Source of the DNA: Bradyrhizobium zhengyangense
GTDB lineage: Bacteria > Pseudomonadota > Alphaproteobacteria > Rhizobiales > Xanthobacteraceae
Assembly (NCBI RefSeq): GCF_022012435.1
Contig: NZ_JAKLUA010000004.1
Coordinates: forward strand, 372,001 to 436,000
DNA: 64,000 bases
Reading direction: 5' to 3'
This document shows, in pieces, positions 1-64,000 of the stretch (position 1 is the stretch's first letter; every line of letters starts with the position of its first letter). The notes beneath the pieces were generated by a model. That model worked only from the letters and a program-made list of their open reading frames with translations. It was not told the origin of the DNA and did not search any database. The position numbers and the translations under genes are program-made.

Positions 1-277
1 TGAGGTCGTTCGCCGTCATGCAGAGATTGACGATGCGATGCACCGCATCGTCGCGCATCAGGCCGTCGGAAATCTTCATGGCGATCTCCATCGCGACCTT
101 CGCCGCGCGCTCATAACGAGCACTCTCGCCCTTGTCGTTTCGCGCAGTGGCGATGGCGCTCTGGGCCGCAGCGTCACAGATGGCACGGATACGCGCGGCG
201 GCCTCGATGTCGCCGAGCGGCGATTCGATCGCTTCGTCCCAGATGTCTGCCCGCTGCTGCCTCGCAAACCACTTCAT
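1..277 (-). CDS. Conserved-looking hypothetical protein, truncated by the left window edge
   Basis: An open minus-strand frame starts with ATG at 277 and is still open after 92 codons at base 1, so the C-terminus lies outside the window. The start has a GGTGGGG stretch just upstream as ribosome binding site. The peptide begins MKWFARQQRADIWDEA and is rich in Ala, Arg, Asp and Glu with alternating charge, which suggests a soluble helical protein. There is no signal peptide or membrane segment. I do not recognise the family. The other frames over this stretch have unnatural Arg/Ser-rich composition, which favours this frame. Confidence 0.6.
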   Translation of the reverse strand, partial: MKWFARQQRADIWDEAIESPLGDIEAAARIRAICDAAAQSAIATARNDKGESARYERAAKVAMEIAMKISDGLMRDDAVHRIVNLCMTANDL

Positions 278-399
278 CGCCCCACCATCCGCGGTCTTCC
301 AGACGTCGATCTGCCGCACTCCAGGCTCACTGAGCATAGAGAGACCAATCGAGATCGGCGAGACGATTTTTACGTCACGAACTTTCGCAGGGCGCGCAT

Positions 400-1716
400 T
401 CAGGATGTTCGACGCGGTCCGATGGCCTCAAACTGCGCCTTCTGCTCGTCATTGAGCGTGCCGTAGAAATCCTCCAGCGCCGCGCGAACCGACTTGACGC
501 CGTCGAGCATGACATCGAGTCGCTTGCGGACGGCGGCCATCCGCGCCGGCGGCGTCATCACCTCGTCAGGCTGGCAGGCCGCCTTCAGCGATGTGCTGGC
601 CCTGGCGCTGGTGTCCTGAAGCACTTGCAGCGCTGCGCGCTGGGTGTCGTTGGGATGGAGCCTCGCCTCGATCTCGGCGCCGGGCCAATCGAGCGCGGCA
701 GGCGCACCGCAATTCTGGATCAGCGATGCACCGGCGTTGCCGGAATTGGTCGCGCGCCGCTGGTCTTCAGCGAGCGCATTGAAGCGCGCCTTCTGTTCGT
801 CGGCGAGTGACCCGTAGAACTTATCGAGGGCCGGTTGAACGAGATCGACGGCCTTCTCCATCGCCTCGATGCGCTGCTGCATCGCCGCCAGCCGGCCGGG
901 CGCCGTCGCCGCGACCTGCGTCGGGCATGACGCGCGGATCAATCCGGCCGCATCTATCGAGGCATTGCCGAGCTCGTCGAGGCTTGCGCCTTGTGCTTCA
1001 GTCGGCTGCACCGCGGCGGCAATCTGGTCGATCGGCAGACCGACGATCTCGCGGCGGTCGCTGCCGCAAAGCTGATCTAGCGCGACGCCTCGCGATTGCC
1101 GGCGTCCCCGCGGTCGTGACGGCAGATAGGCTGACAAAGCGTCGTAGCCATAGGGCGCGAACAGGCCGGCATAGATGTCCTGAAAGCCGTAGCCCCAGAA
1201 GCCGAGCCCGTCGCCCCAGATCGTGTAGTCGTAGAGGTCGTTGTACGCGAACGGCCAGAACAGCGGTCCGACCCAGCCGTAACCGCCCCCTGCATGTTGC
1301 CACCATCCGCTGCTCGCACCATGCCAGCTGGCGAGGGCGGCCGCAGCTGCGATCTGGGCGCGCGCCGCCGGATTGCTGATCAGACGACCGTTGCGGAAGG
1401 CGCTTGAATGCAAATTGAGCGCGTTGTGGAAATTCGCCGGGCGAACGGCCGCATTGCGTATCTGACCGAAGTTCGGTCCGCCATGTCGAGCGCCTGCCGC
1501 AAAGCGAGGCCCGCCATGATGCCCGCCGCCATGCGCGTGCCCACCCCCATGTCCACCACCGTGTCCGCCACCATGATGACCACCATGGCCACCGCCATGC
1601 CCGCCACCGTGACCACCGCCACCATGGCCGCCACCGTGTCCGCCCTTACCCAGAGCCGCTCCGGCCAGCATGCAGGCGAGCGCCGCCACGGCGATTCCAA
1701 TGACCGGTCGCAACAT
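400..1716 (-). CDS. Exported LTXXQ-type protein with Gly/His-rich segment and two C-terminal repeats
   Basis: About 438 aa. The start chosen is the ATG at 1716, which has GGGAGGA just upstream and begins a signal peptide (MLRPVIGIAVAALACMLAG); an in-frame ATG at 1740 lacks this. Residues about 24-70 are almost only Gly and His, a plausible metal-binding tract. A Trp/Tyr/Gly-rich stretch follows. The C-terminal half holds two similar blocks, each with a helix ending in FYGSLADEQKARF or FYGTLNDEQKAQF, the LTXXQ signature of Spy/CpxP-like periplasmic proteins. Many Bradyrhizobium proteins have this layout (family knowledge). A role in periplasmic stress or metal handling is inference. The downstream neighbour is the window-edge unknown gene on the same strand. 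Confidence 0.8.
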   Translation of the reverse strand: MLRPVIGIAVAALACMLAGAALGKGGHGGGHGGGGHGGGHGGGHGGHHGGGHGGGHGGGHAHGGGHHGGPRFAAGARHGGPNFGQIRNAAVRPANFHNALNLHSSAFRNGRLISNPAARAQIAAAAALASWHGASSGWWQHAGGGYGWVGPLFWPFAYNDLYDYTIWGDGLGFWGYGFQDIYAGLFAPYGYDALSAYLPSRPRGRRQSRGVALDQLCGSDRREIVGLPIDQIAAAVQPTEAQGASLDELGNASIDAAGLIRASCPTQVAATAPGRLAAMQQRIEAMEKAVDLVQPALDKFYGSLADEQKARFNALAEDQRRATNSGNAGASLIQNCGAPAALDWPGAEIEARLHPNDTQRAALQVLQDTSARASTSLKAACQPDEVMTPPARMAAVRKRLDVMLDGVKSVRAALEDFYGTLNDEQKAQFEAIGPRRTS

Positions 1717-1798
1717 CGCATCCTCCCGCCATTGAGGCATCGGAAATGGACGGGAGATGGAACCGGCATATCAACGGAAAGTTCCGCGACGCAGCAGG

Positions 1799-3223
1799 CT
1801 ACGCCTCCGGCACGATCTTGCCGGGGTTGAAGATGTTTTGCGGATCGAGTGCCTTTTTCAGCGCACGCATCGCATCGAGCGCTTCAGGGCCGAGCTCGGC
1901 CTTGAGATATTTCTGCTTGCCCTGGCCGATGCCGTGCTCGCCGGTGCAGGTGCCGTCCATCGCCTGCGCGCGTTCGACGAGGCGGTGCATGAACTCCTCG
2001 CCGCGGGCCATCTCGGCGGCATCGTTGGTGTCGCACACCAGCGAGCAGTGGAAATTGCCGTCGCCGACATGGCCGACGATCGGCGACAATAAATTAAGGC
2101 GCTTGAGATCTTCCTCGGTCTCGCTGACGCAATCGGCAAGGCGCGAGATCGGCACGCAGACGTCGGTTGCGACCACGCCGATGCTGTCGCCGGGCCGCAG
2201 TGCCTTGACGGACCAATAGGCATCGTGCCGTGCCTGCCACAGTTTTGTGCGATCCTCCGGCTTAGTGGTCCAGGAGAAATCGCCGCCGCCACAGTCTTTC
2301 GCGATCTCGCCGAATGCCTTGGACTGTTCGGCGACCTCGATCTCGCTGCCGTGGAATTCCATCAGCAGCAGCGGCGTCTCCGGCAGCGTCAGCTTCGAAT
2401 AGGCATTGCAGGCCTTCACCTGCGCGGCATTGAGCAGCTCGATGCGCGCGACGGGAATGCCGGTCTGGATCGCCAGAATCACCGCCTGACACGCCCCGTG
2501 CACGGTCTCGAACGACACGGCGCCGGCCGCGATCGTATCCGGGATGCCGCGCAGGCGAATGGTCAGCTCGGAGATGATGCCGAGCGTGCCTTCGGCACCG
2601 ACGAACAGATGCGTCAGGTCGTAGCCGGCCGACGACTTTTTCGCACGCGTCCCTGTCGTGATGATCTCGCCGTCGCCACGCACCACCTTCAGCGCCAGCA
2701 CGCTGTCGCGCATGGTGCCGTAGCGCACCGCGTTGGTGCCGGAGGCACGGGTCGAGGCCATGCCGCCGAGCGAGGCATCCGCGCCGGGATCGATCGGGAA
2801 GAACAGGCCCTGGTCGCGCAGATGCTCGTTGAGCGCCTTGCGGGTGACGCCGGGCTGGATCACGCAGTCGAGATCCTCGGCATGGACCGCGAGCACCTTG
2901 TTCATGTCGCGCAGATCGATCGAGATGCCGCCGGCGGGCGCGTTGACCTGGCCTTCGAGCGAGGTGCCGGTGCCGAAGGGAATGACGGGCACGCCGTTCC
3001 TCGCGCAGATCCGCACCACGTCCTGGATGTCGGCCGTCTCCTGCGCCATCACCACGCCATCGGGCGGCTGGTTGACGATCCATGTCGTGGTATGGCCGTG
3101 CTGTTCGCGGACGGCCTGCGAGGTGATGAGGCGGTTGCCGAAGCGTGCGGCAAGCTGCTCCAGCGCGCTTGCAAGGGCTTTCGGCTCCGGCCGCGGCGGA
3201 TTATTGGTGATTGATGTACCCAC
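1799..3223 (-). CDS. FAD-binding oxidase, GlcD/D-lactate dehydrogenase (cytochrome) type
   Basis: About 474 aa. It belongs to the FAD-linked 2-hydroxyacid oxidases that oxidise D-lactate, glycolate or related acids and pass electrons to the respiratory chain. The PCMH-type FAD domain carries PFGTGTSLEG near residue 82 and DPGADASLGGMASTRASG near 145. The C-terminal FAD-oxidase_C domain carries GHVGDGNFH and GEHGIGQGKQKYL, and the protein ends with the usual LDPQNIFNPGK. I place the start at GTG 3223 because GGGAGGACGATCC lies just upstream; an in-frame extension to 3268 has no such signal. It is divergent from the thioesterase gene at 3311. The exact substrate cannot be read from sequence: D-lactate is most likely, glycolate possible. 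Confidence 0.88.
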   Translation of the reverse strand: MGTSITNNPPRPEPKALASALEQLAARFGNRLITSQAVREQHGHTTTWIVNQPPDGVVMAQETADIQDVVRICARNGVPVIPFGTGTSLEGQVNAPAGGISIDLRDMNKVLAVHAEDLDCVIQPGVTRKALNEHLRDQGLFFPIDPGADASLGGMASTRASGTNAVRYGTMRDSVLALKVVRGDGEIITTGTRAKKSSAGYDLTHLFVGAEGTLGIISELTIRLRGIPDTIAAGAVSFETVHGACQAVILAIQTGIPVARIELLNAAQVKACNAYSKLTLPETPLLLMEFHGSEIEVAEQSKAFGEIAKDCGGGDFSWTTKPEDRTKLWQARHDAYWSVKALRPGDSIGVVATDVCVPISRLADCVSETEEDLKRLNLLSPIVGHVGDGNFHCSLVCDTNDAAEMARGEEFMHRLVERAQAMDGTCTGEHGIGQGKQKYLKAELGPEALDAMRALKKALDPQNIFNPGKIVPEA

Positions 3224-3310
3224 GGATCGTCCTCCCGACAGAAGAAACCGTGGCAAAGGACATCTCACCGGTCAAGTCAAGCGACCGGACGCATAGCCAG
3301 GGAATGAGAC

Positions 3311-3814
3311 ATGCCGGAGAGTGCCGCTTCGAAGCCCGCCGAGCCGTTCCGCAGTTCGATCATGCAGATCGAGCCGCAATGGATCGATTATAACGGCCAT
3401 CTCAACATGGCCTATTACAACGTGATGTTCGACCGGGCGATCGACCAGATGTGGCTGCAGCTCGGGATCGGACCAACCTATATGAAGGACCGCAACGGCT
3501 CGACCTTCACGGCCGAATGCCACGTGCGGTATTTGCGCGAGATTCATCTCGGCGATCCCGTGCAGGTCTCGGTCTGGCTGCTGGAAGCCGACGACAAGCG
3601 CCTGCACACATTCCAGGAACTGCGTCACGCGACCGAAGGCTGGCTGTCGGCCACCTCCGAGAACATGTCGCTGCACATCGACATGGGCTCGCGAAAGGTG
3701 GCGGCGTTTCCGCCAGATATCCGCGAGCGCATCGCAGCCGTCGTCAAGACCCACAGCGCCGTGCCGCGACCCGAGGGCATCGGCCGGAACGTGGCGATGC
3801 CCTCGAAGCGATAA
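3311..3814 (+). CDS. Thioesterase family protein (hot-dog fold, 4HBT-like)
   Basis: 167 aa, cytoplasmic. The motif DYNGHLN at residues 26-32 followed by AYYNVMFDRA is the active-site region of acyl-CoA thioesterases of the 4-hydroxybenzoyl-CoA/betainyl-CoA thioesterase group. VRYLREIHLGDPVQVSVWL is the central strand region typical of the fold. It should hydrolyse an acyl-CoA thioester; the acyl group is not determinable. It lies divergent from the GlcD-type oxidase with a spacer of about 90 bases, so the two may share a control region. A perfect hairpin follows the stop. Confidence 0.82.
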   Translation: MPESAASKPAEPFRSSIMQIEPQWIDYNGHLNMAYYNVMFDRAIDQMWLQLGIGPTYMKDRNGSTFTAECHVRYLREIHLGDPVQVSVWLLEADDKRLHTFQELRHATEGWLSATSENMSLHIDMGSRKVAAFPPDIRERIAAVVKTHSAVPRPEGIGRNVAMPSKR

Positions 3815-3831
3815 GAGAAGATGCTGCCGTC

Positions 3832-3856
3832 CACCTCTCCCCGACGGGGAGAGGTG
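3832..3856. terminator. Perfect hairpin between convergent genes, possibly a bidirectional terminator
   Basis: CACCTCTCCCC and GGGGAGAGGTG form a perfect 11-bp stem around a 3-base loop. It sits midway between the stop of the thioesterase (3814) and the stop of the convergent DUF1328 gene (3868). There is no clear T-tract. The stem matches the end hairpin of the palindromic repeat inside uvrD (5202-5230), so it may be a minimal copy of that family serving as a terminator. Confidence 0.6.
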
Positions 3857-3867
3857 AAGAGCGCGCG

Positions 3868-4038
3868 CTAGATCCTGCGGCCGCGGGCGAGGCCGACCAC
3901 GGCCGAGACCAGGAACAGCACGACCGCGACGAAGAAGATGATCTTGGCGATTTCGATCGACGCGCCGGCGAGGCCGCCAAAGCCCAGGATACCGGCGATC
4001 AGTGCGATAATCAGAAACGTCACAACCCAGCTCAGCAT
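3868..4038 (-). CDS. DUF1328 (UPF0391) small membrane protein
   Basis: 56 aa, starting [22 protein letters not shown] at ATG 4038 with GAGG eight bases upstream. Two hydrophobic helices (about 4-24 and 29-50) are joined by a short Gly/Ala turn, and the end is basic (ARGRRI). Length, start sequence and two-helix layout are those of the YtjA/UPF0391 family, inner-membrane proteins of unknown function that are often stress-induced. A GGAAC-containing palindrome lies about 80 bases upstream. The gene is convergent with the thioesterase and divergent from uvrD. Confidence 0.9.
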
Positions 4039-4116
4039 GGTCAAAACCTCTGTTTCGATGACTGCCTGCGTTCGGCGCGACTGAGGCGCCTCACTTGCAG
4101 AAACAATCGCCGGCTC

Positions 4117-4130
4117 GGAACATTGGTTCC
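4117..4130 (-). promoter_or_regulatory. GGAAC-CAAT-GTTCC palindrome, possible extracytoplasmic sigma -35 element
   Basis: On the minus strand the sequence GGAACCAATGTTCC lies 79-92 bases before the DUF1328 start. GGAAC is the -35 element of general-stress (EcfG) promoters in alphaproteobacteria. A matching CGTT -10 at 16-17 bases is not clean here (ATTGTT is seen at about 18), so this is only a candidate. The perfect 5-bp arms could equally be a repressor site. Confidence 0.25.
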
Positions 4131-4278
4131 GGCCGCCGGCCGCCGGAAATTCGCTCGGCGTCCAGGAACAAATCGGCCCGCCGTGCACGTGGAAAACCTC
4201 GTCGGGCCGCCCCATATAGGGGCCAATCCCTGTTAAGAAGGCTCCCTTCCGCCACCCCGCGGTGCCATCGTGGGGCCA

Positions 4279-6867
4279 ATGATTCGCATGACCGAGCCGA
4301 GCAAGATCACCAGCGTACCCGACCACCAGCCCGCAGCCGGCGGCATCGCCGCGCGTGCGCGCGCCTCCGTGGGCCCGAAATACCTCTCCGGCCTCAATCC
4401 CGAGCAGCGCGAGGCCGTGGAGACGCTGGACGGCCCGGTCCTGGTGCTGGCCGGCGCCGGCACCGGCAAGACCCGCGTGCTGACCACGCGCATCGCGCAC
4501 ATCCTGAGCCAGGGCCGCGCCCGCCCCGCCGAGATCCTGTCGGTGACCTTCACCAACAAGGCCGCGCGCGAGATGAAGCACCGGCTCGGCCAGATGCTCG
4601 GCCATGCCGTCGAGGGCATGCCGTGGCTCGGCACCTTCCACTCCATCGGCGGCCGCATCCTGCGCTTCCATGCCGAGCTGGCGCAGCTCAAGTCGAACTT
4701 CACCGTGCTCGACGTCGACGACCAGGTGCGGCTGCTCAAGCAGCTCCTGCAAGCCGAGAACATCGACGACAAGCGCTGGCCGGCGCGCATGCTGGCCGGA
4801 CTGATCGACGGCTGGAAGAACCGCGGCCTGACGCCGTCGCAGGTACCGTCAGGCGAAGCCGCGATGTTCGCCAACGGCAAGGGCGGCAAGCTCTATGCGA
4901 GCTACCAGGAGCGGCTGAAGATCCTCAACGCCGCCGATTTCGGCGATCTCTTGCTGGAGAACATCCGCATCTTCCGCGAGCACCCGGATATTTTGCGGCA
5001 ATATCAGCAGCGCTTCAAATTCATCCTGGTCGACGAGTACCAGGATACGAACGTCGCGCAATATCTGTGGCTGCGGCTGCTGTCGCAGGCGCCGTCGTCT
5101 CTCGCCTCTCCCCGCGTGCGGGAAGAGGCCGACGCGCAAAGCGCGGCGGGTGAGGGGGACTCTCCGCAAGCTGGGTTCGTGGAAGCAGCCCCTCACCCCA
5201 ACCCTCTCCCCGTAAAGGACGGGGAGAGGGAGAAAAACCACGTCAAAAACATCTGCTGCGTCGGCGACGACGATCAGTCGATCTATGGCTGGCGCGGCGC
5301 CGAGGTCGACAACATCCTGCGCTTCGAGCACGATTTCCCGGGCGCGAAAGTGATCCGCCTCGAGCGCAACTACCGCTCGACCGGCCACATCCTCGCCGCC
5401 GCCTCGCACCTGATCGCGCATAATGAAGGCCGGCTCGGCAAGACGCTGCGCACCGAGGACCATGACGGCGAGAAGGTCACGGTCACGGGCTCCTGGGATT
5501 CCGAAGAGGAAGCTCGCGGCATCGGCGAGGAGATCGAGCAGATCCAGCGCAAGGGCGAGAAGCTCAACGAGATCGCCATTCTCGTGCGCGCGTCCTACCA
5601 GATGCGCGAGTTCGAAGATCGCTTCGTCACGCTCGGCCTGCCCTATCGGGTCATCGGCGGCCCGCGCTTCTACGAGCGCGCCGAAATCCGCGATGCGCTG
5701 GCCTACTTGCGCGTCATCAATTCGCCCGCGGACGATCTCGCCTTCGAGCGCATCGTCAACGTGCCCAAGCGCGGCCTTGGCGATGCCACCATACAGTTGC
5801 TGCACGATCACGCCCGCAAGCGCCGCATTCCCTTGTTCGACGCGGCGCGCGCGGTGGTCGAGACCGACGAGCTGAAGCCGAAGGCGCGCGGGTCCTTGCG
5901 CGACGTCGTTGCCCAGTTCGATCGCTGGCGCGCCCAGCGCGAGGTTACCGCGCATACGGATCTCGCCCAGATCGTGCTCGACGAGAGCGGCTATACCGAG
6001 ATGTGGCAGAAGGACCGTTCGGCCGATGCCGCGGGCCGGCTGGAGAACCTCAAAGAGCTCGTGCGCTCGATGGAGGAGTTCGAGAACCTGCAAGGATTCC
6101 TCGAGCACATCTCGCTGGTGATGGACCGCGAGGGCGGCGCCGAGGACGACGCAGTGTCGCTGATGACACTGCACTCGGCCAAGGGCCTCGAATTCGACAA
6201 CGTGTTCCTGCCCGGCTGGGAGGAAGGCCTGTTCCCGAGCCAGCGCACCCTCGACGAGCAGGGCCGCGCGGGGCTCGAGGAAGAACGCCGGCTCGGCCAT
6301 GTCGGCCTGACCCGCGCCCGCCGCCGCGCCATGATCTATTTCGCCACCAACCGCAGGATCCATGGCACCTGGTCGACCACGATCCCGTCGCGCTTCCTCG
6401 ACGAACTGCCGGCGGCCAATGTCGAGATCACGGAATCCAAGGGCGGCTCGGCCTGGGGCGGCACCGGCGGCTACGGTGCTTCGCGCTTCGACGACATGGA
6501 AGCCTTTGGCTCGACCTATTCGACGCCGGGCTGGCAGCGCGCGCAGGCCAATCGCAACCGCGGTGGCGGCCGCAATGGCGGTGGCGGGCGCGGCGGCTTC
6601 GAGGAAGAAGCCGCAACGTTCTCCTCGTCGTCGTCAGGCCCCGATTTCGGCAGCTTCTCCTCGCGCCGCCGCGGTCCCCTGACGATCGAAGGCGAGTTGG
6701 TCGCCAAATCCACCGGCACGACGTCGGAATTCTCGCTCTCCGACCGCGTCTTCCACCAGAAATTCGGGTACGGCCGCGTCACCAAGATCGACGGCAACAA
6801 GCTCACCATCGCCTTCGACAAGGCCGGCGAGAAGAAGGTCGTGGACAGCTTTGTGCAGCGGGCGTGA
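4279..6867 (+). CDS. uvrD: DNA helicase II (UvrD/PcrA), with an in-frame palindromic repeat insert
   Basis: About 862 aa, superfamily 1A ATP-dependent 3'-5' helicase acting in excision and mismatch repair. Visible motifs are LNPEQREAV (Q motif), AGAGTGKT (Walker A, about 58-65), [10 protein letters not shown] (Ia), VDEYQDTN (II, about 251), [14 protein letters not shown] (III), [11 protein letters not shown] (IV), [12 protein letters not shown] (V) and [14 protein letters not shown] (VI). The C-terminus is Gly-rich and ends in a Tudor-like segment ([16 protein letters not shown]) known to bind RNA polymerase in PcrA. Between motifs II and III there are about 48 extra residues encoded by a palindromic repeat (5095-5238). 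I use ATG 4279; GTG 4270 and ATG 4288 are also possible. Confidence 0.93.
5101..5232. repeat. Palindromic repeat inserted in frame inside uvrD
   Basis: Two hairpins flank the element: CCTCTCCCCGC...GCGGGAAGAGG near 5105-5128 (one mismatch) and a perfect 12-bp pair at 5202-5213/5219-5230. Between them are GGGTGAGGGGGA-type and CCCTCACCCCAACCC-type blocks. The same building blocks occur in the intergenic copy at 36222-36352. The coding insert of 144 bases (5095-5238) is a multiple of three and has no stop. It yields the peptide PHPNPLP, and the other copy also encodes PHPNPLP in one minus-strand frame. Confidence 0.85.
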
Positions 6868-6875
6868 GCGCCGAC

Positions 6876-7157
6876 ATGGCGCACTACGTGGCCATCATTG
6901 AAGACAACGGCCCTGACGACGTCAGCCTGTGGTTTCCGGACCTGCCCGGCTGCATGTCCGGCGGCGACGACATCGACGAGGCCCTGGAGAACGCACCCGA
7001 GGCCATCGCATTCTATGCCGAGGAGGTGATCGCGGACGGTGGCGAGCTTCCTCCGCCGCGAACACTGGACGAGCTCAAAGCTGCCCCGGAATTTGCCGAC
7101 GCGATCCGGAACCACACGGCCGTCCTGATCGAATGGCCACCCCTCGCCGAGGAGTGA
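6876..7157 (+). CDS. HicB-like small protein (type II antitoxin-related fold)
   Basis: 93 aa, starting MAHYVAIIEDNG eight bases after the uvrD stop. The N-terminal half shows the HicB fold signature: strand, WFPDLPGCMSGGDDIDEALENAPEAI, then a helix. The C-terminus is PPPRTLDELKA followed by a hydrophobic tail. No HicA toxin gene is adjacent, and no DNA-binding tail (HTH or RHH) is evident, so it may be a solitary HicB-like protein and not part of a toxin-antitoxin pair. It could be translated from the uvrD message. Confidence 0.75.
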   Translation: MAHYVAIIEDNGPDDVSLWFPDLPGCMSGGDDIDEALENAPEAIAFYAEEVIADGGELPPPRTLDELKAAPEFADAIRNHTAVLIEWPPLAEE

Positions 7158-7245
7158 GGACTGTTCGCCGCACTCGCCGGACTCTCGACAGTTCGGGGGC
7201 GATCAGCCCTTGACCATGGCGAACTTCCCCGTATCAGATGCAACC

Positions 7246-7662
7246 ATGATCCGGGGCTTCATCACACTGATCGTGCTTGCATTGGGGACGCCGTCGCTCA
7301 GCGCGGCGGAGACCATGAGCTTTGGCGATTCGATCGGGCTCCTGGCCAGGAGCTGCGGTGCGGAGATCGTCGCCAATTGCCGCGGCGTCAATCCGGACTC
7401 GACCCGCCTGAAGGAATGCCTGTCCCGCAACCGGGACGTGCTCTCCCAGCAGTGCCAGAGCGATTACCTCACCGCGTTCGACGCCATCCAGAAGCGCGTC
7501 GCCGCCCGTGTCACGGTCGCGAACGCCTGCCAGCGCGAGATCGTCAAGGTCTGCGGCGGCTCGACAAAGGAGACCAGCAAGTCGATCCCCTGCCTGATCT
7601 CGACGCCCAAGGGCATCAGCAACAACTGCCTGAAGGCCGTCGACGAGGCGGGGTATCGATGA
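7246..7662 (+). CDS. Exported cysteine-rich repeat protein
   Basis: About 138 aa. The start ATG 7246 is chosen because it opens a signal peptide (MIRGFITLIVLALGTPSLSAAE); ATG 7216 is in frame but would put a polar lead in front, and neither has a good ribosome binding site. The mature part has regularly spaced Cys residues (RSCGAEIVANCRGV, CLSRNRDVLSQQC, NACQREIVKVCGG, ISNNCLKAV), like the Golgi-type cysteine-rich repeat. It is probably a disulfide-bonded periplasmic protein. Its stop overlaps the start of the OmpA-like gene in ATGA, so the two are translationally coupled and likely act together. Confidence 0.75.
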   Translation: MIRGFITLIVLALGTPSLSAAETMSFGDSIGLLARSCGAEIVANCRGVNPDSTRLKECLSRNRDVLSQQCQSDYLTAFDAIQKRVAARVTVANACQREIVKVCGGSTKETSKSIPCLISTPKGISNNCLKAVDEAGYR

Positions 7663-8330
7663 TGCGCGCAACCGGGCACAGCACCGCCGGCATCGGCATC
7701 GCCTTGGGCCTCGCGCTGCTCGCAGGCGCCGCGGCCGCGCAGACTGCGCCGACCCGCGACGACATCGTCGGCAAGCTCAATCATTTCGAGGAGGCCCCCG
7801 AGGTCGACCTGCCCGCGCTGAAGCAGCAGGTGATGGAGCGGGCCAAGGCGAGGATCAAGAACGATCCGGGTCCGGTGAACCGGCCGCCGATCGCGCCCGA
7901 CCTCGCCAAGCTGCCCGCCTTCAACGCGCAGATCCAGTTCGACGCCGATACGCCGATCATCCAGCCGGAGTCCTACCAGACCGTTGGCCGGATCGCCGAC
8001 GCGCTGGTTCACGCGTCGCTGCTTCCCTACACGTTTCTCATCGTCGGCCACGTCGAGTCCAATCAGAAGACGCGCGAGGCCAACGCGATCCTGAGCCAGC
8101 GCAGGGCGGATGCGATCCGCGACGTGCTGGTGAACACGTTCAAGATTTCGACCAAGCGGCTCCAGCCGATCGGCCTCGGCGAGGAGCAGTTCCTGGACCG
8201 CGCCAAGCCGACCTCGGCCGTCAACGGCCAGTTGCAAATCCTGACCTTTGCCAAAGTGCCCGAAGAAGCGCCTGCGCATCCGGCGGCGGCCCCTGCGCCT
8301 GCGGCGAAAAAGCCCGCCAAGAAACGCTGA
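7659..8330 (+). CDS. OmpA family protein (peptidoglycan-associated C-terminal domain)
   Basis: 223 aa with a signal peptide (GIALGLALLAGAAAAQ). The OmpA-like domain runs from about residue 85 to 200: FNAQIQFDADTPIIQPES, then IVGHVESN and SQRRADAIRDVLV. It ends in a Pro/Ala/Lys-rich tail. Such domains bind peptidoglycan non-covalently in the periplasm. The ATG at 7659 overlaps the stop of the Cys-rich gene by four bases. The canonical NxxLSxxRA motif is present as NAILSQRRA. The partner relation with the Cys-rich protein is inference from coupling. Confidence 0.85.
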   Translation: MMRATGHSTAGIGIALGLALLAGAAAAQTAPTRDDIVGKLNHFEEAPEVDLPALKQQVMERAKARIKNDPGPVNRPPIAPDLAKLPAFNAQIQFDADTPIIQPESYQTVGRIADALVHASLLPYTFLIVGHVESNQKTREANAILSQRRADAIRDVLVNTFKISTKRLQPIGLGEEQFLDRAKPTSAVNGQLQILTFAKVPEEAPAHPAAAPAPAAKKPAKKR

Positions 8331-8377
8331 GCGCCCGGCCTTCACGGCAGCGGAACCCGTTGAAGTTTTGATTATTT

Positions 8378-8393
8378 TGTGACCTGTCTCACA
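8378..8393. promoter_or_regulatory. CRP/FNR-type palindrome TGTGA-N6-TCACA
   Basis: TGTGACCTGTCTCACA matches the classical CRP consensus arms exactly (5-bp arms, 6-base spacer). It lies 108-123 bases before the DUF962 gene start and 48 bases after the OmpA-like stop. This is a plausible binding site for a Crp/Fnr-family regulator controlling the gene at 8501; no promoter hexamers were firmly assigned. Confidence 0.45.
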
Positions 8394-8500
8394 GCGCGAC
8401 ATCAAGGTCTTGCGCGACAATAGTGCCGGTTTGTGCACTGCCCTGTCAGGTGCTATAGGCTGTTTTCGCCCTTCCCGACCCCGTGCTGCACGAGACTGAA

Positions 8501-9019
8501 ATGGCTGGCTATTTTCAACGCCAACTGGCCGACTATGTCGAATATCATCGCGATCCCTGGAATTGCGCGATGCATGTGGTCGGCATTGTCCTGCTCTTCA
8601 CTGGCGCGACGCTGCCGCTGACCCTGGTCCATTTCTCCGTGTTCGGGGTCGAGGTGAGCCTTGCGGTGATTTTGGCCCTGCCAGTGCTGGTATACTGGCT
8701 GATGCTGGATGCCGGCGTCGGGCTCGGCATCCTGGTGTCGATGATCGTGCTGCTATCGGTCGCAACCGCGATCGGCAATCAGGTTTCGACCGCCATGATG
8801 TGGTCTATTTTTGTGGTGCTGATCGGATCCGGCGTCGCGGCCCAGACCGTTGGTCACAAGGTGTTCGAGGAACGGCAACCGTCCATGGTCGACCACCCCA
8901 CGCATTTCCTGCTTGGACCGATGTTCGTTATGGCAAAATTATTCATTGCATTGGGCTTCCGTCGCGACCTTGCCGCGATTCTGGCGCCAGTTCCGACCAA
9001 TTCCCTTTCGATCCGTTAG
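8501..9019 (+). CDS. DUF962/Mpo1-like integral membrane protein
   Basis: 172 aa from ATG 8501. It opens with LADYVEYHRDPWNCAMHVVG, the conserved H-containing motif of the YGL010w/Mpo1-like family. Three or four hydrophobic segments follow, and HKVFEERQPSMVDHPTHFLLGPMF comes near the end. In yeast Mpo1 is an Fe-dependent dioxygenase in alpha-oxidation of 2-hydroxy fatty acids; the conserved His residues fit a metal site, but the bacterial role is unproven. A CRP-like palindrome lies upstream. The epimerase gene follows after 29 bases. Confidence 0.82.
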   Translation: MAGYFQRQLADYVEYHRDPWNCAMHVVGIVLLFTGATLPLTLVHFSVFGVEVSLAVILALPVLVYWLMLDAGVGLGILVSMIVLLSVATAIGNQVSTAMMWSIFVVLIGSGVAAQTVGHKVFEERQPSMVDHPTHFLLGPMFVMAKLFIALGFRRDLAAILAPVPTNSLSIR

Positions 9020-9048
9020 TTCTAGAAGCGAAACAGCAAACCTTCTGC

Positions 9049-10080
9049 ATGACTCTCGTACTGGTTACCGGTGGCAGCGGTTTCATCGGACAGCATCTCG
9101 TCGAAGCGCTCCGCGCCCGTGGGCAGCGGGTACGTGTTCTCGATGTCAGGCCGCCGGCGACCGCGAATGCGGACGTCGAGTATGTGCGCGGCTCGGTGCT
9201 GGACGCTGCCACGGTCGATGCTGCGGTTTCGGGAGTTGATCAGGTCTATCACCTCGCCGGCCTGCCCGGCATGTGGGTCGCCAACAAGCAGGACTTCCAC
9301 GACGTCAATTTCCGCGGCACCGAGGTCGTGCTTGGAGCTGCGATGAAGCGCAACATCTCGCGCTTCCTGCATTGCTCGACGGAATCGATCCTGTTCCCCT
9401 ACGCCAACCTCAACGGCGTGGCCGCCGAGGAAGCCTTGCAGCCGGCCGACGCGATGCCCGGCGCCTATACGCGTTCGAAATCGCTCGCAGAGCATCACGC
9501 CGCGAAGGCCGCGGCCAGCGGCTTCCCGCTCGTGATCGGCACCCCGACCATGCCGATCGGCGCTGCCGACCACAATCTGACGCCGCCGACGGCGATGCTG
9601 TGGTACTTCCTGCAGAAGAAGGTGCAGCCGCATCTCGACTTCCTGGTCAATCTCGTCGACGTCCGCGACGTCGCCATGGGCCTGTTGCTGACGATGGAGC
9701 GTGGCCGCATCGGCCAGCGCTACATCCTCGGCGGCGATTGCGTCAGGCTCGGGCAGATCCTGCGCATGATGTCGGCGATGAGCGGACGGCGACAATATCC
9801 GGTCGTCGTTCCCGGCAAGATCGCCGAGCTCTCCGCGATCATGCTCGAGAAGGTCTCCGATCACATCACGCGCCGTCCGCCCAACGGCACCGCCGAGGGC
9901 GTGCGCATCGCGCTGGCCGCGAGCGACCTTTCAATCGGCAAGGCGCGTGACGAGCTCGGCTATGCGCCGCGCCCGATCGAGCCGGTGCTGCGCGAAACCA
10001 TCACCCACCTGCTCGCCCGCAACGGCCAGCAGCCCTCCGGCGCCATCGAGCATCACGCGCTCTCCTCGCGCGCGAGCTGA
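9049..10080 (+). CDS. NAD-dependent epimerase/dehydratase family protein (extended SDR)
   Basis: 343 aa. The Rossmann motif VTGGSGFIGQ is at residues 6-15. The catalytic YxxxK is Y140-TRSK144, and S110 in FLHCSTES fits the third residue of the triad. This is the layout of extended short-chain dehydrogenases that act on nucleotide sugars or 3-beta-hydroxysteroid-like substrates. The C-terminal half (YILGGDCVRLGQILRMM, ELGYAPRPIEPVLRETI) is the variable substrate domain. The substrate is unknown. It is flanked by DUF962 and isoprenylcysteine-methyltransferase-like membrane proteins on the same strand, which suggests a lipid or membrane-related pathway (inference). Confidence 0.82.
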   Translation: MTLVLVTGGSGFIGQHLVEALRARGQRVRVLDVRPPATANADVEYVRGSVLDAATVDAAVSGVDQVYHLAGLPGMWVANKQDFHDVNFRGTEVVLGAAMKRNISRFLHCSTESILFPYANLNGVAAEEALQPADAMPGAYTRSKSLAEHHAAKAAASGFPLVIGTPTMPIGAADHNLTPPTAMLWYFLQKKVQPHLDFLVNLVDVRDVAMGLLLTMERGRIGQRYILGGDCVRLGQILRMMSAMSGRRQYPVVVPGKIAELSAIMLEKVSDHITRRPPNGTAEGVRIALAASDLSIGKARDELGYAPRPIEPVLRETITHLLARNGQQPSGAIEHHALSSRAS

Positions 10081-10110
10081 TCTGCCGCCCAAACCAAAGA
10101 ACCTTTCCGC

Positions 10111-10737
10111 ATGTCCTTTGATTTCAGCAAGCTTCTCTCCGTGGCCTGGGGTGGCTGGACCACGACCTGGCCGACCGAGCTCCTGGCCCTGATCTGGCTC
10201 GCCTTTCTCGCCAGTTGGGTGGGCGCTTCGTTCTGGCAGGGACAGACCAAGAAGCAGGTCATGACGCTGGAGTCGCAGCGCTATCGCCTGCCGATCCTGG
10301 TCGGCGGCATCCTGTACACGCCATTCATTGCGGAGGTCATGGGCTGGAAGCCGCTCTGGGTGCTCGGCAACACCGGCATCGCCATCGCCGCGATCCTCTC
10401 GGTCGCCGGCATCGCCTTCGCATGGTGGGGGCGGCTGCATCTCGGGAAGTTCTGGTCCAACACCATCACCCACAAGGAAGACCACCGCGTCATCGACACC
10501 GGCCCCTACGGCATCGTCCGTCATCCGATCTACACCGGGTTGATCTTCGGCATGCTGGTGACCGGCGTTGCGATCGGCATGGTGACGACGATCCTCGGCG
10601 CCATCCTGATCTCGCTCGGCATGTGGCAGAAGGGCCGGATGGAAGAGGTGTTCCTCTCGAAGGAGCTCGGCGAGGACGCCTACGGCGCCTATTGCCGCCG
10701 CGTGCCGATGATCATCCCGTTCACGTCGCCGCGGTGA
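10111..10737 (+). CDS. Isoprenylcysteine carboxyl methyltransferase/PEMT-like membrane protein
   Basis: 208 aa with about five hydrophobic segments. The motif DTGPYGIVRHPIYTGLIFG at about 129-147 is the SAM-binding signature of ICMT and phospholipid N-methyltransferases, followed by EVFLSKELGEDAYGAYCRRVP at the C-terminus. It should be an integral membrane methyltransferase; bacteria lack prenylated proteins of the eukaryotic type, so the substrate is open. It lies 30 bases after the epimerase gene, and the three genes 8501-10737 look like one operon. Confidence 0.85.
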   Translation: MSFDFSKLLSVAWGGWTTTWPTELLALIWLAFLASWVGASFWQGQTKKQVMTLESQRYRLPILVGGILYTPFIAEVMGWKPLWVLGNTGIAIAAILSVAGIAFAWWGRLHLGKFWSNTITHKEDHRVIDTGPYGIVRHPIYTGLIFGMLVTGVAIGMVTTILGAILISLGMWQKGRMEEVFLSKELGEDAYGAYCRRVPMIIPFTSPR

Positions 10738-10787
10738 AGCTGCGGACGTCCGCCTATCGCATTCGCCGCAGAGCGCTCCCCTCGTCC

Positions 10788-10935
10788 CGTCATCCTGAGG
10801 TGCGAGGTTTGTGATGCGCATGCATCGCAAGCCGAGCCTCGAAGGATGCACGGCCGTGATGCAGCCGGGCCATTCATCCTTCGAGGCTCCCCCATGGCGC
10901 GCGTTGCGCCCCATGGCTCGCACCTCAGGATGACG
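10788..10935. repeat. Nested inverted repeat in intergenic region
   Basis: The outer arms CGTCATCCTGAGGTGCGAG (10788-10806) and its perfect reverse complement (10917-10935) are 19 bases long. The inner arms GAGCCTCGAAGGATG (10834-10848) and CATCCTTCGAGGCTC (10875-10889) are perfect over 15 bases. The whole 148-base element can fold into a long cruciform or RNA hairpin. It fills most of the gap 10738-11023 after the methyltransferase gene. It has the look of a dispersed Bradyrhizobium intergenic repeat. Confidence 0.85.
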
Positions 10936-11023
10936 GATTGGTAAGCGCGGGATCAGGCAGGAACCGCCTCTCCACTCACCCGTTAGCCCCGTGACACCTG
11001 CTCCAGACGCAGAGCATTGCGCC

Positions 11024-11233
11024 ATGTCGGACGCCTACGATTATTTTCGCGCGCACGCGATTGCGGCACTCTGCAAGGCGCGGGCGCTGCCGCCAGGGCG
11101 GCCGAAGCTGAAGCAGCGCACCGTCGCGCGCGTCTATCATCTCCTGTCCAAGGAGGCAGCGCTCACGCCGAACGTCCATCATCTCGATGATTTCAGGCAT
11201 GCTCGACGGCCGGAGCAGCAGGTTCGGCACTGA
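11024..11233 (+). CDS. Small hypothetical protein, 69 aa
   Basis: ATG 11024 begins MSDAYDYFRAHAIAALCKARALPPGRPK and the protein ends DFRHARRPEQQVRH. It is basic and probably helical, with no signal peptide or membrane segment. In-frame extension to 10991 adds Pro-rich sequence with no ribosome binding signal. The amino-acid composition and natural-looking start support coding. The family is not recognised. Confidence 0.55.
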   Translation: MSDAYDYFRAHAIAALCKARALPPGRPKLKQRTVARVYHLLSKEAALTPNVHHLDDFRHARRPEQQVRH

Positions 11234-11458
11234 TCCGCATCCCCCTATGCAAATTCGATCAGCAGCCATTCCACGGGAATAGCCACGGATCGAGTTCCGG
11301 CCCGGTTGACCTTTTGACCGTGACCCAGTTGGATGCGCGCGCAAAAAGGGCACGTCGACGTTCCATCGTCGATCTGGCGAGATCGACGGTCAGGCCTCAA
11401 GCCCGCGCGGGGCTTGATGCGATCCGGACTGTGCCGCAGGGTTCGACAGGGGCTTCTC

Positions 11459-12763
11459 ATGACTTTTTCCAGCATCTTTGCGCAGTTCGTCGCAGTGCTC
11501 GGCGGCATCGCGCTGCAATGGCGGAAGCTGACCGGCACTGAAGCGGCGCCGGCCTGGGGCCAGGCCCCTTCCATTCCCGAGGCCAAGCCGCAAGGCGCGA
11601 TCCCGACCTTGAAGATGCCGACCGCGCGCGGCTGGAGCCAAGGCCAGAAGCCGACGGTCGCAGCCGGGCTCAAGGTCAACGCGTTCGCGAGCGAGCTCGA
11701 CCATCCGCGCTGGATCGAGGTGCTGCCCAATGGCGACGTGCTGATCGCTGAAGCGACGCAGATCGCGGGCGCCCCGCGCAGCGTGTTCCACTACGCGATG
11801 CAGGCGACGATGCGGCGCGCCGCGGCGCTGGGCGTCTCCGCCAACCGCATCACACTGTTGCGCGACAAGGACGGCGACGGCGTTGCGGAAGTCCGCGGCG
11901 CCTTCATGGAGAACCTCAACCAGCCATTTGGCATGGCGCTGGTCGGCGACACCTTCTATGTCGGCAACACCGACGGCGTGATGGCCTTTCCTTATGTCGC
12001 CAATGCCGACAGCATCACCGCGCCGGGCAAGCGGCTCACCACGTTCAAGCCGAGCGGCCACTGGACGCGCAGCCTGCTCGCCAGCCCCGACGGCAAGAAG
12101 CTCTATGCCGGCGTCGGCTCGCTCAGCAACATCGCCGAAATGGGCATGGAGGTCGAGCAAGGCCGCGCCGCGGTCTACGAGCTCGATCTCGCCGCCGGCA
12201 CGCATCGCATCTTCGGCGCGGGCCTGCGCAATCCGGTCGGGCTTGCGTGGGAGCCAACGACGGGCGTGCTCTGGACCGTCGTCAACGAACGTGACGGTCT
12301 CGGCGACGAGACGCCGCCCGACTATCTCACCTCGGTGCGCGACGGCGGCTTCTACGGCTGGCCCTATTGCTATTGGGGCAAGACGGTGGACGACCGGGTG
12401 CCGCAGGATGCGGCGATGGTCGCCAAGGCGCTGCAACCTGATTACGCGCTCGGCGGCCATACCGCTTCGCTCGGCCTGTGCTGGATGCCCGCAGGGACCC
12501 TGCCCGGCTTCGGAGACGGCATGGTGATCGGCCAGCACGGCTCGTGGAATCGCAGCACGCTGTCCGGCTACAAGCTGGTCTTCATCCCGTTCGCGAACGG
12601 AAAACCCTCCGGCCCCGGTCGCGACATCCTGTCGGGCTTCCTGTCCCCGGACGAGAAGGAGTCCTACGGACGCCCGGTGGGCGTCGTGATCGGCCCCGAC
12701 AAGAAGTCGCTGCTGATGGCCGACGACGTCGGCAACGTGATCTGGCGCGTGACGGGCGCTTAA
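11459..12763 (+). CDS. PQQ-type sorbosone/glucose dehydrogenase family protein
   Basis: About 434 aa. The start ATG 11459 has AGGGG upstream; the open frame extends to 11333 without such a signal. A hydrophobic stretch at about 7-20 suggests membrane anchoring or export. The body is a beta-propeller of the GSDH/sorbosone dehydrogenase family: ELDHPRWIEVLPNGDVLIAEA, LRDKDGDGVAEVR, FGAGLRNPVGLAWEP, TVVNERDGLGDETPPDY, GQHGSWNRSTLSGYKLVF and RPVGVVIGPDKKSLLMADD. Relatives oxidise aldoses or sorbosone with PQQ in the periplasm. The substrate here is unknown. It stops next to the convergent aspartate dehydrogenase gene. Confidence 0.85.
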   Translation: MTFSSIFAQFVAVLGGIALQWRKLTGTEAAPAWGQAPSIPEAKPQGAIPTLKMPTARGWSQGQKPTVAAGLKVNAFASELDHPRWIEVLPNGDVLIAEATQIAGAPRSVFHYAMQATMRRAAALGVSANRITLLRDKDGDGVAEVRGAFMENLNQPFGMALVGDTFYVGNTDGVMAFPYVANADSITAPGKRLTTFKPSGHWTRSLLASPDGKKLYAGVGSLSNIAEMGMEVEQGRAAVYELDLAAGTHRIFGAGLRNPVGLAWEPTTGVLWTVVNERDGLGDETPPDYLTSVRDGGFYGWPYCYWGKTVDDRVPQDAAMVAKALQPDYALGGHTASLGLCWMPAGTLPGFGDGMVIGQHGSWNRSTLSGYKLVFIPFANGKPSGPGRDILSGFLSPDEKESYGRPVGVVIGPDKKSLLMADDVGNVIWRVTGA

Positions 12764-12766
12764 GAA

Positions 12767-13591
12767 TTACGTTCCAACGCAAAGCGTGGCGCGCTGCTTG
12801 CGGAGCAGCGCGATCACGGACAGTGCGGTGATCATTCCGGTCTTGGGATTCTCGGACGGGATGTTCTCGATGCTCATCGAGAACCGCGCCGAATCCGCTT
12901 CGACCTCGATACGGTGAACGTTGCGCGTCACGGTGGGATCGGCCCACACCTGCATCTGGGTGCGATCAGGCCCGATGCCCGCCAGCGACAGCGCAACGGC
13001 GACATTGACGTTCGCCGGAAAGCCCTTTGCGGCGTCACGTGCGGATCCCTCGAACAGCTTGAGCGGCTCGCGCAGATTGTCGATGTCGATGTTGTTCTGA
13101 ACGATGAACGGCGCGCCCCTCAGCCCGTCGATCGGCTTGCGCGTGACCATCTTCACCGAATGGATGGTGCCGACTGCCGCGGCGTTGACGGCATCGAGCC
13201 CGATCAGCGCACCGGTCGGGACAAGAATGCGACCGCCCTTGGCGCGGGCCAGATCGACGAGATCGAAATTGTCGAGCAGCCCGCCGACGCTGACGACGAC
13301 CGCGGACCTGCCGCGCTTCACCGCGGGCTCGACGATCGCGCGTAACTGGCTGCTCGGCGCGCATTCGACCACGATGTCGGCGGCGTCGCCAAGCTGGTCG
13401 ATCGGCAGGATTTGCGGCCGATGACGCAGGCCACTGAGGAAAGCCTGATGCTTGGCAGGATCGCGCACCGCCACGGCTGATAGCGCCAGTCCTTCGATGC
13501 CCTGATCGAGCGCGGTCACAATCTTGCTGCCGATCGAGCCCAGGCCCGCGATCGCTACTCGCAAGTCGTTCGAGGCTTTCTGATCGGTCAT
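12767..13591 (-). CDS. nadX: Aspartate dehydrogenase (NAD(P)-dependent)
   Basis: 274 aa from ATG 13591, preceded by AAGGTGG. The Rossmann motif AGLGSIGS is at about 15-22, and the DUF108 domain includes the active-site His region (VTRNVHRIEVEAD) and ENIPSENPKTG. The enzyme oxidises L-aspartate to iminoaspartate, which can feed NAD synthesis or amino-acid catabolism. No nadA/nadC is adjacent; the gene instead follows a LysR regulator by 38 bases on the same strand. That context favours a catabolic role under LysR control (inference). Confidence 0.85.
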   Translation of the reverse strand: MTDQKASNDLRVAIAGLGSIGSKIVTALDQGIEGLALSAVAVRDPAKHQAFLSGLRHRPQILPIDQLGDAADIVVECAPSSQLRAIVEPAVKRGRSAVVVSVGGLLDNFDLVDLARAKGGRILVPTGALIGLDAVNAAAVGTIHSVKMVTRKPIDGLRGAPFIVQNNIDIDNLREPLKLFEGSARDAAKGFPANVNVAVALSLAGIGPDRTQMQVWADPTVTRNVHRIEVEADSARFSMSIENIPSENPKTGMITALSVIALLRKQRATLCVGT

Positions 13592-13629
13592 CGCATCCAC
13601 CTTTTTATCCAGACCAGTGTCATAGCCGC

Positions 13630-14547
13630 TCACGCCTCCCGCGCATAGAAGCGCAGGCGCGCCTCCAACACCGCCAGCATCGCATCGCGGGCCGGATCAC
13701 GCGAGCCGCGCAGCCAGGCCGCCGCCAGCGGCAGCCGGCCGACCGGTCCGCTCTGCTTCGGTCGGAGCGACACGAAGCGCACGCCCGTCACCGCCATCCG
13801 CGTGGTCCAGCGCGGAACGACGGCAACACCGAGCCTCGTTGCCACGAGATTGATGATGGTCTGCTTCTCATCGGCGACCTGCACGATGCGCGGCGTCAAG
13901 CCCGCCTGCTCGAACAGTTTGATCGTGAGGTCGTGGCTGTGCGGCCGCGATCGGCGGTCCGGCACCAGCATCGCCTCGCCGGCGATATCAGCCAGCGTGA
14001 TCGATTTCCGTGCCGCGAGCGCGTGCCGCTGCGGAAACGCCACGATCGCGGTCTCCTGGAGCAGCGGGCGTAACTCGAGCCGCTTGTCCGCCGGGTCGGG
14101 AGGGCGAACGAAGGCGAGATCGAGCGCCCCTGTCAGGATCTTTGGCAATAACCTGATGGTCTTGTCCTCGATAAGCTGGACCGCGACGTCGGGATGCCTG
14201 GCGCGGAAGTCGCGCAGCAATGGCGGCAGCAACCCTGCCGCCGCGCTATCGACGGCACCGATCCGCAGCCGCCGCGCGGCACCTGCGCGCGAGCGGTTGC
14301 GCAAATTGCTCTCGACGGCCTCAACTCTAGCAAGGATGGCGCGGGCGTCGCGCAGCAACGTGTTGCCGTCCTCGGTGAGCGAGACCGCGCGGGTCGTGCG
14401 CGCGAACAGTCGCGCTCCCAGATCCTCTTCCAGCAGCCTGATCTGGCGGCCGAGCGCAGACGGCAGCATCTGCAAATGCTGCGCGGCGCGGCCGAAATGC
14501 AGCTGCTCGGCGGCCGCCACGAAGCATCGAAGCTGATGCAATTCCAT
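13630..14547 (-). CDS. LysR-family transcriptional regulator
   Basis: 305 aa from ATG 14547, with GAGGAAA nine bases upstream. The winged helix-turn-helix occupies residues 1-60 (LRCFVAAAEQLHFGRAAQHLQMLPSALGRQI, typical LTTR start MELHQL). The LysR_substrate domain runs from about 90 to 295. It is transcribed divergently from the tartrate/isopropylmalate-type dehydrogenase and co-directionally with aspartate dehydrogenase, so it likely controls both in response to a C4-acid-like effector. An ATGAT-N3-ATCAT repeat lies in the divergent spacer. Confidence 0.9.
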   Translation of the reverse strand: MELHQLRCFVAAAEQLHFGRAAQHLQMLPSALGRQIRLLEEDLGARLFARTTRAVSLTEDGNTLLRDARAILARVEAVESNLRNRSRAGAARRLRIGAVDSAAAGLLPPLLRDFRARHPDVAVQLIEDKTIRLLPKILTGALDLAFVRPPDPADKRLELRPLLQETAIVAFPQRHALAARKSITLADIAGEAMLVPDRRSRPHSHDLTIKLFEQAGLTPRIVQVADEKQTIINLVATRLGVAVVPRWTTRMAVTGVRFVSLRPKQSGPVGRLPLAAAWLRGSRDPARDAMLAVLEARLRFYAREA

Positions 14548-14575
14548 AAAAGGACTTTCCTCGTTTCGCCAAGCG

Positions 14576-14588
14576 ATGATTATATCAT
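14576..14588. promoter_or_regulatory. ATGAT-N3-ATCAT inverted repeat, candidate LysR operator
   Basis: The short inverted repeat lies in an AT-rich patch of an otherwise GC-rich 154-base divergent spacer between the LysR gene and the dehydrogenase gene. LysR proteins usually bind T-N11-A boxes in such spacers; this repeat is a reasonable candidate but arms of five bases can arise by chance. Confidence 0.3.
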
Positions 14589-14701
14589 TTTTTTGTATAA
14601 ACCAGCGCCAATTGAGTAACCCGACACGCCCGCCTAGACTCGGTGGCGAGGTGGACCATCCAGTTTCCGCAACTCCACCGCCATCTTCAACGGAGCTTCC
14701 C

Positions 14702-15775
14702 ATGCGCACCCATTCGATCGCAGCAATCCCCGCCGACGGCATCGGCCCCGAGGTGATCTCTGCCGGTGTCCGCGTGCTGGAGGCGCTGGCCAGGCGCAGC
14801 GGCGACATCGCCTTCAACGTGAGGACGTTCGACTGGGGCTCGGACTATTACAAGAAGCATGGCGTGATGATGCCGGCCGACGGTCTCACGGAGCTGAAGA
14901 AGTTCGACGCGATCTATTTCGGCGCGGTCGGCGCCCCCGACGTGCCCGATCACATCACGCTGTGGGGCCTGCGCCTGCCGATCTGCCAGGGCTTTGACCA
15001 GTACGCCAACGTGCGTCCGACCAAGATCCTGCCGGGCGTGGCCTCACCGCTGCGCAATGTCGGCGTCGGCGATCTCGACTGGGTGATCGTGCGCGAGAAC
15101 TCGGAAGGCGAATATGCCGGCATGGGCGGCCGCGCGCATAGGGGCCTGCCAGAAGAAGTAGGCACCGAAGTCGCCGTCTTCACCCGCGTCGGCGTCACGC
15201 GCATCATGCGCTATGCATTCCAGCTCGCGCAGTCGCGTCCGCGCAAATTCCTGACCGTGGTGACCAAGTCGAACGCGCAGCGCCATGGCATGGTGATGTG
15301 GGACGAGATCGCAGCCGAGGTCGCGACCGAATTCCCTGGTGTGACCTGGGACAAGATGCTGGTCGATGCCATGACCGTGCGCATGACGCTGCATCCGAAG
15401 AGCCTCGACACCATCGTGGCGACCAACCTCCACGCCGACATCCTCTCCGATCTCGCCGGCGCGCTTGCCGGCAGTCTCGGCGTGGCGCCGACCGGCAACA
15501 TCGATCCGCAGCGCCGCTTTCCTTCGATGTTCGAGCCGATCCACGGCTCGGCCTTCGACATCACCGGCAAGGGTATCGCCAACCCGGTCGCGACGTTCTG
15601 GACCGGCGCACAGATGCTGGAGCATCTCGGCGAGAAGGATGCAGCCGCGCGGCTGATGAAGGCGGTCGAGCAGGTCTGTGCGGCCGGCGTGCTGACACCC
15701 GATGTCGGCGGCAAGGCGACGACAAGGGAAGTGACCGACGCCGTGATCGACGCGATCCACGGCTCGAACGTCTGA
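14702..15775 (+). CDS. Tartrate dehydrogenase/3-isopropylmalate dehydrogenase family protein
   Basis: 357 aa from ATG 14702 with GGAG upstream. It is a beta-decarboxylating dehydrogenase: IPADGIGPEV at the start, RENSEGEYAGMGGRAH (substrate and cofactor loop), TVVTKSNAQRHGMVMWDE, DAMTVRMTLHPKSLDTIVATNLHADILSDLAG (metal-binding Asp residues), and EPIHGSAFDITGKGIANPVATFW. The last two and the overall length match tartrate dehydrogenase/D-malate dehydrogenase better than LeuB. It would oxidise tartrate or D-malate with NAD and Mn2+. It is divergent from a LysR gene, a common arrangement for such catabolic enzymes. Tartrate versus D-malate cannot be decided here. Confidence 0.87.
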   Translation: MRTHSIAAIPADGIGPEVISAGVRVLEALARRSGDIAFNVRTFDWGSDYYKKHGVMMPADGLTELKKFDAIYFGAVGAPDVPDHITLWGLRLPICQGFDQYANVRPTKILPGVASPLRNVGVGDLDWVIVRENSEGEYAGMGGRAHRGLPEEVGTEVAVFTRVGVTRIMRYAFQLAQSRPRKFLTVVTKSNAQRHGMVMWDEIAAEVATEFPGVTWDKMLVDAMTVRMTLHPKSLDTIVATNLHADILSDLAGALAGSLGVAPTGNIDPQRRFPSMFEPIHGSAFDITGKGIANPVATFWTGAQMLEHLGEKDAAARLMKAVEQVCAAGVLTPDVGGKATTREVTDAVIDAIHGSNV

Positions 15776-15782
15776 GCGAAAG

Positions 15783-16745
15783 CTACTTCTTCCGTCCAGA
15801 AGGTGCCGCCGGCGGCGGCACCGCCATCGCGGCCGCGGCCGCTGTGTCCGGCGGCGTCAAATGCCTGGGAACAATGATCGACTGGCCCGGCGTGAGCGTC
15901 GCATTCTCCGTCAGCGAGTTGCTCTGCGCGATGGCCCAGACCGGCACGCGATGGGTTGCCGCGATGCTCTCCATCGTATCGCCTGTGCGGACCGGTATAC
16001 GCACGCCGCTGTCCCACAATTCGACCAGCGTGTCCCCGGGGACCTGATAACGCAGCGGCACGGCATCGGCCTCGGTCTGCCCCGCCTGGATGCGCGGCAA
16101 CTGCGTCACCATTTCGACGATCTGGCGGTGGATGTCGTCCGACTTCTCGATGTTGATGTGCGTGACGCGGCTGTTCAGCTTCAGATCGTAGCTCGCGTAA
16201 TGGCCGCGAAAGCCGGGCACCGCCACCACATCGCCGCCGCCGAGAACACTGTCTGACAGGAAGATGTTGATGAAGCGCTCGACGTTGAGCGGCACGTCGT
16301 CGGTCGCGTGCGCGGGATCGATAGCGATGACGAGGCTGATCGGGATGTTCTCCTTGGCCGCCATCTCGGAAATGAGGACCGAGCACAGACCGCCCATCGA
16401 ATGGCCCATCAGCACGATCGGCGCCGGGCTCTCCTTGTAGCTGGCGATGGCGCGGTTGCCGATCAGGCGGCACAAGGTGAATTCGTAGACGTCGGACGAG
16501 AAGCCGGCCTTGGTCAGCTTCTCGCTGAGCCGGTCGATCCCGGTCGAGAAAAATGGCCCCATGGCGCCGCGAAACAAGTAGATCTTCGGCGGCGGCAGCG
16601 GCTCGACCGGCGGAGCAGGAGGCGGCGGCGCGACCACAGGACTCGCAGCCGGCTTCGGCTTGGCGGGTGAGGCCGCGGCCAGAGGAGGATTCAAGGCGAG
16701 CAGCACAAGAGCTGCCAACACCACAAGTCGCCTTGGATCAATCAT
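15783..16745 (-). CDS. Exported alpha/beta hydrolase with C-terminal LysM-like domain
   Basis: About 320 aa from ATG 16745 (ATG preferred over GTG 16766, which lacks a binding site). A signal peptide or anchor is followed by a Pro-rich linker (about 30-53). The hydrolase core starts KIYLFRGAMGPFFSTG and has the nucleophile elbow GHSMGG at 114-119. Residues about 255-300 (VRTGDTMESIAATHRVPVWAIAQSN, LTPGQSIIVP) are a LysM-like peptidoglycan-binding module. It is probably a periplasmic lipase- or esterase-like enzyme held at the cell wall. It is paralogous to the protein at 20694-21413, which lacks the LysM part. Confidence 0.75.
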   Translation of the reverse strand: MIDPRRLVVLAALVLLALNPPLAAASPAKPKPAASPVVAPPPPAPPVEPLPPPKIYLFRGAMGPFFSTGIDRLSEKLTKAGFSSDVYEFTLCRLIGNRAIASYKESPAPIVLMGHSMGGLCSVLISEMAAKENIPISLVIAIDPAHATDDVPLNVERFINIFLSDSVLGGGDVVAVPGFRGHYASYDLKLNSRVTHINIEKSDDIHRQIVEMVTQLPRIQAGQTEADAVPLRYQVPGDTLVELWDSGVRIPVRTGDTMESIAATHRVPVWAIAQSNSLTENATLTPGQSIIVPRHLTPPDTAAAAAMAVPPPAAPSGRKK

Positions 16746-16921
16746 CAAGTCCCGCAGTCCTACCACGAGGGGGCAAGCGCCCCCTCCGCGGCGGTTAGTG
16801 ACCGCCGATTGGGTGGTTTTTGGGGCACGAAACCCGCCGGGTCAACCGGCTCCGTGACGCGCGATCAGCTGGTCAGCGACATCGTTGAGATCGTTGCCGA
16901 CCAGTTGCGGCTGTGGCCCGA

Positions 16922-17545
16922 TTATTGACGGCTCTTGAGTCTGCTCCGATGCGCCGCCTGCTTGGCCCGGTTGCCGCAGACCGCCATGATGCACCATCGC
17001 CGCGCACGGCGACGTGTGTGGTCCGCAAACAGCATCGTGCAGTTATGGCCCTCGCACGCTTTCACGTCCGAAAAGTCTTCGTCGCAGACGAACTTCGCCA
17101 TCGCCTCGCCGATCGGCAACAGCAGCGACTCCGGTGATCGCCAGTGCCGCGTGGTCCGCAACGCGAGACCGTGATGGCTGACGTCGTGTCGCGGTTCGAT
17201 CCGGCTAAAGACTTCGTCCTGTTCCAGAAGACTGTTCAGCGGACCGAGTTCTTTCAGAGCCGTCGCTGTCAGCGGCCGGCCCGCATGCTTGCGCACGAAG
17301 CCCCTGAACCATTCGCGCAAGGCCCGCGCCTGATCCGCGACCTTGTCCAACTCGTCGGGCTTCGCGCGTGCGCTCAACGCCTCCAGCTCGTCCGTGGGCA
17401 CCAGTTTCGCCTGCGCCAGCCAATCGATCAGCCCGTCGCCATCGTCGATCCAGTCGACGGGCGTATCGACCGGCGTCGCGATCGAGTTGAGGAAATCGAG
17501 ACCGACCGAGTCGGCGATGAACATGGCAGGCGGTCTGTTTGGCAC
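16922..17545 (-). CDS. CGNR zinc-finger / ABATE-domain regulator
   Basis: 207 aa. I place the start at GTG 17545 because GGGAG lies six bases upstream, and the family usually begins close to the FIADSVGLDFLNS motif seen here; ATG 17593 would start inside a palindromic operator. The N-terminal ABATE domain is followed by a C-terminal CGNR zinc finger: C-x4-C in CEGHNCTMLF, then RRRARRWCIMAVCGNRAKQAAHR. Such proteins are presumed stress-response transcriptional regulators. The gene is divergent from two hydrolase genes across a spacer with strong symmetrical repeats, so autoregulation and control of the hydrolases are likely (inference). Confidence 0.85.
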   Translation of the reverse strand: MPNRPPAMFIADSVGLDFLNSIATPVDTPVDWIDDGDGLIDWLAQAKLVPTDELEALSARAKPDELDKVADQARALREWFRGFVRKHAGRPLTATALKELGPLNSLLEQDEVFSRIEPRHDVSHHGLALRTTRHWRSPESLLLPIGEAMAKFVCDEDFSDVKACEGHNCTMLFADHTRRRARRWCIMAVCGNRAKQAAHRSRLKSRQ

Positions 17546-17575
17546 GCTTGGCTCCCAGCCGAAAACAACCACAAC

Positions 17576-17647
17576 GTAACCTGTAAAATACATATTGACA
17601 AGTTACTAAGCCAGTCGTAACCCTATTAGTGCTATTATACAGGTTAC
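17576..17647. promoter_or_regulatory. Operator region with four GTAAC/GTTAC sites between CGNR regulator and hydrolase
   Basis: GTAACCTGTAAAATA (17576-17590) and TATTATACAGGTTAC (17633-17647) are reverse complements at 14 of 15 positions. A second smaller pair, GTTAC (17602-17606) and GTAAC (17617-17621), lies inside. A perfect TATAAT lies on the minus strand at 17634-17639, overlapping the right site. It could be the -10 box of the CGNR gene, so binding there would block that promoter. The binding protein is most simply the CGNR regulator itself, but this is not shown. Confidence 0.6.
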
Positions 17648-17660
17648 TGCAGAGGCAATG

Positions 17661-18356
17661 ATGGCCAAGAGCGACGTCACGGTGGTCCTGGCCCACGGCG
17701 CGTGGGCGGATGGGTCGAGTTGGGCGCGGGTCATCACGGCCCTCGCTGCCGAGGGCATCAAGGCGAAGGCGGCACCGCTGCCGCTGACCTCACTCGCGGA
17801 CGATGTCGCCGCCCTCAACCGGAGTTTGGATCGTACCAATGGCCCGATCGTGCTCGCGGGACACGCCTATGCCGGTGCGGTGATCGCCCTCGCGCGCCCC
17901 GAGCGGGTGAAGGCGCTGGTCTATGTGGCGGCGCTGGCGCCCGACGAAGGCGAGAAGGTTGCGGACGTGTTCTACCGTCTTCCTCCGCACCCACAGGCCC
18001 CCAAGCTTGCGCCCGACGACAATGGCCTGATCTGGTTGCCCGAGGACGCCTTCGCCGTGGCCTTCGCGCAGAACGCCGCCTCGGAAGATCACGCTGTGCT
18101 GACGGCCGTGCAGCGGCCGATCTCGTTGAATTGCATCACCGTGCCCGCGGGGCGCCCGCTCTGGAGGAACGTTCCGAGCTGGTTCTTGATTGCCGAGCAG
18201 GACCGCATGATCGTTCCAGAGACGCAGCGCTTCATGGCGGAGCGCATGAAAGCGAACATCCGTTCGCTCGCCGTTGATCGCACCCCAAGCGTCACCGCGC
18301 CCGGGGTCGTCGCCGACATCATTGGCGACGCAGTGCACGCGGTGAACGGCAAGTAG
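17661..18356 (+). CDS. Alpha/beta hydrolase-fold protein with altered nucleophile motif (GHAYAG)
   Basis: 231 aa from ATG 17661 (AGAGG five bases upstream; ATG 17658 is too close to it). VVLAHGAWADGSSWARVI is the oxyanion region of EstC-like hydrolases. The nucleophile elbow, normally GHSYGG, reads GHAYAG at 67-72, so the catalytic Ser is Ala69. LIAEQDRMIVPETQRFMAERM holds the acid and follows the family. The C-terminal His region is weak (RTPSVTAPGVVADII in place of SHvPfls). The protein may be non-hydrolytic or use other residues. It lies beside a CGNR regulator and 59 bases before a second hydrolase. Confidence 0.85.
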   Translation: MAKSDVTVVLAHGAWADGSSWARVITALAAEGIKAKAAPLPLTSLADDVAALNRSLDRTNGPIVLAGHAYAGAVIALARPERVKALVYVAALAPDEGEKVADVFYRLPPHPQAPKLAPDDNGLIWLPEDAFAVAFAQNAASEDHAVLTAVQRPISLNCITVPAGRPLWRNVPSWFLIAEQDRMIVPETQRFMAERMKANIRSLAVDRTPSVTAPGVVADIIGDAVHAVNGK

Positions 18357-18415
18357 CACGCCACCGCGCGAGCATCGGATCTCATCTCGTCAAGGCAACA
18401 CTAATGGAGACTATC

Positions 18416-19267
18416 ATGACCTCCACCAGATATCGCACGGCCGACGTCAACGGCTTCAAGGTGTTCTATCGCGAAGCCGGTCGCCTCGGCGCGCCGAAGC
18501 TTCTGCTGCTGCACGGCTTCCCGAGGGCAGGTCACATGTTTCGCGACCTGATCCCGCTGCTGGCGGACAAGTTTCACATCGTCGCGCCGGACCTTCCAGG
18601 CTTCGGCCAGTCAGACATGCCTTCGCGCGAAACCTTCAGCTACACCTTCGACAACATCGCGCGCGTGATCGAGCGCTTCACCGAGGTGATCGGCTTCGAC
18701 CGTTTTGCGATCTACGTCTTCGACTACGGCGCCCCGACCGGCTTCCGGCTCGCGCTCAGCCACCCTGAAAGGATCACCGCCATCATCTCGCAGAACGGCA
18801 ATGCCTATGAGGAGGGCCTCAGCGACGGCTGGACTCCGATCAAGGCTTATTGGCAGGCCCCCTCGCCCGCCAATCGCGAGGCGCTGCGCGGATTTCTCAC
18901 ACCGGATACGACACGCTGGCAGTATACGCATGGTGTCCCCGATACGACCATGGTGTCGCCGGACGGCCAGAATCTCGACAATTTCTATCTCGCACGGCCG
19001 GACTCCGACGAAGTGCAGCTCGATCTGATCGGCGACTACAAGAGCAACGTCGCGCTCTATCCGGCTTTCCATGAGTATTTCCGCAAGCACAAGCCGCCTT
19101 TCCTCGCGGTCTGGGGCAAGAACGATCCATTCTTCATTCCGCCCGGCGCCGAGGCGTTCAAGCGCGACAATCCCAACGCCGTCGTGAAATTCTTCGACAC
19201 CGGCCATTTCGCGCTGGAGACGCACGCAACGGAGATCGCCGATGCGATTCGCGCCTTCTTGACGTAA
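18416..19267 (+). CDS. Alpha/beta hydrolase of the haloalkane dehalogenase/epoxide hydrolase type
   Basis: 283 aa. ATG 18416 is chosen since GGAG lies eight bases upstream; ATG 18404 is in frame. HGFPRAGHMFRDL is the oxyanion motif; the nucleophile is Asp103 in VFDYGAPTG, the type used by dehalogenases and epoxide hydrolases; WGKNDPFFIP and GHFALETH supply the acid and the catalytic His. Unlike its upstream neighbour it has a complete triad. Relatives often lie with stress regulators. The substrate is unknown. Probably co-transcribed with the gene at 17661. Confidence 0.87.
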   Translation: MTSTRYRTADVNGFKVFYREAGRLGAPKLLLLHGFPRAGHMFRDLIPLLADKFHIVAPDLPGFGQSDMPSRETFSYTFDNIARVIERFTEVIGFDRFAIYVFDYGAPTGFRLALSHPERITAIISQNGNAYEEGLSDGWTPIKAYWQAPSPANREALRGFLTPDTTRWQYTHGVPDTTMVSPDGQNLDNFYLARPDSDEVQLDLIGDYKSNVALYPAFHEYFRKHKPPFLAVWGKNDPFFIPPGAEAFKRDNPNAVVKFFDTGHFALETHATEIADAIRAFLT

Positions 19268-19288
19268 CAGGAGCTGCCCGCTGCCGCG

Positions 19289-20278
19289 TTACGCCGCTAG
19301 CTTCTGTTGATCGCGAAACGCGCTGATCGCCATGTGGACGAGATGCAGCTTGCCCTTTACCGCCGGCGAGATGTCGAACGGATAGGCGTCGCTCATCCCA
19401 AGCGACCGGTTGAGTTCGTTGATGCCGCGGGACAGCGGCACCCATAACGCCAGCAGCGCCTCGAAGTCGCTCTCGAAATAAGGATCGGTCAGGGTCTGCC
19501 GGGCGCGCCCGTCCAGGGACAGCGGCAAGCCGGCCAACGAGTCGAGAGTCGACACGATGTGGAGAAAATGCGCGAAGGTCTCCGCCCAATCTTCCCAGGG
19601 ATGCGACGTCGCGTATTCGCTGATGAAGCCGCGCCGGTCGTATGAACGATCGGCCCGACTGTAATAGGTACTGATCGCGGTCTGATAGTCCTGCGTCTCG
19701 TCGCCGAAGACCAGCTTGAACGGCGCCTGGAAAGTGGTGCTGTTGACCAGCAGGTCCCAGTAGAAGTGGCCGATCTCGTGCCGGAAATGCCCGAGCAGGG
19801 TGCGGTACGGCTCCCGGAATGCGACGCGACGGGCCTCGCGCTCGACGTCGTCAGCTTCCGCCAGATTGAGCGTGATCACCCCCGCAAGATGCCCCGTCAG
19901 GATCGGATTGACGTCGTCGGAGAGAATGTCGAACGTCACCTGCGCGCCGCTGCGCGATACCAGCGGGAGTTGCAAGCGGCGGAGGTCGTAGAGAAGACGG
20001 CGCTTGGCTTCCTCCATGCGCCGCCAGAGCATGATGTTTCTCGTGCCGCCAAGGTCAGGAGTCGTGCGCGTCAGACGGCAGGATCCGCAATACCAATCCG
20101 CACCCTCGACGCACCAGTTACAGCCGATGATCTCGCGATTGCGGCAGGCCTGGTTCGGCCCAAGCTTTCTCATGTCGATGCATGCGGCGTCGAACGCCAA
20201 CTGAGTGCCACAATTTGCGCACGCGACGTGCTCGAACGAAACGGGCTCTCGGCACGACGGACACTGAAATTCTTTCAC
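19289..20278 (-). CDS. Putative zinc-binding metallopeptidase with N-terminal zinc ribbon
   Basis: 329 aa. The N-terminus has two Cys-rich knuckles: CPSCREPVSFEHVACANC (about 6-23) and CNWCVEGADWYCGSC (about 53-67). The peptidase part carries HEIGH at 167-171, inside GHFRHEIGHFYWDLL, and a downstream DWAETFAHFLHI segment that can supply further ligands. This layout fits the zinc-ribbon plus Mx-type peptidase family. It lacks a signal peptide and is likely cytoplasmic. It is convergent with the hydrolase pair. The biological target is unknown. Confidence 0.85.
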   Translation of the reverse strand: MKEFQCPSCREPVSFEHVACANCGTQLAFDAACIDMRKLGPNQACRNREIIGCNWCVEGADWYCGSCRLTRTTPDLGGTRNIMLWRRMEEAKRRLLYDLRRLQLPLVSRSGAQVTFDILSDDVNPILTGHLAGVITLNLAEADDVEREARRVAFREPYRTLLGHFRHEIGHFYWDLLVNSTTFQAPFKLVFGDETQDYQTAISTYYSRADRSYDRRGFISEYATSHPWEDWAETFAHFLHIVSTLDSLAGLPLSLDGRARQTLTDPYFESDFEALLALWVPLSRGINELNRSLGMSDAYPFDISPAVKGKLHLVHMAISAFRDQQKLAA

Positions 20279-20693
20279 GTACTGCAGTCCTGAACCGACG
20301 GCTCACCGGAAAACGGGCTATGACTTCGCGGAGCCCTTACCGCTTATAGCGGAAAGCAACGCGCGCTGCATCCGGAGTGCGTGCTGCCGCAACAAGCCGG
20401 CCCGCGTCGCACTCAAACGGGTCGATCGCGGCTGCGACGTGTTTGCGGGCGCACTTTCGGCGACCGGTCGAGCCGCCCACATACGTTCGGGCTGGACAAG
20501 CATGGGGCCGACGTCTCGTCTCTTTGCCATGGTGTGACAACACCAGATTGTGCGCCGGGTTCCTCAAAACGCCTCCGAAGAACCCACTTGTTGGCATCGC
20601 GATCGATTGGTTGATGCATGGGCAAGACAATGCCGCCGACGACACTCAAGTCGACGGCGGCACGATCAAATCAGCATCTTCAGGCGCCAGGCT
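20279..20693. other. 415-base spacer without a convincing gene
   Basis: Frames on both strands are open in part but have Arg/Cys-rich, unnatural composition and no ribosome binding sites. The only structure seen is an imperfect hairpin at 20631-20641/20652-20662 (TGCCGCCGACG / CGACGGCGGCA, one mismatch), about 30 bases downstream of the stop of the hydrolase at 20694; it has no T-tract. The promoter of the metallopeptidase gene is expected near 20290-20400. Confidence 0.5.
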
Positions 20694-21413
20694 TCAGTTC
20701 CTCGCCGGCGCCGTTGCCGCCGCCGAGCGTGCGGCCCGCGGTGCGGTGCCGGGTTCGGCGACCGGTCCAGCCGGACCGCGCGAGCGGGCGATCGCTGCGT
20801 CGATCTCGGCGATGACGCGGCGCTGGATCGCCTCGTTCTTGTCGATGGTGATGTGGCCGACGCCGCTGCCGCGAACGTCGACATTGTCGAGCTTGCCGCG
20901 GAGGCCAGACGCGGCGCGCACGGGTTCGCCCGGACCGTCGCCGATATAGATGTTGATGTAGCGCTCGGCGCCGGTGGAGAGCTTGGTCTTGAACACGGAG
21001 TCGAGGCCGATCGCGAGCTTCACGGGCACGCCGAGCTGGTTGAGCTTGGCGATCATGTCGGGTAGCGCGGTTGCGCCCGAGGAATGCCCGACCAGCACGA
21101 TGGTCTTGAGGCGGCCGGCCTTGTAGGCGGTCGCGGCTTCATCGGCGAGCGAGGACCAGGACACGAAGTTCGCGACGGTCACCGGGATGCCCTGCGCCTC
21201 GAGCCTTGAGCCGATCGTGTCGAGCCCGAGCGAGAAGATGTTGAGCACACCGCGGAGCAGATAGACATGCGTCGTCGCGGCTGCCTGGGTCGGCGCCGCC
21301 TTGGCGGTGGTCGGGTTCATGGCAACAGCTGACAGCAGGAGCAGGCAGATCGCCCACACCCGGAGGGCGGGCAACTGGCTTGCGCCGGCGGTGTGACGGC
21401 CGTTCAGTCTCAT
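20694..21413 (-). CDS. Exported alpha/beta hydrolase-like protein
   Basis: 239 aa from ATG 21413 with AGGGA upstream. An N-terminal hydrophobic segment (about 18-33) ends in TTAKAAPT, a likely signal peptide. The core begins HVYLLRGVLNIFSLGLD and has GHSSG at 109-113 as nucleophile elbow. Later blocks (LAIGLDSVFKTKLSTGAERYINIYIGDG; GLRGKLDNVDV; HITIDKNEAIQRRV) align with the LysM-bearing protein at 15783-16745, so they are paralogs. The C-terminus is Ala/Pro/Arg-rich. Probably a periplasmic esterase or lipase; substrate unknown. Confidence 0.72.
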   Translation of the reverse strand: MRLNGRHTAGASQLPALRVWAICLLLLSAVAMNPTTAKAAPTQAAATTHVYLLRGVLNIFSLGLDTIGSRLEAQGIPVTVANFVSWSSLADEAATAYKAGRLKTIVLVGHSSGATALPDMIAKLNQLGVPVKLAIGLDSVFKTKLSTGAERYINIYIGDGPGEPVRAASGLRGKLDNVDVRGSGVGHITIDKNEAIQRRVIAEIDAAIARSRGPAGPVAEPGTAPRAARSAAATAPARN

Positions 21414-21690
21414 TTGTTTTTCCCTGGGGACATACGCTTTGCGATTGGCTGGAATCGTAGCCCCGGCCCGCTCGCAGACGCAACAAAGAGCCGCGTGAAC
21501 GGCGATCTTCGCCGCTGTCCGTGACCATCGCGCAACACCTGCCCGAAACCTACCACCGAAGGGCCGGTTTTGAGACCATTTTTCTCCAGGCGATTGCGAC
21601 CGGGCAAGGCCGTTCCTATTTCGGGGGTCCGCCGGACGCCCCCGCCAGGGTGCAGGTTCCGGCGCATCCCCCCACCCCTAGCGGGCCCTC

Positions 21691-22610
<920 letters not shown>

Positions 22611-22614
<4 letters not shown>

Positions 22615-23372
22615 ACCACCGCGCCATTCGCGCCATCTACCTTTTCGAAATGGCACGCACCTGGCGCACGCTGCTGCAAAGCATCGTCTCGCCCGTCGTC
22701 TCGACCTCGCTCTATTTCGTGGTGTTCGGTGCTGCGATCGGCTCCCGCATCAGCCAGGTCGAGGGCGTGAGCTACGGCACCTTCATCGTGCCGGGCCTGA
22801 TCATGCTCTCGGTGCTGACGCAAAGCATCGCCAACGCCTCGTTCGGCATTTACTTCCCGAAATTCACCGGGACGATCTACGAGATCCTGTCGGCGCCGAT
22901 CTCCTACTTCGAGATCGTGCTCGGCTATGTCGGCGCCGCCGCGACCAAGTCGATCATTCTGGGCCTGATCATTCTCGCCACGGCCGGGCTGTTCGTGCCG
23001 CTGCACATCCATCATCCGGTCTGGATGCTGGCCTTCCTGGTGCTGACGGCGGTCACCTTCAGCCTGTTCGGCTTCATCATCGGCATCTGGGCGGACGGGT
23101 TCGAAAAGCTGCAGATGATCCCGATGCTGGTGGTGACGCCGCTGACCTTCCTCGGCGGCAGCTTCTATTCCATCGACATGCTGCCGTCGACCTGGCGCAC
23201 GCTGGCGCTGCTCAACCCCGTCGTCTACCTGATCTCCGGCTTCCGCTGGAGCTTCTACGAGATCGCTGATGTCAGCGTCTCCGTCAGCATCGGCATGACG
23301 GTCGCGTTCCTGGCGATTTGCCTCGCCGTGATCTGGTGGATCTTCCGGACGGGTTATCGGCTGAAGAACTGA
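22611..23372 (+). CDS. ABC-2 type transporter permease (YadH/NodJ-like)
   Basis: 253 aa with six hydrophobic segments. The ABC-2 signature is visible near residues 40-70 ([15 protein letters not shown]) and at [36 protein letters not shown] near 180-215. The start ATG overlaps the stop of the ATP-binding protein gene, so the two are translationally coupled. It should form the homodimeric membrane channel of the exporter. No outer-membrane or periplasmic partner gene is adjacent. Confidence 0.92.
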
Positions 23373-23401
23373 TGCGGCCAGTAGCTCGGATGGAGCGGCA
23401 C

Positions 23402-23725
23402 CTACCGATAGCAACGGAAGTGGTGATAGCCGTCATAGTAGCCGCGGCAATGGCGGCGGCCGTGGTACGGAATGCCCAGGATGCCGTCGACGGCGCCCAC
23501 AGCGCCACCGACACCGGCTCCGACGACACCGCCGACCGCACCGCCCACCGGACCGGCGATCCTGTTACCTTCATAGGACCCTTCCTGGGCACCGCGCACG
23601 ATACCCTGGGCGTGGCCGGTTCGCGGTAGCGGCAACAGGGCGAGCAGGACGGCAGCGACTGCGAACAGCAGGCGGACAGGCAAGCCGGCCGGCATAGCGG
23701 CGGCGATAGCACGGGCTTTGTTCAT
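23402..23725 (-). CDS. Small exported Gly-rich hypothetical protein
   Basis: 107 aa from ATG 23725, preceded by GGGGA. A signal peptide (PVRLLFAVAAVLLALLPLPRTGHAQ) is followed by a Gly/Ala/Val-rich stretch (GPVGGAVGGVVGAGVGGAVGAVDG) resembling the glycine-zipper motif of outer-membrane-associated small proteins. The end is rich in Tyr, His and Arg (RRHCRGYYDGYHHFRCYR). In-frame ATG 23797 lacks a signal. It is convergent with the permease gene. Envelope location is likely; function unknown. Confidence 0.7.
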   Translation of the reverse strand: MNKARAIAAAMPAGLPVRLLFAVAAVLLALLPLPRTGHAQGIVRGAQEGSYEGNRIAGPVGGAVGGVVGAGVGGAVGAVDGILGIPYHGRRHCRGYYDGYHHFRCYR

Positions 23726-24045
23726 CTTGAGTCCCCGGAAGAGACGGCGGCGAAAGCCGCCGAACGGTAGGACATGATCAACGCGCGAGGCGGCCAAATG
23801 GTTGCGTCTTTGTGACGAATTGTCGGCGTTATGAACGTCTGTCCGCTCGCGAAAATGTCAGCGGCGCCAGAGCCGGCGCGGCACAAAGCGGCCTTGCTTA
23901 CGCCCGGCATCGCGTTAACGATGGCAGGAAGGCTAGCTCGGCAGGCCGCTGGAACGAAAGCCGGATTGCAGGCATAGTGCATGCCGGGGGACGGTGAGCC
24001 GCGGCGCTAGCAAGAACAGGCCGGAGGCCGGAGGCCAGACGTCAG
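23726..24045. other. 320-base divergent spacer, no gene seen
   Basis: This stretch separates the small Gly-rich protein (minus) from the L,D-transpeptidase (plus). Open frames here have Arg/Ser/Ala-rich composition with no start signals. It should contain both promoters; no hexamers or repeats stand out. Confidence 0.4.
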
Positions 24046-24834
24046 ATGCGTTCCTTTTTCATTGCGTTCACTTCGCTATTGCTTTTGGGCGCGGGCACCG
24101 CGCAGGCCAAGGTCGACATTACCGTCGACAAGGACAATCAGCAGATGACGGTCGTGGTCGACGGCGTGACGCGCTACCACTGGCCGGTGTCGACAGGCAT
24201 CCCCTCGCGCGAGACGCCGAACGGCTCCTTCCGCGCCTTCCGCATGGAAGAGGATCACTTCTCCAAGGAATTCGACGACGCGCCGATGCCGCACTCGATC
24301 TTCTTCACCAAGATCGGGCACGCCATCCACGGCACCGACTCGGTTGGACGATTGGGCACGCCCGCTTCGCATGGCTGCGTGCGGCTGTCGCGTCAGAACG
24401 CTTCGACGCTCTACGCACTGGTGCAGGAGCAAGGCGTGCTCAACACCACTGTGACTCTCACCGGATCTGCGCAGGTCGCGCTGGCCCGCAACCCGCACGG
24501 CCGCGCCAACAATGCGGTGGCCCGCGCCCAGCAGCCGGCCGAAGAGCAGTACACCACCTCAGGCGATCCCGTCAGCCTGACGCCGCCGATGCAGCCTGCG
24601 CGGCGCTATGACGACAACTACATCTATCCCGCCGACGGCAGCGACACCGGTGCGCGCTATCCGGCGCCGCGCCCGATCTCCCGCCCCTATGGCACGCAGG
24701 TCTACCAGCAGCTGCCGCAACCACAACCGGGCTACGGCTACGATCCGGCCTATAGCCAGCAGCAGGGCTACTACTATCAGCAACAACAGCCGCGCCAGTA
24801 TTACCAGCCGCGTAACTATTACTACCAGAACTGA
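24046..24834 (+). CDS. L,D-transpeptidase (YkuD domain)
   Basis: 262 aa with a signal peptide (MRSFFIAFTSLLLLGAGTAQA). The YkuD catalytic region reads HAIHGTDSVGRLGTPASHGCVRLS, with His95, His109 and the nucleophile Cys111. Such enzymes cross-link peptidoglycan 3-3 or attach proteins to it in the periplasm. The C-terminal third (about 165-262) is low complexity, rich in Gln, Tyr and Pro, with many YYQQ-like repeats, and is probably disordered. GGAGG lies 11 bases before the start. Confidence 0.9.
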   Translation: MRSFFIAFTSLLLLGAGTAQAKVDITVDKDNQQMTVVVDGVTRYHWPVSTGIPSRETPNGSFRAFRMEEDHFSKEFDDAPMPHSIFFTKIGHAIHGTDSVGRLGTPASHGCVRLSRQNASTLYALVQEQGVLNTTVTLTGSAQVALARNPHGRANNAVARAQQPAEEQYTTSGDPVSLTPPMQPARRYDDNYIYPADGSDTGARYPAPRPISRPYGTQVYQQLPQPQPGYGYDPAYSQQQGYYYQQQQPRQYYQPRNYYYQN

Positions 24835-24836
24835 CG

Positions 24837-26102
24837 CTATTGTTTGAACGCGGCCTCGCCGCGTTCAACGATTGTCCGCGCAGCATCGACGAAGGCGCGC
24901 GCGACCGGCTCGAGGATGTCAGGTCCGGTCGCGCTGAGATCGTCCGCGGGCGTGTGGAAGGTTTGATGGCGGCCGGCCATGCCGAGGAAATTGGCGTAGC
25001 CAGCCGCATGGACGTCACGAAGCTCTCCGACCGCCTGCTTCTCCGTTACCAGGCGTTTGGCCGCAACCCCAGCAAAGGCCTCGTCCGTCAGCGCAACGGC
25101 TGACTTGCTGAGCACCAGATAGCGCTCCTCCTCCGGCGTGCTGGTACGCGCGCCTTCCGCCAAGCCATAGCACGCGTTCGACGAGCCGAAGTGAATCCAG
25201 GCCAGCGTCTCCTTCGGCGCGGGCGCACCGTCCTTCAGGAACAGCTCCATGCCGCCATGGCCGATCTCGTGGCCTGCGGTGGCGATGAAGACGAAATGCG
25301 CAGGCCATTTCTCCGCAGCCGCGGTGCGCGCCAGCGCCAGGAAATTGGCAATGCCGGGACCGCGCTCGCAGACACAAGTGTACCAGCCGGTCATCGGCGT
25401 GGAGACCACGATGGTCGGCCCACGGCCCATGCCGGTCTCGGCGATGACATTGCGCCCGGACACATTGCGCTCGTAATGACCTGAAACTTCGAACGTGACA
25501 GGCGCGGCTGATGCGAGCGCACGCTCGAATGTCGCACGCGCCTTGGCGCCGACCACCATCACCGGCACCGGCCAGGGTGTGTCCTCCTGCGCGACGTTGT
25601 AGGCGAAACGATCATCGGCGGGATTGCCTATCATCAGCAGAATCGCGGCGGGCTTCTTTGCTGCGGCCTCTGCGATCGCAGCACGATGGGCCGGACCAAG
25701 ATAGGCGCCACGATCGAACGGCAGCTCGAGCCAAAGAATCTTGCCGGCAACATCGCCATCGCGCACGAGCGGCGCCGACAGATGGAAGCTGGCCTTGTCC
25801 TCCGGCGGCCACCAGAACGGCGTCGCCTCGACAGACGTGCCGGCCGCTTCAGCGCTGGCTTTTTCGACGGCATACTGCCGGCCCAGCACGACGGGCTGGA
25901 ACTTGATCGCGTAGCCGGCTCCGGACAACTCGCCCGCAATCCAGTCGGCCGTCGCACGATCGCCGGATGAGCCGAAGCGGTGCAGACCGAAGGACGCATA
26001 GCGCGCCACATCGGCGTAGAGACTTGCGCCAGACAACACGTCCTTGGCCGCCGCCTGTCCAACCATCAGAGCCGCCGTCGTTGCAATGAAGATGATCCGC
26101 AT
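24837..26102 (-). CDS. Exported M28-like metallopeptidase-fold protein with atypical metal motif
   Basis: 421 aa from ATG 26102 with GGAG upstream and a signal peptide ending near residue 19. The order of elements follows M28 aminopeptidases: a PA-like insert (about 85-210), then SGRNVIAETG, a strand, and a helix with GIANFLALAR. The usual G-x-H-x-D-S is replaced by STPMTGW (234-240), the usual Glu-Glu by GHEIGHGG (278-284, an HExxH), and a later H-T-P-A-D-D-L matches the last M28 ligand region. It may bind metal differently or be inactive. It follows the TPR-CHAT gene by 54 bases on the same strand. Confidence 0.72.
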   Translation of the reverse strand: MRIIFIATTAALMVGQAAAKDVLSGASLYADVARYASFGLHRFGSSGDRATADWIAGELSGAGYAIKFQPVVLGRQYAVEKASAEAAGTSVEATPFWWPPEDKASFHLSAPLVRDGDVAGKILWLELPFDRGAYLGPAHRAAIAEAAAKKPAAILLMIGNPADDRFAYNVAQEDTPWPVPVMVVGAKARATFERALASAAPVTFEVSGHYERNVSGRNVIAETGMGRGPTIVVSTPMTGWYTCVCERGPGIANFLALARTAAAEKWPAHFVFIATAGHEIGHGGMELFLKDGAPAPKETLAWIHFGSSNACYGLAEGARTSTPEEERYLVLSKSAVALTDEAFAGVAAKRLVTEKQAVGELRDVHAAGYANFLGMAGRHQTFHTPADDLSATGPDILEPVARAFVDAARTIVERGEAAFKQ

Positions 26103-26156
26103 GTGAGTAGCTCCGGATCTTTTTTGCAGACCAGTTTCGGCTTTCTTCGGCCGTCG

Positions 26157-29100
26157 TCAACCACCCTCGCCGACCAGCACGAATGGCGCCCACACGGCCG
26201 GATCGGCGTTACGCGGGGACGACCGATCCGCAATCAGGGCCTTCATCGACCGCCGCAACGCCTCGGCACGGCCGATGCCGGGATGCGCGGTGAGCTCGGA
26301 GAACGCGCCCGTGGTCAGACGCACCGCCGCATCGGAATCGACCGGCCAGTGCGAAACCAAGAGCGCCCGCGCGCCGGCATAGAAGAAGGCGCGCGCGAGA
26401 CCCGACAGGCCTTCCGCGCCCGGCTTGTCGCCCGCGGCGGTGTTGCAGGCCGACAGCACCGCCCAGTCGGCATCGAGCTTGAGTTTTGCGACACGGCTCG
26501 CGGTGAGCAAACCGTCGTCATCGCCGGTTGGCCGGTCCGGCAGCGTCAGCACCAGCGCGGGCTCGCTGAGGCCTTTGACCTCACCTGCGACCAGCCCATG
26601 CGTGGCGAAATCGACGACACGGTATTGGTCCAGCGGCAGCTGGTTGACGTTGGTCACGGTCGCGGCTGCGCCGAGCTTGACGTCATCCTGCGGCGAGGCT
26701 CTGAGCGCCCTCGCCACGGCCTGGAGCTCGCCTGCGGTCTCCGGCAGCGCCGGCAGGCCGGTGCGCAGGCGGTCGAGATCAACGGCAGAGCCCTCATAAT
26801 AATTCTTGTAAGGCTGCACGTTGCGTCCTGCGCGCTTGTCGCCGGGCGTGCTTTGGAACACCGGATCGCCAAAGCCGATGAACGGCTTTTGGGCACGCGA
26901 GTCCCTGGCAAAACTGCGCAGCGCGCGCAGGCTCGGCACCGAGGGCAGCACCGTAATGGCGTGATCGTTGAGCAGCCACGCGGCCCGCCGGTAGCGATCT
27001 GCGGATGCACCATCGGGCTTCTTTGTCACCAGCACGTGAAACGGCAGGCTGGTCAGCGCGCCCGCAGGGACGATCAGCAGTTTCGGCTTGCCGGCGATAT
27101 CGGCGCCGATCGGGCCGAACAAGGCGTTGTAGAAATCGAACGACGCATCGAGGTCGAACGCGGATCTTGCCGCCTCGGGATCGCTGAGCCCCAGCCGCAG
27201 ATGCGCGACGCGGTCGCTGATCTCGCGGCTGCCGAGGGTGATCCGGCGTAGCGCGCTCGCCTCGCGCGTCACCGCGAAAGCATAGGTCGTGTCAGCGAGC
27301 ACGATGAACGCCACCAGCGCCTCGTCCGGCTTCAACAAGCCTTGCGTCTGCGCAAGCGACAGCGGCTGCGGATTGGACAGGTCGGCATAGGCCGGAAAGC
27401 TGCGATCAAGCTGCGCCGCGACGTCATCGAGCGACTTCTGCGTTTGCGACATTTGCGCACGCAGGCTCGCAATCAGCTGGTCGTTGCGCTTTCCATCTCC
27501 CCGCCCAAGCTCGGACGTCACGCGCTTGTCGAGCGTCTCGAGGCTCGCCTTCAGATCCTGCTGCCGCCGCACCAGCCCCGCGATCGCATCATTGCCGGCA
27601 CCGAAGCGGGCCGCCATCTGCGCCAGCGCAGCGCCCGCCTTGGTCTCATGCGCGCGCTGCGCGGCACCGAAGGCTTCGTCCCTGGCTGCGGCGTCGGGCC
27701 TGCCGCCGGAGACACGCCAGACCGCATCGATCAGCCAGGGATCAAGCTCGGTGAAACGAGTGAATTGAACGGTCCTCTGCGCATTGAGCGCGGTCTCGGC
27801 GATCCGCAACCTTGCCAGCGCATCCTGCCATTTCCCGTCACGACGATCGACGTCGGCGAGGTTGATGAGCGTTGCGATGCTGTCGTGATGGTTCGGCCCG
27901 AGCTTGTTCTGGGCGATCGTCAGCGCGCGGTCGAGCCGGCCGCGAGCCTCAATTAGGTTGCCTGTCTGCAGGTCGAGCAGCGCGACGGCGCGCAGATCCT
28001 TGATCAGTTGCGGGTGCGCTTCGCCAAGCACGCGCTCGTCGATCTCGAGGCAGCGCACCAGATATGGCCTGGCTTCGTCGGTCTTGCCGGCCTCCATCAA
28101 GGCCTGTCCGAGTGAGCCCGCCGCCAGCGCGCTCGCGCCGCTGCCTTCGCCGAATTTGCGCTCCATCACCGCCAGCGAGCGGCGGTAGAGGTCGAGCGCC
28201 TGCTCGTTGCGGCCGAGGCTGGCATAGCTGTTGGCGAGATTATTGAGGGCGCGTCCGACATCGGGGCTATCGGGGCCAAAGGCCTTTTCATCGATTGCGA
28301 GCACGCGCTCCTGCAGGCCGGCGACGGCTTCGTTCTTGCCTTGCGCCGAATAGACGTTGGCAAGGTTGTTCAGCCCGATCGCCGTGGTGGGATGGTTCGC
28401 CCCGTAGATCCGCTCATAGGCCTGCAGCGTCTGCTGATAGAGCTTCTCGGCCTCGGTGTAGCGCGCCTCATGCTCCAGCACAGTCGCGAGATTGCCCATG
28501 GTGGCGGCAACGTTCGGATGCGCATCGCCGCTGCGCGCCCGCGCGATGGCCAACGCGCGCCGCATCGTGGCTTCAGCGTCGGACAACCGGCCGGCATCGA
28601 GATAGAGGTTGCCGAGATCGTTCAGCATCTTGTCGTAGTTCGGCGCAGCTTCTGCGTTGCCGCCAAAGCTGCGGTCGAGCAGATCAAGCCCCCGCTTCAA
28701 CGTCCGCTCGCCGTCGTCGAAGTGCCCCTGCAGACCGTAGACATCGCCGAGATTATCCAGGGCGGAAGCAACATCGATCGGCGGCGCGTTGGCAGCCTGC
28801 AACCCCGCGAGCACGCGTTCGAAATAACCGGCCGCTTCCTTGTAGTTCTCCCTGTCGCGCGCCAATCCGCCGAGCGCGGCCAGCGTGTCCGAGAGACGGA
28901 CGTCATTGGCGCCGAACGCGGTGGTGCCGAGCGCCAGCGCCCGTTCGGCCACCGTCGTCGCCTCGGCCCGCCGGTCGAGCATACCGAGCGATCCGACCAG
29001 GAGGTTGGAGGTACGTAGCGTCGAGGCAACGTCGTTGTTGCGAAGCTTGATGGCGAGCGCGGCATTGAGCTTGTCGACGGCCTCGCCGTAGCGCCCGAGA

Positions 29101-29345
29101 TTGTGCAGGAACATGCCCTCGTTATGCAGCACGCCTGCATAATTGACGTTGTCGGCGCCCTGGCGGCGCCTCACGAGGTTTTCCAGCTTCTGCGCGGCAG
29201 CCAGCCCCTCGGCCCAGCGCCCTCCTTGCGTCGCCGCGTTCATCTGCGCGAGGAGCGCATCGAAGTCATTGGCGCGCTGGGCGGAAGCTGGTCCGCAAGC
29301 CAGGACCGCGAGGAAGAATGCGACGAACAAGGGGGCGCGTCTCAT
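26157..29345 (-). CDS. Exported TPR-CHAT protein (caspase-like domain)
   Basis: 1062 aa. A signal peptide (PLFVAFFLAVLACGPASAQ) opens the protein. About 12 tetratricopeptide units follow to about residue 560, many with the kinesin-light-chain pattern (HPTTAIGLNNLANVYSAQGK, SPDVGRALNNLANSYASLGR). A linker with coiled-coil character comes next, then a CHAT domain to the end. The CHAT dyad is His916 (FATHG) and Cys967 (LSACNTAAG), both intact, so peptidase activity is possible. Many CHAT proteins act in defence or cell death, but this one is predicted to be exported, which differs from cytoplasmic effector proteases. The tandem M28-like gene may be its partner (inference). Confidence 0.88.
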   Translation of the reverse strand: MRRAPLFVAFFLAVLACGPASAQRANDFDALLAQMNAATQGGRWAEGLAAAQKLENLVRRRQGADNVNYAGVLHNEGMFLHNLGRYGEAVDKLNAALAIKLRNNDVASTLRTSNLLVGSLGMLDRRAEATTVAERALALGTTAFGANDVRLSDTLAALGGLARDRENYKEAAGYFERVLAGLQAANAPPIDVASALDNLGDVYGLQGHFDDGERTLKRGLDLLDRSFGGNAEAAPNYDKMLNDLGNLYLDAGRLSDAEATMRRALAIARARSGDAHPNVAATMGNLATVLEHEARYTEAEKLYQQTLQAYERIYGANHPTTAIGLNNLANVYSAQGKNEAVAGLQERVLAIDEKAFGPDSPDVGRALNNLANSYASLGRNEQALDLYRRSLAVMERKFGEGSGASALAAGSLGQALMEAGKTDEARPYLVRCLEIDERVLGEAHPQLIKDLRAVALLDLQTGNLIEARGRLDRALTIAQNKLGPNHHDSIATLINLADVDRRDGKWQDALARLRIAETALNAQRTVQFTRFTELDPWLIDAVWRVSGGRPDAAARDEAFGAAQRAHETKAGAALAQMAARFGAGNDAIAGLVRRQQDLKASLETLDKRVTSELGRGDGKRNDQLIASLRAQMSQTQKSLDDVAAQLDRSFPAYADLSNPQPLSLAQTQGLLKPDEALVAFIVLADTTYAFAVTREASALRRITLGSREISDRVAHLRLGLSDPEAARSAFDLDASFDFYNALFGPIGADIAGKPKLLIVPAGALTSLPFHVLVTKKPDGASADRYRRAAWLLNDHAITVLPSVPSLRALRSFARDSRAQKPFIGFGDPVFQSTPGDKRAGRNVQPYKNYYEGSAVDLDRLRTGLPALPETAGELQAVARALRASPQDDVKLGAAATVTNVNQLPLDQYRVVDFATHGLVAGEVKGLSEPALVLTLPDRPTGDDDGLLTASRVAKLKLDADWAVLSACNTAAGDKPGAEGLSGLARAFFYAGARALLVSHWPVDSDAAVRLTTGAFSELTAHPGIGRAEALRRSMKALIADRSSPRNADPAVWAPFVLVGEGG

Positions 29346-29481
29346 GTGAAAATCCCGTCACGCGCATCGAATGGCAATCCTGAGAGGATAAGGGCGCCGG
29401 CGCCCCCTGTCGACCACGGGACTGGACGAATGCAGCGAAGATTTCATATGCTTTTTCTTTTCACTTGCGCTGTGAGCTCTG

Positions 29482-30480
29482 ATGCCGTCACGTGTTGCGA
29501 CAATTCTGACCGTGCTTTCGGTTCTCACCACAGGACAAGCCATGACTGGCAAGGCGATGGCGTTCGATCTCGAGGCGCATCGCGGTGGACGGGCGCTGCT
29601 GCCGGAAAACACCCTGCCAGCCTTCGCCAACGCACTCACGATGGGCGTGGACACGCTCGAGCTCGACGTCGGCGTGACCTCGGACGGCGAGGTGGTCGTG
29701 TCGCATGAGCGCGGCCTCAATCCCGATCTCGCGCGGGATGCGAACGGCGCTTATGTCGCGGCACCGGGCACGCCCTTCGTCAAGCTGCGGTTCACCGATG
29801 TCAGAACTTACGATGTCGGCCGGATCCGGCCGGACAGCGCCTACGCCAAGCAGTTTCCCGACCAGCGTGCCGTGCCGGGGACGCGCATTCCCACACTGAA
29901 GGAGCTATTCGCGCTGGTGCGCAAATCCGGCAACGAACGCGTGCGCTTCAATATCGAGACCAAGATCGATCCGGATCATCCCGATGAATCGCTGGGGCCG
30001 CAGGCCTTCGTCACGAAGCTGCTCGGCGTGATCGAGGACGAGAAATTCTTCGACCGCGTCATGATCCAGTCGTTCGACTGGCGGACGCTGCTGCTCGTTC
30101 AGCAGCAGGCCCCGAAAATTCCAACCGTGTACCTGACGCTGCAGCGCGGCTCGGCACCGACGAACGCCCTCGACAAGGCCACCAGCTGGACCGCCGGCTT
30201 CAACCCGGCCGATCACGGCGGCTCGCTGCCGCGCACCATCAAGGCCGCGGGCGGTGCGGTGTGGTCGCCCTATTTCGGTGACGTAACCGCGGCGCTCGTC
30301 ACGGAGGCCCATACGCTGGGATTGCGCGTCGTGGTCTGGACCGTCAACAAGCCAGACGACATGGCCCGGATGATCGAGTTCGGCGTCGACGGCATCATCT
30401 CCGACAGGCCGGACCTGCTGAGGCAGATCGCCGGCGAGAAGGGCATCGCGCTGCCGGCTGGGACGCCGGTCCAGCCGTAA
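29482..30480 (+). CDS. glpQ: Glycerophosphodiester phosphodiesterase
   Basis: 332 aa with an N-terminal signal peptide ending near GKAMA-FD. The GDPD barrel shows EAHRGGRALLPENTLPAF (catalytic His and Arg-Gly-Gly), LELDVGVTSDGEVVVSHE (metal-binding Glu/Asp and second His), RFNIETKID, and a closing block VVVWTVNKPDDMARMIEFGVDGIISDRP. It cleaves deacylated phospholipid head-group diesters to glycerol-3-phosphate and alcohol in the periplasm. No glycerol-phosphate transporter is adjacent. Divergent from the TPR-CHAT gene across 136 bases. Confidence 0.9.
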   Translation: MPSRVATILTVLSVLTTGQAMTGKAMAFDLEAHRGGRALLPENTLPAFANALTMGVDTLELDVGVTSDGEVVVSHERGLNPDLARDANGAYVAAPGTPFVKLRFTDVRTYDVGRIRPDSAYAKQFPDQRAVPGTRIPTLKELFALVRKSGNERVRFNIETKIDPDHPDESLGPQAFVTKLLGVIEDEKFFDRVMIQSFDWRTLLLVQQQAPKIPTVYLTLQRGSAPTNALDKATSWTAGFNPADHGGSLPRTIKAAGGAVWSPYFGDVTAALVTEAHTLGLRVVVWTVNKPDDMARMIEFGVDGIISDRPDLLRQIAGEKGIALPAGTPVQP

Positions 30481-30577
30481 AGCGCGATGAGATTTGGCTG
30501 AATCGTCGTCGCGCTTTAGCTCTTTGTTTGAGCATGATCTTTCGGAAAACCGCTTCACACTTTTCTGGATCATGCTC
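30481..30577. repeat. Paired inverted repeat, dispersed intergenic family
   Basis: Stem 1: AGCGCGATGA (30481-30490) pairs with TCGTCGCGCT (30506-30515), one mismatch. Stem 2: GAGCATGATC (30530-30539) pairs perfectly with GATCATGCTC (30568-30577). It fills the gap between the convergent GDPD and MFS/spermidine-synthase genes and may terminate both. The GAGCATGATC...GATCATGCTC pattern is common in rhizobial intergenic repeats. Confidence 0.75.
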
Positions 30578-30588
30578 TAGCAAGCGAG

Positions 30589-32871
30589 CTACTGCTCCCC
30601 GTACCGCAAGCGCCGGTACAGCGCGCCGAGGATGTTGGAATAGTCGTCGGTCCAGACCCGCACCTTCTCGTCGGGGTCGGTCTCCTCCCACTGCTTGGAG
30701 GACGCCAGCTTGCCGACGTCTTCGGCCTCGCGCGCGGAGATGACGACGTCGGTCGAGAAGATGTAATCGGCATCGCGGCCCGAATCCTCGTCATAGACCC
30801 AGCTCTTGAGATCGTTGGCGTCGGCGATCCCCACCACGACGGGCTCGAGATCGAGATGCCGGTTGGAGACGTGCATCACCACGGCGCCGTGCGGGGTGAG
30901 CTTGTCCTTGTAGATCTTCATCGCCTCTTCGGTTGCGAGATGAATCGGGATCGCATCCGACGAATAGGCGTCGACGATGATGAGGTCGTAGATGCCGTCG
31001 GGCTCTCTTGCGAAGGTGAGGCGCGCGTCGCCAATCACCGGCTTCAGGTTCGGCAGGCAGCTCGAGATGTAGCGAAAATTCTTCGGGTCGCGCGCAGCAT
31101 CCACCATGGACTGGTCGATCTCGAAGAATTTCCAGTCCTCGCCGGGCTCGGCGGCGCAGGCAAGCGTGCCCGATCCGACACCGATAGCCGCGACCTTCAA
31201 CGGCGCACCCTTGCGCTCGCGGATCGCGGTGATGGCCTGACCGATGCCACCGTCCTTGTGATAGTAGGTGATCGGCTCGGGTCGGCCGGTGACCGGCGTG
31301 CCGTCATTGTTGCGGAAGCGCTCAGCACCGTGAATCGTGGTGCCGTGCATCAGCACATGGAAATAGCCGCCTGGCGTCTCCACGATCTTGTGCACGCCGA
31401 AGAAGCTGCGAACCGTCGTGACGCGGCCTTCGTCGGCCGGATAGATCCGCGTCAAGGCCAGCGCCAGCGCGACGGTGGCAAAGATCTTCCAGCGGCCGGC
31501 ATTGAGCGCGAGCGCCAGCAGCGCTGCAAGCACGCCGACGGCGCCGGCGACCCAGACGCGCTGATCCTCGAACCAGGTCGTGAGTCCGCCCGTCGTGTAG
31601 GACGGTACAATCAGCGCGACCGCGAGCACGGCCAGTGCCAGCCAGTACCATCTCACGATGCCCGCAAGACGCTCGTTCGCCGACGGCCGGCACAGCGCGG
31701 CAAGCGCGACCAGGATCGGGTATTCGGCGATCCATGAGAAGGTGAAGGGCGCGACGAGACCGGCGAACAGGCCGCCGACCATGCCGCCGAACGACAGCGC
31801 GACATAGAAGCCGGTCAGGTACTTTGCGGCCGGCCGCGTCCGCGCCAATTCGCCGTGGCAAGCCATGGCGATGATGAAGAAGCAGAGTTGATGGCCGCCG
31901 AGCGTCAGCAGCAAATTCTGCTCGCCGCCAAAGGCCAGCAGGATGACGACGCCCGCGATCGCGACAGGCTGGAGCATCAGCATCCATTTGTGCGGCAACA
32001 GCGGCCGCGACTGGAACACCACCACCCAGGTCAGGAGATACAGCGACAGCGGCAGCACCCATAGCAGTGGCGCCGCCGCGACGTCGGTGGAGATATGCGC
32101 TGTGACCGCGATGAGCAGGCCTGACGGCACCGCGGCGAGGAAGATCCAGCGCAGCCGCGTCGCAATGCCTGGCGCCGGCGCATTCGCCTCTTCGGTCCGC
32201 ACATCGGCCAATGCAACCTTCGGCGAGCGAAGCAGCAGAACTCCGCAAGCGGCGATCAGCAGAATGAGAAGGCCATAGCCGCCGGTCCAGAGCCGGTTCT
32301 GCGCATGCAACGTGAACATCGGCTCCAGCAGAAAGGGATAGGACAGCAGCGCAAGGAAGCTGCCGATATTCGAGGACGCATAGAGGAAGTACGGATCGCG
32401 GCCATCAGGGTGGCCCGTGCGGACGAACCAGGCCTGGAGCAACGGGTTGTTGGCAGCGAGCGCGAAGAACGGCAAGCCGATTGACATTACGAACAGGCCG
32501 AGCAGCCAGAATGCGTAGCCCGACGCCGGCGGCTCGCCATAGGCGCTGGCGATGCCAAGCGGGAGCGTGACGAAAGCCGCGATCAGCAGCACCAGATGCA
32601 CCACGATCGGGACCATGCGGCTTTTGACCTGCATCAGCAGATGCGCGTAGGCATAACCCGCCAGCAGCAACGACTGGAAAAACACCATCGCCACGGACCA
32701 CACCGCCGGCGAGCCGCCGAGCCGCGGCAGCACCATTTTCGTGAACAGCGGCTGCACCGAAAACAGCAGGAGCGCGCTGACGAAGATCGCGGCGGTATAG
32801 ACCGTCAGCAGCAGCCGGTTGCGCGAGGCGGACGGCTGCTCCGTGGCGGCGGGTTGCACGATCGAATCCAT
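30589..32871 (-). CDS. Fused MFS transporter / spermidine synthase-like protein
   Basis: 760 aa from ATG 32871 with GGAG upstream. The N-terminal part (about 1-460) is membrane-embedded with about 12-13 hydrophobic segments, beginning RLLLTVYTAAIFVSALLLFSVQPLF. The C-terminal part (about 520-760) is a class I methyltransferase fold of the spermidine synthase type: VAAIGVGSGTLACAA, FFEIDQSMVDAARD, DARLTFAREPDGIYDLIIVDAYSSDAIPIHL. The family is annotated as fused MFS/spermidine synthase, but aminopropyl transfer has not been established for such fusions. The frame is open far upstream of 32871, antisense to the next gene; that part is not coding. Confidence 0.88.
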   Translation of the reverse strand: MDSIVQPAATEQPSASRNRLLLTVYTAAIFVSALLLFSVQPLFTKMVLPRLGGSPAVWSVAMVFFQSLLLAGYAYAHLLMQVKSRMVPIVVHLVLLIAAFVTLPLGIASAYGEPPASGYAFWLLGLFVMSIGLPFFALAANNPLLQAWFVRTGHPDGRDPYFLYASSNIGSFLALLSYPFLLEPMFTLHAQNRLWTGGYGLLILLIAACGVLLLRSPKVALADVRTEEANAPAPGIATRLRWIFLAAVPSGLLIAVTAHISTDVAAAPLLWVLPLSLYLLTWVVVFQSRPLLPHKWMLMLQPVAIAGVVILLAFGGEQNLLLTLGGHQLCFFIIAMACHGELARTRPAAKYLTGFYVALSFGGMVGGLFAGLVAPFTFSWIAEYPILVALAALCRPSANERLAGIVRWYWLALAVLAVALIVPSYTTGGLTTWFEDQRVWVAGAVGVLAALLALALNAGRWKIFATVALALALTRIYPADEGRVTTVRSFFGVHKIVETPGGYFHVLMHGTTIHGAERFRNNDGTPVTGRPEPITYYHKDGGIGQAITAIRERKGAPLKVAAIGVGSGTLACAAEPGEDWKFFEIDQSMVDAARDPKNFRYISSCLPNLKPVIGDARLTFAREPDGIYDLIIVDAYSSDAIPIHLATEEAMKIYKDKLTPHGAVVMHVSNRHLDLEPVVVGIADANDLKSWVYDEDSGRDADYIFSTDVVISAREAEDVGKLASSKQWEETDPDEKVRVWTDDYSNILGALYRRLRYGEQ

Positions 32872-32986
32872 GGGAGCTCCGGCTTTCCCCCGGCGGGCGC
32901 CGGGCGCGCGCAATGGAGCACACCGCGCCTGAACGGGCAATAAAGGGTGTCGTGATGTTGCAGCGAGGAATGCTTGATATAGAGAT

Positions 32987-33066
32987 GTCATTCCGGGGCG
33001 CCTCGAAGAGGCGAACCCGGAATCTCGAGATTCCGGGCCAGGTCCTTCGGACCATCCCGGAATGAC
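32987..33066. repeat. Palindromic repeat, GTCATTCCGG family (copy 1)
   Basis: Outer arms GTCATTCCGG (32987-32996) and CCGGAATGAC (33057-33066) are perfect. Inside lies a 22-base perfect palindrome at 33016-33037 centred on TCTCGAGA. It separates the divergent MFS/spermidine-synthase and FAD oxidoreductase genes. A second copy of the family is at 52166-52262 in the dcw cluster. Confidence 0.85.
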
Positions 33067-33087
33067 AGCGGAACACCAGAACTCCTC

Positions 33088-34698
33088 ATGACCGAAACCG
33101 ACGTCGTCATCATCGGCGCTGGCCATAATGGCCTCACCTGCGCGGCCTATCTCGCGATGGCGGGCTTGCGCGTGCATGTTGTCGAGCGCCGCAAGGTGGT
33201 CGGCGGGGCCGCGGTCACGGAGGAGTTTCATCCAGGCTTTCGCAACTCGGTCGCGGCCTACACGGTGAGCCTGCTCAATCCGCAGGTGATCCGCGACCTC
33301 GGACTTACAGAGCAAGGCCTGTGCGTGGTCGAGCGGCGTGCGCAGAACTTTCTGCCGGCGCCCGGTGGCGCCTATCTCCTCACTGGCGAGGGCCGGACGA
33401 GAGCGTCGGTCGCGCGGCTCAGCGCGCGCGATGCCGATGCGCTCGACGGCTTTTCGCGCGAGCTCGAGGACATTGCCGACGTGCTGCGACAGTTCGTGCT
33501 GCGCGCGCCGCCGAACCTGCTCGACAGTTTTGGCATTGGCGCGATCCGCGAGGCCGCGAATGCGCTCGCGACGGCAAACATCCTGCGCGGCCTGACGCTT
33601 GAGCAGAGCCGCAGCCTGCTCGATCTCTTCACCCGCTCTGCCGGCGAGATGCTGGACGAACGGTTCGAGCACGATCTGGTCAAGGCGCTGTTCGGCTTCG
33701 ATGCCATTGTTGGCAATTATGCCAGCCCTTACGCCGCCGGCTCGGCCTATGTGATGCTGCATCACGCCTTCGGCGAGGTGAACGGCAAGAAGGGCGTGTG
33801 GGGCCACGCCATTGGCGGCATGGGTGCGATCACGCAGGCGATGGCGCGCGCGGCACGCGGGCGCGGCGTCACGATCGACCTTGATGCCGGCGTGCGCGAG
33901 GTGATCGTCGAGCGCGACCGCGCCGTCGGCGTGGTGCTGGAGAACGGCAAAACCATTCGCGCGAAATATGTCGCGGCCAACGTCAATCCAAAGCTGCTCT
34001 ATACGCGGCTCATCTCCACCGACGCCCTGCCCGCAGATTTTCTCGCCCGCATCCGCCACTGGAAGAACGGCTCCGGCACCTTCCGCATGAACGTGGCGCT
34101 GGACCGCCTGCCCTCCTTCACGGCATTGCCCGGCAGCGGCGACCACCTCACCTCCGGCATCATTCTGGCCCCTGATCTCGGCTACATGGACCGCGCCTAT
34201 CTCGATGCGCGGGTGCAGGGCTGGAGCAAACAGCCGATCGTCGAGATGCTGATCCCCTCGACGCTCGACGACACGCTCGCGCCTGCGGGGCAACATGTCG
34301 CGAGCCTGTTCTGCCAGCACGTCGCGCCGGAGTTGCCCGACGGCAAGTCCTGGGACGACCATCGCGAGGAGGTCGCCGATCTCATGGTCGCGACGGTGGA
34401 CAGTTACGCGCCGGGCTTTGCCGCAAGCGTGCTCGGCCGCCAGATACTCTCCCCGCTCGATCTGGAACGGCAATTCGGCCTGTTAGGGGGCGATATCTTT
34501 CATGGCGCGCTGACGCTCAACCAGCTGTTCTCGGCGCGTCCGATGCTGGGTCATGCCGATTATCGCGGACCGCTGAAGGGCCTCTATCATTGTGGCTCGG
34601 GCGCTCATCCCGGCGGCGGCGTCACCGGCGCCCCCGGCCACAATGCGGCACAGACGATCTTGCGAGATCACCGCAGCCTGTTCGCAAGCCGTGGATAG
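33088..34698 (+). CDS. NAD(P)/FAD-dependent oxidoreductase, phytoene desaturase/PYROXD2-like
   Basis: 536 aa. The FAD-binding Rossmann motif is IIGAGHNGLTCAAYLAMAG (GAGHNG at 11-16), followed by VHVVERRKVVGGAAVTEE. The end carries YHCGSGAHPGGGVTGAPGHNAAQTIL, the second FAD-binding block of the CrtI/PYROXD2 group. Carotenoid genes are absent nearby, so phytoene is unlikely as substrate; PYROXD2-like proteins have no well-defined bacterial role. GGTGTTCCGC-type spacer and repeat precede it. Confidence 0.85.
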   Translation: MTETDVVIIGAGHNGLTCAAYLAMAGLRVHVVERRKVVGGAAVTEEFHPGFRNSVAAYTVSLLNPQVIRDLGLTEQGLCVVERRAQNFLPAPGGAYLLTGEGRTRASVARLSARDADALDGFSRELEDIADVLRQFVLRAPPNLLDSFGIGAIREAANALATANILRGLTLEQSRSLLDLFTRSAGEMLDERFEHDLVKALFGFDAIVGNYASPYAAGSAYVMLHHAFGEVNGKKGVWGHAIGGMGAITQAMARAARGRGVTIDLDAGVREVIVERDRAVGVVLENGKTIRAKYVAANVNPKLLYTRLISTDALPADFLARIRHWKNGSGTFRMNVALDRLPSFTALPGSGDHLTSGIILAPDLGYMDRAYLDARVQGWSKQPIVEMLIPSTLDDTLAPAGQHVASLFCQHVAPELPDGKSWDDHREEVADLMVATVDSYAPGFAASVLGRQILSPLDLERQFGLLGGDIFHGALTLNQLFSARPMLGHADYRGPLKGLYHCGSGAHPGGGVTGAPGHNAAQTILRDHRSLFASRG

Positions 34699-34880
34699 GC
34701 CTGTGGATGGGCTGTGGACGGGCCTGTTGGCAGCTCTGTTGGCAAAGCTGTGATGAAGCGGTGGGATCCTCCCGCTACCGCCGGGTGCAACCAGGTATCA
34801 AGCTGTGGAGAAGGGACTGGATCGACGGCGGACAAGCCGGTGGAAGGCTGCACAATTGCGAGTGGATAAGCTGTGGGCAC
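34690..34880 (+). repeat. Cluster of six TGTGGATAA-like 9-mers
   Basis: CGTGGATAG (34690), TGTGGATGG (34702), TGTGGACGG (34713), TGTGGAGAA (34804), AGTGGATAA (34861) and TGTGGGCAC (34872) all lie on one strand; the first overlaps the stop of the FAD oxidoreductase gene. Two match the DnaA-box consensus at 8 of 9 positions; none is perfect. The first three are spaced 12 and 11 bases apart. Confidence 0.35.
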
Positions 34881-35004
34881 AGGCGATGTCAGCCTCGCTT
34901 GCCCAAAAACGACATCGCCCACCGGGGGGCAACTCCCCGGCGGGCGGTCGTCGAAAAAGCCGTCTATGAAGAAAATTGCCCCGCCGGGAAATGGGAGGCA
35001 GAAA
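34699..35004. other. 306-base spacer between FAD oxidoreductase and Flp pilin genes
   Basis: No gene is seen. The left two thirds hold DnaA-box-like 9-mers. The right third holds a GC-rich hairpin at 34916-34946 that probably terminates the pilin transcript from the right. Open frames here are short and lack start signals. Confidence 0.5.
34905..34946 (-). terminator. Hairpin followed by T-run, candidate terminator of the Flp pilin gene
   Basis: CGCCCACCGGGG (34916-34927) pairs with CCCCGGCGGGCG (34935-34946) with one mismatch. Read on the minus strand the stem is followed, after seven bases, by TTTTT (34905-34909). It lies about 60 bases downstream of the pilin stop at 35005, the right place for a Rho-independent terminator, though the stem-to-T distance is longer than usual. 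Confidence 0.45.
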
Positions 35005-35169
35005 TCACTTCAAGGAGGTGCTAATCGAACCGAACTTGTCGTTCATCGTGGTGCCCAGGCTGTTCACCACAGTGATGATCGCCAGCGCGATACCGGCCGC
35101 GATCAGGCCGTATTCGATCGCAGTCGCGCCGGATTCATCGGACCAGAACTTCGAAATCATATGCTTCAA
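35005..35169 (-). CDS. Flp family type IVb pilin
   Basis: 54 aa. The start is the TTG at 35169: GGAGG lies six bases upstream of it, while the in-frame ATG at 35160 is 15 bases from the GGAGG. The sequence MKHMISKFWSDESGATAIEYGLIAAG is a typical Flp prepilin: short basic leader, Gly before ATAIEYGLIA as TadV/CpaA prepilin peptidase site, with the Glu and Tyr of the mature N-terminus, then a hydrophobic helix. Flp pilins build tight-adherence or surface-attachment pili with Tad/Cpa proteins, none of which lie in this window, so this is an orphan pilin gene. A hairpin downstream may end its transcript. Confidence 0.9.
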   Translation of the reverse strand: MKHMISKFWSDESGATAIEYGLIAAGIALAIITVVNSLGTTMNDKFGSISTSLK

Positions 35170-35320
35170 GACTCGCCTCCATTTCCATTCCGAGCGGTGT
35201 TGGTTGGAACATCAGGAAATCTACGGAGGACAACCTACGGTCCAGTTAACCTGGGAACCGCAAGTTATGCGGAAAATTGGGAACAAAAGTTCCCCAAATT
35301 GAATTCAACGGAACCCTTGC

Positions 35321-36208
35321 ATGCAGCCCCTGCCCACCCATCGCGCCAGCTTTTCGATCGGCAACGAGGCGGCTGCCAAGCGTGTCGTCGATGTGCTCAC
35401 GGAGGTATTTTTCGACGGCGATGCCGCGGTCGCCGCTTTCGAGCGGCCGGACGGACAATGGGACGTCACGCTGCATTTCGCCGAGGCGCCGGATCAGGAA
35501 TTGCTGCGCGAACTCGTTGCAACTTCAGCAGGAAATGACATCGCCGCCACGCTTGCCTTCGACACGGTCGAGGCCAAGGACTGGGTCAAGGCGAGCCTGG
35601 CGGACCTCGTGCCGGTGCCGGCCGGACGCTTCGTCGTCCATGGCAGTCACGACCGCGACCATGTGGCGCCAAACAAGCTCGCCATCGAGATCGAGGCTGC
35701 GCTCGCCTTCGGCACCGGACACCATGGGACCACGCGCGGCTGTTTACTTCTGCTTGACCATGTCCTGAAACATGCGCGGCCGAAGCGCGTGCTCGACCTC
35801 GGCACCGGGACCGGCGTGCTGGGGATCGCGGTTGCCAAGGCGCTGCATCAGGCGGTGCTGGCCTCGGACATCGACCCGCCCTCGGTACGGGTTGCAGCCG
35901 AGAACGCGGCCCTGAACGAAACAGGTCAATATTTGCGGGTGATCCGCGCCACAGGCTTTGCCGCGCCGGACTTTGCCAAAAGCGGTCCGTTCGACCTGGT
36001 GCTGGCCAACATCCTGGCCAATCCGCTGCGGCAATTGGCGGGCCCGATGGCCCGGTATCTTGCGCCCGGCGCTCGCGTCATCCTCTCCGGCCTGCTGACT
36101 CACCAGGCCCCCGCCGTGATCGCCGCCTATCGCGCCCGCGGCCTGGTGCCGATGCGGCATCTGCGGATCGAGGGATGGAGCAGCCTGTTGCTAAGGAAGG
36201 TGGGGTGA
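35321..36208 (+). CDS. prmA: Ribosomal protein L11 methyltransferase
   Basis: 295 aa. The SAM-binding motif I is LDLGTGTGVLGIAVAKA (GTGTGVLG at 161-168), preceded by the PrmA-specific AFGTGHHGTTRGCL at 129-142 and followed by SDIDPPSVRVAAENAALN and DLVLANILANPLRQLA. It trimethylates ribosomal protein L11 in the cytoplasm. The N-terminal 60-70 residues form the L11-recognition part. A palindromic repeat follows the stop. Its neighbour downstream is aminopeptidase P on the same strand. Confidence 0.93.
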   Translation: MQPLPTHRASFSIGNEAAAKRVVDVLTEVFFDGDAAVAAFERPDGQWDVTLHFAEAPDQELLRELVATSAGNDIAATLAFDTVEAKDWVKASLADLVPVPAGRFVVHGSHDRDHVAPNKLAIEIEAALAFGTGHHGTTRGCLLLLDHVLKHARPKRVLDLGTGTGVLGIAVAKALHQAVLASDIDPPSVRVAAENAALNETGQYLRVIRATGFAAPDFAKSGPFDLVLANILANPLRQLAGPMARYLAPGARVILSGLLTHQAPAVIAAYRARGLVPMRHLRIEGWSSLLLRKVG

Positions 36209-36221
36209 GCGAGGTGCGCTC

Positions 36222-36352
36222 CCTCGCCCCGCTTGCGGGAAGAGGGTTGGGGTGAGGGGGAGTCTCCACGGGGACGGTGAGAGTTGAACTCGCGGAGAGT
36301 CCCCCTCACCCGATCGCTTCGCGATCGACCTCTCCTCGCAAGCGGGGCGAGG
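36222..36352. repeat. Palindromic repeat, same family as the insert in uvrD
   Basis: Outer arms CCTCGCCCCGCTTGCG (36222-36237) and CGCAAGCGGGGCGAGG (36337-36352) are perfect over 16 bases. Inner arms GTGAGGGGGAGTCTC (36252-36266) and GAGAGTCCCCCTCAC (36295-36309) differ at one position. The central blocks GGTTGGGGTGAGGGGG and CCCCCTCACCCG are the same as those in the uvrD insert (5101-5232). One minus-strand frame of this copy reads PHPNPLP, the peptide made by the uvrD copy. Confidence 0.9.
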
Positions 36353-36367
36353 TGGAAAAAGAGCGCC

Positions 36368-36547
36368 CTACTCCGCCGGCTTCTCGTCCTGGCTCGTCGC
36401 GCGCTCGCCCTGCAGCGCCCGCCTTGCCCGACGTTCGGCGAAACGGTCCATCACCTGGCTGATGAGGCCGCGCGGCTTCTTCGGTGTCGTTGCAGCCGGC
36501 GCGCGGCGCACCGGCGGCGAAATCTTCTCAAAGGTGAACGCTGGCAT
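36368..36547 (-). CDS. Small basic hypothetical protein, 59 aa
   Basis: ATG 36547 with GAGGGG upstream opens MPAFTFEKISPPVRRAPA and the frame ends ...TSQDEKPAE. It is Arg/Lys/Pro-rich with a helical central part (GLISQVMDRFAERRARRAL), no membrane segment. Start signal, composition and the stop just outside the palindromic repeat support a real gene. The family is not recognised. Divergent from aminopeptidase P (36733). Confidence 0.65.
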   Translation of the reverse strand: MPAFTFEKISPPVRRAPAATTPKKPRGLISQVMDRFAERRARRALQGERATSQDEKPAE

Positions 36548-36732
36548 CGTGTGTCCCCTCGCCGTTGAGATGAACCACTTGCTCGAACTTCCCTGTTATC
36601 CGGACGAAGCGCAACAGCCGCATCCATTACTCCACTCAATTCGAATGGGATATTTTCAAGCACAGTCCATGCCAGATGAGGGGGCAATTGCGTCTACATT
36701 GCGGACTGATCCCCATGATCCTAAACTGAGCC

Positions 36733-38562
36733 ATGTTCGAAGCACACTTCCAGACATTCGAGGAGCCCGAGGCCGGCGTCGCATTGACGGCGCGCCTCGC
36801 TGCGCTTCGCGAAGAACTCGCCCGCCGCAAGCTGACCGGCTTCGTCGTTCCGCGCGCCGATCAGCAGCAGAATGAGTATGTGGCGCCCTCCGAAGAGCGG
36901 CTCGCCTGGCTGACCGGCTTCACCGGTTCAGCGGGGCTTGCCGTGGTGCTGGCCCAGGAAGCCGCCTTGTTCGTCGACGGCCGCTACACGATCCAGGCGG
37001 CCAAGCAGGTCGACGCCAAGGCATGGGCGGTGGAATCGCTGATCGATCCCCCACCGGAGAGCTGGGTCTCGGCGCATCTCAAATCGGGCGATCGCCTAGG
37101 ATTTGATCCGTGGCTGCACACTTTTGCGGCAGCCGAGCGCCTTTCCGCCGCTTGCACCAAGGTCGGTGCCGAGCTGGTCGCGGTCGACAGCAATCCCATC
37201 GACGCGGTCTGGCAGGACCGGCCGCAGCCGCCGATCGCACCGGTCGCGATCCACGGCCTGCAATATGCCGGCGTTGCCGAGGCCGAGAAGGTGGCGCAGA
37301 TCAAGAACCAGATCGAGAAGCTGGGCGCCGATGCGCTGGTGCTGTCGGACAGCCACGCGGTCGCCTGGACCTTCAATATCCGCGGCGCCGACGTCGCGCA
37401 TACGCCGCTGCCGCTGTCCTACGCGCTGGTGCCGAAGGTCGGCCGTCCCACCGTGTTCATCGACAACCGCAAGCTCTCCAATTTGACGCGTGACCATCTC
37501 GAGCAATCGGCCGACGTGCGCGAGCCCGATGCGCTGGCGCCGACGCTGATGGCGCTGGCCAAGAGCGGCGCTGCGATCGCACTCGACGGCGCCACCGCGG
37601 CCGACGCGCTGAGCCGCTTGATCGCTGATGGCGGCGGCAAGCCGCTGCGCGGCAGCGATCCGATCGCGCTGCTGAAGGCCGTCAAGAACGCGACCGAGAT
37701 CAAGGGGACGCAGACGGCGCACCGCCGTGACGCCATCGCACTTGCGCGCTTCCTCGCCTTCATCGATCGCGAGGCGGGAAGCGGCAAGCTCACCGAGATC
37801 GACGCGGTGGAGGCGCTGGAGACGTTCCGCCGCGACACCGGCGCGTTGAGGGACGTGTCGTTCCCGACCATCTCAGGCACCGGCCCGAATGGCGCTATCG
37901 TACATTACCGCGTCACCCGCAAGAGCAACCGGCGGATCGTGCCCGGCGATCTCCTGCTGATCGATTCCGGCGCACAATATGAAGACGGCACCACCGACGT
38001 CACCCGCACCATGGCGATCGGCGAGCCGACGGACGAGATGCGCGACCGCTTCACGCGCGTGCTGCGCGGCCATATCGCGATCGCGCGCGCGGTGTTCCCC
38101 GACGGCACCACGGGCGCGCAGCTCGACACGCTGGCGCGGCAATATCTCTGGGCCGCCGGAATCGATTTCGAGCACGGCACCGGCCACGGCGTCGGCAGTT
38201 ATCTCAGCGTGCACGAAGGCCCGGCGCGGATCTCGAAGCTCGGCACCACGCCGCTGAAGCGCGGCATGATCCTCTCCAACGAGCCCGGCTACTACAAGAC
38301 CGATGGCTTCGGCATCCGCATCGAGAACCTCGAGCTGGTGGTCGCGGCCGACATCAAGGACGCCGAGAAAGCGATGAACGCGTTCGAGACGCTGACGCTC
38401 GCGCCGATCGACCGCCGGCTGATCGATGCCGCGATGCTCAGCCGCGACGAGCTCGCCTGGCTCAATGCCTACCACGCGCGCGTTCGCACTGAAGTGGGGC
38501 CGGCGCTGGACGAGGCGACAAAGGCCTGGCTCGATCAGGCTACGGCGGAGCTGAAGGCTTAA
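36733..38562 (+). CDS. Xaa-Pro aminopeptidase (aminopeptidase P family, M24B)
   Basis: 609 aa, the three-domain form with two creatinase-type N-terminal domains (about 20-300) and a C-terminal pita-bread M24 domain. Metal ligands are visible in order: LIDSGAQYEDGTTDVTRT (two Asp), FEHGTGHGVGSYLSVHEGP (His), SNEPGYYKTDGFGIRIENL (two Glu). It removes an N-terminal residue preceding proline, with two Mn2+ or Zn2+ ions, in the cytoplasm. The length matches eukaryote-like APP1 and alphaproteobacterial forms, longer than E. coli PepP. Confidence 0.92.
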   Translation: MFEAHFQTFEEPEAGVALTARLAALREELARRKLTGFVVPRADQQQNEYVAPSEERLAWLTGFTGSAGLAVVLAQEAALFVDGRYTIQAAKQVDAKAWAVESLIDPPPESWVSAHLKSGDRLGFDPWLHTFAAAERLSAACTKVGAELVAVDSNPIDAVWQDRPQPPIAPVAIHGLQYAGVAEAEKVAQIKNQIEKLGADALVLSDSHAVAWTFNIRGADVAHTPLPLSYALVPKVGRPTVFIDNRKLSNLTRDHLEQSADVREPDALAPTLMALAKSGAAIALDGATAADALSRLIADGGGKPLRGSDPIALLKAVKNATEIKGTQTAHRRDAIALARFLAFIDREAGSGKLTEIDAVEALETFRRDTGALRDVSFPTISGTGPNGAIVHYRVTRKSNRRIVPGDLLLIDSGAQYEDGTTDVTRTMAIGEPTDEMRDRFTRVLRGHIAIARAVFPDGTTGAQLDTLARQYLWAAGIDFEHGTGHGVGSYLSVHEGPARISKLGTTPLKRGMILSNEPGYYKTDGFGIRIENLELVVAADIKDAEKAMNAFETLTLAPIDRRLIDAAMLSRDELAWLNAYHARVRTEVGPALDEATKAWLDQATAELKA

Positions 38563-38680
38563 GCGGCTTCCGCATGGCGCTACGCGGTTTGCGCAAGGCT
38601 CCGCCGCCTTTTGCCCGCGATTGCGACTGTCTCGGCGCGTTCCTCGCTGCGCATCTCCGTAAAGCGACGGCTTCCCACGC

Positions 38681-38697
38681 ACCGTTATTATAACGGT
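38681..38697. promoter_or_regulatory. 17-base palindrome ACCGTTAT-T-ATAACGGT upstream of efflux gene
   Basis: The arms are perfect over eight bases around one central base. It lies 92 bases before the start of the Bcr/CflA-type efflux gene in an otherwise featureless 226-base spacer. Size and symmetry fit a TetR- or MarR-type repressor site. No regulator gene is adjacent. Confidence 0.4.
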
Positions 38698-38788
38698 CCC
38701 GGAATCGGTATAGCCGCATTCCGAAACGCCGATATCCGTCCTGTGCGACCACGCTACAGTCCGATTCGACTTCGAAAGACGGACACGC

Positions 38789-40069
38789 ATGCACGGCATG
38801 ATCAGCAGGACGCCGGAGACGGCGAACAAGAACATCGCGACCTCGCGCGTGGTGTTGCTGTTGCTGGTCGTCATGACCGGGATCGCGCCGATCTCGCTCT
38901 ACATCCTGGTTCCGGCACTGCCCGTGCTGGCGACCACGTTCGGCCGCGACATCTCGATCGCGCAGATGACGGTGTCGCTGTACATGGTCGGCATCGCGCT
39001 GTCGCAGCTCACCATGGGGCCGCTGTCGGACAAGTTCGGCCGTCGTCCGGTGCTGCTTGGCGGCCTTGCGCTGATGGTCGCGGCGAGCGTCGCCTGCATC
39101 TTCGCCGAGACCTTGCCGCAGCTGATCGCGGCGCGCTTCTTCCAAGCCCTCGGCGGCGCCTCGGGCATGGTGATCAGCCGCGCCATCATCCGCGACATCT
39201 ATGAGCGCGAGCGCGTCGCCTCCATGATCAGCCTCGTGGTCGCAGCCTTGATGATCGGCCAGATGGTCTCGCCGCTGACCGGCGGCCTGATCGAGACCGC
39301 GTTCGGCTGGCGCGCGATCTTCTACGCCGTCACGTTCGGCGCGGTCGCCGTTGCCGTCGGCATCGCAATCGCGCTGCCGGAGACGCGGCGCGATCGCGCG
39401 GTCGGCAGCGGTGGCTTTCGCAGCGACGTCGGCAGCCTGATCAAGAGCCGCGCCTTCATCGGCTATGTGATGTGCCAGGTGCTGGCGTCGCAAATCATCT
39501 TCACCTTCGCAGGCGGCGGTCCCTACATCGTGGTGACGCAGATGGGCCGGACCAGCGCCGAATATGGCGCGTGGTTCGCGACGACCGGCTTTGCGTATCT
39601 CGTCGGCAATCTGCTCTGCGTGCGCTTTGCACCGCGGCACTCGCTGGAGAAGCTGATCTGGTTTGGCCTGGCGCTGCAACTCTGCGGCAGCCTGCTGAAC
39701 CTGCTCTGGAGCTTCATCGGCTGGAACGAGGCTCCAAGCTGGCTGTTCGGCACGCAGATGATCGTGATGGTCGGCAACGCCTTCGTGATGGCCAATTCCG
39801 CCGCCGGCGCCATCAGCATCCGCCCCGAGGCCGCCGGCACTGCGTCGGGCGCCATGGGCTTCCTCCAGCAAGGCATCGGCGCGCTGATGTCGCAATCCGG
39901 CGCCTATCTCGGCGGCCATTCCGCAACGACGCTGCCGCTGACCTCGGCCGTCCTTGCAATCTCGCTGCTCTGCGCCTGCATGATGGCCTTCGTCGTGCCG
40001 CGCCGCGAGATCGTGGTGAGCGAGGAAATGATCGAACAGGCAGAGGAGGAAGAGACGGGGATGATGTGA
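38789..40069 (+). CDS. Bcr/CflA-type multidrug efflux MFS transporter
   Basis: 426 aa with 12 predicted membrane helices. The first helix follows RVVLLLLVVMTGIAPISLYILVPALPVL; the Bcr/CflA signature QMTVSLYMVGIALSQLTMGPLSDKFGRRPVLLGGL (motif A) is present, with ARFFQALGGASGMVISRAIIRDI after it. It should expel drugs by proton antiport at the inner membrane. A strong palindrome lies upstream. A dispersed repeat separates it from ligA, which is convergent. Confidence 0.9.
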   Translation: MHGMISRTPETANKNIATSRVVLLLLVVMTGIAPISLYILVPALPVLATTFGRDISIAQMTVSLYMVGIALSQLTMGPLSDKFGRRPVLLGGLALMVAASVACIFAETLPQLIAARFFQALGGASGMVISRAIIRDIYERERVASMISLVVAALMIGQMVSPLTGGLIETAFGWRAIFYAVTFGAVAVAVGIAIALPETRRDRAVGSGGFRSDVGSLIKSRAFIGYVMCQVLASQIIFTFAGGGPYIVVTQMGRTSAEYGAWFATTGFAYLVGNLLCVRFAPRHSLEKLIWFGLALQLCGSLLNLLWSFIGWNEAPSWLFGTQMIVMVGNAFVMANSAAGAISIRPEAAGTASGAMGFLQQGIGALMSQSGAYLGGHSATTLPLTSAVLAISLLCACMMAFVVPRREIVVSEEMIEQAEEEETGMM

Positions 40070-40090
40070 GGCGCGGCGCGTCCTATCCCC

Positions 40091-40175
40091 GTCATTGCGA
40101 GCGCAGCGAAGCAATCCAGACTGTCACTGTGGAAAGATTCTGGATTGCTTCGTCGCAAGAGCTCTTCGCAATGAC
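40091..40175. repeat. Palindromic repeat, GTCATTGCGA family (copy 1)
   Basis: Outer arms GTCATTGCGA (40091-40100) and TCGCAATGAC (40166-40175); inner arms AAGCAATCCAGA (40109-40120) and TCTGGATTGCTT (40139-40150), both perfect. It sits between the convergent efflux and ligA genes. A second copy is at 55839-55955 between ftsW and murG. Confidence 0.9.
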
Positions 40176-40187
40176 GAGGAGAGACCT

Positions 40188-42377
<2,190 letters not shown>

Positions 42378-42388
42378 TTAGTCTCTTT

Positions 42389-42428
42389 GTTCCCCGGATG
42401 CAGCGCAACGCGCCGCGTCCGGGATACA
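42389..42428. repeat. Imperfect inverted repeat between recN and ligA
   Basis: TGTTCCCCGGATGC (about 42389-42402) and GCGTCCGGGATACA (about 42415-42428) form an imperfect stem. The CCCCGGA...TCCGGGA core resembles the repeat at 57195-57284, suggesting a shortened copy of that family. Confidence 0.45.
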
Positions 42429-42431
42429 CAA

Positions 42432-44105
42432 CTAAGCCGTCGCCGCCTTGAGCAGCCGGTCCGCGGCCGCCCGCGCCTCGGCCGTGATCTCGGCGCCGGC
42501 GAGCATGCGGGCGATTTCCTCGCGGCGGTGGTCGGCGGCGAGCGCGTTGACGCGGGTGGCGACGCGCTTGCCCTTGTCCAGCGCATCCTTGGAGATGAGC
42601 AGATGCTGGTCGGCGCGGGCGGCGACCTGGGGAGCGTGGGTCACGGCCATCACCTGCACCTTGCCGGCGAGCCGTGCCAGCCGCGCGCCGATCGCATCCG
42701 CGACCGCGCCGCCCACGCCGGTGTCGATTTCATCGAACACGAGGGTCGGCGCCGAGCCGCGGTCGGACAGCACGACCTTGAGCGCCAGAAGGAAGCGCGA
42801 GAGCTCGCCGCCGGAGGCGACCTTCATCATCGGACCCGGCTTGGTGCCTGGATTGGTCTGCACCCAGAACTCGACGCGATCGAAGCCTTGCGGCCCCGGC
42901 GTCGCTTCGTCTGATGTGACCTGGGTGATGAATTTCGCGCGTTCGAGCTTGAGCGGCGCGAGCTCGGCGTTGACCGCCTTGTTGAGCTTCTCGGCCGATT
43001 TCTGCCGGGCCGCGGAGAGCTTTTTCGCTGCCGCCGCAAAGCGTGCGTCAGCCTCGATCGCGGCCTGCTCCAGCTTCTTCAGGCGCGAGGCGCCGGCATC
43101 GATCAGCACGACGTCGGCGGCATATTTGGCGGCGAGCGCGGCGAGGCCATCGACCGGCGTCGAATATTTGCGCGAGGCGGCACGCAGAGCGAACAACCGC
43201 TCTTCGATGCGTTCGAGCTCGGCCGGGTCGAAATCGGTTGCGGCGAGCGCGGCCAGGAGATGCTGGTCGGCCTCCTCCAACGCATTGATCGCGACGTCGA
43301 TCGCCTTCACCGCGGGCTCGACCAGCGCCGGCGAATTGACGCCGCGGCGCTCGAGCCGGCGCACGGCGGCCGACAGCGCCGCAACCGGCGAGTTGTGGCC
43401 ACCGACCACCTCCTGCGCCTCGCGCAGATCGGAGGCGATCTTCTCGCCCTGCATCATGGTGGTGCGGCGATGGGCGAGCGAGGTCTCCTCGCCGTCCGTC
43501 GGCGCGAGCTGCTTCAGTTCGCCCGAGGCATGGCGCAGATAGTCGGCCTCGCGCGCGGCACGCTCCATGCTGGCGCGATGCTCTTCCAGTTCGGTGTTGG
43601 CGGTGCGGCGCGCGTCCCAGAGCGTTTCGACGCCAGCGACGTCCTTTTCGAGGCCGGCAAAGGCATCGAGCAGGAGGCGATGGGTGGCGGCATCGACCAG
43701 CGCGCGCTCGTCATGCTGGCCATGGATCTCGACCAGCGCGGCGCCGACCGCCCTCAGCGTCTGCACGCTGATCGCCTGGTCGTTGATGAAGGCGCGGGTG
43801 CGACCATCCGCGAGCTGCACGCGGCGCAGAATCATCTCGCCGGTATCGTCGAGCCCGTTCTCGGCCAGGATCTTCGTTGCGGGGTGATTCTTCGGGATAT
43901 CGAAGATGGCAGTCACCTGCCCCTGCTCCGCGCCATGGCGCACGAGGCCCGCGTCACCGCGGCCGCCGAGGGCCAACGCAAAGGCATCGAGCAGGATGGA
44001 TTTGCCTGCACCGGTCTCGCCGGTCAAAACCGCAAGTCCGGTGGCGAATTCGATATCGAGCCGTTCGATCAGGACGATGTCACGGATCGACAGACGCGCC
44101 AGCAT
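42432..44105 (-). CDS. recN: DNA repair protein RecN
   Basis: 557 aa, SMC-like ATPase. Walker A GETGAGKS at 29-36; a long coiled-coil centre (about 160-370); signature and Walker B in VASGGELSRFLLALKVVL and PTLVFDEIDTGVGG; then VMAVTHAPQVAARADQHL. It acts early in recombinational repair of double-strand breaks. It starts 24 bases after the bamD stop and may share its transcript. Confidence 0.95.
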   Translation of the reverse strand: MLARLSIRDIVLIERLDIEFATGLAVLTGETGAGKSILLDAFALALGGRGDAGLVRHGAEQGQVTAIFDIPKNHPATKILAENGLDDTGEMILRRVQLADGRTRAFINDQAISVQTLRAVGAALVEIHGQHDERALVDAATHRLLLDAFAGLEKDVAGVETLWDARRTANTELEEHRASMERAAREADYLRHASGELKQLAPTDGEETSLAHRRTTMMQGEKIASDLREAQEVVGGHNSPVAALSAAVRRLERRGVNSPALVEPAVKAIDVAINALEEADQHLLAALAATDFDPAELERIEERLFALRAASRKYSTPVDGLAALAAKYAADVVLIDAGASRLKKLEQAAIEADARFAAAAKKLSAARQKSAEKLNKAVNAELAPLKLERAKFITQVTSDEATPGPQGFDRVEFWVQTNPGTKPGPMMKVASGGELSRFLLALKVVLSDRGSAPTLVFDEIDTGVGGAVADAIGARLARLAGKVQVMAVTHAPQVAARADQHLLISKDALDKGKRVATRVNALAADHRREEIARMLAGAEITAEARAAADRLLKAATA

Positions 44106-44129
44106 GGAACCAGATTTCCTAGCCGAGAC

Positions 44130-45017
44130 TTAGAGGCCTATCTTCTTGAAGGTCTGGCTGATCCAGGACCCCTGATTCTCGCTCGGCTCGAGACCGCCGG
44201 ATTTTACAAGATTATAGGCGTCCTTGTACCAGCGACTGTCAGGAAAATTGTGGCCGAGCACGGCGGCGGCAGTCTGGGCCTCGCCGACGATACCGATCGA
44301 CATATAGGCCTCGGTGAGGCGGTAGAGCGCCTCCTCGACGTGACGCGTGGTCTGGTACTGCGTCACTACGGCCTTGTAGCGGTTGATCGCGGCCGTGTAG
44401 TCGCGCTTCTGCATATAGTAGCGACCGACCGACATTTCCTTGCCGGCGAGCTGGTCGCGTGCCCCCTCGATCTTGGCCTTGGCGGAGGTCGCATATTCGG
44501 AGTTCGGATATTTGCGCACCACCTCTTCCAGCGAGGCGATCGCCTTTTCGGTGCGGCCCTGGTCACGGTTGATGTCCGGGATCTGGTCGTAATGCGAGGC
44601 GGCGATCAGATATTGCGCGTAAGCGGCGTCCGGGCTGCCGGGATGCAGGGTGACGTAGCGGGTCGCAGCGCCGATGCAGCTGTCATAGTCGCCGCCCTGG
44701 TAGGATGCGTAGGCCGACATCAGCAGCGATTTGCGCGCCCAGTCGGAATAAGGATGCTGGCGGTCGACCTCCTCGAACTTCTTGTTCGCCGCCTTCATGT
44801 CCTTCTTTTCGTTCATGAGGTACAAGCCCTCATTGTAGATCTTGTCGGCAGGCTCCTCGACGAAGGTGTCGTCCTTGTTCATGAACTTGTCCCAGAGCGC
44901 GCCGGTGCCGCAACCGGCCAGCGGCAATGCGAGCAGGACGAGTGTCGCGACCTGAAGCAGCCCACGGGCTCGCGGTGAGACCAAGAGATATCCGCGCGTC
45001 ATACGCTGTGCCGACAT
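44130..45017 (-). CDS. bamD: Outer-membrane protein assembly factor BamD (lipoprotein)
   Basis: 295 aa from ATG 45017. Signal sequence with lipobox LAGC (33-36), so Cys36 is lipidated. Five TPR-like units follow: DKIYNEGLYLMNEKKDMKAANKKFEEVDRQHPYSDWA, AYAQYLIAASHYDQIPD, ASLEEVVRKYPNSEYA and others. BamD joins BamA in the outer-membrane beta-barrel assembly machine. It follows lpxC by 244 bases on the same strand. An upstream in-frame extension to 45113 has no start signal. Confidence 0.92.
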   Translation of the reverse strand: MSAQRMTRGYLLVSPRARGLLQVATLVLLALPLAGCGTGALWDKFMNKDDTFVEEPADKIYNEGLYLMNEKKDMKAANKKFEEVDRQHPYSDWARKSLLMSAYASYQGGDYDSCIGAATRYVTLHPGSPDAAYAQYLIAASHYDQIPDINRDQGRTEKAIASLEEVVRKYPNSEYATSAKAKIEGARDQLAGKEMSVGRYYMQKRDYTAAINRYKAVVTQYQTTRHVEEALYRLTEAYMSIGIVGEAQTAAAVLGHNFPDSRWYKDAYNLVKSGGLEPSENQGSWISQTFKKIGL

Positions 45018-45261
45018 GAATTTAAGACCTGACGCCCTGTGATGCGGTGCCCGCCAGCCCATGATCCCCGTCATGGGCGCGAAATGTGTCCGTGGTGCCT
45101 GCCATGCGACCACGTCGGTGTAACCGGAAAACGATCGTTAACCCATCGGATAGGCAGGCATTCCGCCCGGATTAAGGCGAAAGCGCCGCAATCCTAGCCG
45201 ATCATGGTTACCAGGAGTTTCCCGGAGAAATCCCCGCTTAGCCGTCTGCCGCAACTGCCCT

Positions 45262-46224
45262 TCAGGACACGTCCGGACCGTAGGCCGCGGCGATCCGGCC
45301 GCCAACAATACCGCTGCCGACCTCGACCACGGGACGAGTGGTGCGGCGGGCTGCCTCACCCTCGACCACCCGCCAGGCGGTACGGTCGGCGAGCAATGCA
45401 GTCAGGACGGCGTGGTTGAGCTTGTGGCCGCCACGCACAGAGCGATAGGCGCCGAGCAGCGGCAGGCCGGCCAGCGCAAGATCGCCGATCACGTCCAGCA
45501 CCTTGTGGCGGGCGCATTCGTCGGCGTAGCGCAGGCCCTCGGTGTTGAGCAGCCGCTCCTCGTCGAACACGACGGTATTTTCGAAGGAGGCACCGAGCGC
45601 GTAGCCCGCGCTCCAGAGCCTGGCGACATCGCCCATCAGACCGAAGGTCCGGGCGCGGCCGACCTCGCGGCGGAAGCGCTCGGGGCTCACGTCGAAGCCA
45701 TAGCTCTGCTGGCCGATGACGGGATTGGTGAAGTCGATTTCGACCTCGGCACGGAAGCCGTTGGCGTAGGGCCTGAGCTCGCCGAAGGAGTCGCCCATCT
45801 TGACCGAAACAGGCTTCAAAACCTGAATGAACCGGCGCTGCGCCGGCTGGGTCACGACGCCAGCCTGATCGATCGCTGCGATGAAAGCCGCGGCGCTGCC
45901 GTCCATGATCGGCACTTCGGGACCATCGACTTCGATGATGGCGTTGTCGACACCCATACCTCGCAGCGCAGCAAGCACATGCTCGGCAGTGGAGATGAGC
46001 GGACCATTGCGATCACCGAGGACAGTCGCGAGATCGGTTGCCACCACCTGCTCGGCGGTCGCCTGGATCTCGCGGTCACTTCCCTCAAGCCCGGTGCGGA
46101 CAAAAATAAAACCCGCATCGACAGGTGCAGGTCCAAGCGTAAGGGTGACGGGAAGACCGGAATGAACGCCGACGCCGGCCACGGTGGCTTGCGCACGAAG
46201 CGTTGTTTGCCGGCTAAATTTCAT
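45262..46224 (-). CDS. lpxC: UDP-3-O-acyl-N-acetylglucosamine deacetylase
   Basis: 320 aa. Zinc ligands are visible: His82 in STAEHVLAAL, and His plus Asp in ARHKVLDVIGDLALAG; the last domain has RGGHKLNHAVLTALL with the general-acid His. The enzyme commits UDP-sugar to lipid A synthesis in the cytoplasm. It lies after ftsZ, separated by a strong terminator and a 363-base spacer, so it has its own promoter. Confidence 0.96.
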   Translation of the reverse strand: MKFSRQTTLRAQATVAGVGVHSGLPVTLTLGPAPVDAGFIFVRTGLEGSDREIQATAEQVVATDLATVLGDRNGPLISTAEHVLAALRGMGVDNAIIEVDGPEVPIMDGSAAAFIAAIDQAGVVTQPAQRRFIQVLKPVSVKMGDSFGELRPYANGFRAEVEIDFTNPVIGQQSYGFDVSPERFRREVGRARTFGLMGDVARLWSAGYALGASFENTVVFDEERLLNTEGLRYADECARHKVLDVIGDLALAGLPLLGAYRSVRGGHKLNHAVLTALLADRTAWRVVEGEAARRTTRPVVEVGSGIVGGRIAAAYGPDVS

Positions 46225-46587
46225 CAGGAACCCGCCCCACTACGACCCACTGCGACTTATACTCAACTCGACTGATCGATTGAGATCGACCGTTCGAATC
46301 TCCGTATCCCCAAGTCACGGCAAACCATAGTCACTGCCTCAAAGAGCGCCAACTCACGCTTTTTTACCGATTGTTACCCCAAACCCGCCGTATTCGCGCC
46401 AAGGCTTAACCAAATTGCACCTGGGTTTGGGGCCGTTATTGGCAGCTTTACTGAAACACCCAACAGGTAATTAATGATTTAAAATCAGTTGCTTGAACGT
46501 GCAATCCGGATATGCACGGGGAATAGGAAAAGGCCCCGGCGAGCATCCCGCCGGGGCCTTTTTGCGTCTGCCTTATTGTAACAATTC
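46225..46587. other. 363-base spacer between ftsZ and lpxC
   Basis: The right end holds the ftsZ terminator (46528-46562). The rest is AT-richer than the genome and should hold the lpxC promoter, read on the minus strand. A perfect TGATTT-A-AAATCA palindrome lies at 46475-46487. A GGTTAAGCC motif on the minus strand near 46402-46410 resembles a CtrA half-site. No gene is seen. Confidence 0.5.
46528..46562. terminator. Strong Rho-independent terminator after ftsZ (bidirectional)
   Basis: GGCCCCGGCG (46532-46541) and CGCCGGGGCC (46549-46558) form a perfect 10-bp GC stem with a 7-base loop, flanked by AAAA (46528-46531) and TTTTT (46559-46563). On the minus strand the stem is followed by TTTTCC, so ftsZ transcription should stop here, about 30 bases after its stop. 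Confidence 0.88.
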
Positions 46588-48378
46588 TCAGGTCGCCTGC
46601 CGCCGCAGGAAGGCCGGGATATCAAGATGGTCGTCTCCCTGTGGCGTCGGCGCAACAGGTGCCGGGCGGCCATGGGCGTCGAGTCCCTGCGGCGCGGGCC
46701 GGCGGGCATACTCCGAGACCGGCTCGTTGGCAGCGATCTGCTGCGCTACCGACCGCTGCGGCTTGCGCTCGGGCAACGCCGGCATGGCGGGGCCAGCGGT
46801 GCGAGCCGCGATCGGCGCCTCGGTTTCCTCGTCGCGACGGCCGAGGCCAACATTGGCGAGGCGCTGGAGCAGCGACAGGCGGGTCTTCTGGGGAGTCTCT
46901 TCTTCCACCTCGCCACGAGCCTGACGAAGCTCGGCCTGGGCCGGCATCGGCAGCTCGTCGAGGCGCGGCATCCGGGGCGCGCGAGCCGGGGCGCGCTCGG
47001 CCTGCGGCGGGATGAAGGTTTCCGGCGTCATCGGCTCCTGGATGGCAAGCGGGGCCTGCTCAGGTTCCGGAAACAGGGTGGGCTTCTGCGCGATCGGACG
47101 CACGGTGACGTCGCCGTAAGTCTGCGGCGCGGGCGGGACTTCGGAAACGGCCGCTGCAATGGCGGCGAGCGCAGCACGCTCGACATTGGGACGGGCGGCG
47201 GGCGCAGCCGCGACCGGTGCGGCGGCCGGGATCTGCGCCTCCATCTTCTGGGCACGCTCGGCCAGGCGCTGATTGTCGGCGCGCAGGCGCGCGGTCAGGT
47301 CGGCGAGACGGCTCTCGGCGGCAGCGGCCGGAGCCGCGGGAGCCTGCTGCACCTGCTGCGGCGCGGCGTTCGCGACCGGAGCCGAGGTCGCCTGGCTGTT
47401 GCGGGCGATCGCGGCCTGCTCGATGCCGGTGGCAACGACCGAGACGCGGATCAGGCCGTCGAGCGCTTCGTCGAAGGTCGCGCCGACGATGATGTTGGCG
47501 TCCTGGTCGACTTCCTCGCGGATGCGGGTCGCGGCTTCGTCGACCTCGAACAGGGTCAGGTCCTTGCCGCCGGTGATCGAGATCAGGAGGCCCTTGGCAC
47601 CCTTCATCGACGAATCATCGATCAGCGGATTGGCGATCGCGGCTTCCGCGGCGGTCAGCGCGCGCTTGTCGCCGGAGGCCTCGCCGGTGCCCATCATCGC
47701 CTTGCCCATCTCGCGCATGACGGCGCGGACGTCGGCGAAGTCGAGGTTGATCAGGCCTTCCTTGACCATCAGATCGGTGATGCAGGCGACGCCCGAGTAG
47801 AGCACCTGGTCGGCCATCGCGAAGGCGTCGGCGAAGGTGGTCTTCTCGTTGGCGACCCGGAACAGGTTCTGGTTCGGGATGATCAGCAGCGTGTCGACGA
47901 CCTTGTGCAGCTCGTTGATGCCGGCTTCCGCGGTGCGCATGCGGCGGCCGCCCTCGAAGTGGAACGGCTTGGTCACGACGCCGACGGTGAGGATGCCCAT
48001 GTCGCGCGCGGTCTTGGCGATGACGGGAGCTGCGCCGGTGCCGGTGCCGCCGCCCATGCCGGCGGTGACGAACACCATGTTGGCGCCAGAGAGATGGTCG
48101 CGCAGCTCGTCGATCACTTCTTCAGCAGCCGCCGCGCCGACGTTCGGCTGCGAACCCGCGCCGAGCCCTTGCGTCACCGCGGTGCCCATCTGCACGATGC
48201 GCTGTGCCTTCGACATCGTCAGCGCCTGCGCGTCGGTGTTGGCGACCACGAAGTCGACGCCCTGAAGGCCCGCCGTGATCATGTTGTTGACGGCGTTGCC
48301 ACCGGCGCCGCCGACGCCGAACACGGTGATGCGGGGCTTCAACTCGTGAATATCAGGAACGTTGATGCTGATGGTCAT
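46588..48378 (-). CDS. ftsZ: Cell division protein FtsZ (long C-terminal linker)
   Basis: 596 aa. The tubulin-like GTPase core covers about 12-320, with the GTP-binding GGGTGTG at 109-115 and the T7 loop [13 protein letters not shown]. The remaining 270 or so residues are a Pro/Ala/Gln-rich disordered linker, ending in the conserved C-terminal peptide [15 protein letters not shown], which binds FtsA and other partners. It polymerises into the Z ring at midcell. GAGAGG precedes the start. It follows ftsA by 87 bases and ends at a strong terminator. Confidence 0.97.
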
Positions 48379-48465
48379 GTTTGCCTCTCGATCACGCGCG
48401 CGTGGGTTCGCCCCGGCCTGCGGCCGCGGGAGTTGGTGAAATCAGACATTTGCGGAAATGGGTCA

Positions 48466-49788
48466 TCAAAAGCCCTCGCGTAGCCATCGTCCGACCTTTC
48501 CGAAATAACCGCCGGTCCCTGTCTTGACCTGCTGCCGCGTATGCCGCGGTTCGACATGTTCGAGGTGAACATATTGCGGGTAGACGAGAAGTCCGGCCGG
48601 CACCGCGAACGCGGCGTTCTTCGCCTCGTTGGGCAGCCGGCCAAAACCGAGCGGACGTCCGACCCGCACGGGCCGGCCGAGAATTTGCGTTCCAAGCTCG
48701 ACGAGGCCGGTGAGCTGCGAGGCGCCGCCCGAGAGCACGACACGGCCTTTGGGCTCTGCCGCGAAGGGCGAATCCTTCAGCTTGTCCCGAACCATTTCGA
48801 AGACTTCCTCGGCACGATGCTTGACGATGTTGGCGATGGTGGCGCGCGAAACGATCTGCGGCAGATCCTGATCGTCACCGGCTGTCGGTACAGACATCAG
48901 CTCACGCGAGTCCGATCCACCGGTGATAACGGTGCCGTATAACGTCTTGATTCGCTCGGCATCGGCAATGGTCGCCGAGAGTCCGCGCGCAAGATCCATC
49001 GTGATGTGTTGCCCGCCGACCGCAAATCCGGCCGCGTGCACGAAGCGGCCGCCGGAATAGACCGCGATCGTGGTGGTGCCCGCGCCCATCTCGATCACGG
49101 CGGCGCCGAGATCGGCCTCGTCGTCGGTCAGCACCGACAGGCCGGCCACATATGGGCTCGCTGCCATGGCTTCGACATTGATGTGGCAGCGTTCCACCGC
49201 CAGCATCAGATTCCGCGCCACGGTGGCGTCGCAGGTGACGACATTCATGTCGACGCCGAACTGATGCGCGACCATGCCGCGGGGATCGCGGATGCCCTTG
49301 ACGCCGTCGAGCGTGTAACCGACCGGCAGCGCATGCAGCACGGTGCGGCCCTCGCCGGTGGCGTGGCGCATGCCGGTGGAGGTCACGCGGCTGACATCGG
49401 CCGGCGTGACCGCGCCGCCGCGGATATCGGCGGCAGCTTCGACCAGCTGGCCGGAGAGCCTGCCGCCGGAAACGGACAGCAGCACGGACTCGACGCGTAC
49501 TTTCGCCATTTTCTCGGCAAGCCCTACGGCTTGGCGCACCGCCTGCTCGCATTCGGCGAGATCGACCACCGCGCCGGCCTTCATGCCGCGCGACTGGATC
49601 TGGCTGTAACCGATCAGTTCCACCGCATGGGTGCGGCCTTGCAGGGCTTCGCTCGGCGCCGACGGCTTCAGCCGCGCGATCATGCAGGCGATCTTGCTGG
49701 TGCCGATGTCGAGGCAGGCAACAAGGCCGCCGCGCTTGTGCGAGATCGGGCGCGTCTTCGGCGTCTGGGTGCGATCAAGACCGGTCAT
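48466..49788 (-). CDS. ftsA: Cell division protein FtsA
   Basis: 440 aa, actin-like ATPase. DIGTSKIACMIARL near 31-44 is the phosphate-1 motif; the SHS2 (1C) domain follows; phosphate-2 region is VIEMGAGTTTIAVYSGG; the adenosine motif is VVLSGGASQLTGL. The C-terminus ends in an amphipathic helix (GRWLREGF) that anchors it in the inner membrane. It tethers FtsZ. The start overlaps the ftsQ stop by four bases (translational coupling). Confidence 0.96.
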   Translation of the reverse strand: MTGLDRTQTPKTRPISHKRGGLVACLDIGTSKIACMIARLKPSAPSEALQGRTHAVELIGYSQIQSRGMKAGAVVDLAECEQAVRQAVGLAEKMAKVRVESVLLSVSGGRLSGQLVEAAADIRGGAVTPADVSRVTSTGMRHATGEGRTVLHALPVGYTLDGVKGIRDPRGMVAHQFGVDMNVVTCDATVARNLMLAVERCHINVEAMAASPYVAGLSVLTDDEADLGAAVIEMGAGTTTIAVYSGGRFVHAAGFAVGGQHITMDLARGLSATIADAERIKTLYGTVITGGSDSRELMSVPTAGDDQDLPQIVSRATIANIVKHRAEEVFEMVRDKLKDSPFAAEPKGRVVLSGGASQLTGLVELGTQILGRPVRVGRPLGFGRLPNEAKNAAFAVPAGLLVYPQYVHLEHVEPRHTRQQVKTGTGGYFGKVGRWLREGF

Positions 49789-50801
49789 GCGGCGTCCCCG
49801 GCCTTCTTTTTCTTCTTGTCCTTGAACAGATCCTCGCGCGCCTTGGCGGCGTCATCGGACAGCTGCACCACCAGACGGTCGGGCAGGCGCATGTCGATCG
49901 CGACGATGTCCTTCGAGAACAGCCTCTCATCCTTGTCGAGCTTGGAAAGCGCGGCGAGTGCGTTGCCGACGTCCTGCTCCGGCAGGCGGACGTCGAGGCC
50001 GTCCTTCAACCTCAGGTTCCAGCGCCGCTCACCGACATAGATCGCGGCCTTAGTCACCGAATTCACCTGCGGATAGCGCGCCAGCAGCGCCAGGAAGTCG
50101 CGGGCCTGGGTGTCGGCGCCCTTGCCGACCACGAGCGGCAGGGACAGGAACCGGCGCGAGACATAGGGCTCGAGCAGCGCGCCGTCGTCGGCGATGACGG
50201 AGAGCCGGCCGGCCTCCTGCCACAGCGCGAAGGCCTTGCGCTCGGTGATCTCGATCATGAGCTGGCCCGGGTAGAGCTTCAGCACGGTCGCGTCCGCAAT
50301 CCAGGGATTGGCCTTGAGCTTGTCGCGGACGTCGTCGGCATCGAGGAACAACAGCGAGGAGCGGCCGCTGACCCCACCGATCGCGAGGATCTCGTCCTGG
50401 CTGAGCTGCTTGCGGCCGTTGATCACGACCGAGGTGATGCGGAAGCCGGCCGAATTGGCCATCGCGTTGCGCGCGTCGCTGACCGCGGTGATGAAATCCT
50501 GGAGATGGCCGCCCTTGACGATGCCGAGGCCGCAACTGCCGATCAGCAGCAGCACCGTCATCGTGATCCCGACCCGGCGCGGCAGATAGCGCTCGACCAG
50601 CGCCACCAGGCGCGGCGGCGGCTCGCGCTCGACGACAGCCTTGGCCTTGATTTTCTGCTTGCTGGCGGCGCGCTTCTCAGCACGCTTCTCCTGCACCCAC
50701 TCGCGCAGAAGCACGACCGCTCCGATAGCGGCCGCCTTCAGGTCAGCTTGGGGCCTCAGCGATCTCATAAACGATCGGGTGAGGCTTCCTGCTCCATCCA
50801 T
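49785..50801 (-). CDS. ftsQ: Cell division protein FtsQ
   Basis: 338 aa, bitopic membrane protein. The cytoplasmic N-terminus (about 1-70) is Lys/Arg/Glu-rich; one membrane helix covers about 78-95 (ITMTVLLLIGSCGLGIVKGG); POTRA follows (about 112-190: SVVINGRKQLSQDEIL...DKLKANPWIADATVLKLYPGQLMIEITERKAFA) and the FtsQ beta domain ends the protein with a Lys tail. It links the early and late divisome. The start could be ATG 50768, 33 bases inside; no strong ribosome site decides it. Confidence 0.94.
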   Translation of the reverse strand: MDGAGSLTRSFMRSLRPQADLKAAAIGAVVLLREWVQEKRAEKRAASKQKIKAKAVVEREPPPRLVALVERYLPRRVGITMTVLLLIGSCGLGIVKGGHLQDFITAVSDARNAMANSAGFRITSVVINGRKQLSQDEILAIGGVSGRSSLLFLDADDVRDKLKANPWIADATVLKLYPGQLMIEITERKAFALWQEAGRLSVIADDGALLEPYVSRRFLSLPLVVGKGADTQARDFLALLARYPQVNSVTKAAIYVGERRWNLRLKDGLDVRLPEQDVGNALAALSKLDKDERLFSKDIVAIDMRLPDRLVVQLSDDAAKAREDLFKDKKKKKAGDAA

Positions 50802-51149
50802 TGCACGAGCTCGTCAACAGTTTGCCCACGACATCGCGTGGGTCCTGGCGAACATGACGTCTCGGACGTGCCGGGCCGGGTGATGGTCTTCAGCAGAAGA
50901 AACCGCTCCCCTTCAAAGCGTTCGCCGATCGGGAACAATCCGAAACGGTTCACGCGCCGGCAGCCCAAACGCCATATGCGCCGCCAGCGTTAACCTTCGG
51001 ACGTCCTGGTAAACAAAAGGTAAAGTTCGTTAACGCGGCGTGCTTTTTGCCCAACCTTGTGAGGCGTTTATGCCACGATCCCCGGCATTTTACCGGTTTT
51101 GGCCACCAAACCGGGCGTTTTTGCCGGTTCGGCCGTTAACCAATCCTAA
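50802..51149. other. 348-base spacer between ddl and ftsQ, likely ftsQAZ promoter region
   Basis: Three GTTAAC words lie at 50989-50994, 51029-51034 and 51135-51140. In alphaproteobacteria the ftsQA promoter is controlled by CtrA, which binds TTAA-N7-TTAA; here partial matches with spacing of six occur. The stretch is AT-richer than its surroundings. No gene is seen. Confidence 0.5.
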
Positions 51150-52136
51150 CTATTTCCGCACCCGCCGCTCGGCGAGCTCGATCAGGCCGCGGAGGAAGTC
51201 GACGAAGGCGATGCCCTCGGCTTTCAGCGCCTTGGGGTAGAGCGAGGACTTGGTCAGCCCGGGCAGCGTGTTGGTTTCGAGATAGACCAGCCCCTTCTCC
51301 GAGACGATGAAGTCGGAGCGGGAATAGCCGGTGCAGGACATCGCCCGGTGCGCCAGCATCGCCTGGGTCTTGAGCGCGGCGGTGATTTCGGGCGTGAAGC
51401 GGCCGGGGCAGATCTCCTGGGTCGTCGACAGCAGATATTTGGCGGCGTAGTCGAAATTGCCCTCGCCCGGAATGATCTCGATCGGCGGCAGCGAGACGAT
51501 CGATCCATCCAGCCGCTCCAGCACGCCGCAGGTCGCCTCGATGCCCGCGATGTAGGGCTCGATCACATACTCTTCGTGCTTGGCGGCGTTGCGAACGGCG
51601 ATGAGATCCTGCTTCGCGTTGACGAAGATCAGGCCGTAGCTCGAGCCGTCGCGCGCCGGCTTTGCGATCAGCCTTCCATGGTCGGCGAAAGCATCATCGA
51701 TATCCTCGAGCGCAATGCCCACAGGCGGCGTCACGCCGCCGAGCGCGGCAAAGCGCTTGGCCGCGATCTTGTCGAAGGCAAGATGGGAGGAGGCCGAGCC
51801 GGAGCCGGTGAACGGCACGCCGCGCGTCTCGCACATCAGCTGCAATTCGCCGTTCTCGGCGCAGCCGCCATGCAGGCTCAGCACCAGCACGCGATCTTCC
51901 GCCTTGGCCTGGTCGAGCGCTTGCGCCAGCGGAATGCCACGCGTTCCTGGCTTGAACTCGTCTTCGAACGGCCTGACATGTTCGAGCAGTTGCTTCGATT
52001 GCACGACATGCACCTTGTCCTCGACGTCCCAGAACCAGAGATCTGCCTCGGGCAGAGCCTGGTGCAGCGCCTGGGCTGAAGCGACCGAAACCAGACGTTC
52101 GCGATTGGAGCCGCCGAAGAGGATGGTGATGCGCAT
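51150..52136 (-). CDS. ddl: D-alanine--D-alanine ligase
   Basis: 328 aa, ATP-grasp. The N-terminal motif GGSNRERLVSVASA holds the D-Ala-binding Glu; LHGGCAENGELQLMCETRGVPFTGSGSASSHLAFDK is the family block; KPARDGSSYGL is the ATP loop; FDYAAKYLL holds the active-site Tyr; ETNTLPGLTKSSLYPKAL is the metal and phosphate site. It makes D-Ala-D-Ala for MurF. Several motifs are slightly unlike the common DdlB (HGGCAE in place of HGxxGEDG), so it forms a divergent subgroup. It sits in the dcw place of ddlB. Confidence 0.9.
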   Translation of the reverse strand: MRITILFGGSNRERLVSVASAQALHQALPEADLWFWDVEDKVHVVQSKQLLEHVRPFEDEFKPGTRGIPLAQALDQAKAEDRVLVLSLHGGCAENGELQLMCETRGVPFTGSGSASSHLAFDKIAAKRFAALGGVTPPVGIALEDIDDAFADHGRLIAKPARDGSSYGLIFVNAKQDLIAVRNAAKHEEYVIEPYIAGIEATCGVLERLDGSIVSLPPIEIIPGEGNFDYAAKYLLSTTQEICPGRFTPEITAALKTQAMLAHRAMSCTGYSRSDFIVSEKGLVYLETNTLPGLTKSSLYPKALKAEGIAFVDFLRGLIELAERRVRK

Positions 52137-52165
52137 GTTTTTTGGTCCGTCACCTGTCTATGTTC

Positions 52166-52262
52166 GTCATTCCGGAGCGATGCGCAGCATCGAACTATGG
52201 TTCGCACTTGCGCACCTGAGAATCTCGGGATTCCGGGTTGCGCTTCGTGCCCCCGGAATGAC
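52166..52262. repeat. Palindromic repeat, GTCATTCCGG family (copy 2), between murB and ddl
   Basis: Outer arms GTCATTCCGG (52166-52175) and CCGGAATGAC (52253-52262) are perfect and identical to those of copy 1 (32987-33066). It fills the 128-base murB-ddl spacer of the dcw cluster, so it should be transcribed as part of the operon. Confidence 0.85.
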
Positions 52263-52264
52263 GC

Positions 52265-53185
52265 TCACGCGGAAACCCCGATCCGCTTGATTTCCCAGTG
52301 CAGCTCGATTCCGGAATTTGCCTTCACGCGTTCGCGCACGGTCTCGCCGAGCGTCTCGATGTCGTGCGCGGTGGCCTCGCCCGTGTTGATCAGGAAGTTG
52401 CAGTGCATCTCGGACACCTGGGCACCACCGACCCGCAAACCACGGCAGCCGGCAGCATCGACAAGTTTCCAGGCGGAATGGCCCGGCGGATTCTTGAACG
52501 TCGATCCGCCGGTCTTTTCGCGGATCGGCTGCGCGGTCTCGCGGTGGGTCTGCACCTCCGCCATCCGCGCGCGGATCGCCTCCGCATCCCTGATCTCGCC
52601 GCGAAAGCGTGCGGACGTAAAGATGATCGAGGGATCGACACCGCTGCTGCGGTAGACGAACTTCATATCGGCGTTGGAGAAGACGTGCTTGGTGCCGTCG
52701 CGCCCGACCCCGCGCGCCTCGACCAGCACGTCCTTGGTCTCGCCGCCATTGGCGCCCGCATTCATCCGCAGTGCGCCGCCGATGGTACCGGGAATGCCGA
52801 AGTAGAATTCGAGCCCACCGATATTGGCGCCAGCCGCGACCTCCGCGACGCGCTTGTCGAGCGCGGCCGCCCCTGCGGTGACGACATCCCCACTCGCCGT
52901 CGCCTCACCGAAAGCGCGCGGCGCCAGCCGGATCACCACGCCCGCAATGCCGCCGTCGCGCACGATCAGGTTGGAGCCGACGCCGACGACATAGACCGGG
53001 ACGTCGCTGGCGAGATGCGCGAGGAAATAAGCGAGATCGTCCTCATCCGCCGGCGTGAACAGCACCTGCGCCGGCCCGCCGACGCGAAACCAGGTCAGCT
53101 CGGCCAGCGACTGGTTCGCAAGCAACCGACCGCGCAAGTCTGGCATCGCGGCTTTGAGTGAGGGGGTGATGTCGGGGAAGCTCAC
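52265..53185 (-). CDS. murB: UDP-N-acetylenolpyruvoylglucosamine reductase
   Basis: 306 aa. FAD-binding blocks are [16 protein letters not shown] and [20 protein letters not shown]; the catalytic Tyr/Ser region is [13 protein letters not shown] and [23 protein letters not shown]; the last Glu lies in [13 protein letters not shown]. It reduces UDP-GlcNAc-enolpyruvate to UDP-MurNAc with NADPH. It begins four bases after the murC stop. Confidence 0.96.
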
Positions 53186-53189
53186 TGCT

Positions 53190-54593
53190 CTACCCCAGCG
53201 CCTTCAACTGATCCGGCAGCGCATAGGCCCATTGCGTGATGTTGCCGGCGCCGAGACACACGACCAGATCGCCCGACTTGGCGAGCCCTTTGACGATGCC
53301 CGGAAGCTCCGTCGCTGCCGGCAGCGGGATCACCTCGCGATGGCCATGCGCGCGCAGGCCCGCGACGAAATGCTCGCGGTCGATGCCGTCGATCGGCGTC
53401 TCGCCCGCGGCATAGACGTCGGCGACAACAACCGCATCGGCATCGTTGAAGCAGGTGCAGAATTCCTCGAACAGCGATTGCAGGCGGGTGTAGCGATGCG
53501 GCTGCACCACGGCGATGATCTTGCCGTTGGTGGATTCCCGCGCCGCCTTCAGCACCGCCGCGATCTCGACGGGGTGATGGCCGTAATCGTCGATCACCGT
53601 GACGCCGTTCCACTCGCCTGTTTTGGTGAAGCGGCGCTTGACGCCGCCGAAGCCGGCGATGGCTTTACGGATCGCATCGTCCGACACGCCGAGCTCGCGC
53701 GCAACCGCGATTGCGGCCGTCGCGTTGGAGGCATTGTGGCGACCCGGCATCGGCAGCATGAGATCGGCGATCTCGGGCACGGCGCCGGTCTTGCGATCGC
53801 GGAATGCGACCTTGAATTTCGAGCCGCCACCCATCGGGGCGAGATCGAGCAGCCGCACGTCGGCCTGCGGATTCTCGCCATACGTGATGATACGCCGATC
53901 CTCGATCTTGCCGACGATGGTCTGCACCACGGGATGATCGATGCACATCACGGCAAAGCCGTAGAACGGCAGGTTCTCGACGAAATGGCGGAACGCATCC
54001 TGCACGGCATCGAACGTCTTGAAGTGATCGAGATGCTCGGGGTCGACATTGGTGACGATCGCGACATCCGTCGGCAGCTTCAAGAACGTGCCGTCGCTCT
54101 CGTCGGCTTCCACCACCATCCAGTCGCCGGCCCCCAGACGCGCGTTGGAGCCGTAGGCGTTGATGATGCCGCCGTTGATGACGGTCGGATCGAGCCCTCC
54201 GGCATCGAGCAGCGTTGCGACCATGGTGGTCGTCGTGGTTTTGCCATGCGTGCCGGCAATTGCGACGCAGCTCTTCAGCCGCATCAGCTCGGCCAGCATC
54301 TCGGCGCGGCGCACCACGGGAATGCGACGCTCGCGCGCCGCCATCAGTTCCGGATTGTCGCGCTTGATCGCGGTGGAGACGACCACGACCTCGGCGCCAT
54401 CGACATTCTCGGCCTTATGGCCGACCGAGACCTTTGCGCCCTTCTTGCGCAGGCGGTCGAGATTGTAATTGTCGGAGGCGTCCGAGCCCTGCACGGCATA
54501 GCCGAGATTGACCAGCACCTCGGCGATGCCGCTCATGCCGATCCCGCCGATCCCGACGAAGTGGATGGGTCCGATCTCGCGCGGCAGTCTCAT
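53190..54593 (-). CDS. murC: UDP-N-acetylmuramate--L-alanine ligase
   Basis: 467 aa from ATG 54593, with AGGGA upstream. The N-terminal nucleotide motif is [17 protein letters not shown]; the ATP loop is [11 protein letters not shown]; the later ligase motifs are [36 protein letters not shown] and [10 protein letters not shown]. It adds the first L-Ala to UDP-MurNAc. An in-frame extension to 54647 lacks a start signal. Part of the dcw operon. Confidence 0.96.
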
Positions 54594-54710
54594 GCTCTGT
54601 TCCCTGACCTCGCCGCCTTGCGCAGGCGGCGTCTGGATCACGGCCAAATCAGCCGCGCCGTCCTTACTGGATGCCCCGCTTTGGAAGACGAAGACAAGGG
54701 CTTTTTCGCG

Positions 54711-55811
54711 TCAGATTCCCGCGACTTTGACCACGAGATCGGCCAGCCGCTCGGCGGCGTCGAGCCGGCCTGCCGCTTTCGCCGCGGCAGCCATGGCGGC
54801 AAGGCGCGCCGGCTCGGCGGCAAAGGCGGAGATCTCCGAGGCGAGCCGATCGGAGGTAAATTCGGTCTGCGGAATACGAACCGCGCCGTCGACCTTGGCC
54901 AGCACGCCCGCATTGGCGAACTGGTCCTGGTCGATCGAGCCCGGCAACGGCACCAGGATCGAGGGCCGCCCGATCGCGGCCAATTCGGCCACAGTGCCCG
55001 CGCCGGAACGCGACACGATCAAATGGTTGGAGGCGAGACGCGCCGGCAGATCGGTGAAGAAAGGCGCGAGCTCCACCTTGATCTTGAGCTTGTCGTAGAC
55101 CGCGCGCACGCGCGTCATGTCCTCGTCGCGGACCTGCTGGGTGAGGACGAGCCGCCCCCACAGCGCGGGCTCGAGCCGCTCGATCGCATCGGGCACAATG
55201 TCGGCCATGATGCGTGCGCCCTGGCTGCCGCCGACAACGAGCAGACGCAGCGGTCCGTTCACTTCCGGTGCGGCATAGGGCACGGCGGCGGCCGCAAGGA
55301 CCGCGGGACGCATCGGCGTGCCGACCGTCGTGGTCTTGCCCGCGAGCGCAGGATCGCGGTCGAGCACGCCCGGCAACGACGTTGCGATGGCCTGGACGCG
55401 GCTCGACAGGAAACGGTTGGCGCGGCCAAGCACGGCATTGGCCTCGTGGATGATCCCAGGCACGCCCGCGAACTTTGCCGCAACCAATGGCGGCAAGGTC
55501 GGGTAACCGCCGAAGCCGACGACAGCAGCGGGCTTCAGCCGCTTGATCAGCCGGTAGGCAGAGAGCGTGCCGGTCGCGAGCGTGAGGCCGGCATAGACGA
55601 GTTGCAATGGATTGCGGCCGCGCGCGGTCTCGCTCGCGACAACGTCGATCATGTCCTTGCTGAACAACCCGCTATAGCGCAGCGCGCGCTCGTCGGTGAC
55701 GAGACGCACGCGAAAGCCGCGCCGGATCAATTGGACGCCGAGCGCCTCGGCCGGAAACAGATGGCCGCCGGTGCCGCCCGCGGCGAGAAGAATCAAGGGG
55801 GAGGTGTCCAT
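54711..55811 (-). CDS. murG: UDP-GlcNAc:lipid I N-acetylglucosaminyltransferase
   Basis: 366 aa from ATG 55811. The N-terminal G-loop is LAAGGTGGHLFPAEAL; the second is VVGFGGYPTLPPL; the C-terminal donor site is LLVVGGSQGAR and SRSGAGTVAELAAIGRPSILVPLPGSIDQDQFANA. It converts lipid I to lipid II at the inner face of the membrane. The spacer before it carries a dispersed palindrome. Confidence 0.96.
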   Translation of the reverse strand: MDTSPLILLAAGGTGGHLFPAEALGVQLIRRGFRVRLVTDERALRYSGLFSKDMIDVVASETARGRNPLQLVYAGLTLATGTLSAYRLIKRLKPAAVVGFGGYPTLPPLVAAKFAGVPGIIHEANAVLGRANRFLSSRVQAIATSLPGVLDRDPALAGKTTTVGTPMRPAVLAAAAVPYAAPEVNGPLRLLVVGGSQGARIMADIVPDAIERLEPALWGRLVLTQQVRDEDMTRVRAVYDKLKIKVELAPFFTDLPARLASNHLIVSRSGAGTVAELAAIGRPSILVPLPGSIDQDQFANAGVLAKVDGAVRIPQTEFTSDRLASEISAFAAEPARLAAMAAAAKAAGRLDAAERLADLVVKVAGI

Positions 55812-55838
55812 GACGATGCCTTTTACAAGGTCTTTCCC

Positions 55839-55955
55839 GTCATTGCGAGCGAAGCGAAGCAATCCAGAATCGCTTCACGGGGATAGTCTGGATTGCTTCG
55901 TCGCTTCAGTGCAAAATTGCTCTGCAATTTTGTCACGAGCTCCTCGCAATAACGG
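55839..55955. repeat. Palindromic repeat, GTCATTGCGA family (copy 2), between ftsW and murG
   Basis: GTCATTGCGA (55839-55848), inner arms with AAGCAATCCAGA and TCTGGATTGCTT (about 55857-55898) match copy 1 at 40091-40175 exactly in the stems. The far end reads CTCGCAATAACG, a decayed arm. An extra GCAAAATTGC/GCAATTTTG pair is inserted on the right. It fills the ftsW-murG spacer. Confidence 0.85.
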
Positions 55956-55956
55956 C

Positions 55957-57108
55957 TTACGCGTAGCTGCGCATCGCCTCGGCGTGGCCGCTGGCCTCGA
56001 CCTCGGTGCGCGGGCGCAGGCGCGTCAGGGCCAGCATCATGCCGACGCCATAGGAGAGCGACACGATTGAGGAACCGCCGTAGGAGATGAACGGCAGCGT
56101 CATGCCCTTGGCGGGAATGAGCTGGAGGTTGACCGACATGTTGATCGCCGCCTGCACGCCGAACAGGATCGCTAGCCCAGAGGCCGCAAAGCGCGAGAAC
56201 ATGTCCTCATTGGCATAGGCGCGCGACAGCGTGCGGATCACGACGAAGGCAAACAGCGCCAGCATGGCGAGGCACAGGATAATGCCGAACTCTTCGGCGG
56301 CAACCGCGAACACGAAGTCGGTGTGACTGTCAGGCAGGCTGCGTTTTGCAATTCCCTCGCCCGGTCCCAAGCCGAACCAGCCGCCGTTGTAGAAAGCCTC
56401 CATCGCGGTATCGACCTGGAAGGTGTCACCTGAAGCCGGATTCATGAAGCGCTTGATGCGGCCGGCGACGTGCGGGACGAACAGATAGGCGCTGAACAGG
56501 CCGGCCGCGCCGAGGCCGGCAAGGCCAAACACCCAGATCATGCGCATGCCCGCGATGAAGAACAGCGAGCCCCACACCATCAGGATCAGCATGGTCTGGC
56601 CGAAGTCCGGCTCCATCACCAGCAGGGAGACGAGCATCAGCAGCAGTACAAGTGCCATTGAGGTCGCCGGCATCTCCGGCCGCTTGGTCGATTCCGCGAA
56701 CAGCCAGGCCGCGATGACGACGAAGGAGGGCTTTGCGATTTCGGAGGCCTGGATATTGATGCCGAGCAGCGTGATCCAGCGCCGCGAGCCCTTCACTTCG
56801 GGGCCGACCGCGAGCGTCACCACGATCAGGATGATGCTCAGCGTGAAGATGATCAGCGCCGAACGGCGGATCGTGCGCGGCGACAGAAAGGAAACGCCGA
56901 GCAGCACCATGAAGGACGGCGCCAGGAACATCACGTGACGGCTGAAGAAATGGAAGGGATCGAGGCCGATACGGGTCGCGACCGATGGGCTCGCCGCCAG
57001 TGACAGGATGACGCCTGTCAGCATCAGCAACAGGATCGCGCCGAACAGCGGCTTGTCGACGGTCCACCACCACTCGGAAAAGGGGGTGCGTTCTTCACGG
57101 GAGAGCAT
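55957..57108 (-). CDS. ftsW: Septal peptidoglycan polymerase FtsW (SEDS family)
   Basis: 383 aa with ten hydrophobic segments. SEDS landmarks are KGSRRWITLLGINIQASEIAKPSFV, the catalytic-Asp region FVFAVAAEEFG, and LPFISYGGSSIVSLSYGVGMMLAL near the end. FtsW polymerises lipid II at the septum with FtsI. It follows a 180-base spacer containing a palindromic repeat. Confidence 0.95.
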   Translation of the reverse strand: MLSREERTPFSEWWWTVDKPLFGAILLLMLTGVILSLAASPSVATRIGLDPFHFFSRHVMFLAPSFMVLLGVSFLSPRTIRRSALIIFTLSIILIVVTLAVGPEVKGSRRWITLLGINIQASEIAKPSFVVIAAWLFAESTKRPEMPATSMALVLLLMLVSLLVMEPDFGQTMLILMVWGSLFFIAGMRMIWVFGLAGLGAAGLFSAYLFVPHVAGRIKRFMNPASGDTFQVDTAMEAFYNGGWFGLGPGEGIAKRSLPDSHTDFVFAVAAEEFGIILCLAMLALFAFVVIRTLSRAYANEDMFSRFAASGLAILFGVQAAINMSVNLQLIPAKGMTLPFISYGGSSIVSLSYGVGMMLALTRLRPRTEVEASGHAEAMRSYA

Positions 57109-57194
57109 GGGCGGCCGCTTTCGGACAGAGGTCCGTCCATTGGTCGCCGAGGTTGGTTACCGGGAGGTTAATAGACCGTTCAAGTTTTGAAGAG

Positions 57195-57284
57195 TCTCGT
57201 GCCCCGGACGCCGCGCAGCGCGGCGCCTCTTCGCGGCGCGGTGCGCTGCAGAGCCGCGCGCTGCACCGCGTCCGGGACACGAGA
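57195..57284. repeat. Palindromic repeat between the unknown dcw gene and ftsW
   Basis: TCTCGTGCCCCGGACGC (57195-57211) and GCGTCCGGGACACGAGA (57268-57284) pair at 16 of 17 positions. The inner part is a GC-rich mix of GCGCGGCGC-type blocks. It lies in the spacer of the dcw cluster; a shortened relative is at 42389-42428. Confidence 0.8.
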
Positions 57285-57288
57285 GGCC

Positions 57289-57681
57289 TTACTCATAATT
57301 GATCGCGACGTCACCCGCGCGCTGATCGCGCTTGTAGACCTCGCCTGGCTCTGGAATGAAACCGATCCTGACCGACCGCTCGCTGCTCCAGGCGACCACG
57401 ACATCGAGATGCCCGGCCACGCTGACAAAGGTCGGTGTGTCCTCGGGCGAGAAGGTCCGGCCGCGCGCCACGAGGCTGGCTTGCGTACTGTCGGTTGCTC
57501 CGCAGGTCTTCCAGACCACGACAACCAACTGACCACCGCCCGGGGAGGCAAATGCACTTTGACGAACGACGCGGCACGCGCCGAATTGGTGCATGAGGCT
57601 GTCAACGAGGACGACACCCAAAAAACCCATCGGAATAGCAAGAGCAGCGACGACAATTGCGATCCGGCGTCGCCGCGACAT
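57289..57681 (-). CDS. Small membrane-anchored protein of unknown function inside the dcw cluster
   Basis: 130 aa from ATG 57681, two bases after the murD stop, so probably translated from the same message. One N-terminal membrane helix (about 7-28: IAIVVAALAIPMGFLGVVLV) follows a basic start MSRRRR; the remainder (about 29-130) should lie in the periplasm and is rich in Val, Ser and charged residues (GGGQLVVVVWKTCGATDSTQASL, VYKRDQRAGDVAINYE). It matches no standard dcw product (FtsL, MraZ and others have other sizes and places). A structural or regulatory role at the divisome is only a guess. Confidence 0.75.
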   Translation of the reverse strand: MSRRRRIAIVVAALAIPMGFLGVVLVDSLMHQFGACRVVRQSAFASPGGGQLVVVVWKTCGATDSTQASLVARGRTFSPEDTPTFVSVAGHLDVVVAWSSERSVRIGFIPEPGEVYKRDQRAGDVAINYE

Positions 57682-57683
57682 GC

Positions 57684-59081
57684 TCACACCGCCGGCTTCA
57701 CGCCCGGCAGCGCCTGCACCAGCTCGCGGAACTTTGTGCCGCGGATCTCGAAGTTGCGGTACTGGTCGAATGAGGCGCAGGCCGGCGACAGCAGCACGAC
57801 CGCGTCGGCAAGACCCGATGCTTCCGCGTCGCGCGCGGCGTGCTCGACAGCAACGTCCAGCGTCTGGCTGATCTCGTGCGCGACCGTACCGAGTGTGCCG
57901 GAAAACTCCGGCGCGGCCTCGCCGATCAGATAGGCCTTGCGGATGCGCGGGAAGAAACCGGTCAAGCTGGTGATGCCGCCCGCCTTGGGCTTGCCGCCGG
58001 CGATCCAGAAGATGTCCGCGAAGGACGACAGCGCATGCGCTGTGGCGTCGGCGTTGGTGCCCTTGGAATCGTTGACGAACAGCACATTGCCGCGGCGGCC
58101 GACCTGCTCCATCCGGTGCGCCAGGCCCGGAAAGCTGCGCAGGCCGTTCTGAAGCACGTCGAGGCTGATGCCCATCGCGAGCGCGGCTGCGGCGGCGCAG
58201 GCGGCGTTCTGCGCGTTGTGCAGGCCGCGCAGCGAGCCGATGCCGCCAAGCTTGGCGATCTCGTTGCGGGCGCCGCCGGAGGTGCGCACGATGGTTCCGT
58301 GCTCGACATGGATGCCTGAAGCGAGCGGATTCTTGACGGAGATGCGCACCACGTTCTTGCCGGCGCGGTCGAGCCGATCGGCAATGTCGCGGCAATAGCC
58401 GTCATCGACGCCGACGATCGACGTGCCGCCTGCCTGCACGTTCGCAACCAGGCGCTCCTTCACTTCAGCGTAATGCTCGATGGTGCCGTGACGATCGATG
58501 TGATCCTCGCTGACATTGAGCAGGATGCCGACGGAGGGATCGAGCAAGGGCGTGAGGTCGATCTGATAGGACGACATCTCGATGACATGGACGCGGCCCG
58601 TGCGCGGCGGCTCCAGCGACAGGATCGCGGTGCCGATATTGCCGCCCATCTGGGTGTCGTAGCCGGCGACCTTGGTCAGATGCGCGATCAAGGCCGTCGT
58701 TGTCGACTTGCCGTTGGTACCGGTGATGGCAACGAACGGCGCGTTCGGGGCGTGACGGCGCCGCTCGCGGCAGAACAGCTCGATGTCGCCGATCACCTCG
58801 ACGCCCGCCTCGCGCGCCTTCAGCGCGCTCCAGTGCGGCACCGGATGGGTCAGCGGCACGCCGGGCGCAAGCACCAACGCTGCGAAATTGTCCCAGGCAA
58901 CATTGCGCAGATCCGCGGTGATGAAGCCGGCCTGCGCCGCCTTGGCGACGTTCTCGGCATTGTCGTCGGCAGCGATCACCTCGGCGCCGCCGGCCTTCAG
59001 CGCACGGCAGGAGGCGAGCCCCGAGCCGCCGAGGCCGAACACCGCGACCGTCTTGCCGGCGAAGGATGTGACGGGGATCAT
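57684..59081 (-). CDS. murD: UDP-N-acetylmuramoylalanine--D-glutamate ligase
   Basis: 465 aa. [14 protein letters not shown] is the N-terminal nucleotide site; ATP loop [49 protein letters not shown] and [16 protein letters not shown] follow as the Mur ligase set; end region [24 protein letters not shown]. It adds D-Glu. It starts ten bases after the mraY stop. Confidence 0.96.
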
Positions 59082-59091
59082 TGCGGGACCA

Positions 59092-60195
59092 TCACCGCAG
59101 CTTCAGCGTGGAGAGACCGGCGAGTGCCAGCATCACCGAGATGATCCAGAAGCGGATCACGATCTGCGGCTCGGTCCAGCCGAGCTGCTCGAAATGGTGG
59201 TGGATCGGCGCCATGCGGAAGATGCGCTTGCCCGTCAGCTTGAACGACACCACTTGCACGATCACCGAGACCGCCTCCAGCACGAACAGGCCACCGATGA
59301 CAGCGAGCACGATCTCGTGCTTCACCGCGACTGCGATCGAACCCAGCATGCCGCCGAGCGCGAGCGAGCCGGTGTCACCCATGAAGATCGAGGCCGGCGG
59401 CGCGTTGAACCAGAGGAAGCCGAGACCGGCGCCGATAAGCGCGCCGCAGAGCACCGCGAGCTCGCCGGTGCCCGCGACATATTTGATCTGGAGATAGTCG
59501 GCGAAGACGGCGTTGCCGGCGAGATAGGCGATCATCGCAAAGCTCGCGGTCGCGATCATCACGGGCACGATGGCAAGGCCATCGAGGCCGTCGGTGAGAT
59601 TCACCGCATTGCCGGCCCCGACGATGACGAAGGCGCCGAACACGACGAAGAACCAGCCGAAATGCAGCACGGTGTCCTTGAGGAAGGGGATCGTCAGCGC
59701 GGTCGACGCGGGATCGCGGTTCAACCGCACCAGCGCGTAGCAGGCGACCAGCGCGATGATGGCCTCGATCAAGAGGCGCAGCTTGCCGCCGAATCCGCTC
59801 GTGGTCTGCTTGGTCACCTTGAGGTAATCGTCGTAGAAGCCGACGAAGCCGAAGCCGAGCGTCACCGCAAGCACGATCCAGACGTAAGGATTGAGCGGAT
59901 TGCACCAGAGCACAGTGGCGACCGTCAGCCCGGACAGGATCATCAGCCCGCCCATCGTGGGCGTGCCCTTCTTGGCCAGATGCGATTGCGGACCATCGGT
60001 GCGGATCGGCTGGCCCTTGCCCTGACGGATGCGCAAGTGATCGATGATCCAGGGCCCGAACAGGAACACGAACAGCGCGCCGGTGACGATCGCACCGCCG
60101 GTCCGGAAAGTGATGTAGCGGAAGACGTTCAATACGGTGCGTACCGCACCGAAGCTCGGAAATGTGTTGGAGAGCTCGATCAGCCAGTAAAACAT
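59092..60195 (-). CDS. mraY: Phospho-N-acetylmuramoyl-pentapeptide transferase
   Basis: 367 aa, ten membrane segments, AGGA eight bases before ATG 60195. The catalytic Asp pair lies in [30 protein letters not shown] and [12 protein letters not shown] are further metal and substrate loops; [14 protein letters not shown] is the His-rich loop. It forms lipid I from UDP-MurNAc-pentapeptide and undecaprenyl phosphate. Confidence 0.97.
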
Positions 60196-60354
60196 TCAGT
60201 CGGTCCTATGGCGCCTTTCGCACGCGGCCTTCGCGCAGGCCTCAATCTCTCACGCACCTTCTCTGGTCTTCATCATGGGGTCGGCGACCTCAAAGAAACC
60301 GGACGGCGGCGCGCCGCAAAGGGTGGGATTCGGGAACTGCGCCTTCCAAGCAGT

Positions 60355-61734
60355 TTACGCCTTTGCCTGCAAGGCGGCCACTAGGCCCGGCACAAACTTG
60401 TTGACCCAGAACATCTTCTTGCTGCCCTTGACAACAACGACATCGCCTGCCTTCAGCAAGTTAGCGACCTCGCTGGCCTTCAGCGTGGCGGGATCGTCGT
60501 GCCAGCCGAGCCCCTTGCCTGATGGAAGCGTGTCGAAGAGGTGACGCATCAGCGGCCCGACGCAATAGATGCCGTCAATGCCGTCGAGATGCGAGGCCAG
60601 CGCGGTGTGGTAGTGCGGGGCATCGTCGCCCAGCTCCAGCATGTCGCCGAGCACGGCAATGCGGCGACCGCCGGTCATGTTACGCGCCTGAAGGCTCTGC
60701 AGCGCGGCGGCCACGCTCGCCGGATTGCCGTTGAAGCTGTCGTCGATCACGGTGACGCCGCCGACCGCCTGCTCGACGCCGCGGCCGGTCATGATGCCGA
60801 CACGATCGAGCTTGATCGCGAGCGTCGCGACATCGAGATGCGCGGCATGAACAGAGGCGAGCGCGGCCAGCGCATTCTGTACGCGGTGCGGCGCGCCCGG
60901 CGTCAGGCTGAAGGCAATCTCCTTCCTGCCGATCGCGGCCACGACCTGCCAGCTCTCGCCATGCGGCGCGTGCTTGACCTCGTGCACCTCGGCATGCTCG
61001 CCGAAGCGCACCACCTTGCCCTTCCATTCCGACGCCTTGAGCCCGGCGGGAAGCACCAGCACGCCGTTCTCGGGCAGGCCGAGCGCGATCGACACTTTTT
61101 CGCGTCGGATCGCCTCCAGCGAGCCGAGCTTTTCGAGATGCACCGGCTGGACGTTGACGACCAGGGCGACGGTCGGCCGCGTCAATTCGCTGAGCCGCGC
61201 GATCTCGCCCGTCTGGTTCATGCCCATCTCGACGACCCAAAGGCTGGCGTCAGGCCGGGCATTGCACAGCGTCAGCGGCACGCCCCAGAAATTGTTGAAG
61301 CTCGAGGGGCTCGCATAGGCATTGGGATAGGCAGCGAGAAATTCCTTGGTGCTGGTCTTGCCGGCGCTGCCGGTGAGGCCGATGACCGGGCCTTTAAAAC
61401 GCGCGCGCGCGGCGCGCGCGAGGCCCCAGAGGCCGTCGATCAGCGTATCCTTGACGATGATCTGGGGAATGCGGATGCCCGCGATCTCGTGCGGCACGAT
61501 CATGGCGACTGCGCCTGACGCTTCCGCCTTGTCCGCGAACTCCCAGCCGTCGCGCGCACTGGCGAAGGCCGAGATGAAGCCGCCGCTCGGCGTGCCTGAT
61601 AGCGCCACGAACAGGCCGCCGGGCTTCACCAGGCGGCTGTCCTGGGTGACGAAGTCGATCGGGGTATCAGGGAATGATCCAGACACGCCCAGTGCACGCG
61701 CCACCTCGGCAACCGTCCATAATGGCCCGCTCAT
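60355..61734 (-). CDS. murF: UDP-MurNAc-tripeptide--D-alanyl-D-alanine ligase
   Basis: 459 aa. DSRLVKPGGLFVAL is the UDP-binding part; LTGSAGKTSTKEF is the ATP loop, followed by SFNNFWGVPLTL, VEMGMNQTGEIARL and VIDDSFNGNPASVAAAL. It adds the D-Ala-D-Ala made by Ddl. ATG 61734 overlaps the murE stop by four bases. The spacer to mraY (60196-60354) shows nothing distinctive. Confidence 0.96.
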   Translation of the reverse strand: MSGPLWTVAEVARALGVSGSFPDTPIDFVTQDSRLVKPGGLFVALSGTPSGGFISAFASARDGWEFADKAEASGAVAMIVPHEIAGIRIPQIIVKDTLIDGLWGLARAARARFKGPVIGLTGSAGKTSTKEFLAAYPNAYASPSSFNNFWGVPLTLCNARPDASLWVVEMGMNQTGEIARLSELTRPTVALVVNVQPVHLEKLGSLEAIRREKVSIALGLPENGVLVLPAGLKASEWKGKVVRFGEHAEVHEVKHAPHGESWQVVAAIGRKEIAFSLTPGAPHRVQNALAALASVHAAHLDVATLAIKLDRVGIMTGRGVEQAVGGVTVIDDSFNGNPASVAAALQSLQARNMTGGRRIAVLGDMLELGDDAPHYHTALASHLDGIDGIYCVGPLMRHLFDTLPSGKGLGWHDDPATLKASEVANLLKAGDVVVVKGSKKMFWVNKFVPGLVAALQAKA

Positions 61735-63203
61735 GCGACCCTCGTTGCTAATGCGGCGGCGACCGCCTCGTGATCACTGAACGGCAGGACCTCGTGGCCT
61801 ACGATCTGCCCGATCTCGTGGCCCTTGCCGGCGACGAGCAGCGCATCGCCATCTTCGAGCTCCTCGATCGCAGCGCGGATCGCGGCCGCGCGGTCGCCGA
61901 TCTCTCGCGCGCCCCTGGCGGCGGCGAGGATCGCGGCGCGAATGGCTTCCGGCTTCTCGCTACGCGGATTGTCGTCGGTGATGATGACGAGATCGGCGTT
62001 CTCCGCAGCAACCTGCCCCATGATCGGGCGCTTGCCGGCGTCGCGATCGCCGCCCGCGCCGAACACGACGATCAGTCTTCGTTTGGCGTAAGGCCGCAGC
62101 GCCTGCAACGCCTTCGCCAGTGCATCGGGCTTGTGCGCATAGTCGACGAAAACAGGGGCGCCATTGCGCTCGCCGACGCGTTCGAGCCGGCCCTTGGCAC
62201 CTTCGAGATGTTCGAGGCTCGCAAACACGTTGGTAGCATCGCTGCCGGTGCCGATCGCAAGGCCGGCCGAGACCAGCGCGTTCTCGATCTGGAATTCGCC
62301 GACCAGCGGCAGCCGCACCGCGTGATGCTTGCCGCGATGTTCGAGGGCTAGCTTCTGCGAAAAGCCTTCGACCGTGGCCTCGACGAGACGGATGCCCTCG
62401 CCGGCCCCATCGCCGTAGCGTCCTACCGCCATCACGCGCAGACCGCGCGTCTTCGCCGCATCGATCGCCTCCGCCGAGCAATCATGATCGGCTGAGATCA
62501 CCGCAGCGCCACCTGATGGAATGAGCTCACGAAACAGCCTGAGCTTTGCCGCGAGGTAGTGCGCAACAGTCGGATGATAATCCATGTGGTCGCGCGTGAG
62601 ATTGGTGAAGCCGCCGGCGCAGACGCGCACGCCGTCGAGCCGATATTGGTCGAGGCCATGCGAGGACGCCTCGAACGCAAGATGCGTCACGCCTTCGCGC
62701 GCGATCTCATCAAGTTGCCGATGCAGCGCGATCGGATCCGGCGTGGTCAACGAACCATAGACGGTGCGCTTGGGCGAGACGAGGCCGATGGTGCCGATGC
62801 TGGCCGAAGCATGCCCGAGCCGCTCCCAGATCTGACGCGTGAACGCGGCCACCGAGGTCTTGCCGCTGGTGCCGGTCACCGCCGCGATCGTCGCAGGCTG
62901 TGCCGGGAAAAATCTGGCCGCCGCCAGCGCGAGCGCGCGGCGCGGATTGGCGACCGTGATGAACGGCACCTTGCATCCGTCGGGTGCGTGATCCCCAACC
63001 ACGGCCACAGCACCGGCCGCAACGGCCGCGTCGATGAAGCGCGCCCCGTCGGTCTTGCTGCCCGCAAGTGCGAAGAAGAGATCGCCTGGCTTGACCACCC
63101 GGCTGTCGAGCGCAACGCCTGTCACATCGAGCGCCGCAACGGCGGGCTCGATTGCGGCATCATTGCCCAGAATATCCTGACCTATGAGGTCGCGCAGCTT
63201 CAT
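61731..63203 (-). CDS. murE: UDP-MurNAc-L-Ala-D-Glu--meso-diaminopimelate ligase
   Basis: 490 aa from ATG 63203 with GGAAG upstream. DSRVVKPGDLFFAL; ATP loop VTGTSGKTSVAAF; FEASSHGLDQYRLDGV; FTNLTRDHMDYH; DYAHKPDAL. The motif TDDNPRSE indicates meso-diaminopimelate as added amino acid, not lysine. An extension to 63311 is not supported by a start signal. Confidence 0.96.
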   Translation of the reverse strand: MKLRDLIGQDILGNDAAIEPAVAALDVTGVALDSRVVKPGDLFFALAGSKTDGARFIDAAVAAGAVAVVGDHAPDGCKVPFITVANPRRALALAAARFFPAQPATIAAVTGTSGKTSVAAFTRQIWERLGHASASIGTIGLVSPKRTVYGSLTTPDPIALHRQLDEIAREGVTHLAFEASSHGLDQYRLDGVRVCAGGFTNLTRDHMDYHPTVAHYLAAKLRLFRELIPSGGAAVISADHDCSAEAIDAAKTRGLRVMAVGRYGDGAGEGIRLVEATVEGFSQKLALEHRGKHHAVRLPLVGEFQIENALVSAGLAIGTGSDATNVFASLEHLEGAKGRLERVGERNGAPVFVDYAHKPDALAKALQALRPYAKRRLIVVFGAGGDRDAGKRPIMGQVAAENADLVIITDDNPRSEKPEAIRAAILAAARGAREIGDRAAAIRAAIEELEDGDALLVAGKGHEIGQIVGHEVLPFSDHEAVAAALATRVA

Positions 63204-63285
63204 GGTCTTCCAGTTGCCGCGCCGGAAAAGCCGAATCCTGAGGGAAAATCCCCGACTCAGCAGCGGCTGCGGCCTACCCGATTGA

Positions 63286-64000
63286 TTACTGGGTTGTCCT
63301 GGATGCTGCAAGAATAAGGCGGTCCGCGGGCGGCAGGTCGTAGCGGGGCTCGATGCCGAGCAGCGGCCCGATACGGGTGATGACGTTGCCGGCCGTCGGA
63401 ACGGCGTTCCAGCCCGAGGTGATGAAGCCGTAGGTCTCCTTCAGCGGCTGCGGCTCGTCGAGCATGATCAGCAGCTGGTACTTCGGCTTGTCGGCCGGCA
63501 GGATCGCGGTGAACGCGGTCAGCACCTTCTTCTTGGCGTAGCGGCCGTTGACCACCTTTTCCGCGGTACCGGTCTTGCCGCCGATATAGTAACCGGGAAC
63601 GTTGGCCTTCTTGGCGGTGCCGATTTCAGCGTTCAGCCGCATCAGGAACCGCATCTTGTCAGACGTCTCGGGCTTGATCACGCGCTTTGCGATCGCCCGC
63701 GCTTCCTCTTCGGTGCGCTTGAGGAAGGTCGGCGGAATCAACAGGCCGCCATTGGCCAGCGCGCTGACGCCCATCACGGCCTGCAAGGGCGCCACGGCCA
63801 TGCCGTGGCCGAAGGCGATAGTGATGGTGTTCAGATCGCCCCAGCGTTTCGGCACGATCGGCGAGGCGCTTTCCGGCAATTCGGTCCGCAGCCGCTCGAG
63901 CTGGCCCATCTTGCGCAGGAAGGCCTTGTGGGCTTCTACGCCCTGCGACAGTGCGATGCGCGCCGCGCCGACGTTGGAGGAGAAGGTGAACACTTCCTTC
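63286..64000 (-). CDS. ftsI: Peptidoglycan D,D-transpeptidase FtsI (PBP3), truncated at right window edge
   Basis: Only the C-terminal 237 or so residues are in the window; the frame is open at base 64000. Two of the three penicillin-binding motifs are visible: SSN in FTFSSNVGAARIAL and KTG in YIGGKTGTAEKVVNG. FGHGMAVAPLQAVMGVSALANGG is the conserved central helix. The Ser-x-x-Lys motif lies outside. It cross-links septal peptidoglycan with FtsW. The position before murE is the usual dcw order (ftsI-murE). Confidence 0.94.
   Translation of the reverse strand, partial: KEVFTFSSNVGAARIALSQGVEAHKAFLRKMGQLERLRTELPESASPIVPKRWGDLNTITIAFGHGMAVAPLQAVMGVSALANGGLLIPPTFLKRTEEEARAIAKRVIKPETSDKMRFLMRLNAEIGTAKKANVPGYYIGGKTGTAEKVVNGRYAKKKVLTAFTAILPADKPKYQLLIMLDEPQPLKETYGFITSGWNAVPTAGNVITRIGPLLGIEPRYDLPPADRLILAASRTTQ

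What the first reader, a model, noticed from the sequence alone, without database searches (positions are those of the whole stretch)
52166..57284. Three palindromic repeat families fill spacers of the dcw cluster
The spacers ddl-murB, murG-ftsW and ftsW-unknown gene each hold a repeat from a different family (GTCATTCCGG, GTCATTGCGA and CTCGTGCCCCGGACGC types), each with a relative elsewhere in the window. In the transcript these hairpins may tune mRNA stability or expression of the following gene inside an essential operon.
Basis: partly seen in the sequence, partly recalled or inferred. Interest (0 to 1): 0.5.

Follow-up and report, generated by a model that had tools for sequence, protein, structure and literature searches.

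The report
Swappable hairpin repeats between cell-wall genes
Three short palindromic DNA repeats of known kinds sit right behind gene stop codons in the cell-division and cell-wall gene cluster of a Bradyrhizobium; related species often keep a repeat in the same gap but swap its family, which fits mobile repeats in tolerated places better than one conserved switch.

Summary
The three repeats are real. They are inverted doublets of REP palindromes: A 52165-52263 (GTCATTCCGG type), B 55838-55954 (GTCATTGCGAG type), C 57195-57284 (CTCGTG type). A and B have a relative elsewhere in the window; C has none there but is repeated in the genome. Each starts 1-4 nt after a stop codon and would fold strongly in the operon's mRNA (z -4.7 to -7.4). 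A and B resemble published Bradyrhizobium REPs (CGTC superfamily, Br-REP1); C's sequence turned up in no paper on repeats that I could search.

In 80 other dcw loci the same spacers are empty in some and filled in others, and one spacer holds different families in different species (ftsW-murG: 38 of 43 loci lacking B's family hold another; murB-ddl: 0 of 26). Three spacers elsewhere in the genome behave alike, so this is not special to dcw. Around ftsW the family follows the coding tree no better than shuffled labels. Yet REP arms differ by only 0.6-9%, against 30-48% between REPs and in flanks, and 20-26% at third codon positions.

Best reading: REP doublets in tolerated slots, transcribed as interchangeable hairpins; an effect on mRNA is plausible but unmeasured.

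The parts
52165..52263 (-). Repeat A in the murB-ddl spacer: inverted doublet of CGTC-tagged REPs (ATTCCGGG/CCCGGAAT arms); the inner arm of one REP is replaced by a GGTGCGCAAGTGCGAACC hairpin module
   Evidence: heads; transcript fold z -4.71; comparison by eye with relatives; murB stop codon at 52265-52267, one base away
55838..55954 (-). Repeat B in the ftsW-murG spacer: inverted doublet of CGTC-tagged REPs (ATTGCGAG type)
   Evidence: heads; fold z -6.41; ftsW stop codon at 55957-55959, two bases away
55908..55938 (-). Extra palindrome (TGCAAAATTGC..GCAATTTTG) inside one arm of repeat B
   Evidence: read from the sequence; the same module in L008, a variant in L203 at another spacer
57195..57284 (-). 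Repeat C in the spacer before ftsW: CTCGTG-type doublet whose middle appears deleted, leaving one long hairpin
   Evidence: heads; fold z -7.36; longer copies at the same place in relatives; stop codon of the unknown gene at 57289-57291, four bases away
52265..53185 (-). murB (gene before repeat A)
   Evidence: ORF; located in relatives by tblastn
51150..52136 (-). ddl (gene after repeat A)
   Evidence: ORF
55957..57108 (-). ftsW (gene before repeat B, after repeat C)
   Evidence: ORF; query
54711..55811 (-). murG (gene after repeat B), start as chosen
57289..57681 (-). unknown gene (130 aa, hydrophobic N-terminal stretch) before repeat C
   Evidence: translation; no Pfam match over cut-off; my gene caller saw only a 76 aa part of it
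32987..33066 (.). relative of repeat A elsewhere in the window
40091..40175 (.). relative of repeat B elsewhere in the window

Best explanation
The three repeats are REP doublets (two short palindromes in inverted orientation, tags outermost). A and B are of the CGTC kind, C of a look-alike CTCGTG family. Each sits in a slot: the few bases between a stop codon and the next gene's leader where extra DNA is tolerated. SHOWN: structure, position, and that across the genus several such slots stay occupied while the family changes. INFERRED: the doublets are transcribed with the operon as stop-adjacent hairpins. The likeliest effect is generic and small, shared by all families: a barrier to 3'-to-5' exonucleases, or slower ribosome release at the upstream stop codon, affecting mainly the gene before the repeat (murB, ftsW, the unknown gene). 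I put about 0.45 on a measurable effect. Slot contents change by new elements landing in or beside old ones and by exchange of spacers between species; I cannot apportion the two.
For: Anatomy and strong folds. Copies genome-wide with zero reversed-pattern controls. Start close behind the stop across species: medians 3, 4 and 1 nt for the 3, T and A families in ftsW-murG, 2 nt for murB-ddl (projected stop), 4 nt for T in murD-ftsW spacers under 300 nt; in the own-genome sample 10 of 11 co-directional doublets are nearer the stop than the next start (recounted from the rows). Slot with changing family: of other loci lacking the window's family, 38 of 43 (ftsW-murG) and 29 of 40 (murD-ftsW) show a head of another; outside dcw, 21 of 21 (rhodanese-sulfurtransferase), 15 of 17 (spacer C1:167858-167987) and 4 of 7 (vWA-rhodanese) (counted). 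Baseline, co-directional spacers of the own genome: any head 18 of 147 at 100-250 nt and 24 of 80 over 250 nt; paired heads 10 of 147 and 2 of 80. Landing in older repeats: a GTAG doublet inside T in L022 and inside type 3 in L033; a CTCGCAATGAC remnant exact or with one change in 26 of 30 T alleles of ftsW-murG. Arms differ little: T arms 0.6-8.2%, type-3 arms 1.8-9.2%, between REPs 30-34%, linker and leader 37-43%, third codon positions 20-25%; murB-ddl arms 2-5%, loops 33-43%, leader 46%. Apical loops of murB-ddl elements vary in sequence yet mostly stay self-complementary: means -6.5 and -7.7 kcal/mol against -4.5 and -4.6 for chimeric halves.
Against: No expression data. Stop proximity is not above chance for such short spacers: 13 of 27 stop-side distances within 15 nt, mean 9.8 and maximum 17 in 2000 uniform placements. 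Not all families hug the stop: GTAG types in ftsW-murG start 16-21 nt and CTCCC types in murC-murB a median 44 nt behind it. murB-ddl never swaps family: 26 of 26 loci lacking the A-type doublet are empty. 29 of 40 at murD-ftsW counts any single head in spacers up to 1.5 kb, where chance heads are commoner. T loops are also fairly conserved (7% and 13%), so the low variation is not confined to arms. Arms show almost no compensatory change (1 of 25 and 3 of 36 pairs), so RNA structure as the selected trait is not demonstrated for them. Whole T spacers fold only modestly better than shuffles (median z -3.16, 18 of 30 under -3). 122 of 406 and 50 of 482 chimeric loops are as stable as the median natural loop.
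Confidence: 0.6

Rival explanations
1. Neutral passengers: the doublets are (formerly) mobile repeats that survive only where they break nothing; position and turnover follow from tolerance, and they have no effect on the operon.
For: Loci without the repeat exist for each of the three spacers; stop proximity is not above uniform placement; the ddl-ftsQ spacer, 339-352 nt in most loci, shows a head in only 3 of the 63 read; family states carry no phylogenetic signal in two spacers.
Against: REP arms differ several-fold less than adjacent intergenic DNA and third codon positions; 75 of 80 ftsW-murG spacers are assigned to a repeat family despite at least 33 state changes.
Confidence: 0.4
2. Allele exchange: the patchy families are a few old spacer alleles traded between species by homologous recombination, not repeated insertion.
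For: T alleles of ftsW-murG share a slot-specific sequence: of 11 exact copies of a 21-mer, found in 8 of 60 genomes, 6 are in this slot and 4 in one other shared context. T spacer distances do not follow coding distances (Mantel r 0.006, p 0.44); coding windows lose most of their own linkage within about 400 nt (mean r 0.23 to 0.14), though a star-like tree could also give this.
Against: No association of spacer state (T or 3) with the last 96 nt of ftsW (p 0.28) or first 60 nt of murG (p 0.73), although the 25-29 nt leader is associated (0 of 2000 permutations); type-3 spacers do follow coding distance weakly (r 0.14, p 0.04); nested insertions show that new elements do land.
Confidence: 0.45
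3. DNA-level role: the sequence-conserved arms bind a protein (gyrase, IHF or another), and the RNA hairpin is incidental.
For: Arms are conserved in sequence with almost no compensatory change. Interaction of REPs of other bacteria with gyrase, IHF and DNA polymerase I is stated in PMC5082802 (section 15).
Against: Families with unrelated arms replace each other in one slot; no binding motif was tested.
Confidence: 0.12
4. The repeats are transcription terminators or carry promoters that split the cluster.
For: Strong hairpins.
Against: No excess of terminator-like sites in 51900-57800 (4 found, 3.9 expected), none on the transcribed strand within a repeat; one promoter-like site, inside murC, with 0.8 expected.
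Confidence: 0.05

Closest known systems
CGTC-tagged REPs, families CGTC-1 and CGTC-3 (Di Nocera et al. 2013, PMC3733652)
   Same: CGTC at the outer ends, arms that begin with AT, frequent inverted doublets, CGTC-1 and CGTC-3 reported in Bradyrhizobium, REPs mostly between co-directional or convergent genes, no transposase gene flanked by CGTC repeats (passages and section 14; own check). Assigning A to CGTC-1 and B to CGTC-3 is my inference; the figure with the consensus sequences is not held.
   Different: B carries an extra palindrome in one arm and A a hairpin module in place of an inner arm; C has CGTG instead of CGTC and arms that do not begin with AT.
Br-REP1 and Br-REP2 (Hahn et al. 2016, PMC5082802)
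   Same: A is a composite of palindromes whose centre (CCGGAATCCCGAGATTC..) resembles Br-REP1 CCGGAATCTCGAGATTCCGG; Br-REP2's printed sequence ends in CCCCGGAATGA, the complement of the A-type head (section 15).
   Different: The section read treats them as 3'-UTR elements; it does not mention dcw spacers, swapping of families at one place, or the CTCGTG family.
REPINs with RAYT transposases (GTAG type)
   Same: Inverted doublets forming one hairpin; two of the three Y1_Tnp genes of this genome are flanked by GTAG repeats (L002, L003).
   Different: A, B and C lack the GTAG tag. None of the three genes has a CGTC or CTCGTG repeat on both sides, though L001 has an A-type doublet about 350 nt downstream and L002 a B-type remnant on one side.
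E. coli REPs within 15 nt of a stop codon that stall ribosomes (Liang et al. 2015; not held, seen only as described in passages of PMC5082802 and PMC12306157)
   Same: Stop-adjacent hairpins, here at 1, 2 and 4 nt.
   Different: No ribosome data here, and the proximity is about what the short spacers give.

Membership tests
CGTC REPs (repeats A and B) | CGTC (or TGTC/CCTC) tag at the outer end | tested here: met
   A: CGTC at both ends. B: CGTC at one end, CGTT at the other
CGTC REPs (repeats A and B) | 8-9 bp stem beginning with AT, CCA-like tail | tested here: inconclusive
   One REP of A pairs ATTCCGGG/CCCGGAAT with tail CCC; the other has lost its inner arm. B: ATTGC/GCAAT pair with CCA tail, inner bases mismatch. 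Consensus figure not held
CGTC REPs (repeats A and B) | Many copies, often in inverted doublets, mostly not between divergent genes | tested here: met
   121 pattern matches; of 22 doublets of all families in the sample 11 co-directional, 8 convergent, 3 divergent
CGTC REPs (repeat C) | CGTC tag and arms beginning with AT | tested here: not met
   C has CGTG and GTCCCGGAC-type arms; C is therefore filed only as REP-like
Br-REP1 (repeat A) | Central palindrome CCGGAATCTCGAGATTCCGG | tested here: inconclusive
   A reads CCGGAATCCCGAGATTCTCAGG; several relatives at the same place hold the exact palindrome
RAYT-mobilised REPIN | GTAG tag and a RAYT gene flanked by the same repeat | tested here: not met
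   of the three RAYT-like genes found, two are flanked by GTAG types and none by a CGTC or CTCGTG pair
Stop-codon REP translation regulator | REP within 15 nt of a stop codon | tested here: met
   1, 2 and 4 nt
Stop-codon REP translation regulator | Stalls ribosomes and lowers expression | not testable with these tools
   needs ribosome profiling or reporters
Known Rfam RNA family | Match at the gathering score | tested here: not met
   0 matches in the window

The most novel reading that the evidence does not exclude
Some gene junctions of Bradyrhizobium, ftsW-murG foremost, require a strong hairpin just behind the stop codon, and the cell fills this need with whichever repeat family is at hand: mobile palindromes of unrelated sequence are functionally interchangeable parts, the slot is conserved and the sequence is not.
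Probability: 0.2. Interest if true: 0.65.

Novelty: new member of a known kind. Interest (0 to 1): 0.4.

Why it matters
It is open whether REPs are parasites or parts, and what moves the CGTC kind, for which Di Nocera et al. found no dedicated transposase. A fixed junction in an essential operon where unrelated families replace one another across a genus gives natural presence, absence and swap variants of the same genes, so both questions become testable by RNA sequencing of available strains. For the finding as given, the repeats themselves are ordinary.

Tried and rejected
Stop-codon targeting as a special property: not shown, because uniform placement in the same short spacers gives nearly the same count.

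dcw as a special REP hotspot: three doublets in 5.1 kb is dense for this genome, but three other spacers, chosen because the window's genome has a repeat there, show the same swapping. One search was a first pass that silently lost all loci lying on the minus strand (14 of 30 and 17 of 30); one search oriented them and replaces it, with partly looser head patterns. The 30 loci per comparator are the best-scoring of 80 genomes searched, so they are the closer relatives.

Composite ancestor (T plus 3 side by side, then differential loss): T lies within about 65 nt of a type-3 head or remnant at 6 of 15 fetched T loci of the own genome, and a linker CTGCATC..CGTCATTGCGA recurs at 6 places, so composites exist. 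But no full T plus 3 pair is seen at ftsW-murG in the table, so I do not rest on it.

Independent promoters or terminators: scan at chance level. Rfam: nothing. Compensatory pairs in arms: too few to argue from. Linked recombination tracts: no clear linkage of state to coding sequence next to ftsW-murG. Exceptions among the many uncorrected tests: ftsW 600-800 (p 0.04) and murG 600-800 (p 0.02); murG +900 (p 0.01) and, for murD-ftsW, murD -189 (p 0.006). murC-murB is linked to the first 300 nt of murB, and murB-ddl to the end of murB and to ddl +300 to +750, so the picture differs by spacer.

Rows dropped: searches left out 8 distant loci; one search's two-state tests used 61 T and type-3 rows (60 for murG windows) of 71; one search left out 15 loci by name and rows lacking genes (61 kept). 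One search used 21 of 30 T and 24 of 37 type-3 spacers, selected by intact heads and length (inner arms were not part of the selection). In one search the inner arms of murB-ddl were found in 33 and 32 of 46, within two mismatches of a pattern, which caps their measured diversity; one search used 33 and 31 loops. One search cut T spacers at 115 nt, inside the doublet (median z -2.4); one search repeats them whole. Type-3 spacers: 36 of 37 under z -3; short spacers 0 of 5; ddl-ftsQ 7 of 63. Positions in murB-ddl were projected from MurB alignments, so the uniform offset of 2 is to the projected stop; real stops lie a few bases further up in some species. Family states rest on head patterns and length, so truncated elements count as filled.

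Literature: two 13-base CTCGTG strings gave no paper and one 11-base string one unrelated paper (text only, no figures or supplements); searches for slot or family replacement listed nothing that describes it, by title and abstract; in PMC3686654 the passages found speak of new REP variants partly replacing older ones within genomes. The library holds open-licence papers only. Papers: PMC5082802 abstract, passages and section 15; PMC3733652 passages and section 14; PMC12306157 and PMC3686654 passages; Liang 2015 not held.
Full report
What was checked. The window is a Bradyrhizobium chromosome stretch: FtsW is 98% identical to several named Bradyrhizobium strains, and the nearest of the 80 dcw loci fetched, by identity over 6.7 kb of coding sequence, is L007, B. 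manausense BR 3351, at 92%. The genes murD, an unknown small gene, ftsW, murG, murC, murB, ddl and ftsQ run on the minus strand. Read on the transcript, A (52263 down to 52165) starts one base after the murB stop codon, B (55954 to 55838) two bases after that of ftsW, C (57284 to 57195) four bases after that of the unknown gene. Each has its tag at both outer ends, inverted, so each is a doublet. Each folds better than all 200 dinucleotide shuffles.

Families. A is of the GTCATTCCGG kind, with a centre like the published Br-REP1; B is of the GTCATTGCGAG kind; both fit the CGTC superfamily of Di Nocera et al. as described in the text. C has CTCGTG and arms GTCCCGGAC, so it fails two of the CGTC marks. 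Its 16-mer is present in 6 of 7 genomes of the genus (own included) and 36 of 149 of the family, the reversed-pattern control ringing once; its sequence was in no paper on repeats that I could search. A and B have relatives in the window, C has none. A pattern for the A and B kinds matches 121 times in the genome, one for C 21 times, controls 0. Three genes of the Y1_Tnp kind were found in the genome; two are flanked by GTAG repeats and none by a CGTC or C-type pair, though two have an A-type doublet or a B-type remnant on one side. This agrees with the published statement that CGTC repeats lack a dedicated transposase.

Comparison across species. In 80 loci of other genomes, nearly all titled Bradyrhizobium, murB-ddl is either 2-29 nt (26 of 71 other loci with this spacer) or holds an A-type doublet. 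ftsW-murG, counting the window, was assigned to B-type (3) in 37 of 80, to C-type (T) in 30, to a CCTCACCCTGAGG type (A) in 5, to a GTAG type (g) in 3, and is short in 5. murD-ftsW holds T in 37 of 77, another CGTC-like type in 25, a GTAG type in 3, and none of these in 12. murC-murB is 2-5 nt in 40 of 75, holds a CTCCCTCCCCCC type in 27 and something else in 8. ddl-ftsQ shows a head in 3 of 63. On a FastTree of the coding sequence the smallest number of changes of state is 33 for murD-ftsW (shuffle mean 33.9, 205 of 500 at or below) and 33 for ftsW-murG (35.1, 107 of 500), but below nearly all shuffles for murG-murC (30 against 36.0, 1 of 500) and murB-ddl (15 against 21.4, 2 of 500), and borderline for murC-murB (25 against 29.3, 23 of 500); 41 biallelic coding columns had on average 0.69 of the changes of their shuffles. 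So in the two spacers around ftsW the family is effectively unlinked to descent as this tree shows it. It is also unlinked to the adjacent 96 nt of ftsW and 60 nt of murG, though the leader before murG differs between T and type-3 alleles. Coding windows themselves keep little linkage beyond 400 nt, which speaks for recombination among these species or for a star-like tree.

Slots. Among other loci that lack the window's family, a head of another family is present in 38 of 43 at ftsW-murG and 29 of 40 at murD-ftsW, but 0 of 26 at murB-ddl. To see whether this is special to dcw, three other spacers that hold a repeat in the window's genome were compared in the 30 best-scoring of 80 genomes, the own genome included. 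vWA-rhodanese: A-type 22, CTCCCTCCCCCC-like 4, half remnants 2, none 1, no spacer found 1. Rhodanese-sulfurtransferase: A-type 9, other CGTC-like types 21. The spacer C1:167858-167987: B-type 13, CCTCAGG-like 10 (4 of them with one recognisable end), other CGTC-like 5, half remnant 1, none 1. So swapping is not confined to dcw. In the window's genome co-directional spacers show any head in 18 of 147 (100-250 nt) and 24 of 80 (over 250 nt), paired heads in 10 of 147 and 2 of 80; other species may be richer, so this baseline is rough.

How contents change. In L022 a GTAG doublet sits inside a T doublet and in L033 one sits inside a B-type doublet. T and A alleles of ftsW-murG keep the right end of a B-type doublet: in 15 of 30 T alleles exactly, in 11 more with one change. 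T and B-type elements also lie side by side at 6 of 15 fetched T loci of the own genome. The T allele of ftsW-murG has a sequence of its own: of 11 exact copies of a 21-mer in 60 genomes (8 have it), 6 are in this slot, 4 in one other shared context and 1 elsewhere. T alleles of this slot are therefore probably related by descent and have been exchanged or sorted among species rather than re-inserted each time.

What is conserved. In T alleles the arms differ by 0.6-8.2%, the loops by 7% and 13%, the stretch between the REPs by 30%, the linker and leader by 43% and 39%, the bases before the repeat by 48%, third codon positions of ftsW and murG by 20% and 25%; in type-3 alleles arms 1.8-9.2%, between REPs 34%, leader 37%. 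In murB-ddl arms 2-5%, loops 33% and 43%, between inner arms 35%, leader 46%, third positions 25-26%. Outer arms were used to find the elements, inner arms of T and type 3 were not. Constraint on the arms, or homogenisation among copies, is needed to explain this. Arms show hardly any compensatory changes, whereas the apical loops of the murB-ddl elements come in many sequences of which most remain self-complementary, and chimeras of halves fold less well on average. This fits loop modules being exchanged whole as well as it fits selection for shape.

Function. Position and hairpins fit it; published work reports transcripts over related repeats in B. japonicum and, for E. coli, ribosome stalling by REPs within 15 nt of a stop codon (as cited). 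Against a finely tuned role stand empty alleles, family swapping and the finding that stop proximity is not above what such short spacers give. I judge a small, generic, family-independent hairpin effect and no effect about equally likely.

Verdict. Ordinary elements of a known kind, one family apparently unnamed, in an essential operon; the worthwhile part is the conserved slot with changing contents.

Noticed in passing
window 57289-57681 (-): A 130 aa gene of unknown function between murD and ftsW. The murD-ftsW spacer is over 400 nt (room for it) in 31 of 77 loci, the window included, and shorter in 46; whether all long spacers hold this gene was not tested.
   Followed up: partly
window 54594-54710, murG-murC spacer: A GCGGGGCATCCAGTA half-repeat whose other arm has decayed recurs in nearly all of the short (116-124 nt) murG-murC spacers printed; it may be a fossil REP.
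   Followed up: no
L203 and window 55908-55938: A similar AATTTTG-rich palindrome module appears inside a B-type doublet at two unrelated spacers; another module, AACGGGTCC..GGCCCGATGACAGG, sits in both B-type (L013, L075) and T (L074) loops.
   Followed up: partly
L002 1404-2040: A RAYT-like gene with its GTAG repeats stands beside a CTCGCAATGACGG remnant of a B-type repeat, as if it had landed in one.
   Followed up: no
L047, L061, L068, L073, L074, murG-murC: murG-murC spacers of about 1.1 kb in five species, and murC-murB spacers of 867 and 1497 nt in L049 and L074; content not examined.
   Followed up: no
L006 and L037, murC-murB: A similar 247 nt insert, which looks like coding sequence, in two species of different clades.
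   Followed up: no
L012: A record titled Frankia sp. RB7 carries a Bradyrhizobium-like dcw cluster (FtsW 97% identical), so the record is probably mislabelled or contaminated.
   Followed up: no
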